DNA from: an uncultured Prevotellaceae bacterium
GTDB taxonomy: Bacteria > Bacteroidota > Bacteroidia > Bacteroidales > Bacteroidaceae
DNA: 49,151 nucleotides
Assembly (NCBI GenBank): GCA_900314985.1
Contig: OMXL01000033.1
Location: 1-49,151 of the forward strand
Reading direction: 5' to 3'
Made by a program: the position numbers and the translations under genes. Below are positions 1-49,151 of this stretch, piece after piece; position 1 is the first letter of the stretch; each line of letters starts with the position of its first letter. The notes under the pieces are model-generated. The model was given only the letters and a program-made list of their open reading frames with translations, was not told where the DNA came from and made no database searches.

Positions 1-58
1 TGGTCCGAGACATGTCCACCAAAGGGGCAAGTGCTCAGTCCAATATACGCTATGTAGT

Positions 59-943
59 TCAAAATGAGATATATAATAAAAAATTAACTAAGTATTGATT
101 CTTATTACTATTTCCTATTTCCTTTTTTGTAGGAAGATCCTCTAAAGATGTAGTCCGGGTATTGCCATCTTCATCTATATATACCTTTTCTACTTCTAAT
201 CCAAGTCTACAATCTAAATTGATTCTGACTATTTGCTTGTACTTGATTTCCGTAGACGAATATGTACAAACATATAATCCGCGACCGATTTCTTTCTGCG
301 CAGATCTATATATTGGGTTTTCATTTAGACGCGAAGAAACAAGATTATCACCCATGCATAATATATTCAGTTGTTCAACATTTTCTGGTCCTGCGTACTT
401 AATTACATCCACCAACGTTTCCCATACAAGATTACTATCGAACACTCTACCATCAGGGTATTTAACACGAATGATATAGCGAGATACTCTTTTCTTTTGT
501 GTCTCGTCTTGTTTTTCATCATCTTCTGAACGTGTGATAACAGAAGTATCTCCATCTATATAGGCCTGTACAACACCGCGTTTTTTGTCGCGAAAAACCC
601 ATGCTGGCCCCCATTGGGTACGATAGACAAAATAACCTCCTAAAGATTTGAGCGCATTTTTGTGAGGCTTCGTATCGCCGACTACAGCTATAGTACGTTC
701 TCCATAATCGACAATTCTTAGTTCGCCTGATATGGATTCTATAGGTAAATCATTACTTACTATTTCACCATTGACAACAGCATTATCTTCAGCTTTCTTA
801 TCATTGTCAATTACAGCAATTTGCTGTTCCACAGGATACTCCTCCATCTTTTCCTTGATGGCATATTCAAGGATAGGACTCAGCGGAAGATTATATTTCC
901 TAATGAGATTCAGTATAAGTTCAAGCTCTTCTCTCTCTTTCAT
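59..943 (-). CDS. BREX-linked accessory protein, three-part, function unknown
   Basis: This is a 294-residue protein and the last gene of the BREX operon. It starts at ATG 943 behind a clear GGAGAG ribosome site, 10 nt after the preceding gene. Three parts are visible. Residues 4-33 are a helical module that is nearly the same as the start of the preceding gene product, including LPxSPILEYAI. Residues 80-130 contain IAVVGDTKPHKNALKSLGG and a WGPAWVF segment, resembling a small domain I recall from Bacteroidota DNA-associated proteins, where it is followed by a GWIF-type motif. Residues 153-275 contain a YPDGRVF start and an IKYAGPENVEQL segment, also familiar from Bacteroidota hypothetical proteins. 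A charged linker (about 131-153) joins the last two. No catalytic motif, signal peptide or membrane segment is visible. Its place in the operon suggests a helper or targeting role in defence. That role is inference; the reading frame is secure. Confidence 0.8.
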   Translation of the reverse strand: MKEREELELILNLIRKYNLPLSPILEYAIKEKMEEYPVEQQIAVIDNDKKAEDNAVVNGEIVSNDLPIESISGELRIVDYGERTIAVVGDTKPHKNALKSLGGYFVYRTQWGPAWVFRDKKRGVVQAYIDGDTSVITRSEDDEKQDETQKKRVSRYIIRVKYPDGRVFDSNLVWETLVDVIKYAGPENVEQLNILCMGDNLVSSRLNENPIYRSAQKEIGRGLYVCTYSSTEIKYKQIVRINLDCRLGLEVEKVYIDEDGNTRTTSLEDLPTKKEIGNSNKNQYLVNFLLYISF

Positions 944-953
944 ACTCTCTCCA

Positions 954-1565
954 TTATCTTAAATAAGTTTCTATAAGGGCTTCCTTCAATTTTGAACAAT
1001 CTTCTCTATTTTGCATAAGAGAAAACAGTTGTTCATCGACATAAGCGTATTTTATGACATTACGCTTCTGACCAACCGACGGATGACCTGCAAAGCATAA
1101 GAGATTATGCAAGATGTTCTCATCCTCCAACGCTTTAAAATGCCAGAAAGGTTCACTCTTCATATACCAAAAAGGTATCCATACAGAGGGAATCTTGTTG
1201 TTATGCAGATAATCTCCCCATGTGCTGGCGAAAGTATTTGCAATAGTTTTATCCAAATGAATTATGTTTTCCGATATTGTACCATTATCAACTAAATTCA
1301 AAACACTTAATAACAAGACTGCTTTATGAGGCAACTTCTTTCCATTCTGAACTCCTGTTGACAAATTTCTAAAGGTATCTACATACGAAGTGTTAGTAAC
1401 AACATTGGCTGTCTCTTCGGCTGGAGTAGTTTTCTGCGGAAGTGTAGTAGATGACGTATTGCCATCTAATTTCTCCTGAATAGCATATTCAAGGATAGGA
1501 CTCATGGGCAAATCATGTTTTTTCATAATTTGCAACACCAGTTCGAGTTCTTCCTTCGTCGTCAT
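954..1565 (-). CDS. Small protein resembling a ScoMcrA-type DNA sulfur-binding domain, with shared N-terminal module
   Basis: This protein is about 203 residues from ATG 1565. A TTG at 1574 overlapping the brxL stop is the alternative start. Residues 2-31 repeat the helical module of the next gene (EELEL, then LPMSPILEYAI). After a Thr-rich linker comes a domain starting FRNLSTGVQNGKKLPHKAV, followed by LLLSVLNLVDNG and, later, IPFWYMKSEPFWHF. This pattern (PHKP/A-LLLL ... PFWxLxxxxFW) is the one I know from the sulfur-binding domain of ScoMcrA-like HNH restriction enzymes that recognise phosphorothioated DNA. No HNH nuclease motif follows; the chain ends after the domain. If the match is right, this would be a reader without its own nuclease. 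It sits directly after brxL in the same operon. Assignment is by motif memory only and is moderately sure. Confidence 0.6.
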   Translation of the reverse strand: MTTKEELELVLQIMKKHDLPMSPILEYAIQEKLDGNTSSTTLPQKTTPAEETANVVTNTSYVDTFRNLSTGVQNGKKLPHKAVLLLSVLNLVDNGTISENIIHLDKTIANTFASTWGDYLHNNKIPSVWIPFWYMKSEPFWHFKALEDENILHNLLCFAGHPSVGQKRNVIKYAYVDEQLFSLMQNREDCSKLKEALIETYLR

Positions 1566-1570
1566 ATTTA

Positions 1571-3007
1571 TCAATGTTGTTTTATCGTGTAAGCAGGTAT
1601 CGGTTTCGAGAACGATGCTTCTGCATCTATGTTACTACATTGCTGGCGTACTATATCACGGCGACGAATAGCCGGTTGCAAGCAGAATGCATTAAAATCA
1701 TCCCAATCTAACTGTTCTATGGATGTTACATGGGGAAACAGTAATTTCATATATGCTGTGGCAACTTTCTTTACCGCTTTCGTATGTCTCATGTCAGCTC
1801 CATTAGGAACTACAATTGCTTCATCAACAATATGTGAATAAACCGATTCTGTACGCATCTGGTGTAGTACCTCTGAGAAGAACTCGACATTCAGAGTCCA
1901 GTCATGTAGAGCCATGTCTACGTTTACTCTGGGCAATAGCCATCCCTCAATCATGCCATGAAAGCGGTCCAATAAAGCAGATTCCCTAAACACCTCTGGT
2001 AAGGCCGAGAAATACTTGTAGCTCAGAGGCTCGTTGTTTTCTGACAACAGTATATTACCCAACAGCATTAAGCCACACTCTGACATAAATTCATAGTTGT
2101 CAATAGTTGCCTTACCAAATTCCAGGTAGTTTTTCAAGAATGATTGCATCTCTGTATTGTCAGAGAACGTGATGGTCTGAATCTCATCAAAAGCTACCAT
2201 ATCATAGAAACGCATAATACCAGGAGCTTTGGTTGATTTGTCGTATACCAGTTTAGCACGGGAAACCTTACCACCGCTGACAAGCCAGACGAACTTTGAC
2301 AAATTACCAAACACATAGCTTTTACCAGTTCCCTTTGGTGCCAGTTCTATTAAATTCAAACGAGGTTCAATAAAGGGCAACAGTCGAGTCAGAAACTCCA
2401 GCTTTTGCGTCATATTCTTAAACGCAGATGGAGTGTATTCCATGGCAGAGATTAAGACATCCACCCATTCCTCTAATGTAAACTGGGCACGGCATTGCCT
2501 GATATAATTGATGTCAAGTTTCTGCATGGGACGGAATGGCTTAAACTTCACCATTTCTACGTGTCCTGCCTCACGCTCTTGAGGTTGAATATAGACAATC
2601 TTCATGATTCCCCATTTCTCGCCATCAATCAAATCATCAGGATATTCTTCAATAAGGTAATCAGGTATCAGCGTATCAGATGCCTTTATACCCATATCTG
2701 GTATCTGGAAACTTGTCTTGTTCTGCGCCAAACTGGTTGATACCACGAAGCGGGTCAGTAGCGTTAGCGTTTCACCCCTACGTAATCTGGCCCTGATAGC
2801 GCTATTATCACTTGGAATATGCGCATCAAGAAATCGCGATAGCTCTGCTCGTTTAAAAGAACCGTCTGGAGCAATGTGCGTCGAAATCAAATAGTCCTTG
2901 ACAAACGAAGGAAGATTTCTTCCACTAAAGATATCGTAATTGGCAGGGTTCTTATACACGGCAGCAGAGCCAAAGACTTGCCTTATTTTTTCTCCTATTG
3001 CACTCAT
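1571..3007 (-). CDS. brxL: BREX AAA+ protein BrxL, short form
   Basis: This is a 478-residue protein. The N-terminal region opens with MSAIGEKIRQVFG and continues through DYLIST and the LPDYLIEEYPD-like segment typical of BrxL. A Walker A motif (PKGTGKS, residues 224-230) and a Walker B motif (VAFDEIQ, about 271-277) define an AAA+ ATPase core. In BREX systems BrxL forms a ring on DNA and is needed for defence. The longer BrxL of type I BREX carries a C-terminal Lon-like protease domain. Here the protein ends soon after the ATPase part, with no recognisable Lon Ser-Lys dyad region. The start is ATG 3007, 2 nt after the pglZ stop, so translation is probably coupled. The family call is strong from motif plus operon order. 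Confidence 0.8.
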   Translation of the reverse strand: MSAIGEKIRQVFGSAAVYKNPANYDIFSGRNLPSFVKDYLISTHIAPDGSFKRAELSRFLDAHIPSDNSAIRARLRRGETLTLLTRFVVSTSLAQNKTSFQIPDMGIKASDTLIPDYLIEEYPDDLIDGEKWGIMKIVYIQPQEREAGHVEMVKFKPFRPMQKLDINYIRQCRAQFTLEEWVDVLISAMEYTPSAFKNMTQKLEFLTRLLPFIEPRLNLIELAPKGTGKSYVFGNLSKFVWLVSGGKVSRAKLVYDKSTKAPGIMRFYDMVAFDEIQTITFSDNTEMQSFLKNYLEFGKATIDNYEFMSECGLMLLGNILLSENNEPLSYKYFSALPEVFRESALLDRFHGMIEGWLLPRVNVDMALHDWTLNVEFFSEVLHQMRTESVYSHIVDEAIVVPNGADMRHTKAVKKVATAYMKLLFPHVTSIEQLDWDDFNAFCLQPAIRRRDIVRQQCSNIDAEASFSKPIPAYTIKQH

Positions 3008-3009
3008 AT

Positions 3010-5454
3010 TTATAGTTCGAACATTTCGTTAATATCAGAATTTCCACTCAAGCCTACAACCTTGATAGTAAATTGATGACTCGGTGCGCCATCGGGTTTG
3101 ATGTCTATTACATGGTTCCCTTCTGTCATATCTTGCAACAAAGCAGACCACTGAGTACCAACACGATCCATCTTATAATTCTTGCCTTCACACGTAAGAG
3201 TCACCCCTGTTGGTTCAGGTATGACAGTCAGTCTGACTGCTGGGTTAGAAAGCATAATATCCTCATTAGACATCTTTACCTCATACTTGATTTGCGTTGG
3301 CACATTCTTATTGGAGAGTAGAAGGAAAGGAACCAACACTTCCTCTGGTGTACATCCACCATGAACCTGATGAGTAGGTGCCTTAGACAATGAAGAATGT
3401 GTAAGGGCTACTTTATAGTATTCGCCATCCGTTTCGTTTTGGTGAACTAAATAATCTGGGTCTGATAATGCATCCTGAGTTGTTTTAATGTAACGTCCTT
3501 CATGCTCAAATTTACCATCATACTTTTTAGATGGTGCCTTTCTCGACATGCAACTTAGACCATGATCTGAAACGATGGCTACAGTACAAGGCTGTTTTTT
3601 GCTGCTTCCAACAATCTCATGGATAATCTCTTTAAGTACAGACAATTCCTCTTTTAGTGTATACAAGTATTTGTAAAGGTGGGAATCGTGGCCTAATTCA
3701 TCCAAAGCGCCAAACTTGGTTACCGTTTCGCCTTCAAACCTGTTATGGAAAGTAGATGAAGGTATGTCAGAACGTACTATTTGAGAACGGACTACTTTCA
3801 TGTTGCTCTGCTCCTTTTCTAACAGGTACAGTAAATAAGACAGAAACTCAGCTCCTAAGCCATCTATCCAATAAACTTTATCTGGCTCATATACAGGAGT
3901 CGAACTGACTTCTGCTAAAAGGCTATGGGAATTTTCAAACTCGTAGAACCACTTATAAAATGTTTTGGCAGAATCATTCTTTTCTTTGATAAAATGTATA
4001 ATGTCGTTTGTATATTTGTCTGCCAGCTTTGCCTGCTTATACGCGGCAATATAGTCTATACTCCATTGATTCTCCGTTCTGAAGTGCGAAGGTTTCACAG
4101 ATGTGATGTAAGCAAGGAATTCAGGGTAGAACACCTTTATGGTTTCTCTAAGCTTTGAATTGTTTGGATAATGTGCATACCAACCCATTAGGAGAATCTT
4201 TTTATAGTCGAAAACACCTGTGCAGACATTCAAAGCAGCACTTAAATCTTCCGATTGCTGGAACAATTCCTTTGTACGTTCAAATAGCCAATTCTGTTCA
4301 TCAAGGCTTATTGCCTCCAAGAAGGTTTTGGCATTATCAACAATAATTGTTCTTCGCTCAGCAGCAAATGTATCTCTGTCTTTAATTGGAAGGTCATAAA
4401 GAATTCTCGTTGCAATGAGCGAAGCCAGTTGATGTGCATCGTATAGGTCAGAAATACTATCTACACACATTGCCAAATAAGGGGATGAGTCCTTAAACTG
4501 GGTGTGTAAAACGTACTTCTTCAAAAGCCAGCGATGATAGGCTGTGTTATTGGAGTTCAACCATTCTGAGATAACATCGGAAGCCGTGAGCGAAACTTTA
4601 TTAAAATATGCACGTGCATACGACTCAAAGCCAAATGAGGATGTGTCTTTTCTATCGAGGCTATCCATCAATTGATCCCAATATTCTCTCTCTTCCTCAA
4701 CGTACTCAAATGGAAATGACAGCTCCAAAAACATGGTCATAAACTCGTATGCACTTCCAATCTTGGTAAAGTTGAAAATATTGTCTGGTTTTGAGTACTT
4801 GAATTTTGCTGAGATGGGGACAGATGTACAAACTATGCGCTCTTGTGGAGCTTGCACCTTCCAAAATTTTAGCCAATCTCTCAAAGAGTCCAGTTGGCAT
4901 TGTATTTCACCACTCGGCAACTTAAAGTCTTTGTATTTAGCAAAGAAAACCTCTACCGACTGTGGCTCTGCGTCATATCGCCAGATAGGGGCACTTTCTT
5001 GTATACGTGCAAAATGATTTAAGAAGTCAGTAAAACGATTCTGTAGTCCAATAAGCGGGACATAGATGCGTTTCTTTGGATGGTGTATGTCTTCAAGAAG
5101 CATTATCTCATTGAAGAACCCACGAAAATCATCATCGTTGTAAAAGCGTACAAGTTCAGAGAAAGGAGATACAAAGGTTGATTCTTTGCATTCCTTCATA
5201 GCTGCTTTCAATGTGTCCTTGGTTATCCAGGTGTCATCTTCGCCATCATCTATGAGTGTTTCCAAATCCAATGCTTCAACCCCGATGTTTGCCATAAACT
5301 TCGCTAAGTTCTTAAACTCATTGAAATTGTTGAGCATGATAAAACGAATGGCATATCGCTGTGCCAACATATCGCCATTATCCTTATCACGGATAATTTC
5401 ACGAGTCAAATCCTCAAAGGACTTAAAAACGGTTATTTTCTCTGCGGAATCCAT
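3010..5454 (-). CDS. pglZ: BREX alkaline-phosphatase-like protein PglZ
   Basis: This is an 814-residue protein. The N-terminal ~500 residues are a helical region without motifs I recognise. The PglZ domain follows, with metal-site motifs YWIDGLG (about 528-534), VSDHG (628-632) and HGGCTPEEVLVPF (698-710), the order expected for the alkaline-phosphatase superfamily. A C-terminal beta-rich tail of about 100 residues closes the protein. PglZ is a core component of every BREX type and is required for both host DNA marking and phage exclusion; its exact reaction is unsettled. It lies 12 nt downstream of brxC and 2 nt upstream of brxL in one operon. The protein appears complete, with all three metal motifs kept. 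Confidence 0.88.
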   Translation of the reverse strand: MDSAEKITVFKSFEDLTREIIRDKDNGDMLAQRYAIRFIMLNNFNEFKNLAKFMANIGVEALDLETLIDDGEDDTWITKDTLKAAMKECKESTFVSPFSELVRFYNDDDFRGFFNEIMLLEDIHHPKKRIYVPLIGLQNRFTDFLNHFARIQESAPIWRYDAEPQSVEVFFAKYKDFKLPSGEIQCQLDSLRDWLKFWKVQAPQERIVCTSVPISAKFKYSKPDNIFNFTKIGSAYEFMTMFLELSFPFEYVEEEREYWDQLMDSLDRKDTSSFGFESYARAYFNKVSLTASDVISEWLNSNNTAYHRWLLKKYVLHTQFKDSSPYLAMCVDSISDLYDAHQLASLIATRILYDLPIKDRDTFAAERRTIIVDNAKTFLEAISLDEQNWLFERTKELFQQSEDLSAALNVCTGVFDYKKILLMGWYAHYPNNSKLRETIKVFYPEFLAYITSVKPSHFRTENQWSIDYIAAYKQAKLADKYTNDIIHFIKEKNDSAKTFYKWFYEFENSHSLLAEVSSTPVYEPDKVYWIDGLGAEFLSYLLYLLEKEQSNMKVVRSQIVRSDIPSSTFHNRFEGETVTKFGALDELGHDSHLYKYLYTLKEELSVLKEIIHEIVGSSKKQPCTVAIVSDHGLSCMSRKAPSKKYDGKFEHEGRYIKTTQDALSDPDYLVHQNETDGEYYKVALTHSSLSKAPTHQVHGGCTPEEVLVPFLLLSNKNVPTQIKYEVKMSNEDIMLSNPAVRLTVIPEPTGVTLTCEGKNYKMDRVGTQWSALLQDMTEGNHVIDIKPDGAPSHQFTIKVVGLSGNSDINEMFEL

Positions 5455-5466
5455 GACCTTTCGATT

Positions 5467-8400
5467 TTAGCTTCCAAGATATGATATCAGGAATTGAGAA
5501 ACTTCTGGGTGTTCCTCTATCAAGTCAAGTATAACCTTCTGCCACATCATGCTTGGCATGGTTTGTTCGCGAACCAATGTCTTGGCCATCTTAATATCAT
5601 CTGGCTTTGCTTGTATAGGAGTCGGTATTGGGTCTGGCTCTGCTGCCATTTCCCCAGGCATGGGCATTGGTTCAGTCTTCTTAATCTTATTGATATAGAA
5701 AGACATTACAGCGGAACGTACATCTTCCTCTCTGCGAAAAGCTATCTCTGATTGTAAATGTCCCAGCTCCTCTTCAAGTTCCTCCCACCATTCGGGTTGA
5801 AGTTCAACATCCTTAATATTGTTGATAAAATTCTTAAAGCCTTCCTGGTAGTTGGCAGAATTTGTACATAGTTTGTATAAATCTACTTGGCCAACTTCTT
5901 TTATCTCATGATATAGAGATTTGATTTTGTCGAGTGAATAACTATCTTGATTAAAGAGTGAGATTAAATCCTTGATGGCTTTGGCGCAAGCCTCTTTCTC
6001 ATCTATCTTGCTGCAATAGAGTAAAGACCACAACGGATATTTTGCTATTTGCTTACAAAACTCCGTGATACTCCATTTCGCATAATTTAGACTTTTGAGA
6101 TCACTTAGGCTTACACCCTTTACAACGCTCAGATTAAAGATTTCCCCAAGAATACTTGTTAGATTTCGCTCTTCAGCTGAACCAAAACGAAGAAGCAACT
6201 TATTACTGGTCTCGCTGCTGCCATTATCCCACATCTTGAGAAGAATCTCAATCATATCATTCAGTTTCTCGTCACCAACAGGCTGAGATGTACTGGGATT
6301 AAACAAGTCTTCCTTATGCTTTCGTAGTGCATACGAGAGCGCAACGTAGTTTGCCTGATTTGCGAACAGGCCAAATGGTTCACGAATGAGAGGCTCTAAT
6401 ATGTCGCTCAATGAGAAGCGGTCTGCATATCGTTTCTTAGCTGCAGCAATCAAACTATCAACCTCTTTGCAAATAGCGACAAGCCAAGAATCTCCTGCTA
6501 ATGCTGCGTCAGTCAATTCACAGGCATCATTAACAAGGTTGTTTTCGCCATCTAAGAATATTTTCTTGGCCGGTCTGCTCGAACCGCCAAAATTCAACAA
6601 CTCGTCACGTGTACGCTTTTGGAGCATTTGCAACGAAAGGGCCTTATAATTCTTATTAGCAAAGAAAGTAACAGGCTCGTTTTGCAACGCCTTTACACTT
6701 TCCATGCCACGGGGGAATACCTGGGCGCTGAATTTCTTATTGATAATGCTATAGATATTATTGAATATGCCTTCTGAGCTGCGCTTTCCATTAATGTATA
6801 AGTTATATGTGCCATTCATCATTCGCATCTTCCACTTTGCGATATATTCTCTTGCTGTTTTATCAAACTGGCTAGCATCGTCTGTGTTAAAGTGTGAACG
6901 ACTTACATTCGCCTGAGTTATAACATCGATAAATTGATTTTGGGCTGTGGTCGTAAATACTTCAGAAGGAATGATGAAAATAGTGTTTTCAAATTCTTCA
7001 GAGAAATCCTTAACTCTGTTTTCCATCATGTCCCTTGATTCATCAGTAATGGAGAAGAAAACGCATACATGAAGGAAGTTGGGCTTTTCTCGAGTGTATT
7101 TGTTTAGCTTACTACGCAGAATTGCTTCTTGGTCCTCACAAGAATAGAATCTTGGTTCACATTTTCGGAAAAGACGATAACCTACAGAAAACAAAGAAAT
7201 GCATTCATTAATACATTGCTGGTTATAAACCAAGTAATCTGTTGACATTTTATACTGGGCCAATACTTTAGCCTTTTCCTGTGCTATTTCAATTGGATTA
7301 TATGATGAAACAGATATCTTGAAATCTCCAAAAATATCGCGTGCTACAATCTTGCTCTCATCCAACCAGTTGAGGATTTTTTCCATCTTGTCTTCACAAC
7401 GGTCTCCTGAGAATATGAAAAGAAGATTTCTCTCATTGGGAGCATACTTTTCAGGTGATTGCTTTTTGTCAAAACGAACTCCGAGAGCATTTAAGAGGAG
7501 TATAGCTTTGAACACGCGTACATAATCGTCGCCCATTTTCTCCACACGGGCCAGATTGCTCATATAGACATTGGTAAATGCAGAACAACGTGCATCGTTA
7601 TTAAACTCAGAATAGAAGAAATCCCACAACCAGTCTGCCGTTAGCATCATCTTCTGTTCGTAGTTATTTTCGTCACCAATGAATCCTTTGAAACCATTTT
7701 GCTCGTCGTTCATGAACTTAAGGACACTACGGTTAGCAGAGCCCATGATGTTCGACATCTTAGAGCAAAGGAATGCAGTATATGGATGCAGCGGGAACAA
7801 GTTGTGGATATGCTCCTTTTCCTCTGTTGAACTACTTTCACATAGGTAGTCATAGAGGTTAACGTCTAATTTCTTGGCCACTTTCCATGCTGTCATTGCT
7901 AACTTTGAAGTATCAGGGATTGTGAAGGTGTGACGCAAAATGAGATAGGTGGAAATTTCGTCCATCTGGTAGTCAACACTATCATAACGGTCACTCATTT
8001 TCGTAATGTCTTTACCTTTTGTATCAAAGCTGGAACTTTCAGTCCTATGGGAAATTAGATATAGGAATACATTGTTGTTTTGTGACTTCTCGGCGATATT
8101 TTGCAAAACGTTAATGCGATCGCTCTTCAACGTATCCATCACACTTGTGAACTCATCCCAAAATATTATCAAACCATTAGCGATACCGGCTGTCTCTATC
8201 TCTTTCTCAACTTCTACAAGCCAATCGCTAATACTATCGCTAGTCAAATATGTATCATCAGCAGCCAGGACTTCCTCTAAATGAAGGAAAACGTCTATGT
8301 CATTTGCTTGAAGTTTAGCCAACAGTTTTTCGTATGAGGGTGCTTCAGATGCCAATTCATCACTTAATTCTAACAACTCAGGAATACGAGCTTTATGGCC

Positions 8401-8889
8401 TTCAACCCAGCGGATAGCTTTGTCGAAGTCTGAATGTACTACAATCTCTTTATGACCTGCCGATGCCAACGCTAACTTTGTCTGCTTCTGTATTGACAGA
8501 GAGAAACGTGGGATATTATAAGCACCTTCGACACCTTTTAGCACCACAGGGAAATAGGTCTTTTTCTTGCGTATTGCTGCCAAATTAGCCCGTAACGATT
8601 CATTAGGAAGATTTTGGATATAGTCATCTACTTCTGGCGCAGGGTCGCATAGAAGATGGCGGACTACACTACTGGCGTGACTCTTACCAGTACCAAACGT
8701 ACCACGAACCCACATTGAACGGCGTTTGCTTATTTCTGATGACGTAATAGCTGTCACGCTTCTGCTTAATAAATCGCAGAATTGTTTGGTGGGGATGAAA
8801 GTTCGCCACATTTCTGGTGTTTCATCGGTCATATCATAGACAGGCAGGAAGTCCTGCATTTTGATATAGTCTGAATATTTAGTAGCCAT
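5467..8889 (-). CDS. brxC: BREX large P-loop ATPase BrxC/PglY
   Basis: This is a 1140-residue protein starting MATKYSDYIKMQDFLP. The Walker A motif is RGTFGTGKSH (about 62-71) and the Walker B motif is IIFWDEF (241-247). The rest is long and mostly helical, with a Pro-rich low-complexity linker near the C-terminus (MPMPGEMAAEPDPIPTP, about 1080) before a final helical cap. BrxC/PglY proteins are the largest ATPases of BREX systems and are essential for defence. It starts 30 nt after the brxP stop and is followed by pglZ. It is full length, with no frame break. The subtype assignment (type 4) comes from the neighbouring brxP, not from this protein alone. Confidence 0.87.
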   Translation of the reverse strand: MATKYSDYIKMQDFLPVYDMTDETPEMWRTFIPTKQFCDLLSRSVTAITSSEISKRRSMWVRGTFGTGKSHASSVVRHLLCDPAPEVDDYIQNLPNESLRANLAAIRKKKTYFPVVLKGVEGAYNIPRFSLSIQKQTKLALASAGHKEIVVHSDFDKAIRWVEGHKARIPELLELSDELASEAPSYEKLLAKLQANDIDVFLHLEEVLAADDTYLTSDSISDWLVEVEKEIETAGIANGLIIFWDEFTSVMDTLKSDRINVLQNIAEKSQNNNVFLYLISHRTESSSFDTKGKDITKMSDRYDSVDYQMDEISTYLILRHTFTIPDTSKLAMTAWKVAKKLDVNLYDYLCESSSTEEKEHIHNLFPLHPYTAFLCSKMSNIMGSANRSVLKFMNDEQNGFKGFIGDENNYEQKMMLTADWLWDFFYSEFNNDARCSAFTNVYMSNLARVEKMGDDYVRVFKAILLLNALGVRFDKKQSPEKYAPNERNLLFIFSGDRCEDKMEKILNWLDESKIVARDIFGDFKISVSSYNPIEIAQEKAKVLAQYKMSTDYLVYNQQCINECISLFSVGYRLFRKCEPRFYSCEDQEAILRSKLNKYTREKPNFLHVCVFFSITDESRDMMENRVKDFSEEFENTIFIIPSEVFTTTAQNQFIDVITQANVSRSHFNTDDASQFDKTAREYIAKWKMRMMNGTYNLYINGKRSSEGIFNNIYSIINKKFSAQVFPRGMESVKALQNEPVTFFANKNYKALSLQMLQKRTRDELLNFGGSSRPAKKIFLDGENNLVNDACELTDAALAGDSWLVAICKEVDSLIAAAKKRYADRFSLSDILEPLIREPFGLFANQANYVALSYALRKHKEDLFNPSTSQPVGDEKLNDMIEILLKMWDNGSSETSNKLLLRFGSAEERNLTSILGEIFNLSVVKGVSLSDLKSLNYAKWSITEFCKQIAKYPLWSLLYCSKIDEKEACAKAIKDLISLFNQDSYSLDKIKSLYHEIKEVGQVDLYKLCTNSANYQEGFKNFINNIKDVELQPEWWEELEEELGHLQSEIAFRREEDVRSAVMSFYINKIKKTEPMPMPGEMAAEPDPIPTPIQAKPDDIKMAKTLVREQTMPSMMWQKVILDLIEEHPEVSQFLISYLGS

Positions 8890-8919
8890 ATTACTTGATT
8901 TTAGATTTTCTTGTTTAAA

Positions 8920-11475
8920 TTAGAGCATCAACTTTAGTACATCAACAGAGGTTAAATCCTCACGTAATATGATGTTGTCAAGACCCATGTTCAACTCTAC
9001 ACGCAATACATGATTGCTTTCCTCCTGTAAGGAAAGAAGCAAACTTTCAAGAGTATCTTTACTAATTCCAAATTGACGGTATATTCCTTCAGTCTGATTC
9101 TCATCATAGAATTCTGACACGTTAAGAGAGTAGCGCTTTTTACGTTCAGCGTATCGATATAGTGAATAAGCTAAAGCAACAAGTGAAATGCCATCATGAG
9201 GTTGGCGGATCAAGGCGACTTTGTTCTGCTCTTTGCCTAACACACCGACTGGGATGGAAGAGCCCAATGGACTTTCTTTGAAAGTGTTTAATAACGAATT
9301 AAATGGATTGCGTAGCGTCCTGTCCTTAAGTTCTGGATATGAGTCCTGCAAAATTATATCCATTTCTTCGCGAGTATAACTACGGTTATAATCGATGGCA
9401 CTATGGAACCAGGAACAGATTTCACTATTATAACATAGTCCAATAAATATCAGCTCCCAAACTGTCTGTGTTTTTGCTCTATAGGCTTTAGCCATATATT
9501 GCCCAGCTTCACTAATATTCTTGTCTTCTGCATTAAGGATATAAGCCTCACGAAGCCAATTAATGAATGGAGGTATTTGATATTTGGGATTTAGGCCGTG
9601 TTCATTATTGTCGAAAAATGATTCGTATGTATCGAAGTATTTTTCCACCCAATTCTCACGCATACCCATACCGTCATTGTATCGGTTAATTCCAGATTTT
9701 GAACCTTGCGCCACATTTTTAATCTGGTTTGTCATTATGCTTGTGTCAGATGTACTTATAGAACTAGCAGCATGACATCCCTTACCATCGAAATCAATGC
9801 ATTTCAGGCAATGTACACACTTTTCTTTGTTTATTGTGGCTCTTGGCACTACAGACAATGCTCCAGTTGGGCATTCAACTTCACACACTTCACAATGAAC
9901 ACAATAAGTCGCTTTATAGCAGACTTTCTTGAGATGACTTACAAATACAATATCTTTGGGGTCTATTCCACAAACTTCCAGGACCTGACTATCGCCTTTT
10001 TCTTCTAATCGGCATTTGTATATTTGTTTTTTATGTTTGAGGTCAATGTCTGTAATATTGCCATCTTGATGTATGTTCATGTCACCTAAAACCCTCATCC
10101 ACATTAATAAGTTTTCCTTAGGCGCAGTTAAAATCGCTTTGAAATCAGGCGCAACACTCATGAAATTCACATTTGCGTTTGTGTGCAAGTATCGACCGCC
10201 GGCCCTCATTTTCCATCTTCCTGTACGGATATAATTCTCTATCCCTGCAGTTTTACTTCTTTCAAGCCCTTCCCGTATCTTATTTACAAATGGAGCAAGC
10301 GTTTCTGGATATAATTGACCACACAAATCCTCGCTCCAGCTAGAAGAATAGGGACATATTACACAACCGACTCGTGAAAGTCCTTTTCTATATGCCTCAT
10401 TAACAGGAAGCCCATTGAGTAGCAGATAAAGATATATCTCTGTTGCATTCCATTCAAGAATCGGGCTAACATTGATAATCTTGTTATGTTTTACATTTTT
10501 TCCAATTCTCGAACGCGAGGATCGACTGGGACTTTCCTCTGCACGAACACCATCAAACAATATGGCATTGGGTTGTTTTCCGTTGCCAACTATTTCCTTA
10601 AGTAATTTACTTAATGGGGCAGATTTCATTATACTACAACACCATCTGTGTATTCTGCTTGGTGTGCCGATTTCATCCCAGTAATGCAAGACTGGCTGAT
10701 GGTTCTTGGCAGTATAAAATCTCAGGTTTGGATATTTCTGTATATAAAAATCCTTAACCTCATTGTATAAGCTTAAAGAAGGTGGCAATTCATACCCTGT
10801 ATCGGAATAAATAACAACAACATCTTCAGCTGGGACAACTCTGGTTACTAAGTCAAGAACAACTTGAGAATCTTTTCCTCCACTAAAAGAAGTAACAAAG
10901 ATATCAGTATTGCTTGACAGTATAGGAGCCTTCCCTTGCTCTTCTGCCTTACTTAGTGGCATTACATCGAAACTATCGCAATCTTCCTTAATTACCACAT
11001 GCTCTTCTTTTGTCTTCTTTTCAAGAGAAGATGCGAGTCGTTGAAAATCTAAATCTGGATTTTTTTGCGAGACCTCGCGGATATTCTTATATCGACGATA
11101 TGTTTGGTTGATGAAATCCATTGCTTCGTGTTCGATAATAAACATTGTGTCCTCGTTGCGAGAACGCAAACGTTCCATATCAACTGGTTGTAACGTCAGG
11201 ATTTCATAACCTTCTTGCTGAATAACCTCAGGCGCATCAAAAACATTGCCGCCTTTCACTTCAAGCACAAACTGCCCCTTATAGAAATATCTACGATCGC
11301 ATGCCCATAGCAAAGGCTCTTCAACGTGAGGATATATCCAACCACGTTTATTCAATCCCAACAAATCAAGTTCTTCCCAGAATACAGGTCGGGGCGATAC
11401 ATTAAGCGCATCACCTTTACTCGACATCGTCAATCGAACACCATTATATGCTGGATCCCATATTACTTTAAACAT
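8920..11475 (-). CDS. brxP: BREX type 4 PAPS-reductase-like protein BrxP with ferredoxin domain
   Basis: This protein is 851 residues from ATG 11475. A GTG at 11526 would add 17 residues, but the ATG has GGAAAG about 11 nt upstream. The order of parts is: an N-terminal BREX-specific region; a PP-loop ATP pyrophosphatase motif SFSGGKDS (about 196-203); paired Cys (WCCSIM, about 279-280) and GCVICP (370-375), as in DndC/PAPS reductases; a di-cluster ferredoxin segment (CVHCEVCEVECP, about 525-536, then CVHCLKC and GKGC, about 553-567); and a helical C-terminal region. PAPS-reductase-like enzymes activate and move sulfur, and DndC of DNA phosphorothioation is the best-known DNA-linked relative. 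A protein of this type in place of the PglX methylase is the hallmark of BREX type 4. It is the first gene of the operon, preceded by a long structured leader. Confidence 0.85.
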   Translation of the reverse strand: MFKVIWDPAYNGVRLTMSSKGDALNVSPRPVFWEELDLLGLNKRGWIYPHVEEPLLWACDRRYFYKGQFVLEVKGGNVFDAPEVIQQEGYEILTLQPVDMERLRSRNEDTMFIIEHEAMDFINQTYRRYKNIREVSQKNPDLDFQRLASSLEKKTKEEHVVIKEDCDSFDVMPLSKAEEQGKAPILSSNTDIFVTSFSGGKDSQVVLDLVTRVVPAEDVVVIYSDTGYELPPSLSLYNEVKDFYIQKYPNLRFYTAKNHQPVLHYWDEIGTPSRIHRWCCSIMKSAPLSKLLKEIVGNGKQPNAILFDGVRAEESPSRSSRSRIGKNVKHNKIINVSPILEWNATEIYLYLLLNGLPVNEAYRKGLSRVGCVICPYSSSWSEDLCGQLYPETLAPFVNKIREGLERSKTAGIENYIRTGRWKMRAGGRYLHTNANVNFMSVAPDFKAILTAPKENLLMWMRVLGDMNIHQDGNITDIDLKHKKQIYKCRLEEKGDSQVLEVCGIDPKDIVFVSHLKKVCYKATYCVHCEVCEVECPTGALSVVPRATINKEKCVHCLKCIDFDGKGCHAASSISTSDTSIMTNQIKNVAQGSKSGINRYNDGMGMRENWVEKYFDTYESFFDNNEHGLNPKYQIPPFINWLREAYILNAEDKNISEAGQYMAKAYRAKTQTVWELIFIGLCYNSEICSWFHSAIDYNRSYTREEMDIILQDSYPELKDRTLRNPFNSLLNTFKESPLGSSIPVGVLGKEQNKVALIRQPHDGISLVALAYSLYRYAERKKRYSLNVSEFYDENQTEGIYRQFGISKDTLESLLLSLQEESNHVLRVELNMGLDNIILREDLTSVDVLKLML

Positions 11476-11551
11476 TACTTCATTTACTTTCCGTTCTACA
11501 CTATACTTGCAAAAGGAAAAGGACACAAAAATGGCGTGAAGACATCCTTAT

Positions 11552-11728
11552 GCACTTAACCTGAGGGGCGGTGTCTGGAAAACGGGACCCCTAGCAACTA
11601 CTAAGAATGCGACACGCCAAAGCGTGTGCAATGCTATTCTGTTGCTATGAGGTAGCCATCCAGGCCTCCCTCTGCTCTATGAACGAACTATCCCAAATTT
11701 AGTTTTCCAGACACCTTCGGTTAAGTGC
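11552..11728. repeat. Long inverted-repeat element in the BREX leader
   Basis: The ends are inverted copies: GCACTTAACC (11552-11561) with GGTTAAGTGC (11719-11728), and GGTGTCTGGAAAAC (11570-11583) with GTTTTCCAGACACC (11702-11715). Inside is a second nested hairpin: TAGCAAC/GTTGCTA (11592-11598, 11641-11647), AGAAT/ATTCT, and a perfect ACACGC-CAAA-GCGTGT tip at 11612-11627. The AGGGG at about 11563 could instead pair with CCCCT at 11588-11592, giving a competing fold. No target-site duplication or transposase was seen, so it could be a MITE remnant or a regulatory leader RNA. Confidence 0.75.
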
Positions 11729-11743
11729 GTTTCAATAAGCAAT

Positions 11744-11775
11744 GCATCATTGGTTCTGGATTTCTCCCCGAACCA
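11744..11775 (-). other. Hairpin at the predicted 5' end of the BREX transcript
   Basis: Just after the promoter at 11780-11811, the minus strand reads ATTGGTTC, a short loop, then GAACCAAT. This hairpin would sit at the very 5' end of the BREX mRNA and could stabilise it. It is seen in the sequence; the role is inferred. Confidence 0.5.
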
Positions 11776-11777
11776 AT

Positions 11778-11833
11778 TGCAAAGATACAAATTAATTTAT
11801 ACAATTGCAAGATTTTAGCGAAAAGATTTGGAA
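11778..11833 (-). promoter_or_regulatory. BREX operon promoter, copy 1 of a 56-bp repeat
   Basis: On the minus strand the repeat carries CTTG (11811-11808), 20 nt, then TATCTTTG (11787-11780), a good Bacteroidota promoter pointing into the brxP leader. The start point would be near 11772. The 56 bp match 12694-12749 with about one difference. The upstream half contains TTTTAGCGAAAA, a near-palindrome that could be an operator. The repeat also encodes the last residues of the KilA-N protein. Confidence 0.7.
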
Positions 11834-12670
11834 ACAAAAAAAGAAATCAGCGAGATATTTTATGAAATACCTCGCTGACTCTCTGTATGCCTGCATCTGG
11901 TGGATAGCAATCTGATTGAGCTTAATAAGTCGTTCACCCTGTGGTATACCGTCGTTAATTAGAACGGAATTAAGATTCTCCATATTGGCTAGGCAGATGA
12001 GCTCATTAATGGTGGCATAGTCGCGAATATTGCCTTTCAGTTCAGGATTGGCCTCTCGCCATTGCTTTGCTGTCATACCAAACATAGCTACATTTAAAAC
12101 ATCAGCCTCCTCGGCATAGATAACGCTGGCCTGTGCAGGCGTCACTTCGTCTGGTACTAGGTTGTTCTTGATGGCATCTGTATGAATGTGATAGTTCAGC
12201 TTTGATAGTTCGCGTTTGGCAGTCCATGCTATCTGCTTCTGTTCAGCGGCCTTCATACGTTGGTACTCCATCACAAGATAGAGCTCAAACTCTACAGCCA
12301 CCCAGTTGGCGAATTTGAAAGCAATGTCGTGATGAGCATAGGTCCCTCCGCCAGCACCACTCTTAGTAACAATACCTATAGCTCCTGTTATTTCAATCCA
12401 GCGAGTGGGGCTCATCGTGAACGAATTACTTCCAGCTTCTGCCAAAAGGGGGTCGAATTCGACCCCTTTAAAGGATGGATTATACAATCTCTCCCATAAC
12501 CCTAGATATTCCAGGGTATTTTTCTGTCGCATCCAGTTCTTAACAACATCTTTTGGCTCTGCCTCATTCTTCTGACGAGCAATGTCTGTAATACAAAGAT
12601 AATCCTTGCCATTAACTTTTATGGTGCGGATATTCACATCCTTTACAGTTATCAAATTTCGTTTGGCCAT
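11792..12670 (-). CDS. KilA-N domain protein
   Basis: This protein is 292 residues from ATG 12670 (MAKRNLITVKDVNIRT). An upstream in-frame start near 12706 lies inside the promoter and is rejected. The first ~125 residues show the KilA-N pattern: DYLCITDIARQK, NWMRQKNTLEYLGLWERL, and FTMSPTRWIEITGAIGI with GGGTYAHHDIAFKFANWV. The C-terminal part (FGMTAKQWREANPELKGNIRDYATINELI) is the helical tail common in Bacteroidota KilA-N proteins. KilA-N is a DNA-binding domain of phage and mobile-element proteins, often antirepressor-like. The last ~13 residues are encoded by the promoter repeat of the BREX operon. It may regulate the region through the shared promoter sequence, which is inference. Confidence 0.85.
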   Translation of the reverse strand: MAKRNLITVKDVNIRTIKVNGKDYLCITDIARQKNEAEPKDVVKNWMRQKNTLEYLGLWERLYNPSFKGVEFDPLLAEAGSNSFTMSPTRWIEITGAIGIVTKSGAGGGTYAHHDIAFKFANWVAVEFELYLVMEYQRMKAAEQKQIAWTAKRELSKLNYHIHTDAIKNNLVPDEVTPAQASVIYAEEADVLNVAMFGMTAKQWREANPELKGNIRDYATINELICLANMENLNSVLINDGIPQGERLIKLNQIAIHQMQAYRESARYFIKYLADFFFCFQIFSLKSCNCIN

Positions 12671-12693
12671 CAATTCATCATTATGTAATATAC

Positions 12694-12749
12694 TGCAAAG
12701 ATACACATTAATTTATACAATTGCAAGATTTTAGCGAAAAGATTTGGAA
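12694..12749 (-). promoter_or_regulatory. KilA-N gene promoter, copy 2 of the 56-bp repeat
   Basis: On the minus strand CTTG (12727-12724), 20 nt, TATCTTTG (12703-12696) gives a start near 12689, about 19 nt before the ATG at 12670. It is a near-exact copy of the BREX promoter at 11778-11833. The TTTG at 12743-12746 on the plus strand also serves as the -33 box of the divergent RNA promoter, so the two promoters overlap back to back. Confidence 0.7.
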
Positions 12750-12774
12750 TTATCAGAAATAGTTCCTATCTTTG
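12743..12774 (+). promoter_or_regulatory. Promoter of the double-hairpin RNA
   Basis: TTTG at 12743-12746, 20 nt, TATCTTTG at 12767-12774. This is a textbook Bacteroidota promoter followed directly by a non-coding, structured transcript. It is divergent from the KilA-N promoter and overlaps its upstream half. Confidence 0.7.
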
Positions 12775-12779
12775 CAGCG

Positions 12780-12917
12780 TGAAAGGAACCTATTTAGGGT
12801 AAGAGCCCCGTTTGGATCGGCAAGCGACTTACTAAAATAGAAGCACTTTTTGCTCTGTTTAGGACAAGAGCCCCGTTTGGATCGGCAAGCGACTTGTTAA
12901 AACGGAGCTTTTTTATT
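12780..12917 (+). ncRNA. Unidentified non-coding RNA of two tandem hairpins with terminator
   Basis: Two units of 65-bp period carry an identical 30-nt core (12801-12830 and 12866-12895). Each core is closed by a flanking stem whose bases differ but still pair: GTAAG/CTTAC in unit 1 and ACAAG/CTTGT in unit 2, with outer CTATTT/AAATAG and CTGTTT/AAACGG. These paired changes argue strongly for an RNA fold. The second stem extends to GCTC/GAGC and is followed by TTTTTTATTTT, so it doubles as a Rho-independent terminator. A strong promoter sits just upstream. No open frame is present. I do not recognise the family. The transcript ends against the 3' end of a convergent gene. Confidence 0.7.
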
Positions 12918-13350
12918 TTCTAAGCTCACTGATACTAGCATTAAATGTATGCTCATCGATAATAGCATAAGGCTTAAAGATATTACCATCTTCAAGTTTG
13001 CGCATACAAAGAAATGTTTTACATCCAAGTTCACGTGAATAGTAAGCGAAATAGGCACTTTCCATATGCTTTCCTTCAGCTACAGGACGCCAACCAAGAT
13101 ATTCCGCTTTTTCCAAATAGTTACGAATATCTTTAGTTAAAGCATTTTTTATAGCATTGAACTTGTTATTCCTAACATTCTTGCCAAGTACAGTTTTCAG
13201 GTCGGACTTAGTAATTTCCACATCCATGGTTATGCCATTAGTGATAGTAAACCGCATAGGGTGCTCCTTTAGAACTTCTGCCATTTCAAGCACCTCTTTA
13301 CGAATCCGTTTACTCTCGATATAGTATTCTTCTTCAGTCCTTTGCTTCAT
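12913..13350 (-). CDS. 145-aa protein, possibly phage-type nuclease-like (weak)
   Basis: This is a small soluble protein. The N-terminal ~35 residues form a charged helix, followed by MRFTITNGITMDVEITKSDL, a conserved-looking helix (KNVRNNKFNAIKNAL), EKAEYLGWRPVAEG, an aromatic strand and a final FKPYAIIDEHTF. The layout recalls the barnase/EndoU/RelE-like nuclease domains of large phage proteins (LPD3/PBECR-like), but no catalytic residues can be assigned. Its promoter (13355-13385) ends only 4 nt before the ATG at 13350, so the message is nearly leaderless, or translation starts at Met22 or Met32. It converges on the double-hairpin RNA, and its mRNA would run antisense through it because no minus-strand terminator is seen. 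Confidence 0.7.
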   Translation of the reverse strand: MKQRTEEEYYIESKRIRKEVLEMAEVLKEHPMRFTITNGITMDVEITKSDLKTVLGKNVRNNKFNAIKNALTKDIRNYLEKAEYLGWRPVAEGKHMESAYFAYYSRELGCKTFLCMRKLEDGNIFKPYAIIDEHTFNASISELRK

Positions 13351-13354
13351 ACTG

Positions 13355-13385
13355 CAAAGTTACGAATAAGCGAGGAAAAGACAAA
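13355..13385 (-). promoter_or_regulatory. Promoter of the 145-aa gene
   Basis: On the minus strand TTTG (13385-13382), 19 nt, TAACTTTG (13362-13355). The ATG at 13350 follows almost at once. Confidence 0.65.
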
Positions 13386-13435
13386 ATAAATGTCGATTAA
13401 TTTTTCCTTTCGAGCGAAAGTATCTTCGACGAAGT

Positions 13436-13489
13436 CAGAGATACAAAGAAAAATGTATTAAAACAAGATTTTAGCGAAAAGATTTGGAA
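13436..13489 (-). repeat. Partial, decayed third copy of the promoter repeat
   Basis: The 26-nt block at 13464-13489 is the same as the upstream half of the 56-bp repeats. The promoter spacing is kept (CTTG, 20 nt) but the -7 box reads TATCTCTG, so it is probably weak or dead. A small palindrome (GTATCT ... AGATAC) covers the would-be start point. Confidence 0.6.
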
Positions 13490-13673
13490 TATTCAGATAA
13501 TGAGATATCAAATACAGATACAGATGATACAGATGGTTTTTAAAAACTTATTTAGGGTAACAGTGTGAATACTCATATTATAAGGTACAGGTACGCGTAG
13601 CCTTTTATGATTTTATACAGCTGTCTCGTGAGCGTATTAGTTGTATAAAATTCACGGCTACTTTTTGGGACTT
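13490..13673 (+). other. Gene-free stretch with a second structured RNA-like element
   Basis: The 377 bases 13351-13726 hold no gene. At 13550-13566 the words CTTATTTAGGGTAACAG resemble the start of the double-hairpin RNA, and ATAAG downstream could close a stem. At 13597-13668 there is a large hairpin (GTAGCC/GGCTAC, then TTTTATACA/TGTATAAAA) followed by TTTTT, which looks like a terminator on the plus strand. Short repeats of CAGATACAGAT type lie at about 13510. It may be a diverged relative of the first RNA. Confidence 0.45.
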
Positions 13674-13700
13674 TCGCATACATAATAATAAAAAATGTAG

Positions 13701-13708
13701 TATATTTG
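13701..13708 (+). promoter_or_regulatory. -7 box of the GH13 gene
   Basis: TATATTTG lies about 19 nt upstream of the chosen ATG 13727. A -33 box is not clear (TTTTTGGG is about 30 nt upstream). Confidence 0.5.
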
Positions 13709-13726
13709 CAAACGCAAACCAAAACT

Positions 13727-15070
13727 ATGAAAAGTAATTTGCTTATGAAGAAACTATTTCTGTTTATCAGTATCGTGGTGGCTATGGCAAGTTGCAAGCC
13801 AGCACAACAGACCAAGGAAGTGGAATTTAAGATGCCCGCAGTAGAAGACATCGCCATGTATCAGGTGAATCCACGCGTATTTGCTCCTGACCATTCGCTG
13901 AATGCCGTTGCCGAGCGCATCGATTCTATCCGTGCACTGGGTGTGAACGTAATGTGGGTGATGCCCATCTACCCTATTGGCATTGAGAAGGGTAAGAACT
14001 CGCCCTACTGTATCAAGGACTACAAGGCTATCGCTCCAGAGTTTGGTACTATTGACGACTTCAAGCACCTGACAGAGGTGTGCCACGAGCACGGCATGGG
14101 AATGATACTGGACTGGGTGGCCAACCACACGGCATGGGATCATCCTTGGGTGAAGGCGCACTCCGACTGGTACACACACGATGCGAAGACGGACACCATT
14201 ATGTGTCCGCAGCCTTGGAACTGGGAGGACGTGGCCGATCTGAACTATGACAACCTGGATATGCGCAAGGCCATGATTGACGCCATGAAGTTCTGGATTG
14301 TCGAGGTGGGCATCGATGGTTTCCGTTGTGATGTGGCCGATGGTGTTCCTGCCGACTTCTGGAAAGAGGCCATCGACACGCTGCGTCAGGCTGCTGACAG
14401 TCGTAAGATTGTGATGCTGGCAGAGGGCAAGAACGTGGATAACTTTACCGTTGGTGGCTTCGACATGAACTACGGTTGGGACTATAAGGACGTGCTGGTG
14501 AAGGTATGGAAGGGGGCTCCTGCCGCTGACCTCATCGAGGCTGACAAGGAGGAATACGACGGTCTGCCTGCAGGCAAGGTGAAGCTGCGCTTTACCACCA
14601 ACCACGACCACTCTACAGAGGCTACGCCCTGCGTAGAGTTTGGCAACGACCGTGGTGCGATGGCGGCCTACGTGGCCAGCATCTTCCCACATGGTGGAGC
14701 ATTGATATACGGTTCGCAGGAGGTGGGCTATCCAGAGCCTATCAACTTCTTTAAATATGTAGCCGTTGACTGGAATGCCAAGCCAGAAATCTACAAGGAG
14801 TATCAGCAGCTAATAGGTCTTTACAACGACTACCCTGCCCTACGCAAAGGTTCGATGTTAGCATGGCCTAACGACGACATCCTGCTCTTCGAGAAAAAGG
14901 ACGGTGACGAGCAATTCTTAGTGGCTGTCAACGTGCGCAACCAACAGAAGAGCATCGGACTGCCTGACAGCTGGAGCCAGCGCGAGGTGACAGATATGAT
15001 GACGGAAAAGAGCGTCAAACTGGAAGACCAACTCAGCTTAGAGCCCTTCCAATACCTGATACTACGCTAA
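13727..15070 (+). CDS. GH13 alpha-amylase-family lipoprotein
   Basis: This protein is 447 residues from ATG 13727; ATG 13745 is an equally usable start. A TTG at 13706 is excluded because it lies in the -7 box. A short hydrophobic signal ends in the lipobox MASC, so the mature protein is probably lipid-anchored. The GH13 barrel shows VNPRVFAP near the start, LDWVANHTAWDHPW, catalytic Asp in GFRCDVAD (about 202), the acid/base Glu in MLAEGK (about 233) and the third Asp in TTNHDHS (about 294). A short beta domain closes the protein. It should cleave or rearrange alpha-glucans or maltooligosaccharides; the exact specificity cannot be read. It ends tail to tail with the AEC gene with a 9-bp overlap. 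No SusC/SusD genes are next to it. Confidence 0.88.
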   Translation: MKSNLLMKKLFLFISIVVAMASCKPAQQTKEVEFKMPAVEDIAMYQVNPRVFAPDHSLNAVAERIDSIRALGVNVMWVMPIYPIGIEKGKNSPYCIKDYKAIAPEFGTIDDFKHLTEVCHEHGMGMILDWVANHTAWDHPWVKAHSDWYTHDAKTDTIMCPQPWNWEDVADLNYDNLDMRKAMIDAMKFWIVEVGIDGFRCDVADGVPADFWKEAIDTLRQAADSRKIVMLAEGKNVDNFTVGGFDMNYGWDYKDVLVKVWKGAPAADLIEADKEEYDGLPAGKVKLRFTTNHDHSTEATPCVEFGNDRGAMAAYVASIFPHGGALIYGSQEVGYPEPINFFKYVAVDWNAKPEIYKEYQQLIGLYNDYPALRKGSMLAWPNDDILLFEKKDGDEQFLVAVNVRNQQKSIGLPDSWSQREVTDMMTEKSVKLEDQLSLEPFQYLILR

Positions 15071-15979
15071 GAGAAGTAGTTGGACAAGGAGCGGAATGGT
15101 GACCATGGAGAGTAACGTGGTGATGAATGTCACCTCTGTCATCACCGTCGTGTCCTTATGATACTTCAGGCAGAGAATGGTTCCGTAGGTGGCTACAGGC
15201 ATGGCGATGACCACCGTATTGATGCTGACCACGAAGTGAGAGAAGCCCAGCAGCGAACAGAGATAATAGACGCCGATGGGCAACAGCGCCAGACGGAACA
15301 AGGCAGTAGCATAGACCGACCTGTTGCCTAACAACGAACGGATAGACAGGTTCGACATGGACGAACCGATAATGAGCAGAGCGGCAGGAACGGTGATGTT
15401 GCCTATCATGGTTAGCGGTTGACTGACCCAGGCGGGGATATTGTCAATGCGCAATATTACGATGAGCATGGTCAGATAGGCCGCCAGCATAGGGGTCGAG
15501 TATAGCACTTTCTTCTGGAAGCGACTATCCTCGACCTCATTCTTTCCAGTTATCAGAATGGTGCCAATGGTAAACACGACGAACGTGTTGACCACATTCA
15601 GCACAGCGGCATAGAACACGGCCTCGTGTCCAAAGATGGAGGCTACCACAGGATAGCCCATGAATCCCACGTTGCCAAACATCAGCGCAAAGCCAATGGC
15701 GCCCTCGTCAGCCTTCTGCTTGGTAAGATAACGGGGCAGAAAGAAAGCCACTCCCGTCAGCACAGCATAGGTCACCACGCTGATCAAGAGCAACGGAAGA
15801 ATGTATTGGCGGTCAGGCAGTTCACCCGTCATGGCCGACGACAGGATCAGTGCCGGACACGTCAGGTTAATCACCAAGCGCGACAGTTGTCGGTCGAAAT
15901 CGCCTCCTAAATAGCCCAGTTTGCCAGCACCGTATCCTACAATGACAATGGCAAACAACGTCATCATTACTACTAACAT
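15062..15979 (-). CDS. AEC-family transporter (auxin efflux carrier type)
   Basis: This protein is about 305 residues from ATG 15979 (MLVVMMTLFAIVIVGYGAGKLGYL), with about ten hydrophobic segments. The family's repeated fold is visible with the broken helix NVGFMGYPVVASIFG in the first half and VVIAMPVATYGTILC in the second. AEC proteins are inner-membrane carriers of organic anions such as malate or amino acids; the substrate is unknown here. The promoter (15985-16016) ends only 5 nt before the first ATG, so Met5 or Met6 may be the true start. Confidence 0.85.
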   Translation of the reverse strand: MLVVMMTLFAIVIVGYGAGKLGYLGGDFDRQLSRLVINLTCPALILSSAMTGELPDRQYILPLLLISVVTYAVLTGVAFFLPRYLTKQKADEGAIGFALMFGNVGFMGYPVVASIFGHEAVFYAAVLNVVNTFVVFTIGTILITGKNEVEDSRFQKKVLYSTPMLAAYLTMLIVILRIDNIPAWVSQPLTMIGNITVPAALLIIGSSMSNLSIRSLLGNRSVYATALFRLALLPIGVYYLCSLLGFSHFVVSINTVVIAMPVATYGTILCLKYHKDTTVMTEVTFITTLLSMVTIPLLVQLLLLA

Positions 15980-15984
15980 GGCTG

Positions 15985-16016
15985 CAAAGGTACGACAAAA
16001 ATAGCAATATACCAAA
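15985..16016 (-). promoter_or_regulatory. Promoter of the AEC gene
   Basis: On the minus strand TTTG (16016-16013), 20 nt, TACCTTTG (15992-15985). It is a good match to the Bacteroidota consensus. Confidence 0.65.
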
Positions 16017-16048
16017 CTTATGGTATATGGAATGACACGTCAAGGGTA

Positions 16049-16079
16049 TTGTGGGAATGAGAAAAATGCCGTAACTTTG
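16049..16079 (+). promoter_or_regulatory. cysK: cysK promoter
   Basis: TTG at 16049-16051, 20 nt, TAACTTTG at 16072-16079. The following ~70-nt leader contains three near-copies of the word GAGAATTGAGAATG, a short repeat seen at other gene junctions here. Confidence 0.65.
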
Positions 16080-16151
16080 CACCCAGAAACAAATTCAATT
16101 GAGAATTGAGAATGGAGAATTCACATTATTAATATATAAAAGGATAAGATT

Positions 16152-17099
16152 ATGGCAAACATTGCAAAGCAGCTGACTGAGCTCGTCGGCAACACCCCAC
16201 TCTTGGAGCTCAACAAGTATTCACAGGCAAAGGGTCTGGAGACTCCAGTCATTGCCAAGGTAGAGTTCTTTAACCCCGGCGGTAGCGTGAAAGACCGTAT
16301 TGCGCTGGCCATGATTGAGGACGCAGAGAAGAAGGGCATCCTGAAGCCCGGCGCCACCATCATCGAACCCACCAGCGGTAACACAGGCGTAGGACTGGCA
16401 CTGGTATCAGCCGTCAAGGGCTACCATCTTATCCTTACCATGCCCGAAACCATGAGCGTGGAGCGTCGTAACCTCGTGAAGGCCTACGGTGCTGAGGTAC
16501 GACTGACCTCTGGAAAAGACGGCATGCCAGGTGCCATCCGCGCCGCTGAGGAATTGCGCGACTCTATTCCTGGTGCAGTCATCCTGCAGCAGTTTGAGAA
16601 TGAGGCTAATCCCGCCAAGCACTATGCTACTACAGGTCCTGAGATTTGGCGCGACACAGACGGAAAGGTTGACATCTTCGTAGCCGGTGTGGGTACAGGC
16701 GGTACCGTATCAGGTGTGGCTAAATACCTGAAGGAGCAGAACCCCAACGTACACGTTGTGGCCGTAGAGCCCAAGTCAAGTCCCGTGCTGAATGGCGGTG
16801 CCAGTGGTCCCCACAAGATTCAGGGTATCGGTGCTGGCTTCATCCCCAAGACCTATAACGGTAACAATGTTGACGAGGTCTTCGACGTAGAGAACGACGA
16901 CGCTATTCGTACAGGTCGTGAGATTGCTCAGTCAGAAGGTCTGTTGGTAGGTATCTCTGCTGGTGCTGCCCTCTATGCAGCCATCCAGGTGGCTAAGCGC
17001 CCTGAGAACAAGGGCAAGAAGATTGTGGTGCTGCTGCCTGATACGGGTGAACGCTATCTGAGTACCGTGCTCTACGCTTTCGAGGACTACCCACTGTAA
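16152..17099 (+). CDS. cysK: Cysteine synthase (O-acetylserine sulfhydrylase)
   Basis: This protein has 315 residues, the usual CysK length. It makes L-cysteine from O-acetylserine and sulfide using PLP. The PLP lysine is K47 in [16 protein letters not shown] binds the substrate carboxylate and GVGTGGT holds the PLP phosphate. The C-terminal half has [13 protein letters not shown], typical of CysK rather than CysM. It is a single-gene unit with its own promoter and a strong terminator. Start ATG 16152 is preceded by AAAGGATAAGATT. Confidence 0.95.
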
Positions 17100-17100
17100 C

Positions 17101-17120
17101 GCTTCGCGAAATCGCGAAGC
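17101..17120 (+). other. Perfect short hairpin after cysK
   Basis: GCTTCGCGA-AA-TCGCGAAGC immediately follows the cysK stop. There is no T-run behind it, so it is more likely an mRNA-end stabiliser or a REP-like unit than a terminator. Confidence 0.6.
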
Positions 17121-17154
17121 TAGTGAATAGTGAAAAATTATCAACCATAAAAGC

Positions 17155-17194
17155 AAATATCCCCAGCTCGCTGTGAGTTGGGGATATTTCTTTA
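17155..17194. terminator. Bidirectional terminator between cysK and the M13 peptidase
   Basis: The stem AAATATCCCCA (17155-17165) pairs with TGGGGATATTT (17179-17189), with a T-rich tail on each strand. It serves two convergent genes. Confidence 0.8.
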
Positions 17195-17205
17195 TGGGGT
17201 TGTGA

Positions 17206-19260
17206 TTACCAGATGCGGACGCGTTCATCGGGCTGGCGATAGAGCTTGCCAGAGGTGATATTGAAGGTGTTGTACCAACCATCGCAGTTGGACACGATGC
17301 CGTTGACACGCTCCTTGTCCATAGAGTGGACGTCAGGACCTTCATCATTGCCAATGCCAAAGGCGATATAGTCGACATAGCGTCTGGTGTACTTGCTACG
17401 GAACTCCTGAGCATAGGCATAGAAGTAGCGCTCCAGCTGGAGCTGCTTCTGTTCGCCCTTGAAGCCGTTCTTGTCGAGATAGTTGTTATAGCACTGGAAG
17501 GCCATCTCCATGCCACCGAGGTCGGCAATGTCCTCTCCGATAGTCACTTTTCCATTGGCCTTCACGCCAGGAGCATCGGGCAGCACGTCGAACGAGCTGA
17601 ACCATGCAATGAGTTGGTTGGCACGACGGGTGAACTCTTCTGAGTCAGCCTGTGTAGCCCACAGAGGCGTGGGGTCGCCATACTTGTTGAACTTGGAACC
17701 TTCAGTGTCGAAGCCATGAGTAATCTCGTGGGCGAAGGTGTTGTAGGTCTCATAGTTGATGGCGCTGTTCTGCGAGGCATCATACCAGGGGGCAGTGATA
17801 TAGAATGGCAGGAGGGTGATGCTGTTATAGTTGGGCTGATAGAAAGCATTGGCCTCACCCAGTGTTGTATCACTATTGTCCATCAGCATGGCATGCAGAC
17901 AGTACTGCTTGGCGGGCTTGCCAGAAAGGGCCTTGTAGGCATTGAGACGCGTCTTGCGGATGGAGTACAAATCCTCCAGTGCGCTAGTGCAGCTCTCGAT
18001 GTTGTTCAGTGCCTCAGGAATCCACTTGTCAGGGCGACCTACGTTGATAGACATATTGTTAAGCTTCTCAAGGGCATTCTTCTTAGAGCCTTCGCTGAGC
18101 CAGGTATTGTTCATGATGCGCTCAGTAAAAACCTCCATGATTTCCTGAACGGCCTGCTCGCCATGAAGGATGTCTGCAGCAGTCACCAGCTTTTCGCCTA
18201 CCTCCTTGGAGATATCGTAGCTGAAATAGTACTTGTCCATGTATGACCCGATGGATTCCTTGTCCACCATTTGAAAGTTCTTGGCAAGCTCTTTGTTGAC
18301 GGCAGCCTGGGCTCCCGTAGAGATAAATGTGGTGTCAGCGCTGAAATAGCCCATAGCCATCTGCTTGAAATCGTTGACACTCATATCCTGCATTTGCTTG
18401 AGCGCTTTGTTAATATCTGTAATAAGCGTAGACTGCGGGTCACGACCCAGCTGAGCGTAGTAGTCGCTAACGGTGTAAACCTCCTCAGGATTGAATCCCA
18501 GTTCCTTCAGGAAGGTGACGAGCATAGGCCACTCAGTCTCGCTAATAGAACGCGTGGCATTGGTAACGGGTTGCAGACTCTTGACAAAGGCCGCGCTGTA
18601 GGTGGGAGTGCGATGAGCATGACGCGCATCTGCATCGCCGTCACCGTCGCCATCGCCATCGCCATCGCTGCCAGCGACGCCCGGACCGCTCATATATTCA
18701 ATATTATCGGCAGTGGCATAAAGACGTATCGTGCCACCTTTGGAGAAGGGGACCAGACGAATCATCATGAATGAACCAGACTTGGCAAGGCGGGCAGCAG
18801 CCTTCCATGCCTCTTCCTTCGTGGTGGCAGCCTCAAGACCACTCTCTTTGAGCACCTTGTCGTAGAGCTGCTGAGCCTGCGATGCAGTCTGATCTCTCTT
18901 TTCAAAGTCTTTCAGGAATTTGTCCTTCGCAGGCACTGCCAAGGCCTCAACCTTCTTATCGAATGCTTTAACCAGGTCGCCAGTATAGCCTTTTTTCTCG
19001 CCAGCAGCCATGAAAAACATATTTACGGTTGTATTCTTCCAATACGTACCGTTACAATACATAAAGAAGTCGTCGCCAGGACTGACACTTGTGTCCATAT
19101 ACTCGCTAAGGTCAGTCCATCTGCCATTGTCGACAGCAGACGGCTTGCCGTCGTCGCCAGCAGAACCATAGTTAACATCATCATCATCATCCTTACAACT
19201 TGTCAGTGTAAGACCACAGAAAAGGATGCAGAGCAGCATCCAGACATTCAGTTTTTTCAT
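17206..19260 (-). CDS. M13 family zinc metallopeptidase, lipoprotein
   Basis: This 684-residue protein (PepO/neprilysin type) has a signal peptide ending LTSC with Cys22 as lipid anchor, followed by an acidic DDDDD tract often seen in surface-exposed lipoproteins. The N-terminal M13 domain contains DLSEYMDTSVSPGDDFFMYCNG. The catalytic domain has NAFYQPNYNSI, the zinc motif HEITH (511-515), and GEDIADLGG with the third zinc ligand Glu576. The C-terminus ends RVRIW instead of the usual CxVW. A run of Asp-Gly pairs at about 199-210 is a microsatellite-like insertion. It cleaves oligopeptides outside the cytoplasm. There is no clear promoter in the 71 nt after rnfA. Confidence 0.92.
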   Translation of the reverse strand: MKKLNVWMLLCILFCGLTLTSCKDDDDDVNYGSAGDDGKPSAVDNGRWTDLSEYMDTSVSPGDDFFMYCNGTYWKNTTVNMFFMAAGEKKGYTGDLVKAFDKKVEALAVPAKDKFLKDFEKRDQTASQAQQLYDKVLKESGLEAATTKEEAWKAAARLAKSGSFMMIRLVPFSKGGTIRLYATADNIEYMSGPGVAGSDGDGDGDGDGDADARHAHRTPTYSAAFVKSLQPVTNATRSISETEWPMLVTFLKELGFNPEEVYTVSDYYAQLGRDPQSTLITDINKALKQMQDMSVNDFKQMAMGYFSADTTFISTGAQAAVNKELAKNFQMVDKESIGSYMDKYYFSYDISKEVGEKLVTAADILHGEQAVQEIMEVFTERIMNNTWLSEGSKKNALEKLNNMSINVGRPDKWIPEALNNIESCTSALEDLYSIRKTRLNAYKALSGKPAKQYCLHAMLMDNSDTTLGEANAFYQPNYNSITLLPFYITAPWYDASQNSAINYETYNTFAHEITHGFDTEGSKFNKYGDPTPLWATQADSEEFTRRANQLIAWFSSFDVLPDAPGVKANGKVTIGEDIADLGGMEMAFQCYNNYLDKNGFKGEQKQLQLERYFYAYAQEFRSKYTRRYVDYIAFGIGNDEGPDVHSMDKERVNGIVSNCDGWYNTFNITSGKLYRQPDERVRIW

Positions 19261-19288
19261 TTTTCTTAATCTATATTTTTTTATTGAA

Positions 19289-19318
19289 GAGGCAAGAAGC
19301 CATAATGCACCTTGCCTC
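19289..19318. other. Hairpin between rnfA and the M13 gene
   Basis: GAGGCAAG (19289-19296) pairs with CTTGCCTC (19311-19318). The minus-strand tail is not T-rich, so termination of the rnf operon here is only possible. Confidence 0.4.
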
Positions 19319-19331
19319 GTGAATAGTTGTT

Positions 19332-19934
19332 TTAATCAAGTCCGAAGAGGACACGCAGTCCTCCGTCAACACCACTGAAGCCCATAAAGGCCAGTGAGAG
19401 CAGTCCGGCAGAGAGCATGACGATAGCCATACCACGCATGCCCTTGGGGATGGTGCAGAGCTCCAGCTGCTCACGCATACCTGCGAAGACGGTCAGTGCC
19501 AGTCCGAAGCCAATGGCTGTGGAGAAGGCATAGACGACAGACTGCAGCAGATTGAAGTCTTTCTGGATAACCAGGATGGCAACACCTAACACGGCACAGT
19601 TGGTGGTGATAAGTGGCAGGAAGATGCCCAGCGCCTGATAGAGTGCGGGCGATACCTTCTTCAGAATGATCTCGACCATCTGTACCAGTGAGGCGATGAC
19701 CAGGATGAAGGCGATGGTCTGCAGATACTGCAGTCCGAAGGCGTCAAGCACAAACTTCTGTACACACCACGTTACGATGGTGGCCAGCGTCAAGACGAAA
19801 GCCACAGCTGCCGACATACCCAGCGAGGTGTCTACCTTCTTCGACACGCCAAGGAACGGACAGATGCCGAGGAACTGTGACAGGATGATATTGTTGACGA
19901 ATATCGCGCTAATGAAAATCAATATATATTCCAT
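19332..19934 (-). CDS. rnfA: Rnf complex membrane subunit RnfA
   Basis: This 200-residue protein has six hydrophobic segments. It starts MEYILIFISAIFVNNIILSQ; the segment FLGICPFLGVSKKV is the hallmark of RnfA/NqrE, and ITTNCAVLGVAI repeats the inverted half with the Cys that carries the membrane iron centre. It is part of the ion-pumping ferredoxin:NAD oxidoreductase, and is the last gene of the rseC-rnfBCDGEA operon. A 46-nt gap with 10-bp repeats separates it from rnfE. Confidence 0.95.
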   Translation of the reverse strand: MEYILIFISAIFVNNIILSQFLGICPFLGVSKKVDTSLGMSAAVAFVLTLATIVTWCVQKFVLDAFGLQYLQTIAFILVIASLVQMVEIILKKVSPALYQALGIFLPLITTNCAVLGVAILVIQKDFNLLQSVVYAFSTAIGFGLALTVFAGMREQLELCTIPKGMRGMAIVMLSAGLLSLAFMGFSGVDGGLRVLFGLD

Positions 19935-19950
19935 AATTCTTTTGTTTTAT

Positions 19951-19990
19951 CTAGGATGGCCTAGGATTTCCTAGGATGTCCTAGGCATTC
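19951..19990. repeat. Four 10-bp tandem repeats at the rnfE-rnfA junction
   Basis: Four units of the form CTAGGATNNC with exact 10-bp period. The last unit contains the rnfE stop codon (CTA on the plus strand at 19981). Confidence 0.85.
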
Positions 19991-20577
19991 CTTAATTTAT
20001 TAACTATCGCGATGAGGAATCCCAGCATGATAAAGGCACCTGGAGGGAGCACGAAGAGCAGGATGTTGTAGGTCTCGGGCAACAGCACAAAGCCGAAGAT
20101 AGAGCCAGAACCCAGCAGTTCACGACAGATGCCTAGCAGGGTGAGACCCAGCGTAAAGCCCAGTCCGATGCCAATGCCGTCGAACAGCGAGGCAAGGGGT
20201 GAGTTCTTGGCAGCAAAAGCCTCTGCACGACCTAAGATGACGCAGTTGACCACAATCAGCGGGATGAAGAGACCTAAGGCAGCATCGATATCAGGCAGGA
20301 AGGCCTTGATGACCAACTGCAGGATGGTAACGAAAGCTGCTATCACCACGATGAATACAGGGATGCGCACCTTGTCGGGCGTAATGCTCTTCAGGCACGA
20401 TATCACGAAGTTGGTACAGATGAGCACAGCCATCGTTGCCAGACCCATCGACATACCATTCATGGCAGAAGTGGTAGTGGCCAGTGTAGGACACATACCC
20501 AGCATCAGGACGAACGTGGGGTTCTCCTTGACGATGCCGTTCTTGATAATTTGTATTGCGTTCATAATACTATTCAC
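19981..20577 (-). CDS. rnfE: Rnf complex membrane subunit RnfE
   Basis: This 198-residue paralogue of RnfA has six membrane segments: ENPTFVLMLGMCPTLATTTSA in the first half and FIPLIVVNCVILGRAEAF in the second, with the paired Cys expected for the membrane cluster. RnfE/NqrD pairs with RnfA in the ion channel part. The first Met is used by default; Met5 is possible. It follows rnfG with a 6-nt gap. Confidence 0.95.
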   Translation of the reverse strand: MNSIMNAIQIIKNGIVKENPTFVLMLGMCPTLATTTSAMNGMSMGLATMAVLICTNFVISCLKSITPDKVRIPVFIVVIAAFVTILQLVIKAFLPDIDAALGLFIPLIVVNCVILGRAEAFAAKNSPLASLFDGIGIGLGFTLGLTLLGICRELLGSGSIFGFVLLPETYNILLFVLPPGAFIMLGFLIAIVNKLRNA

Positions 20578-20583
20578 TTTTCA

Positions 20584-21210
20584 CTATTCACTTTTCACTT
20601 GTTCAGAAGCGCCCGTCTGTCCGTCGGCAGCAGGGTCACTCTTGTAAGCTTTATACGCATTGTTGACAGCCTTGAGGAAAGCACGACTGGTAATGGTCGA
20701 TGCGGTGATGGCATCCACCTGTCCACCGTCTTTCGATACGGTCAGCGGAGTGGCTGGCGACTTACCAATGATGTCGCCCTTCTGACCTTTCTGGAACCAC
20801 TGGTCTGCCTTGGCACCCAAGCCTGGTGTCTCAGCATGTTCGAGCAACGTATAACCCAAGATGTTACCCTCAGGATCAAAACCTACCAGCACCTTCAGGT
20901 TGCCACCAAAGCCCATGGTAGCAGACTCCACAGCAGCACCGAGGTCCTTGCCTTGCTGATCTTTAATCTCATAAACAGTATAGGTGAGTTCCTTACCGTC
21001 AACGTTCTGTGTGACCTCGTCGGTGTTGGCAACAACCAAGTCGTTGCACACCATGACGGCCTTGATACCGTCGGCCAGCGCTTTCTCTTTCTGCTGCTGG
21101 ATAGGACCTTCCGTGAGGTGGTTGACGAAGGCGAGGATGCCACCCATGACGACAGCTACTCCTGTGAGTACCAGCGCCATATTCAGTAATGATGATTCAA
21201 GCTTCTTCAT
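20584..21210 (-). CDS. rnfG: Rnf complex FMN subunit RnfG
   Basis: This 208-residue protein has one N-terminal membrane anchor and a periplasmic FMN-binding domain. The covalent flavin site is in DAITASTITSRAFL near the C-terminus, in place of the common SGAT; the Thr that takes FMN is present. An upstream segment GYTLLEHAETPGLGAKA is typical of the domain. The start overlaps the rnfD stop by 4 nt. Confidence 0.93.
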   Translation of the reverse strand: MKKLESSLLNMALVLTGVAVVMGGILAFVNHLTEGPIQQQKEKALADGIKAVMVCNDLVVANTDEVTQNVDGKELTYTVYEIKDQQGKDLGAAVESATMGFGGNLKVLVGFDPEGNILGYTLLEHAETPGLGAKADQWFQKGQKGDIIGKSPATPLTVSKDGGQVDAITASTITSRAFLKAVNNAYKAYKSDPAADGQTGASEQVKSE

Positions 21211-22199
21211 TTGGCAACCTCCCCGAAACGTTTTGGTTTAACATAAGTGTTGATGAGCGGAGTGAACGCATTCATAATCAGAATGGCGAACGACATACCC
21301 TCAGGATAAGCGCCCCAGTTACGGATGACGACTGTCAACACACCAATGGCGACACCATAGATGAGCTGCCCTTTGGCAGTCATAGGCGAGGTGACATAGT
21401 CGGTAGCCATGAAGATGGCACCTAACATCAGACCACCAGAAAGGATGACGCTGATGGGGTCGGCATAGGCAGGACTGGCCAGATGACACAGACCGCTGAA
21501 CACGAATACCGTAGCAATGATGCTGACGGGGATGTGCCAGGTGATGATCTTCTTCCACAACATATAGGCCAAGCCTAACAGCAGTGCCAGTGCACAAATC
21601 TCACCCATAGCACCAGCACCATCAGGATGATTACCCAGGAAGAGGTCGAGCGATGAGGGTAGCTGATCCAGTATGCTGGCATCGCCATGCTTGATAGCAT
21701 CCTTCATGATAGCCAGCGGAGTGGCACCCGTCTCAGCATCCAGATAAGATGTCAGCTGACCAGCCTTTGGCCAGGTGGTCATCTGTGCAGGGAAGGCCAC
21801 CAACAAAGCGGCACGACCTACGAGAGCGGGATTGAAGAGGTTATTGCCCAGACCACCGAAGGTCATCTTAGCCACACCGATAGCAAACAGTGCACCGATG
21901 ATGATAATCCAGATGGGCAGGTTGCTGGGCAGGTTAAAGCCAAGCAGCAGACCCGTGAGGATAGCTGAACCATCCAGCACGGTATTGCGCTCGTTCTTGA
22001 GCATGAACTTATTGATGGCCCACTCGAAGAAGACACAGGCCGCAACACTCGTCGCACAGACAATGGCCGAGCCAATGCCGAAGAAGTAGAACGATACGAG
22101 CAGCGCAGGCAACAAGGCGATGATGACGCCATACATGTTGCGCTCAACAGTATCTGTTCCGTGTGCGTGGGGTGACAATGAAACTATTAATTTTCCCAT
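21207..22199 (-). CDS. rnfD: Rnf complex membrane flavoprotein RnfD
   Basis: This 330-residue protein has about nine membrane segments. It starts SPHAHGTDTVERNMYGVIIALLPA, as in the RnfD/NqrB family. The flavinylation motif is ETGATPLA near residue 160. The segment GGLMLGAIFMATDYVTSP is strongly conserved in the family. It carries FMN and forms much of the ion path. It is 35 nt after rnfC. Confidence 0.94.
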   Translation of the reverse strand: MGKLIVSLSPHAHGTDTVERNMYGVIIALLPALLVSFYFFGIGSAIVCATSVAACVFFEWAINKFMLKNERNTVLDGSAILTGLLLGFNLPSNLPIWIIIIGALFAIGVAKMTFGGLGNNLFNPALVGRAALLVAFPAQMTTWPKAGQLTSYLDAETGATPLAIMKDAIKHGDASILDQLPSSLDLFLGNHPDGAGAMGEICALALLLGLAYMLWKKIITWHIPVSIIATVFVFSGLCHLASPAYADPISVILSGGLMLGAIFMATDYVTSPMTAKGQLIYGVAIGVLTVVIRNWGAYPEGMSFAILIMNAFTPLINTYVKPKRFGEVAK

Positions 22200-22234
22200 T
22201 GTTATATTTTACAATTTGACTATTTACTATTTTA

Positions 22235-23602
22235 CTATTTCTTAGCCGCACGGCTGCGGATAATTCCCATGACAGTACTCTTAGCCAGACGAATGTTGTC
22301 GAGCAATGGACGATGAGCAGGACAGGTGAACTGGCACGAGCCACACTCGATACAGCTGACGACATCCTCATGCTCAGCACGCTCCCAATTCTTGACGGCA
22401 GCAAGCTTAGCCAGCAGATAGGGTTCTAAGCCCATCGGACAGGCGCTGACACACTTAGCACAGCGAATGCAGGGCTGTGGCTCCTTGCGGAAAGCCTCTT
22501 CATCAGAGATGATGGTCACCGAGTTGGTACCCTTACAGATAGGCACCTCGACACTGGTCAGTGCCTTACCCATCATCGGACCACCAGCCAACAGTTTGTT
22601 GTCGCCCTCAGGCATACCACCACAGGCCTCAATCAGATCCTTCATCGGTGTTCCCATACGGACGAGGAAGTTGCCTGGATTCTGCAACTTCTTACCCGTC
22701 ACGGTGGTATAGCGCTCGAACAGTGGTTTACGTTTCATCACTGCCTCATAGACAGCAAAGGCGGTACCCACGTTCTGCACGATGGCACCCACATTCACTG
22801 GGATAGCAGGAGGAGCAGGTACCTGACGATTAATCACAGCATCGACCAATTGTTTCTCACCACCCTGCGGATAGCGCTGCTTCAAGGGCACTACTTCCAC
22901 GCTGTATTCGGTTCCCCCGAATACAGCGGTACACTTGTTGGTCAGCAGCTCAATAGCGGCGGGCTTGTTAGTCTCGATACCGATATAGCCCTTAGTGACC
23001 TTGGCACCCTTCATCAGCAGTTCCAGTCCTACCAGAATCTCGTCAGCATGCTCCATCATCAAACGATAGTCGGCCGTGATATACGGCTCGCACTCTACAG
23101 CGTTGATAATGACGCACTCAGCCTTAGCGGTGGGCGGTGGACATAATTTAATAAAGGTAGGGAAACAGGCACCACCCATACCGACGACACCAGCCGTCTT
23201 GATGCGCTCTACAATCTCCTCAGGAGTGAGTTCTGGATGGTCTTTTACCAGTTCCAGTTTATCAGAGCGGTCAATGCTCTCTTCCCACTCGTCGCCCTCT
23301 ACATTAATAATAATAACGGGCTTACGATAACCAGTGGCATCGATGGCGCTATCAATCTTAAAAACAGTACCGCTGACGCTGGAATATATAGGGGCTGATA
23401 CGAAACCGCCAGCCTCGGCAATCATCGTACCCACCTTGACCTTGTCGCCTTTCTGAACAACAGGCTTAGCTGGAGCACCAATATGCTGACCTAATGGGAA
23501 AATAGCCTGCTTAGGCAGTGCAGCCACCTTGGTAGCTACCTCGTGCGTCAGCTTATTCTCTTCGGGGTGAATACCACCTATGCTAAATGTCTTAATATTC
23601 AT
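22235..23602 (-). CDS. rnfC: Rnf complex NADH/flavin and iron-sulfur subunit RnfC
   Basis: This 455-residue protein starts FSIGGIHPEENK. The NADH/FMN-binding Rossmann-like part has VGMGGACFPTFIKL and the SLBB-type region follows. Two 4Fe-4S motifs sit near the C-terminus (CIRCAKCVSACP and CIECGSCQFTCP). It is the cytoplasmic entry or exit site for NAD(H). It overlaps rnfB by 4 nt. It is shorter than the E. coli RsxC, lacking the long Ala-rich tail. Confidence 0.95.
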   Translation of the reverse strand: MNIKTFSIGGIHPEENKLTHEVATKVAALPKQAIFPLGQHIGAPAKPVVQKGDKVKVGTMIAEAGGFVSAPIYSSVSGTVFKIDSAIDATGYRKPVIIINVEGDEWEESIDRSDKLELVKDHPELTPEEIVERIKTAGVVGMGGACFPTFIKLCPPPTAKAECVIINAVECEPYITADYRLMMEHADEILVGLELLMKGAKVTKGYIGIETNKPAAIELLTNKCTAVFGGTEYSVEVVPLKQRYPQGGEKQLVDAVINRQVPAPPAIPVNVGAIVQNVGTAFAVYEAVMKRKPLFERYTTVTGKKLQNPGNFLVRMGTPMKDLIEACGGMPEGDNKLLAGGPMMGKALTSVEVPICKGTNSVTIISDEEAFRKEPQPCIRCAKCVSACPMGLEPYLLAKLAAVKNWERAEHEDVVSCIECGSCQFTCPAHRPLLDNIRLAKSTVMGIIRSRAAKK

Positions 23603-24459
23603 GCTTGTTCCTCCTTTTCTTCTTTAGGTTTAGGTGCAGGGAAATTGACCGTGTGGATAGAACCCGTAGGACATACAGCGACACACTTGCGACACAGACG
23701 GCACTTGGTGTGGTCGATGTACGACACATTGTTCTCTACGGTGATGGCACCAAACGGACACTCCTTCTCACACTTGCCACAACCGATACAGGCGGCCTTA
23801 CAAGCCTTCATGGCTACAGGACCCTTGTCTTTGTTGACGCAAGAGACGAACACTCTCCTACCCTTTGGTCCCTTCTTGCGAAGCTCGATGATGCTACGTG
23901 GACAAGCCTTCACACAGGCACCGCAGGCCACACACTTCTCTTCGTCGACCTCTGGGAGTCCCGTCTCTGGGTTCATGTGGATGGCATCAAACTGACAGGC
24001 TGCCACACAGTCGCCACAACCCAGACAACCAAAGCCACAAGCTGTCTCGCCAGCACCACAGGCATTCATCGCGGCACAGGTGCGCAGACCACTATACTCC
24101 GCAATCTTCGGACGCAGGGCGCAGGTACCATTACAACGTACTACGGCAACCATCGGCTCGCCGTTGGCAATGGCCATACCTAACAGGTCGGCCACCTTAC
24201 CCATCACTTCTTGTCCGCCAACAGGACACATCAGTCCGTCGAGACTACCGGCATCAGCACCCTTGACAAGTGCATCAGCCAGACCGCCACAACCAGCGAA
24301 GCCGCAACCGCCACAGTTGGCACCAGGCAACAACTCTGTCACCTGAGCAATGCGCGGGTCTTCATAGACGGCGAACTTTTTAGAGCAGACATACAGTACC
24401 AGCGCGGCAATCAGTCCGATGGCGCCCAATACTGCTACTGCAATCAACATGAAATCCAT
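23599..24459 (-). CDS. rnfB: Rnf complex ferredoxin subunit RnfB
   Basis: This 286-residue protein has an N-terminal membrane helix, then the Fe-S domain GANCGGCGFAGCGGLAD with a distal Cys, and a string of ferredoxin motifs (CGDCVAACQFD, CVACGACVKACP, CIGCGKCEKECP, CRLCRKCVAVCP), so several 4Fe-4S clusters. It takes electrons from ferredoxin. It ends in a Lys/Glu tail. First of the rnf genes proper, 27 nt after rseC. Confidence 0.95.
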   Translation of the reverse strand: MDFMLIAVAVLGAIGLIAALVLYVCSKKFAVYEDPRIAQVTELLPGANCGGCGFAGCGGLADALVKGADAGSLDGLMCPVGGQEVMGKVADLLGMAIANGEPMVAVVRCNGTCALRPKIAEYSGLRTCAAMNACGAGETACGFGCLGCGDCVAACQFDAIHMNPETGLPEVDEEKCVACGACVKACPRSIIELRKKGPKGRRVFVSCVNKDKGPVAMKACKAACIGCGKCEKECPFGAITVENNVSYIDHTKCRLCRKCVAVCPTGSIHTVNFPAPKPKEEKEEQA

Positions 24460-24486
24460 AAATCTTAAAATATTTGTTTTAGTTTG

Positions 24487-24900
24487 TTATGCTTCTATCT
24501 GAAAGGCCAGCTGCTCACGCATCTTGTCGCGAAACAGCCAGAGTATAATATAATAAGGTATAAGAGCGACCAAGGCACTCAATGCTGCCCAACCCTCATT
24601 GCCAGTCAGCAGCAAGACGAGCACCAGTACCGTCATCAGCAGTACAAAGGGTACGCCGAAAGCCCACAATAACGCCTTGGCAGCCACCTGACCGGAGGTG
24701 GACACCACGACCTGCTGTCCTACCGAATATTCTGCGACAGAATTGCAGAACACGTCGATGATCTTCTCCTTCGACTCAGCAGCATTACAGTAGCTGGCAA
24801 CCTTACAGGCTGCACAAGCCGAAGTCTGGACGATACGCACATGAACACAACCGTCCTCTACGCGCTCTACGATTCCACAATGACGTATTCTTTGATTCAT
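24487..24900 (-). CDS. rseC: RseC/MucC family protein
   Basis: This protein is 137 residues from ATG 24900; an upstream in-frame TTG at 24906 is less likely. The N-terminal soluble part has CAACKVASYC with closely spaced cysteines, then two hydrophobic segments. RseC-like proteins are regularly placed ahead of rnf genes in this phylum and belong to the SoxR-reducing/sigma-E-modulating family; a role in Rnf assembly or redox signalling is inferred. It is the first gene of the rnf operon. Confidence 0.85.
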   Translation of the reverse strand: MNQRIRHCGIVERVEDGCVHVRIVQTSACAACKVASYCNAAESKEKIIDVFCNSVAEYSVGQQVVVSTSGQVAAKALLWAFGVPFVLLMTVLVLVLLLTGNEGWAALSALVALIPYYIILWLFRDKMREQLAFQIEA

Positions 24901-24930
24901 TAGCAATTGCTATGTCGAGTTTGCAATTGC

Positions 24931-24938
24931 AAAGATAC
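24931..24938 (-). promoter_or_regulatory. -7 box of the rseC-rnf operon
   Basis: TATCTTTG on the minus strand, about 30 nt before the rseC ATG. The -33 region is poor. The leader has the palindromic words CAATTGC repeated. Confidence 0.5.
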
Positions 24939-24998
24939 AAACATTTTAAGAATTTATGATAAGGAATAAAAGATTTTTTCAAAAAAAAGTCGTAATCG

Positions 24999-25030
24999 TT
25001 TGCAGTTATCCTGTATTTTGTGTACTTTTG
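24999..25030 (+). promoter_or_regulatory. Promoter of the small acidic protein gene
   Basis: TTTG (24999-25002), 20 nt, TACTTTTG (25023-25030). It lies 24 nt upstream of the ATG at 25055 and is divergent from the rseC-rnf promoter. Confidence 0.65.
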
Positions 25031-25054
25031 TATCGTCTAAACAATCTATCGCTT

Positions 25055-25495
25055 ATGAAAGCAAACGAACAAACATTGCAACAGGCAGAACGTGCCATCA
25101 GAAAGACCATTGAAAAATTTCCTCCTTCAGAAGAGGCAACCATCCTGACAGATATTCATCTGCGCGTCAGTCAGGATACTGGCGAGTTGATGTCTTTCGA
25201 CGATGACGACAATGAGATTACCCGTTGCGTTGTTGAGCAATGGATAGATAATAAAGACGACAACTTCTACCAGGAAATTGCAGCCACACTGCGTTCTACA
25301 CTACACAAGCAGCGTGAGAAGATTGAGCAGATGTCAATTCTGAAACCGTTCTCTTTCGTATTGGAAGATGACGACAAGGAGACCCTTGAAGAACTCTATC
25401 TGGTAGATGACGACACTGCCATTCTACATGAAGAACTGATGGTAGGGCTTGACAAGGACTTAGACGACTTCCTTGACAAGCTGCTGAAAGACTAA
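25055..25495 (+). CDS. Small acidic protein, function unknown
   Basis: This protein is 146 residues from ATG 25055 (MKANEQTLQQAERAIRKTIEKF). The in-frame extension upstream runs through the promoter and is rejected. It is very acidic, with DDDDNEIT and DDTAILHEEL, and mostly helical. It has no signal or membrane segment. I recall similar conserved Bacteroidales hypothetical proteins but no function. It converges with a lipoprotein gene 3 nt away. Confidence 0.85.
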   Translation: MKANEQTLQQAERAIRKTIEKFPPSEEATILTDIHLRVSQDTGELMSFDDDDNEITRCVVEQWIDNKDDNFYQEIAATLRSTLHKQREKIEQMSILKPFSFVLEDDDKETLEELYLVDDDTAILHEELMVGLDKDLDDFLDKLLKD

Positions 25496-25498
25496 CGG

Positions 25499-25759
25499 CT
25501 ATTCTGCCGAGCCTTGCATCATACGGTCCAGCTCTTCCAGAGCCTCTTCGTCGGGCATTTCAACTTCGTCTTCCACCATGTCAGGAGTCTCGATAAGGGG
25601 GGCGTTTTCCCAGTCTTGACTGGCATTTGTCGTAGTATCATTCTGCGTAGGGGTGTCATCTGCTACGCGAACCTGCATCATCTGTTTGTTGTGATTATGA
25701 CGCACCTCGCAGGCACATAGCGACAGGCAAAGAAGGATAAGGAATAATGGTTTCTTCAT
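25499..25759 (-). CDS. Small acidic lipoprotein
   Basis: This protein is 86 residues from ATG 25759. The signal peptide MKKPLFLILLCLSLCAC ends in a lipobox; the mature part is Asp/Glu-rich with a Met-Glu-rich tail. It lies 13 nt after the glucosaminidase gene, so probably one operon. No domain recognised. Confidence 0.75.
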   Translation of the reverse strand: MKKPLFLILLCLSLCACEVRHNHNKQMMQVRVADDTPTQNDTTTNASQDWENAPLIETPDMVEDEVEMPDEEALEELDRMMQGSAE

Positions 25760-25772
25760 ATTTTTGTGTTGG

Positions 25773-26690
25773 TTATCTGATTCGTAAGGGGTCGCCAACC
25801 TGAATGATATAGTCTGGCGAGAGATCGTTCATCTTATACAAATGCTTCAGGCGAATGCCAAAATGCTGGGCGATGCCATACATGGAGTCACCTGCTTCTA
25901 CACGATAGACATATCCCTTATATTCTTTAGGGGCATGACGGCGCTTTTTCTTCAGCCAGATGCGCTCGCCCTCCTCAATGGGATCGTCCTTATCGCGTTC
26001 GTTGAACTTGGCCAGTCGACGATAATCCACATGTACATCGTCACCTATAGAGCGGAATGTATCTCCCTGACGGGCAACAATATAGTAGTTATCGTTAAAT
26101 GGAATGATCTGATGAATAGAAGTCTCTGAGAAATGCTGACGTGACGATATCGAAGGACGAACAGGTGTGTCGCAGCCTTCCTTGTCATACTTGTCTAAAC
26201 CATAGAGCTCGATAATCTCAATCAGACGGGAAGCATAAGTAGGACTGGTAGCATAGCCACAGGCTTTCAAACCCTTGGCCCATCCTTTATAGTCGGTGGT
26301 CTTCAACTGAAACAGACGGCTATAACGCTGACTGTTCTTCAGGAACAACGAGTGGTCAACATAGCTATCGAGCACATTATCATAGGCACGGAAACACTCG
26401 CCAAGTTCGTCATCGTCATGATAGACCTCCCGACCTGTCCAACCGTTACACTTGATGCCAAAGTGGTTGTTGCTTTTCTGTGCCAGTTCACTTCTGCCAG
26501 CTCCAGACTCTAACACGCCCTGTGCCAAAGTGATGCTTGCAGGAATACCATACTGGCACATCTGACTGATGGCTACATCTTTATAATTATCAAAATAGTC
26601 TTGATAGATTTTATTCCAGGAAATAGCATGAGAACTGGCTGGAAATAAGCCACAAATCAGCATGCTAATAAAAAATATGGTGCGATTCAT
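25773..26690 (-). CDS. Secreted glucosaminidase with LysM domains
   Basis: This 305-residue protein has a signal peptide (MNRTIFFISMLICGLFPASSHA). The glucosaminidase (lysozyme-like, FlgJ type) domain has ASITLAQGVLESGAGRSELA with the catalytic Glu, HFGIKC, and YATSPTYASRLIEII. Two LysM-like repeats follow: YYIVARQGDTFRSIGDDV (about 207) and YRVEAGDSMYGIAQHFGI near the end. It should cleave the sugar backbone of peptidoglycan in the periplasm. It is followed by a small lipoprotein. Confidence 0.9.
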   Translation of the reverse strand: MNRTIFFISMLICGLFPASSHAISWNKIYQDYFDNYKDVAISQMCQYGIPASITLAQGVLESGAGRSELAQKSNNHFGIKCNGWTGREVYHDDDELGECFRAYDNVLDSYVDHSLFLKNSQRYSRLFQLKTTDYKGWAKGLKACGYATSPTYASRLIEIIELYGLDKYDKEGCDTPVRPSISSRQHFSETSIHQIIPFNDNYYIVARQGDTFRSIGDDVHVDYRRLAKFNERDKDDPIEEGERIWLKKKRRHAPKEYKGYVYRVEAGDSMYGIAQHFGIRLKHLYKMNDLSPDYIIQVGDPLRIR

Positions 26691-26705
26691 ACTTTTTTCT
26701 TCAAT

Positions 26706-26740
26706 TTTTGTGCAAAAATAAAGAAAAATAATTATATTTG
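26706..26740 (+). promoter_or_regulatory. cdd: cdd promoter
   Basis: TTTTTG ends at 26710; TATATTTG is at 26733-26740 with a slightly long 22-nt spacer. The ATG follows 19 nt later. Confidence 0.55.
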
Positions 26741-26759
26741 CAACAAAAATCTGAATATT

Positions 26760-27233
26760 ATGAAAGAACTAGCCCTAAAATCCACTATTTACGCAGCTGA
26801 TTTTTCAGAACTGACAGATCAGGAGCGTGAACTTATTGAAAAAGCCAAGGCTTCCACCTATCATTCATACGCCCCCCACTCTCACTTCCATGTCGGTGCT
26901 GCCGTCCTGTTAAAAGACGGTATCATCGTCCCTGGCTGTAACCAGGAGAATGCCGCCTTCCCGTCTGGCATCTGCGCTGAGCGTTCAGCACTCTTTGCTG
27001 CTGGTGCTCAGCATCCCGACCAGCCCGTGATTATGCTGGCCATTGCCGCCCGCGACGCGAAGGGAGAGTTTCAAGCCGAGCCGGTCAGTCCTTGTGGCCC
27101 CTGCCGTCAGGTACTTATTGAGACCGAGACGCGCTTCAAGCATCCCGTCCGCATTCTGCTCTATGGCACAAAGTGTGTCTATGTAATGGATGGCATTAAG
27201 GAACTGATGCCCCTGTCTTTTACTCAGATTTAG
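26760..27233 (+). CDS. cdd: Cytidine deaminase
   Basis: This 157-residue protein is of tetrameric Cdd type. Zinc and catalytic motifs are CAERSA (with the proton-shuttling Glu) and PCGPCRQ. FHVGAAVLLKDG and GCNQENAAFPSGIC are the substrate-binding segments. It deaminates cytidine and deoxycytidine to uridine forms in pyrimidine salvage. Its end overlaps the convergent TetR gene by 14 bp. Confidence 0.94.
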   Translation: MKELALKSTIYAADFSELTDQERELIEKAKASTYHSYAPHSHFHVGAAVLLKDGIIVPGCNQENAAFPSGICAERSALFAAGAQHPDQPVIMLAIAARDAKGEFQAEPVSPCGPCRQVLIETETRFKHPVRILLYGTKCVYVMDGIKELMPLSFTQI

Positions 27234-27855
27234 CCTCTGCCATCAACGTGTCGATGGTGTGCAAGCCCTTGTCGGTACAGAGTCCGCGCAAGGCTATCAA
27301 GAAACAGTTGGAGAACAACTCTTCAACGGAATATTGTTGTACTAAACTGTTGGAGAGGATGTATTGTCCAAGCGCATCAAAGATATGAGGTACTAACTGA
27401 TAATTGATGTCTGGTCGGAAATAGCCCTCGTCGATTCCACGCTTCATAAAAGCGATGAAGCCCTCGCGCGACTTCTCCTGAGCTTCTTTCATGTGATGTT
27501 CTAGTCTAGGGTACTTCATCAGGTCGAGGTAGAAAACTGGATTGACGGCACGCACCTCCTCTACCTTCATGCGGTAAGCCTCCATAATGATATCTATCAC
27601 ATGATGACCATCCTCTGCATAACTTTGCAGATACTCTCTCTTACGATCACTATAGACCTTGACACCTTCAAAGAGCAATGTCTCCTTATCTTTAAAGATT
27701 TCATATAGCGTACGCTTGGAAATGCCGAGTTCGGTGGCAAGATCATCCATCTTCACAGCACGGATGCCATGCATAGCAAAATCTTGCATGGCTTTCTCAA
27801 TAATGCGCTCTCGTAAAGAGGCTCGATAGGCTGTTGTTTCTTTCAAAACTTGCAT
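27220..27855 (-). CDS. TetR/AcrR family regulator
   Basis: This protein is 211 residues from ATG 27855. The N-terminal helix-turn-helix reads ERIIEKAMQDFAMHGIRAVKMDDLATELGISKRTLYEIF with the usual K/R-TLY-FKDKETL ending. The C-terminal ligand-binding part is helical and unassigned. Its own promoter (TAACTTTG at 27878-27885 on the minus strand) faces away from maeB, which is divergent, so control of maeB or self-control is possible. Confidence 0.88.
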   Translation of the reverse strand: MQVLKETTAYRASLRERIIEKAMQDFAMHGIRAVKMDDLATELGISKRTLYEIFKDKETLLFEGVKVYSDRKREYLQSYAEDGHHVIDIIMEAYRMKVEEVRAVNPVFYLDLMKYPRLEHHMKEAQEKSREGFIAFMKRGIDEGYFRPDINYQLVPHIFDALGQYILSNSLVQQYSVEELFSNCFLIALRGLCTDKGLHTIDTLMAEAKSE

Positions 27856-27968
27856 AAATATCAATTTTACGGTGCAAAGTTACTAAAAAGATTAAAAAAT
27901 GGCACGCTTTTCATGAGTTTTTATTAATTTTGCGGAGAATTTTCGCAATTAGCAAATTACAAAACGAA

Positions 27969-30269
27969 ATGGTAAAGATCTCGAAAGAAGCAGCTTTGGC
28001 TTATCATGAAGCTGGCCGTCCTGGCAAAATTGAAGTAAAGCCCACGAAGGCTTATCGTACACAAACCGACCTATCACTGGCATATTCTCCCGGTGTCGCC
28101 TACCCCTGTTTGGAAATCCAGCAGACCCCTGACGATGCATATAAATACACTGCCAAGGGTAATCTGGTAGCCGTCATCAGTAATGGTACGGCCGTTCTGG
28201 GTCTGGGTGATATTGGTGCCATGAGTGGTAAGCCCGTCATGGAAGGTAAGGGACTGCTCTTTAAGATCTATGGTGGTATTGATGTGTTTGACATCGAGGT
28301 CGCTGAGAAAGACCCAGAGAAATTCTGCGAGGCAGTAGAGCGTATTGCTCCTACCTTCGGCGGTATCAATCTGGAGGATATCAAGGCTCCTGAGTGTTTC
28401 TATATCGAGGACCGTCTGAAGAAGACTCTTGACATCCCCGTAATGCACGACGACCAGCACGGCACGGCTATCATCTCTGCCGCTGGTCTGAAGAATGCTT
28501 TGGAGGTCATTAAAAAGGATATTAAAAAGGTACGCATCGTGGTTAATGGTGCAGGCGCTGCTGCTATCTCATGTACAAAACTGTATATGGCTATTGGCGC
28601 TCAGAAAGAGAACATCGTCATGCTCGACTCGAAGGGTGTTATCTCTACCAGTCGTCAGGACCTGAACGAGCAAAAGAAGTTCTTTGCCACCTCGCGTACT
28701 GACATTCACACCTTGGAAGAGGCTGTGAAGGATGCTGACGTCTTTGTCGGTTTGTCAAAAGGCAACGTGCTGAGTCAGGATATGGTTCGCTCTATGGCGA
28801 AAGACCCTATCATCTTCGCATTGGCCAACCCCGTTCCTGAGATTTCATACGAGGATGCCATGGCAGCTCGTCCCGACGTGCTGATGTCAACAGGTCGTAC
28901 CGACTATCCCAACCAGATCAACAACGTAATTGGTTTCCCCTACATCTTCCGTGGTGCCCTCGACGTTCACGCCCGTGCCATCAATGAAGAGATGAAGCTG
29001 GCTGCCGTCTATGCCATTGCAGATTTGGCCAAGCAACCAGTTCCCGATGTAGTTAACGATGTATATAAGGTGAACAACCTGACCTTCGGACGCAACTACT
29101 TCATCCCCAAACCTGTTGACCCCCGTCTTATCACTGAGGTCAGCGCAGCGGTAGCTAAGGCTGCAATCGATAGTGGTGTGGCTCGTAAGCCTATTGAGGA
29201 CTGGGACGAGTACAAGAAGTCGCTCAGCGTGCTGTTGGGTCAGGAGACCAAGCTCACACAGAAACTCTACGCTACTGCCGCTGCTCATCCTCAGCGCGTA
29301 GTCTTTGCCGAGGCCGTTCACCCCACCATGCTGAAGGCTGCCGTACAGGCAAAGGCTGAAGGCATCTGTAACCCCATCCTGTTAGGTAATGACGAGGTCA
29401 TTGCCAAGATGGCCGACAAGATGGACCTTTCGTTGGAAGGCATCGAGATTGTCAACCTGCGTCACCCCTCTGAGCAAGAGCGTCGTGAGCGCTATGCCCG
29501 TATACTGACGGAGAAGCGTCAGCGCGAGGGCTACACTTTCCAGGAGGCCAACGATAAGATGTTCGAGCGCAACTACTTTGGTATGATGATGGTAGAAACG
29601 GGTGAGGCAGATGCCTTCATCACGGGTCTCTACACCAAATACTCTAACACCATCAAGGTTGTCAATGAGGTTATTGGTATCCGTCCGGAGTTTAACCACT
29701 TCGGTACCATGCATATCATCAACTCACCGAAGGGTACCTTATATATTGCGGACACGCTGGTCAACGAGAATCCTGACACCGACGCACTGGTCGATATTGC
29801 CAAGTTGGCTGCAGGAAGCGTGCGTTTCTTCAACGAGAAGCCCGTTGTCGGTATGGTGAGCCACTCTAACTTCGGATCTAGCCAGAGTTTAGGAGCCAAG
29901 AAGGTGCGCCGTGCCGTTGAGATTATGCAGCAGCAATTCCCTGACCTGCCCATCGATGGCGAACTGCAGCTGGGCTTTGCCCTCGATCAGGAGTTGCGTG
30001 ACGAGCAGTATCCCTTCACCCGTCTCTTCGGCAAGAAGGTCAATACGCTGGTATTCCCCAACCTGACATCTGCTCGTTCCAGCTACAAGATGCTGCAGAT
30101 GCTTGATGCTGACGTTGAAATCATAGGCCCGATTCAGATGGGTCTGAACAAGCCCATCCACTTCATTGACTTCGGCGCTTCTGTGCGTGACGTCGTAAAT
30201 ATCGTGGCTGTTGCAGGCATTGACGCCTACGTCAATAAAATTAAGGACCGCATCAGCTCCTACAAGTAA
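27969..30269 (+). CDS. maeB: NADP-dependent malic enzyme with phosphotransacetylase-like domain
   Basis: This protein is 766 residues from ATG 27969, the typical MaeB length; the in-frame upstream stretch is not part of it. The N-terminal malic enzyme half has [27 protein letters not shown], and DDQHGTA (metal and substrate site), and [11 protein letters not shown] as nucleotide fold. The C-terminal ~330 residues resemble phosphotransacetylase ([30 protein letters not shown]), which in MaeB is regulatory rather than catalytic. It converts malate to pyruvate, CO2 and NADPH. It has a single-gene unit with strong terminator. Confidence 0.94.
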
Positions 30270-30314
30270 ACCGATGCTGTGACAGACCTTCTGTCATATA
30301 GCTTCTAACCGATA

Positions 30315-30351
30315 CGCCCCACTGTTCTGAGAATGGTGGGGCGCTTTATTT
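30315..30351 (+). terminator. maeB terminator
   Basis: CGCCCCAC (30315-30322) pairs with GTGGGGCG (30336-30343), followed by CTTTATTTG. Confidence 0.8.
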
Positions 30352-30391
30352 GAATAGTTCTGTCAGACTTCGCATTATTTCAGAGGAGTTT

Positions 30392-30422
30392 TTTGTTGTT
30401 ATCATTTTTTTTTGTACCTTTG
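30392..30422 (+). promoter_or_regulatory. phoH promoter
   Basis: TTTG (30392-30395), 19 nt, TACCTTTG (30415-30422). It likely drives phoH through at least menG and aroE. Confidence 0.65.
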
Positions 30423-30457
30423 CAGCGTCATTATAGAGAAAAGAAAACGTTCAAAGC

Positions 30458-31432
30458 GTGATAGAGAAGCATATAGTATTAGAGGACATTGATCCCGTGG
30501 TATTCTACGGGACTGGCAATCAGCACCTCCAGATGATTCGCGCTCTGTATCCAAAGCTTCGTATTGTGGCCCGCGACAACGTGATTCGCGTATTGGGCGA
30601 CGAAGAACAGATGGCTGCTTTTGAAGAAAGTACAGAGCGTATGCGCCAGCATGTGCTGAAGTTCAATTCTCTAAGCGAAGAAAACATCCTAGACATTGTG
30701 AAAGGCCGTCGGACTACCGACGATATTCCTGACGACGTGGTATGTTACTCCATGTCCGGACGCCCCATTAAGGCACGTACGCCCAACCAGCAGCAACTGA
30801 TTGATGCCTACAATCAGAACGATATGGTGTTTGCGGTAGGACCTGCAGGAACAGGTAAGACATACCTGTCGATAGCACTGGCAGTGAAGGCCTTGAAGGA
30901 TAAGACCGCCAAGAAGATCATCTTGTCGCGCCCTGCCGTAGAGGCTGGCGAGAAGTTAGGTTTCCTGCCTGGCGACATGAAGGAGAAGATTGATCCCTAC
31001 TTGCAGCCGTTGTACGACGCACTGGAAGATATGCTGCCACAGGTGAAGTTGCAGGACATGATGGAGAAACACGTTATCCAAATAGCCCCATTGGCCTTTA
31101 TGCGTGGTCGTACGCTGAGTGACGCTGTGGTCATTCTCGACGAGGCACAGAACACGACGCCCGCCCAGATTCGTATGTTCCTTACTCGTATGGGTTGGAA
31201 CACGAAGATGATTATTACGGGTGATATGACACAGATTGACCTGCCCCGATCACAGAAGTCGGGACTGGTAGAGGCTCTGGAAATTCTTCGTGGTGTCGAG
31301 GATATCGGCATCGTAGAGTTGAACCGTAAAGACATTGTGCGCCATAAGTTGGTGACGCGCATCGTCAATGCATACGAGAAATTCGACAAAAATAATAGTG
31401 GAAATGAAAGCATTAACAAAGACGGACTTTAA
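30458..31432 (+). CDS. phoH: PhoH family ATPase
   Basis: This 324-residue protein starts at GTG 30458 ([18 protein letters not shown]), which matches the normal start of the family. Walker A is [11 protein letters not shown] (about 127-137), Walker B is [12 protein letters not shown], and the GDMTQIDLP segment is the family's sensor motif. PhoH/PhoL ATPases are linked to RNA metabolism and ribosome maturation. Its last 29 bases overlap purC. Confidence 0.93.
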
Positions 31433-32351
31433 GTTCGAAGGACAGAAGAGCGTGTACCATGGAAAGGTACGCGATGTGTACAACATCAACGACGATCTGA
31501 TGGTCATGGTGGCCACCGACCGTATCTCGGCATTCGACGTCGTGCTGCCCAAGGGTATTCCCTTTAAAGGTCAGGTACTGAACCAGATTGCCGCCAAGTT
31601 CCTGGATGCCACTACCGACATCTGTCCGAACTGGAAGTTAGCTACCCCCGACCCCATGGTTACCGTTGGTCTGAAGTGCGAGGGCTTCCGTGTGGAGATG
31701 ATTATCCGCTCTATTCTGACAGGTTCTGCATGGCGTGAGTACAAGAACGGCTGTCGCGAACTGTGCGGTGTGAAGCTGCCAGATGGCATGAAGGAGAACG
31801 AGCGTTTCCCAGAGCCTATCATCACCCCAACGACCAAGGCTGACGAAGGTCACGACATGAACATCTCGAAGGAAGAGATTATCGCCCAGGGCATCGTATC
31901 TGCTGAGGACTATGCTATCATGGAGGACTACACCCGTAAGATTTTTGCCCGTGGTCAGGAGATTGCCGCCAAGCGTGGTCTCATCCTCGTTGACACCAAG
32001 TATGAGTTTGGTAAGCGTGACGGTAAGGTATACCTCATCGATGAGATTCATACTCCCGACTCAAGCCGCTACTTCTATGCTGACGGTTACGAGGAGAAAC
32101 TGGCTAAGGGTGAGCCCCAGCGTCAGCTTTCAAAGGAGTTTGTTCGTCAGTGGCTGATTGAGCACGACTTCATGAACGAGCCCGGACAGGTGATGCCGGA
32201 GATTACCGACGAATATGCTGAGAGCGTATCAGACCGCTATATTGAGCTCTACGAGCACATTGTTGGCGAGAAGTTCGATAAGGCTGCTGAAGAAGGTGAC
32301 ATTGCCCAGCGCATTGAGAAGAACGTCAGCGAATATCTCAAGACCAGATAA
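31404..32351 (+). CDS. purC: Phosphoribosylaminoimidazole-succinocarboxamide synthase
   Basis: This protein is 315 residues from ATG 31404 ([26 protein letters not shown]), inside the end of phoH. It has GKVRDVY and [18 protein letters not shown], the ATP-binding start of SAICAR synthase, and [14 protein letters not shown] near the end. It joins aspartate to CAIR in purine synthesis. The longer eukaryote-like length (over 300 residues) is normal for this phylum. purM lies five genes on. Confidence 0.95.
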
Positions 32352-32362
32352 ACTTGAAAGTC

Positions 32363-33094
32363 ATGTACGAGCAGGAAAAGATAACTCCCTATCATGAGGG
32401 TGAGAAGGCCTCGCAGGTGGAGCAGATGTTTGATAACATCGCCCCCACCTACGATAAGCTGAACCACCGCCTGTCATGGGATATTGACAAGGGCTGGCGC
32501 AAGAAAGCCATCAAGGCTTTAGCACCCTACCAGCCCCAGTCACTGCTCGACATTGCCACTGGTACTGGCGACTTCGCCATCCTCGCTGCCCAGATGCTAC
32601 GTCCACAGAAACTGGTTGGCGCAGACATCAGTGAGGGAATGATGGAGATTGGCCGACAGAAAGTCAAGGCTCTCGCTTTGGACAACGTAGTAACGTTCGA
32701 GAAAGAAGACTGTCTGAACCTATCCTACCAGAGTGATACTTTCGATGCGGTAACCGCTGCTTTTGGTATCCGTAACTTTGCAGACCTTGATGCGGGACTA
32801 CGCGAGATGTACCGTGTGCTGAAGCCCGGTGGCCATCTTAGCATCATCGAACTGACGACACCCGTTACATTCCCAATGAAACAGCTGTTCCACATCTACT
32901 CGCATACCGTGTTGCCCATCTATGGCCGCATGATCTCGCGCGACACTAGCGCCTACTCATATCTTACCAAGACCATCGAGGCGTTCCCACAAGGCGAACG
33001 TATGATGGACATCTTGATGAAGGCAGGCTTTGCCGAGGCATCGTTCAAACGACTCACCTTTGGCATCTGCACCATGTATTTAGCAACAAAATAG
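32363..33094 (+). CDS. menG: Demethylmenaquinone methyltransferase
   Basis: This protein is 243 residues from ATG 32363 ([23 protein letters not shown]); TTG 32354 is a weaker choice. SAM-dependent motifs: [34 protein letters not shown] (motif I), [12 protein letters not shown], and FGIRNF, the UbiE/MenG signature. It methylates demethylmenaquinone in the last step of menaquinone synthesis. It is often named ubiE. It is 11 nt after purC. Confidence 0.94.
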
Positions 33095-33105
33095 GTATTA
33101 GAATT

Positions 33106-33852
33106 ATGGACAAGTACGGACTTATTGGATACCCCTTGGGCCACTCCTTCTCTATCAGCTACTTCAACCAGCGCTTTCAGGACGAAGGCATCAATGCTGT
33201 TTATGAGAACTATGAGATTCCAACCATTGAGGCACTCGATGAAGTCATCAACCTCAATCCAGAGCTAAAGGGACTTAACGTTACTATCCCCTATAAAGAG
33301 AAAGTGATACCCTATCTCGACAGTATTACGCCTGAGGCCAGAGCCATCGGAGCCGTCAATGTGATCAAAGTGACACATAGCGGCAAGGATGTTAAACTCA
33401 AAGGATATAATAGCGACGTCATCGGCTTCACTAAGAGTATAGAACCGATGCTCGACAAGAACTGGCACAAGAAGGCTCTGATTCTTGGCACAGGTGGTGC
33501 CTCGAAAGCCATCAATTTCGGATTGAAACATCTGGGATTGGAGACTGTCTTCGTGAGTCGCTACGAGCGTCCTGACACAATCCAGTATCAGAACATTACA
33601 CCCGAAGTAGTGCAAGAGTATAACGTCATCGTCAACTGTACGCCAATAGGCATGTATCCTAAAACAGAGGAGTGCCCATTGCTGCCTTATGAGGCGATGG
33701 ACTCGCACACTATCCTCTACGACCTCATCTACAATCCTGACGAGACGCTCTTCATGAAACTGGGAGCCAAGAACGGAGCACAGACCAAGAATGGTCTGGA
33801 GATGTTGCTGCTGCAGGCATTCGCTTCCTGGGAATTCTGGCACGAGAAATAA
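33106..33852 (+). CDS. aroE: Shikimate dehydrogenase
   Basis: This 248-residue protein starts MDKYGLIGYPLGHSFSISYFN. The SxS shikimate site is in GHSFS, the catalytic Lys in NVTIPYKEKV, and the NADP fold in LILGTGGASKAI. It reduces 3-dehydroshikimate in aromatic amino acid synthesis. It is 11 nt after menG, probably co-transcribed. Confidence 0.94.
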   Translation: MDKYGLIGYPLGHSFSISYFNQRFQDEGINAVYENYEIPTIEALDEVINLNPELKGLNVTIPYKEKVIPYLDSITPEARAIGAVNVIKVTHSGKDVKLKGYNSDVIGFTKSIEPMLDKNWHKKALILGTGGASKAINFGLKHLGLETVFVSRYERPDTIQYQNITPEVVQEYNVIVNCTPIGMYPKTEECPLLPYEAMDSHTILYDLIYNPDETLFMKLGAKNGAQTKNGLEMLLLQAFASWEFWHEK

Positions 33853-33857
33853 TTATT

Positions 33858-34982
33858 ATGTCATACACCGACCAACTCAGCCAACTGACCAAACAGTACA
33901 ACGAGTCCATTCGTGCACTGAAAGACTCTTACACATTAGAGCGTTCACAAAGCAAGGGATGGAATCTGACTTCCTCACACTTGAAGAAGCAGTATTCAAA
34001 GCGCTACGAGGCATTGGAAAAAGAATACCACAACAAGCGCAACGAGCTAACTTCATTATATAAGAATGAACATCCCGAATGGGCAAAAGGACGTCGAAAG
34101 TGGGGATGGACGTTCGTCATTGGTATTGTCTTGGCAATGACATGCTGTACGGCATCTTTGCCAGCTGAGGAAAGTCCTATTAACGAAGTCATTACTTCAT
34201 CTTCTGGGAGAACTGAGGCTCTTTCTGAAACGACCTACTGGAATGCCGACAATATTCCCATTCCCTATTTGAAAGATTCGACACAATACGTTTCCAACCC
34301 AGATAATGTACTCACGCCACAAACCGTTGAGCGTATGAATGTTACGCTACAACGATTAAACCTTGAGTTAGGCATACAGTCGGTTACAATCGTTGTCAAT
34401 CACATAGAAAACGACGACCCCTTCCGTATGGCTCAGGATGTTGGAAATAAATATGGTGTAGGACATGGTGACAAGGGACTGATTGTTGTCGTAGGCTATG
34501 AAGACCACTCTATAAACATCTCACCAGGACGCTCACTCGAAGGCGACCTCACCGATGTGGAGTGCCGTCGCCTGCAACAGGAGTATGCTGTACCATTTAT
34601 GAAGAGAGAACAGCCTGACAGTGCCATGATTTATCTTACGGAGGCGCTCTACTCCACCTTGGAAAAGAAAGCATTGCCTACAGTTAATCTCAGCCAAGGA
34701 AGCAATGACAGCGAAGATGATATGGCGCTCATCATTGGTCTTACCTTTGCCTTCCTCACTGTATGGTGTCTTTTCTTCGCTCGTAAGAATCGCGAATATC
34801 ACTGGATTTCGCTTGGCGCAGCAACAATACTGCTCTCCAATCCGTTCTATGAAGCGCCACGTAGCAGTAGAGGCGGAGGTTTTGGTGGTTTCGGAGGCGG
34901 AAGAAGTAGCGGTGGAGGCTTCAGTGGAGGTTCCTTTGGAGGAGGTTCTTTTGGTGGCGGTGGCGCCACATCCCGTTGGTAA
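33858..34982 (+). CDS. TPM-domain membrane protein with glycine-rich tail
   Basis: This 374-residue protein has, in order: a charged coiled-coil-like N-terminal region (1-80) that would be cytoplasmic; a membrane helix (about 84-102); a TPM/DUF477 domain (about 133-280) with YVSNPDNVLTPQTVERMN and GLIVVVGYEDHSINISPGR; a second hydrophobic pair (about 290-330); and a Ser/Gly/Phe-rich tail (RGGGFGGFGGGRSSGGGF). TPM proteins of the YgcG group are often beside lemA, as here (33 nt). The N-terminal coiled region is not part of the usual YgcG form. Function unknown; membrane turnover or stress is inferred. Confidence 0.88.
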   Translation: MSYTDQLSQLTKQYNESIRALKDSYTLERSQSKGWNLTSSHLKKQYSKRYEALEKEYHNKRNELTSLYKNEHPEWAKGRRKWGWTFVIGIVLAMTCCTASLPAEESPINEVITSSSGRTEALSETTYWNADNIPIPYLKDSTQYVSNPDNVLTPQTVERMNVTLQRLNLELGIQSVTIVVNHIENDDPFRMAQDVGNKYGVGHGDKGLIVVVGYEDHSINISPGRSLEGDLTDVECRRLQQEYAVPFMKREQPDSAMIYLTEALYSTLEKKALPTVNLSQGSNDSEDDMALIIGLTFAFLTVWCLFFARKNREYHWISLGAATILLSNPFYEAPRSSRGGGFGGFGGGRSSGGGFSGGSFGGGSFGGGGATSRW

Positions 34983-35015
34983 GAGTAAACATAAAATAAC
35001 TAATAAATACGTATT

Positions 35016-35606
35016 ATGAAAAAAAGTTATCTAATTCTTATTGGAATTGCCGTTGTTGTTGTCATCATTTTCGGCTGGATTAAGAGCACATACAACGGAA
35101 TGGTGGATGCAGAAGAAACTGCAACAACTGCTTTAGCTAACGTACAGTCAGCTTATCAGCGTCGTGCCGACCTTATTCCCAATCTCGTAGAAGTTGTGAA
35201 GGGATATGCTTCACATGAGAAGGAGACACTCGAGGGGGTTGTTGCTGCACGTTCTAAGGCTACTCAGGTAACTCTTGATCCTGCCAACATGACTCCGGAG
35301 AAGCTGAAGGAGTTCCAGCAGGCACAGGGTGAGTTAGGTGCTGCTCTCGGCCGTTTGATTGCCATCCAAGAGAACTATCCTGACCTGAAAGCCAATGAGA
35401 ACTTCCGTGACCTGCAAGTTCAACTGGAAGGCACAGAGAACCGCATCAATGAGGCTCGTAATACTTACAATGGCATTGTACAAAAGTACAACGTAACAGT
35501 TCGCTCTTTCCCTGCCAACATCTTCGCTGGTATGTTTGGCTTCGAAAAGATGGATAAGTTCGAGGCTGAGGCTGGTGCTGAGAAGGCTCCACAGGTGAAG
35601 TTCTAA
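35016..35606 (+). CDS. lemA: LemA family protein
   Basis: This 196-residue protein has one N-terminal membrane helix, then the long helical LemA domain with QRRADLIPNLVEVVKGYA and the closing NTYNGIVQKYN and FPANIFAGMFGF. It is paired with the TPM protein upstream. The role in the cell is unclear. The 32 nt between it and purM are almost entirely a short AATTGA-type repeat. Confidence 0.92.
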   Translation: MKKSYLILIGIAVVVVIIFGWIKSTYNGMVDAEETATTALANVQSAYQRRADLIPNLVEVVKGYASHEKETLEGVVAARSKATQVTLDPANMTPEKLKEFQQAQGELGAALGRLIAIQENYPDLKANENFRDLQVQLEGTENRINEARNTYNGIVQKYNVTVRSFPANIFAGMFGFEKMDKFEAEAGAEKAPQVKF

Positions 35607-35632
35607 TTGAGAATTGAAAATTGATAATTGAC
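35605..35632. repeat. AATTGA-type junction repeat before purM
   Basis: The 28 bp hold three near-copies of the ten-base word GAGAATTGAA. The same family is seen in the cysK leader (16098-16124). Confidence 0.65.
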
Positions 35633-35638
35633 ATTTAA

Positions 35639-36805
35639 ATGACAGATAATCGTTATATGATGCGTGGCGTTTCTGCCGCTAAGGAAGACGTACACGCAGC
35701 TATTAAAAACATTGATAAGGGTATCTTCCCACAGGCTTTCTGTAAGATTATCCCCGACATCCTGGGCGGTGACCCAGAGTATTGTAACATCATGCATGCT
35801 GACGGTGCTGGCACCAAGTCAAGTCTGGCCTACATGTATTGGAAGGAGACTGGTGACCTTTCTGTATGGAAAGGCATAGCACAGGATGCCATCGTGATGA
35901 ACACCGACGACCTGCTCTGCGTGGGCGCTGTTGACAACATTCTGGTTAGCTCTACCATCGGCCGTAATAAGATGCTCATTCCTGGTGAGGTTATCTCTGC
36001 CATCATCAATGGTACCGACGAGTTGTTGGCTGAACTGCGTGAAATGGGTATTGGTATCTACCCTACTGGTGGCGAGACTGCTGACGTAGGCGATTTGGTT
36101 CGTACCATCATTGTGGATAGTACTGTCACCTGTCGTATGAAGCGTTCTGACGTGATTGACAATGCCAATATTCGTCCTGGTGACGTCATCGTAGGTCTAT
36201 CATCAACGGGTCAAGCCACCTATGAGAAGCGTTACAACGGCGGTATGGGCTCTAATGGTCTCACCTCAGCGCGTCACGATGTTTTTGCCAAGTATCTGGC
36301 AGAAAACTATCCTGAGAGCTACGACCATGCTGTACCCAACGAATTAGTATATAGTGGTAAGTACAAGCTCACCGACGCTGTCGAGGGTTCACCAGTCAAT
36401 GCTGGCCAGCTGGTACTCTCTCCAACCCGCACCTATGCACCTGTCATCAAGAAGTTGCTCGACGAGCTGCGTCCTGAAATTCACGGTATGGTACATTGCA
36501 CGGGTGGTGCACAGACCAAGGTGCTTCACTTTGTCAACGACAACTGCAAGGTCATCAAGGACAACATGTTCCCCGTCCCCCCATTGTTCCGTGCCATCCA
36601 CGAGTGCTCAGGCACCGATTGGAAGGAGATGTACCAGGTGTTCAACATGGGTCACCGCATGGAGATCTACGTTCGTCCAGAGGTTGCTGAGCAAGTCATC
36701 GCCCTCTCGAAGAGCTTCAATATCGATGCCCAGATTGTAGGTCACATCGAAGAAGGCAAGAAGAGCCTTACCATCAAGAGTGAGTTTGGTACATTCGAGT
36801 ACTAA
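35639..36805 (+). CDS. purM: Phosphoribosylformylglycinamidine cyclo-ligase (AIR synthase)
   Basis: This 388-residue protein is of the Bacteroidota PurM form. It has MHADGAGTKSSLAYMYW (N-terminal ATP/metal segment), DAIVMNTDDLLCVGA and YPTGGETADVGDLVRT (conserved PurM core), and GMVHCTGGAQTKVLHF in the second half. It closes the imidazole ring in purine synthesis. A strong terminator follows, ending the phoH-purM run. Confidence 0.92.
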   Translation: MTDNRYMMRGVSAAKEDVHAAIKNIDKGIFPQAFCKIIPDILGGDPEYCNIMHADGAGTKSSLAYMYWKETGDLSVWKGIAQDAIVMNTDDLLCVGAVDNILVSSTIGRNKMLIPGEVISAIINGTDELLAELREMGIGIYPTGGETADVGDLVRTIIVDSTVTCRMKRSDVIDNANIRPGDVIVGLSSTGQATYEKRYNGGMGSNGLTSARHDVFAKYLAENYPESYDHAVPNELVYSGKYKLTDAVEGSPVNAGQLVLSPTRTYAPVIKKLLDELRPEIHGMVHCTGGAQTKVLHFVNDNCKVIKDNMFPVPPLFRAIHECSGTDWKEMYQVFNMGHRMEIYVRPEVAEQVIALSKSFNIDAQIVGHIEEGKKSLTIKSEFGTFEY

Positions 36806-36824
36806 TACGAACATATCTTTATTT

Positions 36825-36862
36825 AAGAGGGAAGCCGTAAGGGTCTCCCTCTTTTATTATTT
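36825..36862 (+). terminator. purM terminator
   Basis: AAGAGGGA (36825-36832) pairs with TCCCTCTT (36846-36853) followed by TTATTATTTTT. Confidence 0.82.
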
Positions 36863-36984
36863 TTATATATCAAACTATCAGATAGTACTATCGTTAATTT
36901 TGTCAGTATTTTCACAATTTAATCGTTAATTTCTAACAGCCGTTAAGTAAGGTGGCAGAAGTGTTAAATTGCGACAAAAAGATA

Positions 36985-37024
36985 CGACAATTTGTCAGAA
37001 TACGAAAAAATGCACCTATATTTG
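36985..37024 (+). promoter_or_regulatory. Protease promoter with small palindrome
   Basis: TTTG (36991-36994), 22 nt, TATATTTG (37017-37024). The -33 box sits inside GACAA-T-TTGTC (36986-36996), an inverted repeat that could be an operator. The rest of the 272-bp gap is plain A+T-rich sequence. Confidence 0.5.
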
Positions 37025-37077
37025 CACCGTCAAAAACAACATAAGCAAACAATAACACTAATTAAACTGATAAAATT

Positions 37078-38538
37078 ATGAAAAAGATTGTAAAAAGCAT
37101 GATGCCGGCGATATATCTGATGTTTATCGCCTTTTCTGCAGCTTCGTGCAACAAGACACAAGCTGCTCCTGCAACAGGTACACCAGCACAACCCGTTGAC
37201 CTTACGTATGCAGCAGAGAAGTCGCTGCCCGCAGTAGTATATATCAAGTCGGTAACCAATTCGAAGGTGCAGACCGTAGAGTACAGCGATCCCTTTGAGG
37301 ATTTCTTCTCAGATCCCTTTGGCGGCTTCTTCGGTCGTGGACAGGGTCAGGGCAACAATGGTGGTCGTAAGCGTCAGGTGCAGACACCCAAGCGCGCCGC
37401 TGCTGGTTCAGGAGTCATCATCTCGGCTGACGGTTACATCGTTACCAACAACCATGTAGTTGATGGTGCAGACGAGTTGACTGTAACTCTCAACGAGAAC
37501 TCTAAGGAGTATTCAGCTCGCATTATCGGTGCCGACAAGACAACCGATTTGGCACTTATCAAGATTGATGCTAAGAACCTGCCCGCCATCGTCATCGCCA
37601 ACAGCGACGATGTAAAGGTTGGTGAGTGGGTATTGGCCGTAGGTAACCCCTTAGGTCTGAACAATACTGTTACCGCAGGTATTGTCAGCGCTAAAGCACG
37701 TTCTATGGGTTCAGGCGTCAGCTCAATGATTCAGACTGATGCTGCCATTAACCAGGGTAACTCTGGCGGTGCACTGGTTAACACCCGTGGCGAACTGATT
37801 GGCATCAACGCTATGCTCTATTCACAGACTGGCTCAAATATCGGTTACGGCTTTGCCATTCCTACTTCAATTGTCAAGAAGGCTATTGATGACTTTAAGA
37901 AGTACGGCACCTACCAGCGTGCTATGATTGGTATCAAGGGTAGCGATGTCAGCAACTACGTAGACAGCGAGAAGGAGAAAGGCAACGAGGTTGATCTCGG
38001 TACCATGGAAGGTATCTATATTGCTGAGGTGGTAGAAGACGGTGCTGCTGCTGATGCAGGTTTGCAGAAGGGCGACGTGCTGACCACCATCGACGGCAAG
38101 AAGGTAAAGCAGTTTGGTGAACTGCAGGGTATTATTGCCCAGAAGCGTCCTGGCGACAAGGTCACTGTGAAGTACCTGCGTAACAAGAAAGAAAAGACCG
38201 CTACGCTGACACTGAAAAACGAGCAGGGTAATACCAAGGTCGTAAAGAATGCTGATGTTGACGTACTGGGCATTGATGTTCGTCCTATTACAGACAGCCA
38301 GAAGAAGCAGTTGGAAATCAGCTATGGTCTGGAGGTATTGAAGGTTAACGGCGGTAAGATGAAAGAAGCCGGCGTTCCTAAGGGCTTCATCATCCAGGTT
38401 GTCAACGACCAACCCATGCGTTCATTCGACGATTTGCAGGAGGTTGTGAAAGAAGCCAAAGACCAGATGTTGGTTATCAAAGGTATCTTCCCAACTGGTA
38501 AACGCGGTGGTTTCGTAGTATATCTGCAGAATGAATAA
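37078..38538 (+). CDS. htrA: DegP/HtrA-type serine protease
   Basis: This 486-residue protein has a signal ending SAASC, which fits a lipobox. The trypsin-like domain has the catalytic His in VTNNHVVDG, Asp in KTTDLALIKID and Ser in NQGNSGGALVN. Two PDZ domains follow, the first around GIYIAEVVEDGAAADAGLQKGDVLTTIDG and the second ending the protein. A Gly/Gln/Asn-rich loop (GRGQGQGNNGG, about 88-98) is the long LA-type loop. It degrades or refolds misfolded envelope proteins. The start is ATG 37078. Confidence 0.93.
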   Translation: MKKIVKSMMPAIYLMFIAFSAASCNKTQAAPATGTPAQPVDLTYAAEKSLPAVVYIKSVTNSKVQTVEYSDPFEDFFSDPFGGFFGRGQGQGNNGGRKRQVQTPKRAAAGSGVIISADGYIVTNNHVVDGADELTVTLNENSKEYSARIIGADKTTDLALIKIDAKNLPAIVIANSDDVKVGEWVLAVGNPLGLNNTVTAGIVSAKARSMGSGVSSMIQTDAAINQGNSGGALVNTRGELIGINAMLYSQTGSNIGYGFAIPTSIVKKAIDDFKKYGTYQRAMIGIKGSDVSNYVDSEKEKGNEVDLGTMEGIYIAEVVEDGAAADAGLQKGDVLTTIDGKKVKQFGELQGIIAQKRPGDKVTVKYLRNKKEKTATLTLKNEQGNTKVVKNADVDVLGIDVRPITDSQKKQLEISYGLEVLKVNGGKMKEAGVPKGFIIQVVNDQPMRSFDDLQEVVKEAKDQMLVIKGIFPTGKRGGFVVYLQNE

Positions 38539-38572
38539 GACGCGCCATTGCGAAATATAATGAAAATAGTAG

Positions 38573-38612
38573 GGCATTTTTTGGGTAATTCCAGAAAAAT
38601 GCCTTACTTTTG
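38573..38612 (+). promoter_or_regulatory. Sigma factor promoter overlapped by a palindrome
   Basis: TTTG (38580-38583), 21 nt, TACTTTTG (38605-38612). GGCATTTTTTGG (38573-38584) and CCAGAAAAATGCC (38591-38603) form a long inverted repeat that spans the spacer and the -33 box. Confidence 0.65.
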
Positions 38613-38637
38613 CAGTCGGCTATAAAAATACGACTAA

Positions 38638-39501
38638 ATGAGACAACTAAAAATCACAAAATCCATTACGAATCGCGAAAGTGAGTCGCTGGAAAAATAC
38701 TTACAGGAAATAGGTCGTGAAGATCTGCTCTCTACCGACGAGGAGGTGGAGCTGGCTCAGCGCATCCGCAAGGGCGACCGTAAAGCATTGGATAAACTCA
38801 CCAAAGCGAATCTGCGATTTGTGGTTTCGGTTGCTAAGCAGTACCAGAATCAAGGATTGTCTCTACCTGATCTCATCAACGAGGGTAATCTGGGACTCAT
38901 CAAGGCTGCAGAGAAATTCGATGAGACGCGCGGTTTTAAGTTTATCTCCTATGCCGTATGGTGGATTCGTCAGTCTATCCTGCAGGCCATTGCTGAACAA
39001 AGTCGTATTGTCCGTCTGCCGCTAAACCAAGTAGGGTCGGTCAACAAGATTAACCGCATGCTCAATAAGTTTGAGCAAGAGAATGAGCGTCGTCCGTCGG
39101 TAGATGAAATCTCCGAACAAACGGATTTGCCAGAAGATAAGGTCGGTGAGGCCATGCTGGCAAATACGCGTCACGTTTCTGTCGATGCACCATTCATTGA
39201 CGGTGAAGACAACTCGCTACTCGACGTGCTGGTAAACGATGATGCTCCTATGGCTGACCGTCAGCTGGTAGCAGAGTCGCTACGTTCAGAGATATCCAAC
39301 GTTCTTCAGACGTTGAACGAGCGTGAGCGTTGTGTCATTAAGGCCTTCTACGGACTAGGAGAGCCCGAAATGACATTAGAGGAGATTGGCAACAAATACG
39401 GTCTCACCCGTGAGCGTGTACGTCAAATTAAAGAGAAAGCTATCCGCCGACTGCGCAACAACACTAAGAATCAATTATTAAAGTCATATTTAGGACAATG
39501 A
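38638..39501 (+). CDS. rpoD: Primary sigma factor (sigma-70 family, sigma-ABfr type)
   Basis: This 287-residue protein is much shorter than E. coli RpoD, as usual in Bacteroidota: region 1.1 is missing. Region 1.2 begins [19 protein letters not shown]; region 2 has [18 protein letters not shown] and [13 protein letters not shown]; region 3 VRLPLNQVG; region 4.2 [24 protein letters not shown]. It should recognise the TTTG/TAnnTTTG promoters seen throughout the window. The next gene overlaps its end by 4 nt. Confidence 0.95.
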
Positions 39502-39920
39502 AGTATTACAGATATATTTTAATGACGCTACTATTCTGCGTCGCTATCGGAGCTGAAGCAAAGCGCATACAGACTCCACACATGTATATTTTTGGTTTTG
39601 CAGCATCATTCACAGACTCTGTCGTCTACATGACAGAGATTCAGGATGTGCAAGGTGCTTGGTATGATACGAAAAGTAAGTTCCTGCTGGGGCGCGACAA
39701 CTACTCTCTCCAACTGAAGGATCACTTCAAAGAGAAGCTGCAGATGCCCGACAGAGTTTGTATGGTATTCTTTGCAAAATCGATGAAGAAGGCAGAGAAG
39801 AAGTATCTGAAGTTGCGCAAGAAATATCTGAGCGATAAAAAGCGCACCTCATCGTATGAAGTGCGCTATGTAACCAGTCAGGAATTTAAGTTCGAACCGA
39901 TTGACATGTCGGAGGAATAA
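39498..39920 (+). CDS. Small secreted protein, function unknown
   Basis: This 140-residue protein has a signal peptide [21 protein letters not shown]. The mature part has [23 protein letters not shown] and a Lys-rich helix ([19 protein letters not shown]). I know similar conserved Bacteroidales proteins placed after the sigma gene but no function. The ATGA overlap with rpoD implies coupled translation. Confidence 0.85.
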
Positions 39921-39924
39921 AAAG

Positions 39925-39949
39925 GAGGAACCTTTTGGTTCCTCTTTTC
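39925..39949. terminator. Bidirectional terminator
   Basis: GAGGAACC (39925-39932) pairs with GGTTCCTC (39937-39944), with A-run before and TTTTCT after. It separates convergent units. Confidence 0.82.
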
Positions 39950-41259
39950 TATGGGTTGTTAGCCTCAAAGATTGTCATGCGTTCCTCTAGTTGAGCATAC
40001 TGGTGATCCTCGATGAACGAGGTGCAGACACGCAGACCTTCCTGATGAGAACCGGTTGTAATCAGACAGATAGCTGACACACCATAATACATCAATTCTT
40101 TGGCCAGCTCACCGCTGGTCATTTTTTTATACCCTATGGTGAAGTAGAAACCGTCAGCAACAGGCTGGTCGAGGTCTTTGTCATAGACCACATGGAAGCC
40201 ATGACGGCAGAATATCTCCTTCAGCTTATGGGCACGCTGGCCATAGACGCTGACCTCCTTGCGGAAATCATAGGTGCCATCGCTGGCAGCCTTCAGCATA
40301 GCAGCCATCGCATACTGTGCTGAATGGCTGGTACCACTGCTAAGTGCATAGAGCATACGTGTAGAGAATACCAGACCGAAGGGCAGTCCCTGATAGCGCT
40401 GTGACAGTTGTTCGAAGTGGCGATGGAACAGCTTGTCGCTGATACATACCACGCCGATACGCTCGCCAGCATACGAGAATGCCTTAGAGCCACTGATGAG
40501 TAACATATAGTTGTCAGTATAGCGACCCACGCTGGGCTGATAAGGTGGTTGGAAAGGTACGCTGAGGTCCTGACGGAAGTCCATAGCAAAGTATGCCAGG
40601 TCTTCCATCACCACACAGTCGTACTGGGTGGCCAACTTACCAATGGTCTCCAACTCCTGCTCGTTCAGACATATCCAAGCAGGGTTGTTAGGATTGGAAT
40701 AGACGATGGCACAAATGTTGCCGTTCTTCAGATACGACTCCAACTTACCAGCGAGTTTCTCACCACGATAGTCATAGACATCAAACGTCTCATACTTCAC
40801 GCCCATCACCTGCAGCTGCATCTTCTGCACGGGGAAACCAGGGTCGATGAACAATACGGTATCCTTGCCCTGCTGAGACTGCGAGCAGGTAAGGAACGAG
40901 GCAAAGGTTCCCTGCATAGAACCTGTCACGGGTACACAACCCTCAGCGGCAATGTCAAGACCGATGAATGCCTTGACAAAGCGCGATGCCTCCTTCTTCA
41001 ATTCAGGATAGCCCTGAATATCAGGATAAGAATGGGCGATACCTGCCTGCAATGCCTTGACCTGTGCGTCGACACCCACCTGAGCGGCTGGCAATCCGGG
41101 AATACCCATCTCCATCTTGATGAACTCCACCCCACTCTGTTGCTCAGCTTTTGCAGCCACCTGCTTCACTTCACGGATGGTAGCTTTTGCAAAATCAGTA
41201 ATGCCTAATTCTGCAATAAGCTTGTCGACTATTTCTTTCTTAATTGGTGTTGCTTTCAT
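39949..41259 (-). CDS. PLP-dependent aminotransferase, class I/II
   Basis: This 436-residue protein has fold-type I features: VPVTGSMQGTFASFL (cofactor phosphate side), VYSNPNNPAWI (substrate Asn), VMEDLAYFAMDF, and the PLP Lys in ISGSKAFSYAGERIG. Its start overlaps the iorB stop by 4 nt, so it should supply or use the 2-oxo acids handled by the indolepyruvate oxidoreductase, probably from aromatic amino acids. The exact substrate is inferred from this context. Confidence 0.9.
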   Translation of the reverse strand: MKATPIKKEIVDKLIAELGITDFAKATIREVKQVAAKAEQQSGVEFIKMEMGIPGLPAAQVGVDAQVKALQAGIAHSYPDIQGYPELKKEASRFVKAFIGLDIAAEGCVPVTGSMQGTFASFLTCSQSQQGKDTVLFIDPGFPVQKMQLQVMGVKYETFDVYDYRGEKLAGKLESYLKNGNICAIVYSNPNNPAWICLNEQELETIGKLATQYDCVVMEDLAYFAMDFRQDLSVPFQPPYQPSVGRYTDNYMLLISGSKAFSYAGERIGVVCISDKLFHRHFEQLSQRYQGLPFGLVFSTRMLYALSSGTSHSAQYAMAAMLKAASDGTYDFRKEVSVYGQRAHKLKEIFCRHGFHVVYDKDLDQPVADGFYFTIGYKKMTSGELAKELMYYGVSAICLITTGSHQEGLRVCTSFIEDHQYAQLEERMTIFEANNP

Positions 41260-41828
41260 TTCTGTGCTTCTTTACCGATGGCTAATGCCTTGATATTGGC
41301 CTCGACGATAGCATCGCCTTTACGACCAAAGACACGACGGATGGCATCCTCCAGTTTATCGTACTCAATGCCCAGTGCTTTCTGCGCAGCACCCAACAGG
41401 ATAACATTGGCTGAACGGGGCACACCAGCATCCTTGGCTTTCTGTTCAATATCAAGCATAATGACATTGGGCAGTTTCTCCAAGTCAGCCTTAATTACCT
41501 CAATATCTGGATAATTAGGTATGTTTACGAAAGGTGTACTAGAAGTAATAATCCAACCATTCTTGGAGAGATATGGCAGGTAGCGCAGTGCCTCCATGGG
41601 TTCCATAGAGATGATTACATCAGCCCCACCCTTGGGAATCAGATCGCTGGCAATAGGACTGCTTGAGATGCGCAGATTCGACTGTACATCGCCACCACGC
41701 TGTGACATTCCGTGTACCTCGGCCTGCTTAATATAGAGGTTCTCATTCATGGCGGCTTCGCCAATGATGGTGGCAATAGAGAGGATACCCTGTCCTCCTA
41801 CACCACAAAGGATAATATCTGTTTTCAT
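41256..41828 (-). CDS. iorB: Indolepyruvate oxidoreductase beta subunit
   Basis: This protein is 190 residues from ATG 41828 (MKTDIILCGVGGQGILSIATIIGEAA). GVGGQG and HGMSQRGGDVQSNLRI are the signature of the gamma-type domain of 2-oxoacid:acceptor oxidoreductases. It works with IorA to convert aryl pyruvates to aryl-acetyl-CoA. The start overlaps the iorA stop (ATGA). An upstream in-frame stretch to 41876 lies within iorA and is not used. Confidence 0.93.
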   Translation of the reverse strand: MKTDIILCGVGGQGILSIATIIGEAAMNENLYIKQAEVHGMSQRGGDVQSNLRISSSPIASDLIPKGGADVIISMEPMEALRYLPYLSKNGWIITSSTPFVNIPNYPDIEVIKADLEKLPNVIMLDIEQKAKDAGVPRSANVILLGAAQKALGIEYDKLEDAIRRVFGRKGDAIVEANIKALAIGKEAQK

Positions 41829-43441
41829 TTTGCTGCTTTCTTTTGTTTCAGATGACGTTGCAGGGTCTGCATACATTCACGACGTGGAATGATAACAGAT
41901 GTTCCCTTATAGTTAATCTCATCGCGAATAATCTGTGTAATCTCTGGCATATTCTTTGGCAGGGGAACCACCACCTTCAGGTGTTCGTCGCTTAGTCCCA
42001 GACCACGACAGATGGCCTCAAACTTATTAGTACCTGCAGAGTCCTGACCACCCGTCATACCCGTTGTCAGGTTGTCTGAGATAATGACTGTGATATTCGC
42101 GTTCTCGTTGATGGCATCCAGCAGACCCGTCATACCACTATGCGTGAAGGTAGAGTCGCCAATGATGGCTACGGCAGGCCATTGACCAGCATCAGCAGCA
42201 CCCTTGGCCATCGTAATCGAGGCACCCATATCGACACAGGAATGGATGGCACGGAACGGAGGCAGGAAACCTAATGTATAACAGCCAATGTCACCAAAGA
42301 CACGGGGATTATCGTATTCCTTCAGCACCTCGTTGAGGGCAGCATAGACGTCACGGTGCCCACAACCCTGACAGAGTGCAGGTGGACGGGGAACAACGTT
42401 TTCGCTGGGAGCGAAACCAGTTGAAAGTTCAAAGTTGAAAGTTGAAAGTTCGGACAGTGCCTTCTTCACTACGTCGGGGGTCAGCTCACCAGTACGAGGC
42501 AGCGTGCCGTCCAACTTACCGTGAACATTCTTCAGGTCTGCTACGCCACGCACGATATCCTCGATAAATGGCTGTCCCTCTTCTACGATAAGAACCTGTT
42601 CGCACTCGTCCATCAGGCGGCGTACCAGCTTCTTGGGCAACGGATATTGCGAAATCTTCAGCACAGGATAAGGACTGCCCTGTGGAAAACACTCATTGAC
42701 ATAGTTAAAACCAATACCGCTGGCCAAAATACCCAGCGACTTGTCGTGGCCTTCTATATATATATTATAGGTGGAGTTAGCAGCATCCTCTTCCAGCTGA
42801 GCTTGCTGAGCGGTTACTGCATCATTACGCTTCTTGGCGTTGGCGGGCAACAGCACCCAGTTGGCAGCCTTGGCATCGTAGTTCAACGCGTTCTGCTCAC
42901 GAGGAGCATCAGCCAACTCAACGACAGCACGACTGTGGGCCATACGAGTGGTGACACGCATCAGCACAGGGAGACACTGTTTCTCGCTGTATTCAAAGGC
43001 AGCAGCCATCATGTCGTAAGCCTCCTGCTGGTTAGACGGCTCAAAGGTAGGAATCATGGCGAACTTACCAAAGAAACGAGAATCCTGCTCGTCCTGCGAA
43101 GAGTGCATTGAGGGGTCGTCGGCAACAAGTACTACCACACCACCATTAACACCCGTCATACCGCTATTGACAAACGGGTCGGCACAGACGTTCAGTCCCA
43201 CATGTTTCATGCAGACCAGTGCACGCTTACCCATGAACGACATACCCAGCGCAGCCTCCATGGCTGTCTTCTCGTTGGTCGACCAACGGCTGTGCACACC
43301 GCGCTCTTTAGCCAATGGCGACATCTGGATATACTCCGTAATCTCAGTAGAAGGAGTGCCCGGATAGGCATAGACACCACTCAGTCCTGCATCAAGGGCA
43401 CCCTGAGCAATGGCCTCGTCTCCTAACAACAGTTTCTTCAT
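41825..43441 (-). CDS. iorA: Indolepyruvate oxidoreductase alpha subunit, without ferredoxin domain
   Basis: This 538-residue protein has the N-terminal pyrimidine-binding domain, GVYAYPGTPSTEITEYI and WSTNEKTAMEAALGMSF. The TPP domain is at LCQGCGHRDVYAALNE, GDIGCYTLGFLPP, and GDSTFTHSGMTGLLDAI. Archaeal IorA ends in two 4Fe-4S motifs; here the chain ends RRECMQTLQRHLKQKKAAK, with a single Cys, so no ferredoxin domain is present. Between the domains (about residues 330-342) the short repeat word TTGAAAGTT is read in frame as LSTFNFELST. First gene of the operon iorA-iorB-aminotransferase. Confidence 0.93.
   Translation of the reverse strand: MKKLLLGDEAIAQGALDAGLSGVYAYPGTPSTEITEYIQMSPLAKERGVHSRWSTNEKTAMEAALGMSFMGKRALVCMKHVGLNVCADPFVNSGMTGVNGGVVVLVADDPSMHSSQDEQDSRFFGKFAMIPTFEPSNQQEAYDMMAAAFEYSEKQCLPVLMRVTTRMAHSRAVVELADAPREQNALNYDAKAANWVLLPANAKKRNDAVTAQQAQLEEDAANSTYNIYIEGHDKSLGILASGIGFNYVNECFPQGSPYPVLKISQYPLPKKLVRRLMDECEQVLIVEEGQPFIEDIVRGVADLKNVHGKLDGTLPRTGELTPDVVKKALSELSTFNFELSTGFAPSENVVPRPPALCQGCGHRDVYAALNEVLKEYDNPRVFGDIGCYTLGFLPPFRAIHSCVDMGASITMAKGAADAGQWPAVAIIGDSTFTHSGMTGLLDAINENANITVIISDNLTTGMTGGQDSAGTNKFEAICRGLGLSDEHLKVVVPLPKNMPEITQIIRDEINYKGTSVIIPRRECMQTLQRHLKQKKAAK
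42419..42451. repeat. Junction-type short repeat inside iorA
   Basis: Near-tandem copies of TTGAAAGTT with one variant (TTCAAAG). Such repeats usually lie between genes in this phylum, but here it is in frame within coding sequence. Confidence 0.75.
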
Positions 43442-43480
43442 ATTTCTATCAAATATTGGTTATTGCTAATAAATTGTTCG

Positions 43481-43512
43481 CAAAGATACTACTTTTATTT
43501 CAAAATAACAAA
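43481..43512 (-). promoter_or_regulatory. iorA promoter
   Basis: On the minus strand TTTG (43512-43509), 20 nt, TATCTTTG (43488-43481). The -33 box shares bases with the T-run of the rplT terminator. Confidence 0.68.
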
Positions 43513-43545
43513 AAAAAAGAGCCGCAACCTTTCGATTGCAGCTCT
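43510..43545 (-). terminator. infC-rpmI-rplT terminator
   Basis: AGAGCTGCAA (43545-43536) pairs with TTGCGGCTCT (43527-43518), followed on the minus strand by TTTTTTTT. Confidence 0.85.
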
Positions 43546-43572
43546 TTTTATTTCGCTTAATGACGTTTTCGC

Positions 43573-43896
43573 TTACTTTACTTTAGCTACGATAGCCTTG
43601 AAAGCCTCGGGGTTGTTCAGAGCCAGGTCGGCGAGCACCTTGCGGTTGATCTCGATACCAGCCTTAGCCAGCTTGCCCATGAGTACAGAATAGCTCATAC
43701 CCTCCTGACGAGCGGCAGCGTTGATACGCTGAATCCACAGGGCACGGAAGTTGCGCTTCTTGTTCTTACGATCGCGATAAGCGTAGGTAAGACCCTTCTC
43801 CCAAGTGTTCTTGGCTACTGTCCAAACATTCTTGCGGGCACCAAAGTAACCGCGAGTGAGTTTCAGAATTCTTTTAAGGTGAATTAACGGAGACAC
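43573..43896 (-). CDS. rplT: Ribosomal protein L20, lacking the usual N-terminal extension
   Basis: The body is a clear L20: [40 protein letters not shown], and [19 protein letters not shown]. Normal L20 starts with about 15 extra residues (MPRSVNHVAS-type, basic). Here the only usable start is GTG 43896, giving [12 protein letters not shown], and this GTG lies inside the end of rpmI (13-bp overlap). A TGA is in frame just upstream. The usual intergenic space and first codons appear to be lost. Either a real deletion or an assembly error. Confidence 0.88.
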
Positions 43897-44081
43897 AACA
43901 GGTCACGAACCTGCTTCATGTTTGTTACGTCAACGAGAGTAGAACCGCAGAGGTTGCGCTTCTGCTTCTTGGTCTTCTTAGTCAGAATGTGACTGTGGTA
44001 AGCATGGTGTCTCTTGATCTTACCTGTACCGGTAAATGAGAATCTCTTCTTGGCACCGGAATTTGTCTTTACTTTTGGCAT
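43884..44081 (-). CDS. rpmI: Ribosomal protein L35
   Basis: This 65-residue basic protein, [33 protein letters not shown], is of normal length. It ends VRDLLCLR and overlaps rplT. It is 67 nt after infC. Part of the infC-rpmI-rplT operon, in E. coli repressed by L20 binding. Confidence 0.95.
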
Positions 44082-44148
44082 TGTTTTTTAAAATTTTAAA
44101 TTGTTATTAATAATCGGCAGCTACGCATATACCGGGCGCGCCACCATT

Positions 44149-44850
44149 TCAGTCTTCACTTTCTGTCAGCTTCTTCAGCGCATCAGCACTGATTTTTGCG
44201 TTGGCCAGCAGACCACCATTAGCGGGTTTCTCTGCACCAGCCTCTGTAGACTGACTCTGACGAGCGTTTTCCTTTGCTTCGGCTACAGCAGCCTCACGGT
44301 CGCGAGCCTGTTGGCTCTTTTTCTGTGCGCCAGCCTTCTTGGGAGCCAGATAAAGGAACATCTTCTTTCCTTCCAGCGAGGGCATACCCTCCACTTTTCC
44401 ATATTCTTCCAAATCGTTGGCGAAACGCAGCAGCAACACCTCTCCCTGCTCCTTGAACAGAATGGAGCGACCACGGAAGAATACGTATGCGCGTACCTTA
44501 TTACCTTCTTCCAGGAACTCCTTGGCGTGCTTCAGCTTGAACTGATAGTCGTGCTCATCAGTCTGAGGTCCGAAACGAATTTCCTTCACCTCAACCTTCA
44601 CCTGCTTGGCCTTCATTTCCTTCTGGCGTTTTTTCTGCTGGTAAAGGAATTTCGAATAGTCGATAAGACGACATACAGGAGGATTAGCATTAGGAGAAAT
44701 CTCCACCAGGTCTACACCTTGTTCACGAGCCATATCCAATGCCTGACGCGTAGGTACAACAATGCTATCACCATCGCCTACAATGCGCACTTCACGTACT
44801 CGTATCTGTTCATTTACACGGTACTGATTCTTAATGTTGTCGTTCTTCAT
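44149..44850 (-). CDS. infC: Translation initiation factor IF-3
   Basis: This protein is 233 residues from ATG 44850 ([17 protein letters not shown]). The N-domain has [22 protein letters not shown] and the C-domain [22 protein letters not shown]. The C-terminal ~50 residues are an Ala/Glu/Lys-rich extension, longer than E. coli IF-3 (180), which is usual in Bacteroidota. It controls start-codon choice and ribosome recycling. Confidence 0.95.
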
Positions 44851-44875
44851 CAACTCTTTTTTACGAAATCGGGTG

Positions 44876-44906
44876 CAAAGGTACTAAAAATCAAACAAAC
44901 GGCAAA
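44876..44906 (-). promoter_or_regulatory. infC promoter
   Basis: On the minus strand TTTG (44906-44903), 19 nt, TACCTTTG (44883-44876). Confidence 0.68.
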
Positions 44907-45005
44907 GAATTTTTCCATTTATTTTTACTACCCCATTCACTTTTCTTTCCATTTTATCCAATTAATTGTCTTTTTTGCTTTTACCACAAAAAACTGCACA
45001 AAATT

Positions 45006-45037
45006 TTTGCGGATGTGCAGAAAAAGCATTACCTTTG
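45006..45037 (+). promoter_or_regulatory. Promoter of the acyl ligase pair
   Basis: TTTG (45006-45009), 20 nt, TACCTTTG (45030-45037). It is 23 nt upstream of the ATG 45061. The word TTGTGCA occurs around it several times. Confidence 0.7.
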
Positions 45038-45060
45038 CACAAAATTTTGGAAATTGTGCA

Positions 45061-46719
45061 ATGAACGACATACCTAGTTTCAATTCTTATATTGAAAACA
45101 CCATCAAAGACAACTGGTTGCTCGATGCACTGACCGACTACAAGGGTATAACCTTGCAGTATCATGATGTAGCTCGTAAGATTGAGAAGCTGCACATCAT
45201 GATGGAGGCAGCGGGTATTCAGAAAGGAGACAGGATAGCCGTGTGTGGACGCAACTCCGCACACTGGGCCGTAGCATTTTTGGCCACCATCACTTATGGC
45301 GCAGTCATCGTGCCTATTCTTCATGAGTTTAATGCTGAGCAGATTCACAACATCGTCAATCACTCCGAATCACGCCTGCTGTTTGTGGGTGACTTCGTAG
45401 TGAAAACCATCAATCCCGACGAGATGCCCCAACTGGAGGGTATCTTCAATCTGCCCGACTTCTCCCTGCACCTCTCTCGCAGCGAGAAACTGACCGATGC
45501 CCGCGAGCGCCTGAACGAGCTCTTCGGACACCGTTTCCCCAACGCTTATCGCAAGGAAGACATCCACTGGCATCAAGATACCGCCGAAGAGCTGTGCATG
45601 ATTAACTATACCAGTGGCACTACAGGTTTCTCGAAGGGCGTCATGCTGCCCTACCGTGCTATCTGGGGCAACGTGGATTTCTGTATCAAGAACCTCGCCA
45701 ACTGCATGCCTAAGTTCAGTAACATGCTGAACATCCTGCCCATGGCCCACATGTACGGCTTGGCTATCGAGTTCCTCTTCCCTTTCTGTTCAGGCTACCA
45801 TCTGCATTTCCTCACGCGTCTTCCCTCACCGGCTATCATCGCTGAGGCTTTCCAGGAAGTCAAGCCCGACGTGGTCATCGCCGTACCGCTCATTATCGAG
45901 AAGATTATCCGCAAGCGCGTATTCCCCAAGATACAGTCTAACGCCATCAAGATTATGCTGCAGATGCCTGTCGTCTCCAAGAAGGTCAAGGCGCGCATCT
46001 GTCAGGAGGTCTACAATGCCTTTGGCGGACGTGCCTACGAGGTGATCATCGGTGGCGCACCGCTCAATCAGGAGATTGAAGCGTTCCTGAGGAGTATCGA
46101 TTTCCCCTTCACCGTGGGTTACGGCACTACCGAGTGTGCACCGCTCATTGCCTATAGCGACTACCACTACTTCGAGCCAGGCTCTTGCGGACAGTCCTTG
46201 CCCGACATGGAGGTCAAGATTGCATCCTCTGACCCACAGAATGTCGAGGGTGAGATCATCGCACGAGGTCCCAATGTCATGTTGGGCTACTATAAGAACG
46301 AGGAGGCAACCCATCAGGCTATCGACCGCGACGGTTGGTACCATACGGGCGACCTCGCCACGATGTCCAGCGACGGACACATCTTCATTCGTGGTCGCTT
46401 GAAGAACATGCTGCTGGGTGCCAATGGCCAGAACGTCTATCCCGAGGAAATTGAGGACAAACTCAACTCCATGGCACTGGTCAGCGAGAGTCTGATCGTA
46501 CAGCGTGGCGACAAACTGGTAGCACTGGTACACCCCGACATGGAAGAGGTGAAAGCCATGGGAATCGGACCAGAAGAATTGGAGCAGGTCATGGAGCAGA
46601 ACCGTCAGGAACTCAATGCCCAATTGCCCGTCTACAGCAAACTACAAGCCTTTGAACTTCAGGAAGAAGAGTTCCAGAAGACACCTAAGAAGAGTATCAA
46701 ACGTTACTTATATAAATAA
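45061..46719 (+). CDS. AMP-dependent acyl-CoA (long-chain fatty acid) ligase, copy 1
   Basis: This protein is 552 residues from ATG 45061. The frame is open upstream to 44101, but that part runs antisense through infC and through the promoter and is not coding. Adenylation motifs are MINYTSGTTGFSKGVM (P-loop), YGTTECAPLI (A5), GWYHTGDLA (A7) and RLKNMLLGANGQNVYPEEIED (A8), and the catalytic Lys in TPKKSIKRY. It activates a fatty acid as acyl-AMP and acyl-CoA. It lies 9 nt from a close paralogue. Confidence 0.93.
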   Translation: MNDIPSFNSYIENTIKDNWLLDALTDYKGITLQYHDVARKIEKLHIMMEAAGIQKGDRIAVCGRNSAHWAVAFLATITYGAVIVPILHEFNAEQIHNIVNHSESRLLFVGDFVVKTINPDEMPQLEGIFNLPDFSLHLSRSEKLTDARERLNELFGHRFPNAYRKEDIHWHQDTAEELCMINYTSGTTGFSKGVMLPYRAIWGNVDFCIKNLANCMPKFSNMLNILPMAHMYGLAIEFLFPFCSGYHLHFLTRLPSPAIIAEAFQEVKPDVVIAVPLIIEKIIRKRVFPKIQSNAIKIMLQMPVVSKKVKARICQEVYNAFGGRAYEVIIGGAPLNQEIEAFLRSIDFPFTVGYGTTECAPLIAYSDYHYFEPGSCGQSLPDMEVKIASSDPQNVEGEIIARGPNVMLGYYKNEEATHQAIDRDGWYHTGDLATMSSDGHIFIRGRLKNMLLGANGQNVYPEEIEDKLNSMALVSESLIVQRGDKLVALVHPDMEEVKAMGIGPEELEQVMEQNRQELNAQLPVYSKLQAFELQEEEFQKTPKKSIKRYLYK

Positions 46720-46728
46720 GTTAATATT

Positions 46729-48390
46729 ATGGAAAATGTACCTGGTTTTAACCAACTAATACAGGAGAGCATCATCAATAATTGGGACCTTGATGCCCTG
46801 ACAGACTACAAGGGTGCCACCCTGCAGTTTCACGATGTTGCCCGCAAGATAGAAAAACTCCACATCCTTTTCGAGAATAGCGGTGTGCAGAAGGGCGACA
46901 AGATTGCCCTTTGCGGACGCAACAGCAGCCAGTGGGCTGTGGCCTTCCTAGCTACGCTGACCTATGGTGCCGTTGCCGTACCCATTCTCCACGAGTTCAT
47001 GGCCGAGCAGATTCACAACATCGTCAATCACTCTGATGCCAAACTGCTCTTTGTCGGAGACCATGTGGCTACGCAGATAGACCCCATGCAGATGCCCCAT
47101 CTGGAGGGCATCATCAACAACCCCGACTACTCGCTCATGGTGTCACGTACCGACAAGCTGACCTATGCCCGCGAGCACCTCAACGAGCTCTATGGCAAGA
47201 AGTTCCCCAAATACTTCCGCAAGGAGCATGTCAACTACTACAAGGAAGCCAACGGTGAGGAGTTGGCCATGATCAACTACACCAGCGGCACCACAGGTTT
47301 CTCCAAGGGTGTCATGATTCCCTACCGTGCCCTTTGGTCAAACTACGACTTTGCCGAGCATGTGCTGGGTAAGATTATCGGTCGTGGCGACCGCATCATC
47401 AGCATCCTGCCAATGGCCCACATGTACGGCATGGCCTTCGAGTTCATCTTCGAATTCCTCCACGGCTGTCATGTATACTACCTGAACCGCATCCCCTCGC
47501 CTGCCATTATTGCACAGGCCTTTGCTGATATCAAACCCAAGATTATCATTGCCGTACCACTGGTCATCGAGAAGATTATCCGCAAGAAGGTGTTCCCCAA
47601 GATTCAGAACAACCGCATGCGTCTGCTGCTCTCCATGCCCGTTATCTCCAAGAAGGTACGCGAGAAGATTTGCCAGGAGGTTATCAAGGCTTTCGGTGGC
47701 GAACTCTACGAGGTGATTATCGGCGGGGCGGCCTTCAACCAGGAAGTCGAGTCGTTCCTCAAGCGCATCGATTTCCCCTATACCGTAGGTTATGGTGCCA
47801 CCGAGTGTGCGCCCATCATCTGCTACCGCGACTGGCACACCTTCGTGCAGGGCTCTTGCGGACAAGCTGCCTACCACATGCAGGTCAAGATCAACTCTAC
47901 GAATCCTGCAGAGATACCTGGCGAGATTCTTGCCCGTGGTCTCAATACCATGTTGGGCTACTACAAGAACGACGAAGCTACTGCTGAGACCCTCGACCGT
48001 GAGGGCTGGTATCATACGGGCGATCTCGGCACCATGGACTACGACGGCAACGTCTTCATCAATGGCCGTTCCAAGAACATGCTCCTTGGCCCCAGCGGTC
48101 AGAACATCTACCCAGAGGAGATTGAGGACAAGCTCAACTCCATGACCATGGTGGTAGAGAGCGTCGTTGTACAGCGCGACACCAAGCTCGTCGGACTGGT
48201 CTATCCCGACTACGACGAAGCCAAGAACATGCGTTTCAACGAAGAAGACATCAAGAACATCATGGAGCAGAACCGCTTGCAACTCAACGAACTACTTCCC
48301 GCCTACGAGAAGATTGCTGAAATCGAGATTCGTACCGAAGAGTTCGAGAAAACGCCCAAACGAAGCATCAAGCGCTTCCTGTACAAATAA
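46729..48390 (+). CDS. AMP-dependent acyl-CoA (long-chain fatty acid) ligase, copy 2
   Basis: This 553-residue protein is a close tandem paralogue of the gene before it along its full length, with the same motifs (MINYTSGTTGFSKGVM, YGATECAPII, GWYHTGDLG, RSKNMLLGPSGQNIYPEEIED, TPKRSIKRF). Differences cluster in the middle (substrate pocket and lid), so different chain preference is possible. Both lack a signal or membrane segment. Same operon, with terminator behind. Confidence 0.93.
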   Translation: MENVPGFNQLIQESIINNWDLDALTDYKGATLQFHDVARKIEKLHILFENSGVQKGDKIALCGRNSSQWAVAFLATLTYGAVAVPILHEFMAEQIHNIVNHSDAKLLFVGDHVATQIDPMQMPHLEGIINNPDYSLMVSRTDKLTYAREHLNELYGKKFPKYFRKEHVNYYKEANGEELAMINYTSGTTGFSKGVMIPYRALWSNYDFAEHVLGKIIGRGDRIISILPMAHMYGMAFEFIFEFLHGCHVYYLNRIPSPAIIAQAFADIKPKIIIAVPLVIEKIIRKKVFPKIQNNRMRLLLSMPVISKKVREKICQEVIKAFGGELYEVIIGGAAFNQEVESFLKRIDFPYTVGYGATECAPIICYRDWHTFVQGSCGQAAYHMQVKINSTNPAEIPGEILARGLNTMLGYYKNDEATAETLDREGWYHTGDLGTMDYDGNVFINGRSKNMLLGPSGQNIYPEEIEDKLNSMTMVVESVVVQRDTKLVGLVYPDYDEAKNMRFNEEDIKNIMEQNRLQLNELLPAYEKIAEIEIRTEEFEKTPKRSIKRFLYK

Positions 48391-48395
48391 TATAA

Positions 48396-48430
48396 TAGAG
48401 AGAGCCTGCTGGTTCTCTCTATTTTATTTA
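48396..48430 (+). terminator. Terminator of the acyl ligase pair
   Basis: TAGAGAGA (48396-48403) pairs with TCTCTCTA (48414-48421), then TTTTATTTAT. Confidence 0.82.
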
Positions 48431-48446
48431 TAGTCATCTGGTGCAC

Positions 48447-48947
48447 TTATAGGAAGCACCGTTTAAACTCATTCTCGAAATTGGGTGTCAAGACACCTTT
48501 ACCCATAGCCTCACAAATCTCCTCTATCGTCCAAAAACGGCCACCGTCAAGTTCCTCTGCCGACGGTCTGATAGGACCATCATAAGTCGTTCGGTTCACA
48601 TACACCAACTCGCGCTCACGCTTGCTTTCAAACACGTACTTATCCACAAATACTGGCGTAAAGTCAGTGATTCCCAGTTCCTCGCGCACCTCACGACTCA
48701 GCGCCTGTTCAGGCGTTTCACCATAGTCAATATGACCACCAACCGCTGTGTCCCACTTACCAGGCTGAATATCCTTCCACTCCGGCCGTTTCTGCAAATA
48801 GACAGCCCCAGCAGAATTGAATACGTGCAGATGCACCACAGGGTGCAACAGTAAAGAACCGCTATGACACTCTCCGCGAGTAGCCGATCCAACGACCTTT
48901 CCGTCTTCATCGACTATAGGAAATATCTCTTGTTGATTATCCTTCAT
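48447..48947 (-). CDS. NUDIX hydrolase
   Basis: This 166-residue protein has the NUDIX box GGHIDYGETPEQALSREVREELGI complete with the REVREE core. The early segment EIFPIVDEDGKVVGSATRGECH and LQKRPEWKDIQPGKWD resemble the YfcD/IPP-isomerase-like NUDIX group, which acts on nucleoside or isoprenoid diphosphates. Substrate not assigned. TAATTTTG at 48976-48983 on the minus strand is a possible -7 box. Confidence 0.9.
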   Translation of the reverse strand: MKDNQQEIFPIVDEDGKVVGSATRGECHSGSLLLHPVVHLHVFNSAGAVYLQKRPEWKDIQPGKWDTAVGGHIDYGETPEQALSREVREELGITDFTPVFVDKYVFESKRERELVYVNRTTYDGPIRPSAEELDGGRFWTIEEICEAMGKGVLTPNFENEFKRCFL

Positions 48948-49011
48948 AAATCATTTTGTTAACCATATTCGTTTGCAAAATTACTACTTTTTCTGCTAAC
49001 AATGGACGTAA

Positions 49012-49151
49012 ATCACGAAAAACATTCCATAAAGGGAGTCATGCTCGAAGAATAAAATAGTTACTATGTTTGCAGACGAAAATACCAAGCAGCCGATAGG
49101 AGATTGTCCTTAGGCAAAGAAATATTCCGCACCGTGAGGTGCAGAGAACCT
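49012..49151 (+). other. Promoter-like start and cut-off non-coding stretch
   Basis: TATGTTTG at about 49066-49073 looks like a -7 box. The sequence after it has no long frame and contains the hairpin GCACC-GTGA-GGTGC. It could be the start of a structured RNA cut by the window end; I cannot identify it. Confidence 0.3.

Follow-up and report, generated by a model that had tools for sequence, protein, structure and literature searches.

The BREX operon and the SBD206 gene

The window, i.e. the whole stretch of 49,151 nucleotides analysed here (contig OMXL01000033.1 of an uncultured Prevotellaceae bacterium), carries at positions 59-11526, entirely on the minus strand, the genes BrxP, BrxC, PglZ, BrxL, SBD206 and acc294 in this order (Table 1). 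Gene families were assigned by Pfam and PADLOC scans at E-values up to 0.1. With BrxP, BrxC, PglZ and BrxL co-occurring, the operon is a type 4 BREX; these four genes stand in the same order as in the known brxPCZL systems, and the window has an SBD gene and a tagged partner in addition. BrxP matched the PADLOC family PDLC02510 (E 9.5e-250) and the Pfam families PAPS_reduct (2e-33) and Fer4 (3.7e-5), and its DUF4007 match (6.7e-5) lies below the curated cut-off of that family. It was the sole PAPS-reductase match in the genome of the window, and the initial annotation had correctly placed SBD206 in one operon with such a PP-loop/ferredoxin enzyme: both genes lie on the same strand, with BrxC, PglZ and BrxL between them. 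Just upstream of BrxP, a KilA-N domain gene (11792-12706, minus strand) matched the PADLOC candidate PDC-S22 (E 1.8e-125).

Table 1. Features of the operon, with positions in the window and the basis of each assignment.
Feature	Position	Strand	Basis
BrxP, PAPS-reductase domain, ferredoxin-type Fe-S, DUF4007-like C-terminus	8920..11526	-	Pfam and PADLOC
BrxC, related to SspC	5467..8889	-	PDLC02472 E 6.9e-136; SspC PDLC02779 E 1.1e-21
PglZ	3010..5454	-	PDLC02542 E 4.3e-78
BrxL	1571..3007	-	Pfam/PADLOC; 5 nt from BrxL stop codon to SBD206 ATG
SBD206, nuclease-free SBD protein	954..1565	-	ATG at 1565; SBD homology
SBD206 N-terminal tag, residues 4-37 (MTTKEELELVLQIMKKHDLPMSPILEYAIQEKLD), common to next gene acc294	1464..1565	-	Shuffle test and orthologue identity
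SBD206 linker, residues 38-62, unconserved	1389..1463	-	8-50% identity, 4 orthologues
SBD206 sulfur-binding domain, residues 63-206	957..1388	-	phmmer, profile and pocket alignment
SBD206 H83-K84, aligned with ScoMcrA H116-R117, wall and charged part of sulfur pocket	1323..1328	-	Profile alignment
SBD206 I133-P134-F-W-Y137, aligned with ScoMcrA Y164-P165-F-W-A168, pocket lid and floor	1164..1178	-	Profile alignment
acc294, tag, middle domain and C-terminal domain	59..943	-	Starts 10 nt after SBD206 stop
acc294 tag, residues 1-35, two helices	839..943	-	Shuffle test; low to moderate confidence model
acc294 C-terminal domain, residues 152-257	173..490	-	Separate gene beside SBD genes in L040, L051, L057

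Type 4 BREX is presented as a phosphorothioate (PT) DNA system in the passages of PMC12839542 and PMC11931770 that cite Yuan et al. 2024, and both sources cite published PT in host DNA for other type 4 BREX systems. Since PT in type 4 BREX is thus already in print, the inference of the initial annotation that the mark of this system is a DNA sulfur modification is right but not new. The parts named for the type in PMC12839542 are BrxC, PAPS-reductase, DUF4007, BrxL and PglZ, together with a proposed cysteine desulfurase; the account of type 4 BREX given there includes no SBD and does not explain how, if at all, the system recognises the mark it makes.

The open reading frame of SBD206 spans 954..1574 on the minus strand, where an in-frame TTG stretches it to 1574, and its residues are numbered here from this TTG. 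Translation from the first ATG (1565..954) gives 203 amino acids plus the stop, which comprise the tag, the linker and the SBD, and the orthologue in locus L032 begins at the residue corresponding to this ATG, 3 nt past the BrxL stop. By sequence, SBD206 is a nuclease-free sulfur-binding-domain protein. Searched with phmmer, it matched the solved SBDHga1 (8h0l) over residues 64-194 with an E-value of 1.2e-15, and profiles of 16 and 17 relatives matched the same structure at 3.3e-29 and 1.6e-29, respectively; the SBD of ScoMcrA (5zmo) was a weak match of the 17-relative profile (E 0.036). No Pfam or PADLOC family was found in the protein at E-values up to 0.1, and hence no HNH match, which agrees with its initial description as a sulfur-reader-like protein lacking an HNH motif. 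The AlphaFold2 model of SBD206, built from 4 sequences, was too poor to use (pLDDT 37.4). A search of viral contigs and phages gave no matches, and among plasmids SBD206 matched 11 records, 9 annotated as HNH endonuclease and 2 as hypothetical.

The sulfur pocket of ScoMcrA is lined by H116, R117 and P165, and its lid Y164 is poorly conserved (PMC6224610). H83, K84 and P134 of SBD206 fall on the three lining residues, and I133 and Y137 on the lid residue Y164 and on A168, respectively. Among 34 SBD rows compared, the K84 position holds K in all 34 and the P134 position P in 33, and at the H83 position there is H in 16, A in 17 and N in 1; the lid position, I in SBD206, is occupied by T, K, N, L, Y, Q or S in relatives. 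The PHKAVLLL and PFWYMKSEPFW patterns from which the initial annotation had recognised the domain are both present, and this reading of the motifs was right because the pocket residues align and the SBD homology goes beyond chance. Judged by sequence, SBD206 shares its domain, along the whole length of that domain, with SBDHga1 and the SBDs of the PT-dependent HNH nucleases ScoMcrA, SprMcrA and EcoWI. It differs from them in having no nuclease or SRA domain (an HNH in the same chain, as in endonucleases of the ScoMcrA type, was not detected), in lying in a PT-type writer operon and in bearing a docking-like N-terminal tag.

SBD genes in BREX and other PT operons

A search for BrxP in 399 genomes of the family of the window gave matches in 19 genomes and 20 loci. 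L077, a fragment of 61 residues that lies at the end of a contig, was excluded, and 19 usable loci remained. Around the 18 loci other than the window, up to 20 kb was taken and SBDs were sought with a profile grown from the domain in the window. An SBD gene was found in the operon at 12 of the 19 loci, namely in the window and in 11 of the 14 loci of a B-type BREX, the BrxC of which is 26-29% identical to that of the window (in L074 the contig stops before BrxC and the B-type assignment comes from BrxP). In these 11 loci the SBD gene directly follows BrxP at a distance of -4 to +4 nt and encodes 139-150 amino acids (97 in L074, where it is cut), and in all ten loci where the next gene is visible it is BrxC. 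The profile search over up to 20 kb found no SBD gene in the remaining three B-type loci (L063, L065, L075), nor in any of the four other loci of the A-type, to which the window belongs (L059-L062, BrxC 44-89% identical). Because none of these four A-type loci in the family sample has an SBD, the domain appears dispensable in the A-type. Three further A-type operons (L032, L033 and L034), which lie outside the count of 12 in 19, having been found by the SBD query itself, also carry an SBD after BrxL (81, 66 and 54% identical, respectively). The divergent f18 BREX loci of another family, L078 (20 kb) and L058 (15 kb), contained no SBD.

We also searched 11 whole genomes with SBD-less or uncertain BREX loci using profile A5, which gave two matches at an E-value of 1e-3: one (G124) is the other BREX locus of that genome, already counted as L074, and the second (G141) is a 45-position fragment close to a contig end. 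BrxP was found in three plasmid records, including one Methanosphaera plasmid present twice, in which no gene is annotated between BrxP and BrxC. The slot after BrxL is occupied in L061 by a 940-aa gene with a weak sigma-region-4-like match followed by a SIR2-like gene, in L062 by an acc-C-type gene followed by RhuM, and in L066 by a gene that matches the RNA polymerase alpha CTD.

SBD genes recur in further PT operons, which, like the tag described below, goes beyond the initial annotation. They stand last in two DndC-DndD-DndE-Pbe operons (L041, L045) and in two SspC-SspD-Pbe operons (L042, L043). The order in L041 is DndC, DndD/PbeC-like, DndE, PbeA, a small gene, PbeC, an unnamed gene and SBD, and L045, whose scan covered the first three genes, has the same gene order. 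In L042 we found SspC, SspD, PbeA, a small gene, PbeC, an unnamed gene and SBD; L043 follows this order, with SspC identified by scan, the PAPS enzyme by BLAST to BrxP and the Pbe type by gene order. The last product of the latter two operons (L042 1-11555 and L043 993-12457) is an SBD-Myb fusion protein. In L057 and L040 the SBD gene comes after DndD-like and DndH-like genes and a homologue of the acc294 C-terminal domain; L051 has this order and the acc match, to which the scan was limited there. Locus L057 belongs to the same genome as the window (contig C26, 40000-57284, operon at 7123-14606) and consists of a ResIII-type helicase, a 71-aa gene, a DndD-like, a DndH/HerA-like and an acc294-C-type gene and the SBD gene; no PAPS reductase was found in this genome apart from BrxP.

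In the tree of the 34 SBD rows, the A-type (4) and B-type (10) BREX SBDs lie across a split supported at 99/95. A single branch for all BREX SBDs was rejected (AU p 9.4e-5), in a test picked after the tree on groups named before it was known. The simplest account of these sequences would be two separate recruitments of SBDs into BREX, with transfer out of BREX as the alternative. The A side, with the PHK motif, includes SBDHga1, the HNH-fused SBD of L035 and the Pbe-linked SBDs, and the nearest relatives of SBD206 on it are those of L041 and L045. The B side carries AKP, i.e. the B-type BREX SBDs have A at the H83 position, and this lineage also adjoins genes of non-PT systems, a cytosine methyltransferase (L053) and the Druantia-type DruE (L050).

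SBDs in PT operons have a published counterpart in the SBD+SAD(SRA)+HNH genes that PMC10853773 reports from Dnd loci of 698 taxa; those are nuclease-fused, whereas no nuclease fusion was detected in the SBDs described here. According to the figures given in PMC7461809, dnd genes lie near nuclease-fused SBDs in under 3.6% of cases, but the notion that such SBDs avoid PT writers is not relied on, because of the 698-taxa report. In the article passages and sections searched (Yuan et al. excepted), we came across no PT or BREX operon described as carrying a stand-alone SBD and, as far as this search goes, a nuclease-free, tag-bearing SBD as a recurring part of PT operons appears to be new.

The matched N-terminal tags and acc294

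SBD206 and acc294 open with a matching segment of about 34 residues (58.8% identical), the score of which was reached by none of 2000 shuffles. A model built from ten tags and run on 3184 ORFs of the fetched loci found only the same ten below an E-value of 0.1, all of them downstream of BrxL in A-type operons. Across four SBD206 orthologues, identity runs at 76-91% in the tag, 8-50% in the linker and 56-85% in the SBD, and in all six orthologue pairs the value for the tag exceeds that for the SBD. The dN/dS of the tag was 0.08-0.22 in the four of six pairs in which it was computable, and that of the SBD 0.12 in the single computable pair, the remainder being saturated in both cases. In the model of acc294 the tag forms two helices (residues 2-16 and 23-34) at a pLDDT of about 60-70.

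The SBD and the acc-type gene of L057, and likewise of L051, carry a mutually matching tag (0 of 2000 shuffles each). A kinship of the window tags with those of L057 was dropped, as 212, 216, 799 and 1808 of 2000 shuffles reached the respective scores; the only common element is the pattern LP-x-S at the same offset. The match is therefore one within a single system, since the L057/L051 tag is not significantly like the BREX tag. Two A-type loci, L059 and L060, keep the tagged acc protein with the SBD absent, therefore the tag serves more than pairing with the SBD protein, as would be expected if it docks to a common partner. In the five other tag-bearing loci BrxL is 94-99% identical to that of the window, in the tagless L061 and L062 67-68%, a pattern that fits BrxL as the putative docking partner.

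No Pfam or PADLOC match was found in acc294 at an E-value of 0.1. The protein is shorter than its orthologues (339-775 aa), its last residues diverge from theirs, and 58 bases separate its end from the start of the contig; its shortness may thus reflect a truncation or the assembly edge. Domains of the acc type are fused to SBDs in L040, L042, L043 and L053: residues 468-773 of the L034 acc protein match the SBD protein of L043 (54%, E 1e-97), residues 278-387 of that of L032 the SBD protein of L040 (44.5%, E 7e-24), and residues 104-214 of that of L033 the SBD proteins of L053 (E 1.8e-12) and L042 (E 3.4e-9). acc294 itself is without the domains that are SBD-fused elsewhere. These fusions and the neighbouring-gene pairs argue that SBD and acc proteins probably act together.

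Possible roles of SBD206

On balance, we lean towards SBD206 being a reader subunit of type 4 BREX that would be docked through its tag, bind PT and test DNA for the self mark; from the gene comparisons we infer here the PT binding, the docking and its target, and the self-sensing purpose. BrxP and BrxC, perhaps with PglZ, would put phosphorothioates into host DNA, the SBD arm of SBD206 would bind these marks via the known sulfur pocket, and the helical N-terminal tag would dock SBD206 and acc294 onto a BREX component, for which BrxL, encoded just upstream, is our guess. With this, the complex might check DNA for the self mark and, depending on the outcome, steer restriction or additional modification. 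A published precedent for such a role is SspE of the SspABCD-SspE system, presented in PMC9646914 as a PT reader that couples reading of the self mark to defence; SspE combines NTPase and nickase in one chain, whereas SBD206 would be a stand-alone reader and, as far as compared here, belongs to a different sequence family. The initial annotation had proposed a sensor, guide or regulator instead of a cutter, and its interpretation as a whole is supported in part: the genome comparisons speak more for a reader that acts together with the writer/defence complex than for a cutter or a regulator of transcription. Points against a reader are the absence of the SBD from several BrxP loci, the B-type SBDs without H83, whose lineage also occurs next to non-PT systems and so argues against a role in PT alone, the change from Y164 to I133 at the lid, and the lack in acc294 of the domains fused to SBDs in other loci.

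The loss of the histidine in the B-type SBDs and the altered lid residue could also suit a subunit with a general DNA-binding or structural task in the writer/defence complex, one that has lost sulfur reading, as could the SBD-like relatives beside the cytosine methyltransferase and the Druantia-type gene. We regard this as rather unlikely for SBD206, in the branch of which PHK and P are kept as in the Pbe, HNH-fused and SBDHga1 rows, and the closest tree relatives of which sit in a DndCDE-Pbe operon. It is improbable, too, that SBD206 is a type IV-like restriction arm which recognises PT of another sequence context in foreign DNA and leaves its destruction to BrxL/PglZ or acc294. SBD proteins with a demonstrated role, as reported in PMC6224610 and PMC7461809, are indeed PT-dependent nucleases, and most plasmid records matching SBD206 bear the HNH endonuclease annotation, but neither SBD206 nor acc294 has a nuclease domain detectable with Pfam or PADLOC, and the operon would mark the host itself with PT. 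Least probable in our estimate is a regulatory role, in which SBD206 would bind PT close to promoters or in the operon itself and adjust expression or the level of modification. A small DNA reader with no enzyme domain would be suited to this, and PT effects on transcription are reported in PMC9239176. Against it, SBD206 lies immediately behind BrxL, the B-type SBD gene directly after BrxP and, where BrxC is visible, between two writer genes, and the tag is common to SBD206 and its neighbour, which points to complex assembly.

Beyond the reader in the window, we tentatively raise a wider possibility, to which we give clearly less than an even chance: an exchangeable, nuclease-free PT-reader cassette, made of an SBD and an acc-type partner. 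Type 4 BREX would have acquired this cassette on two or more occasions, and Dnd-Pbe, Ssp-Pbe and orphan DndD/DndH-like systems would have taken it up as well. The parts of the cassette would be fused in some systems, in others short matched, system-specific tags would hold the reader on the defence complex, and the cassette would be a common self-recognition part of PT systems. The stand-alone SBD, which stands directly after BrxP in most B-type loci and behind BrxL in the window, is a concrete candidate reader of the type 4 BREX mark, and the matched tags offer a testable idea of how such a reader attaches. Should PT binding be demonstrated, proteins like SBD206 could also be used as nuclease-free reagents for capturing PT DNA. 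Separately, an SBD-like domain in L053 (5043-11268) is fused to DUF6339 beside the cytosine methyltransferase and a PDC-M33A candidate, a possible non-PT use of the SBD fold.
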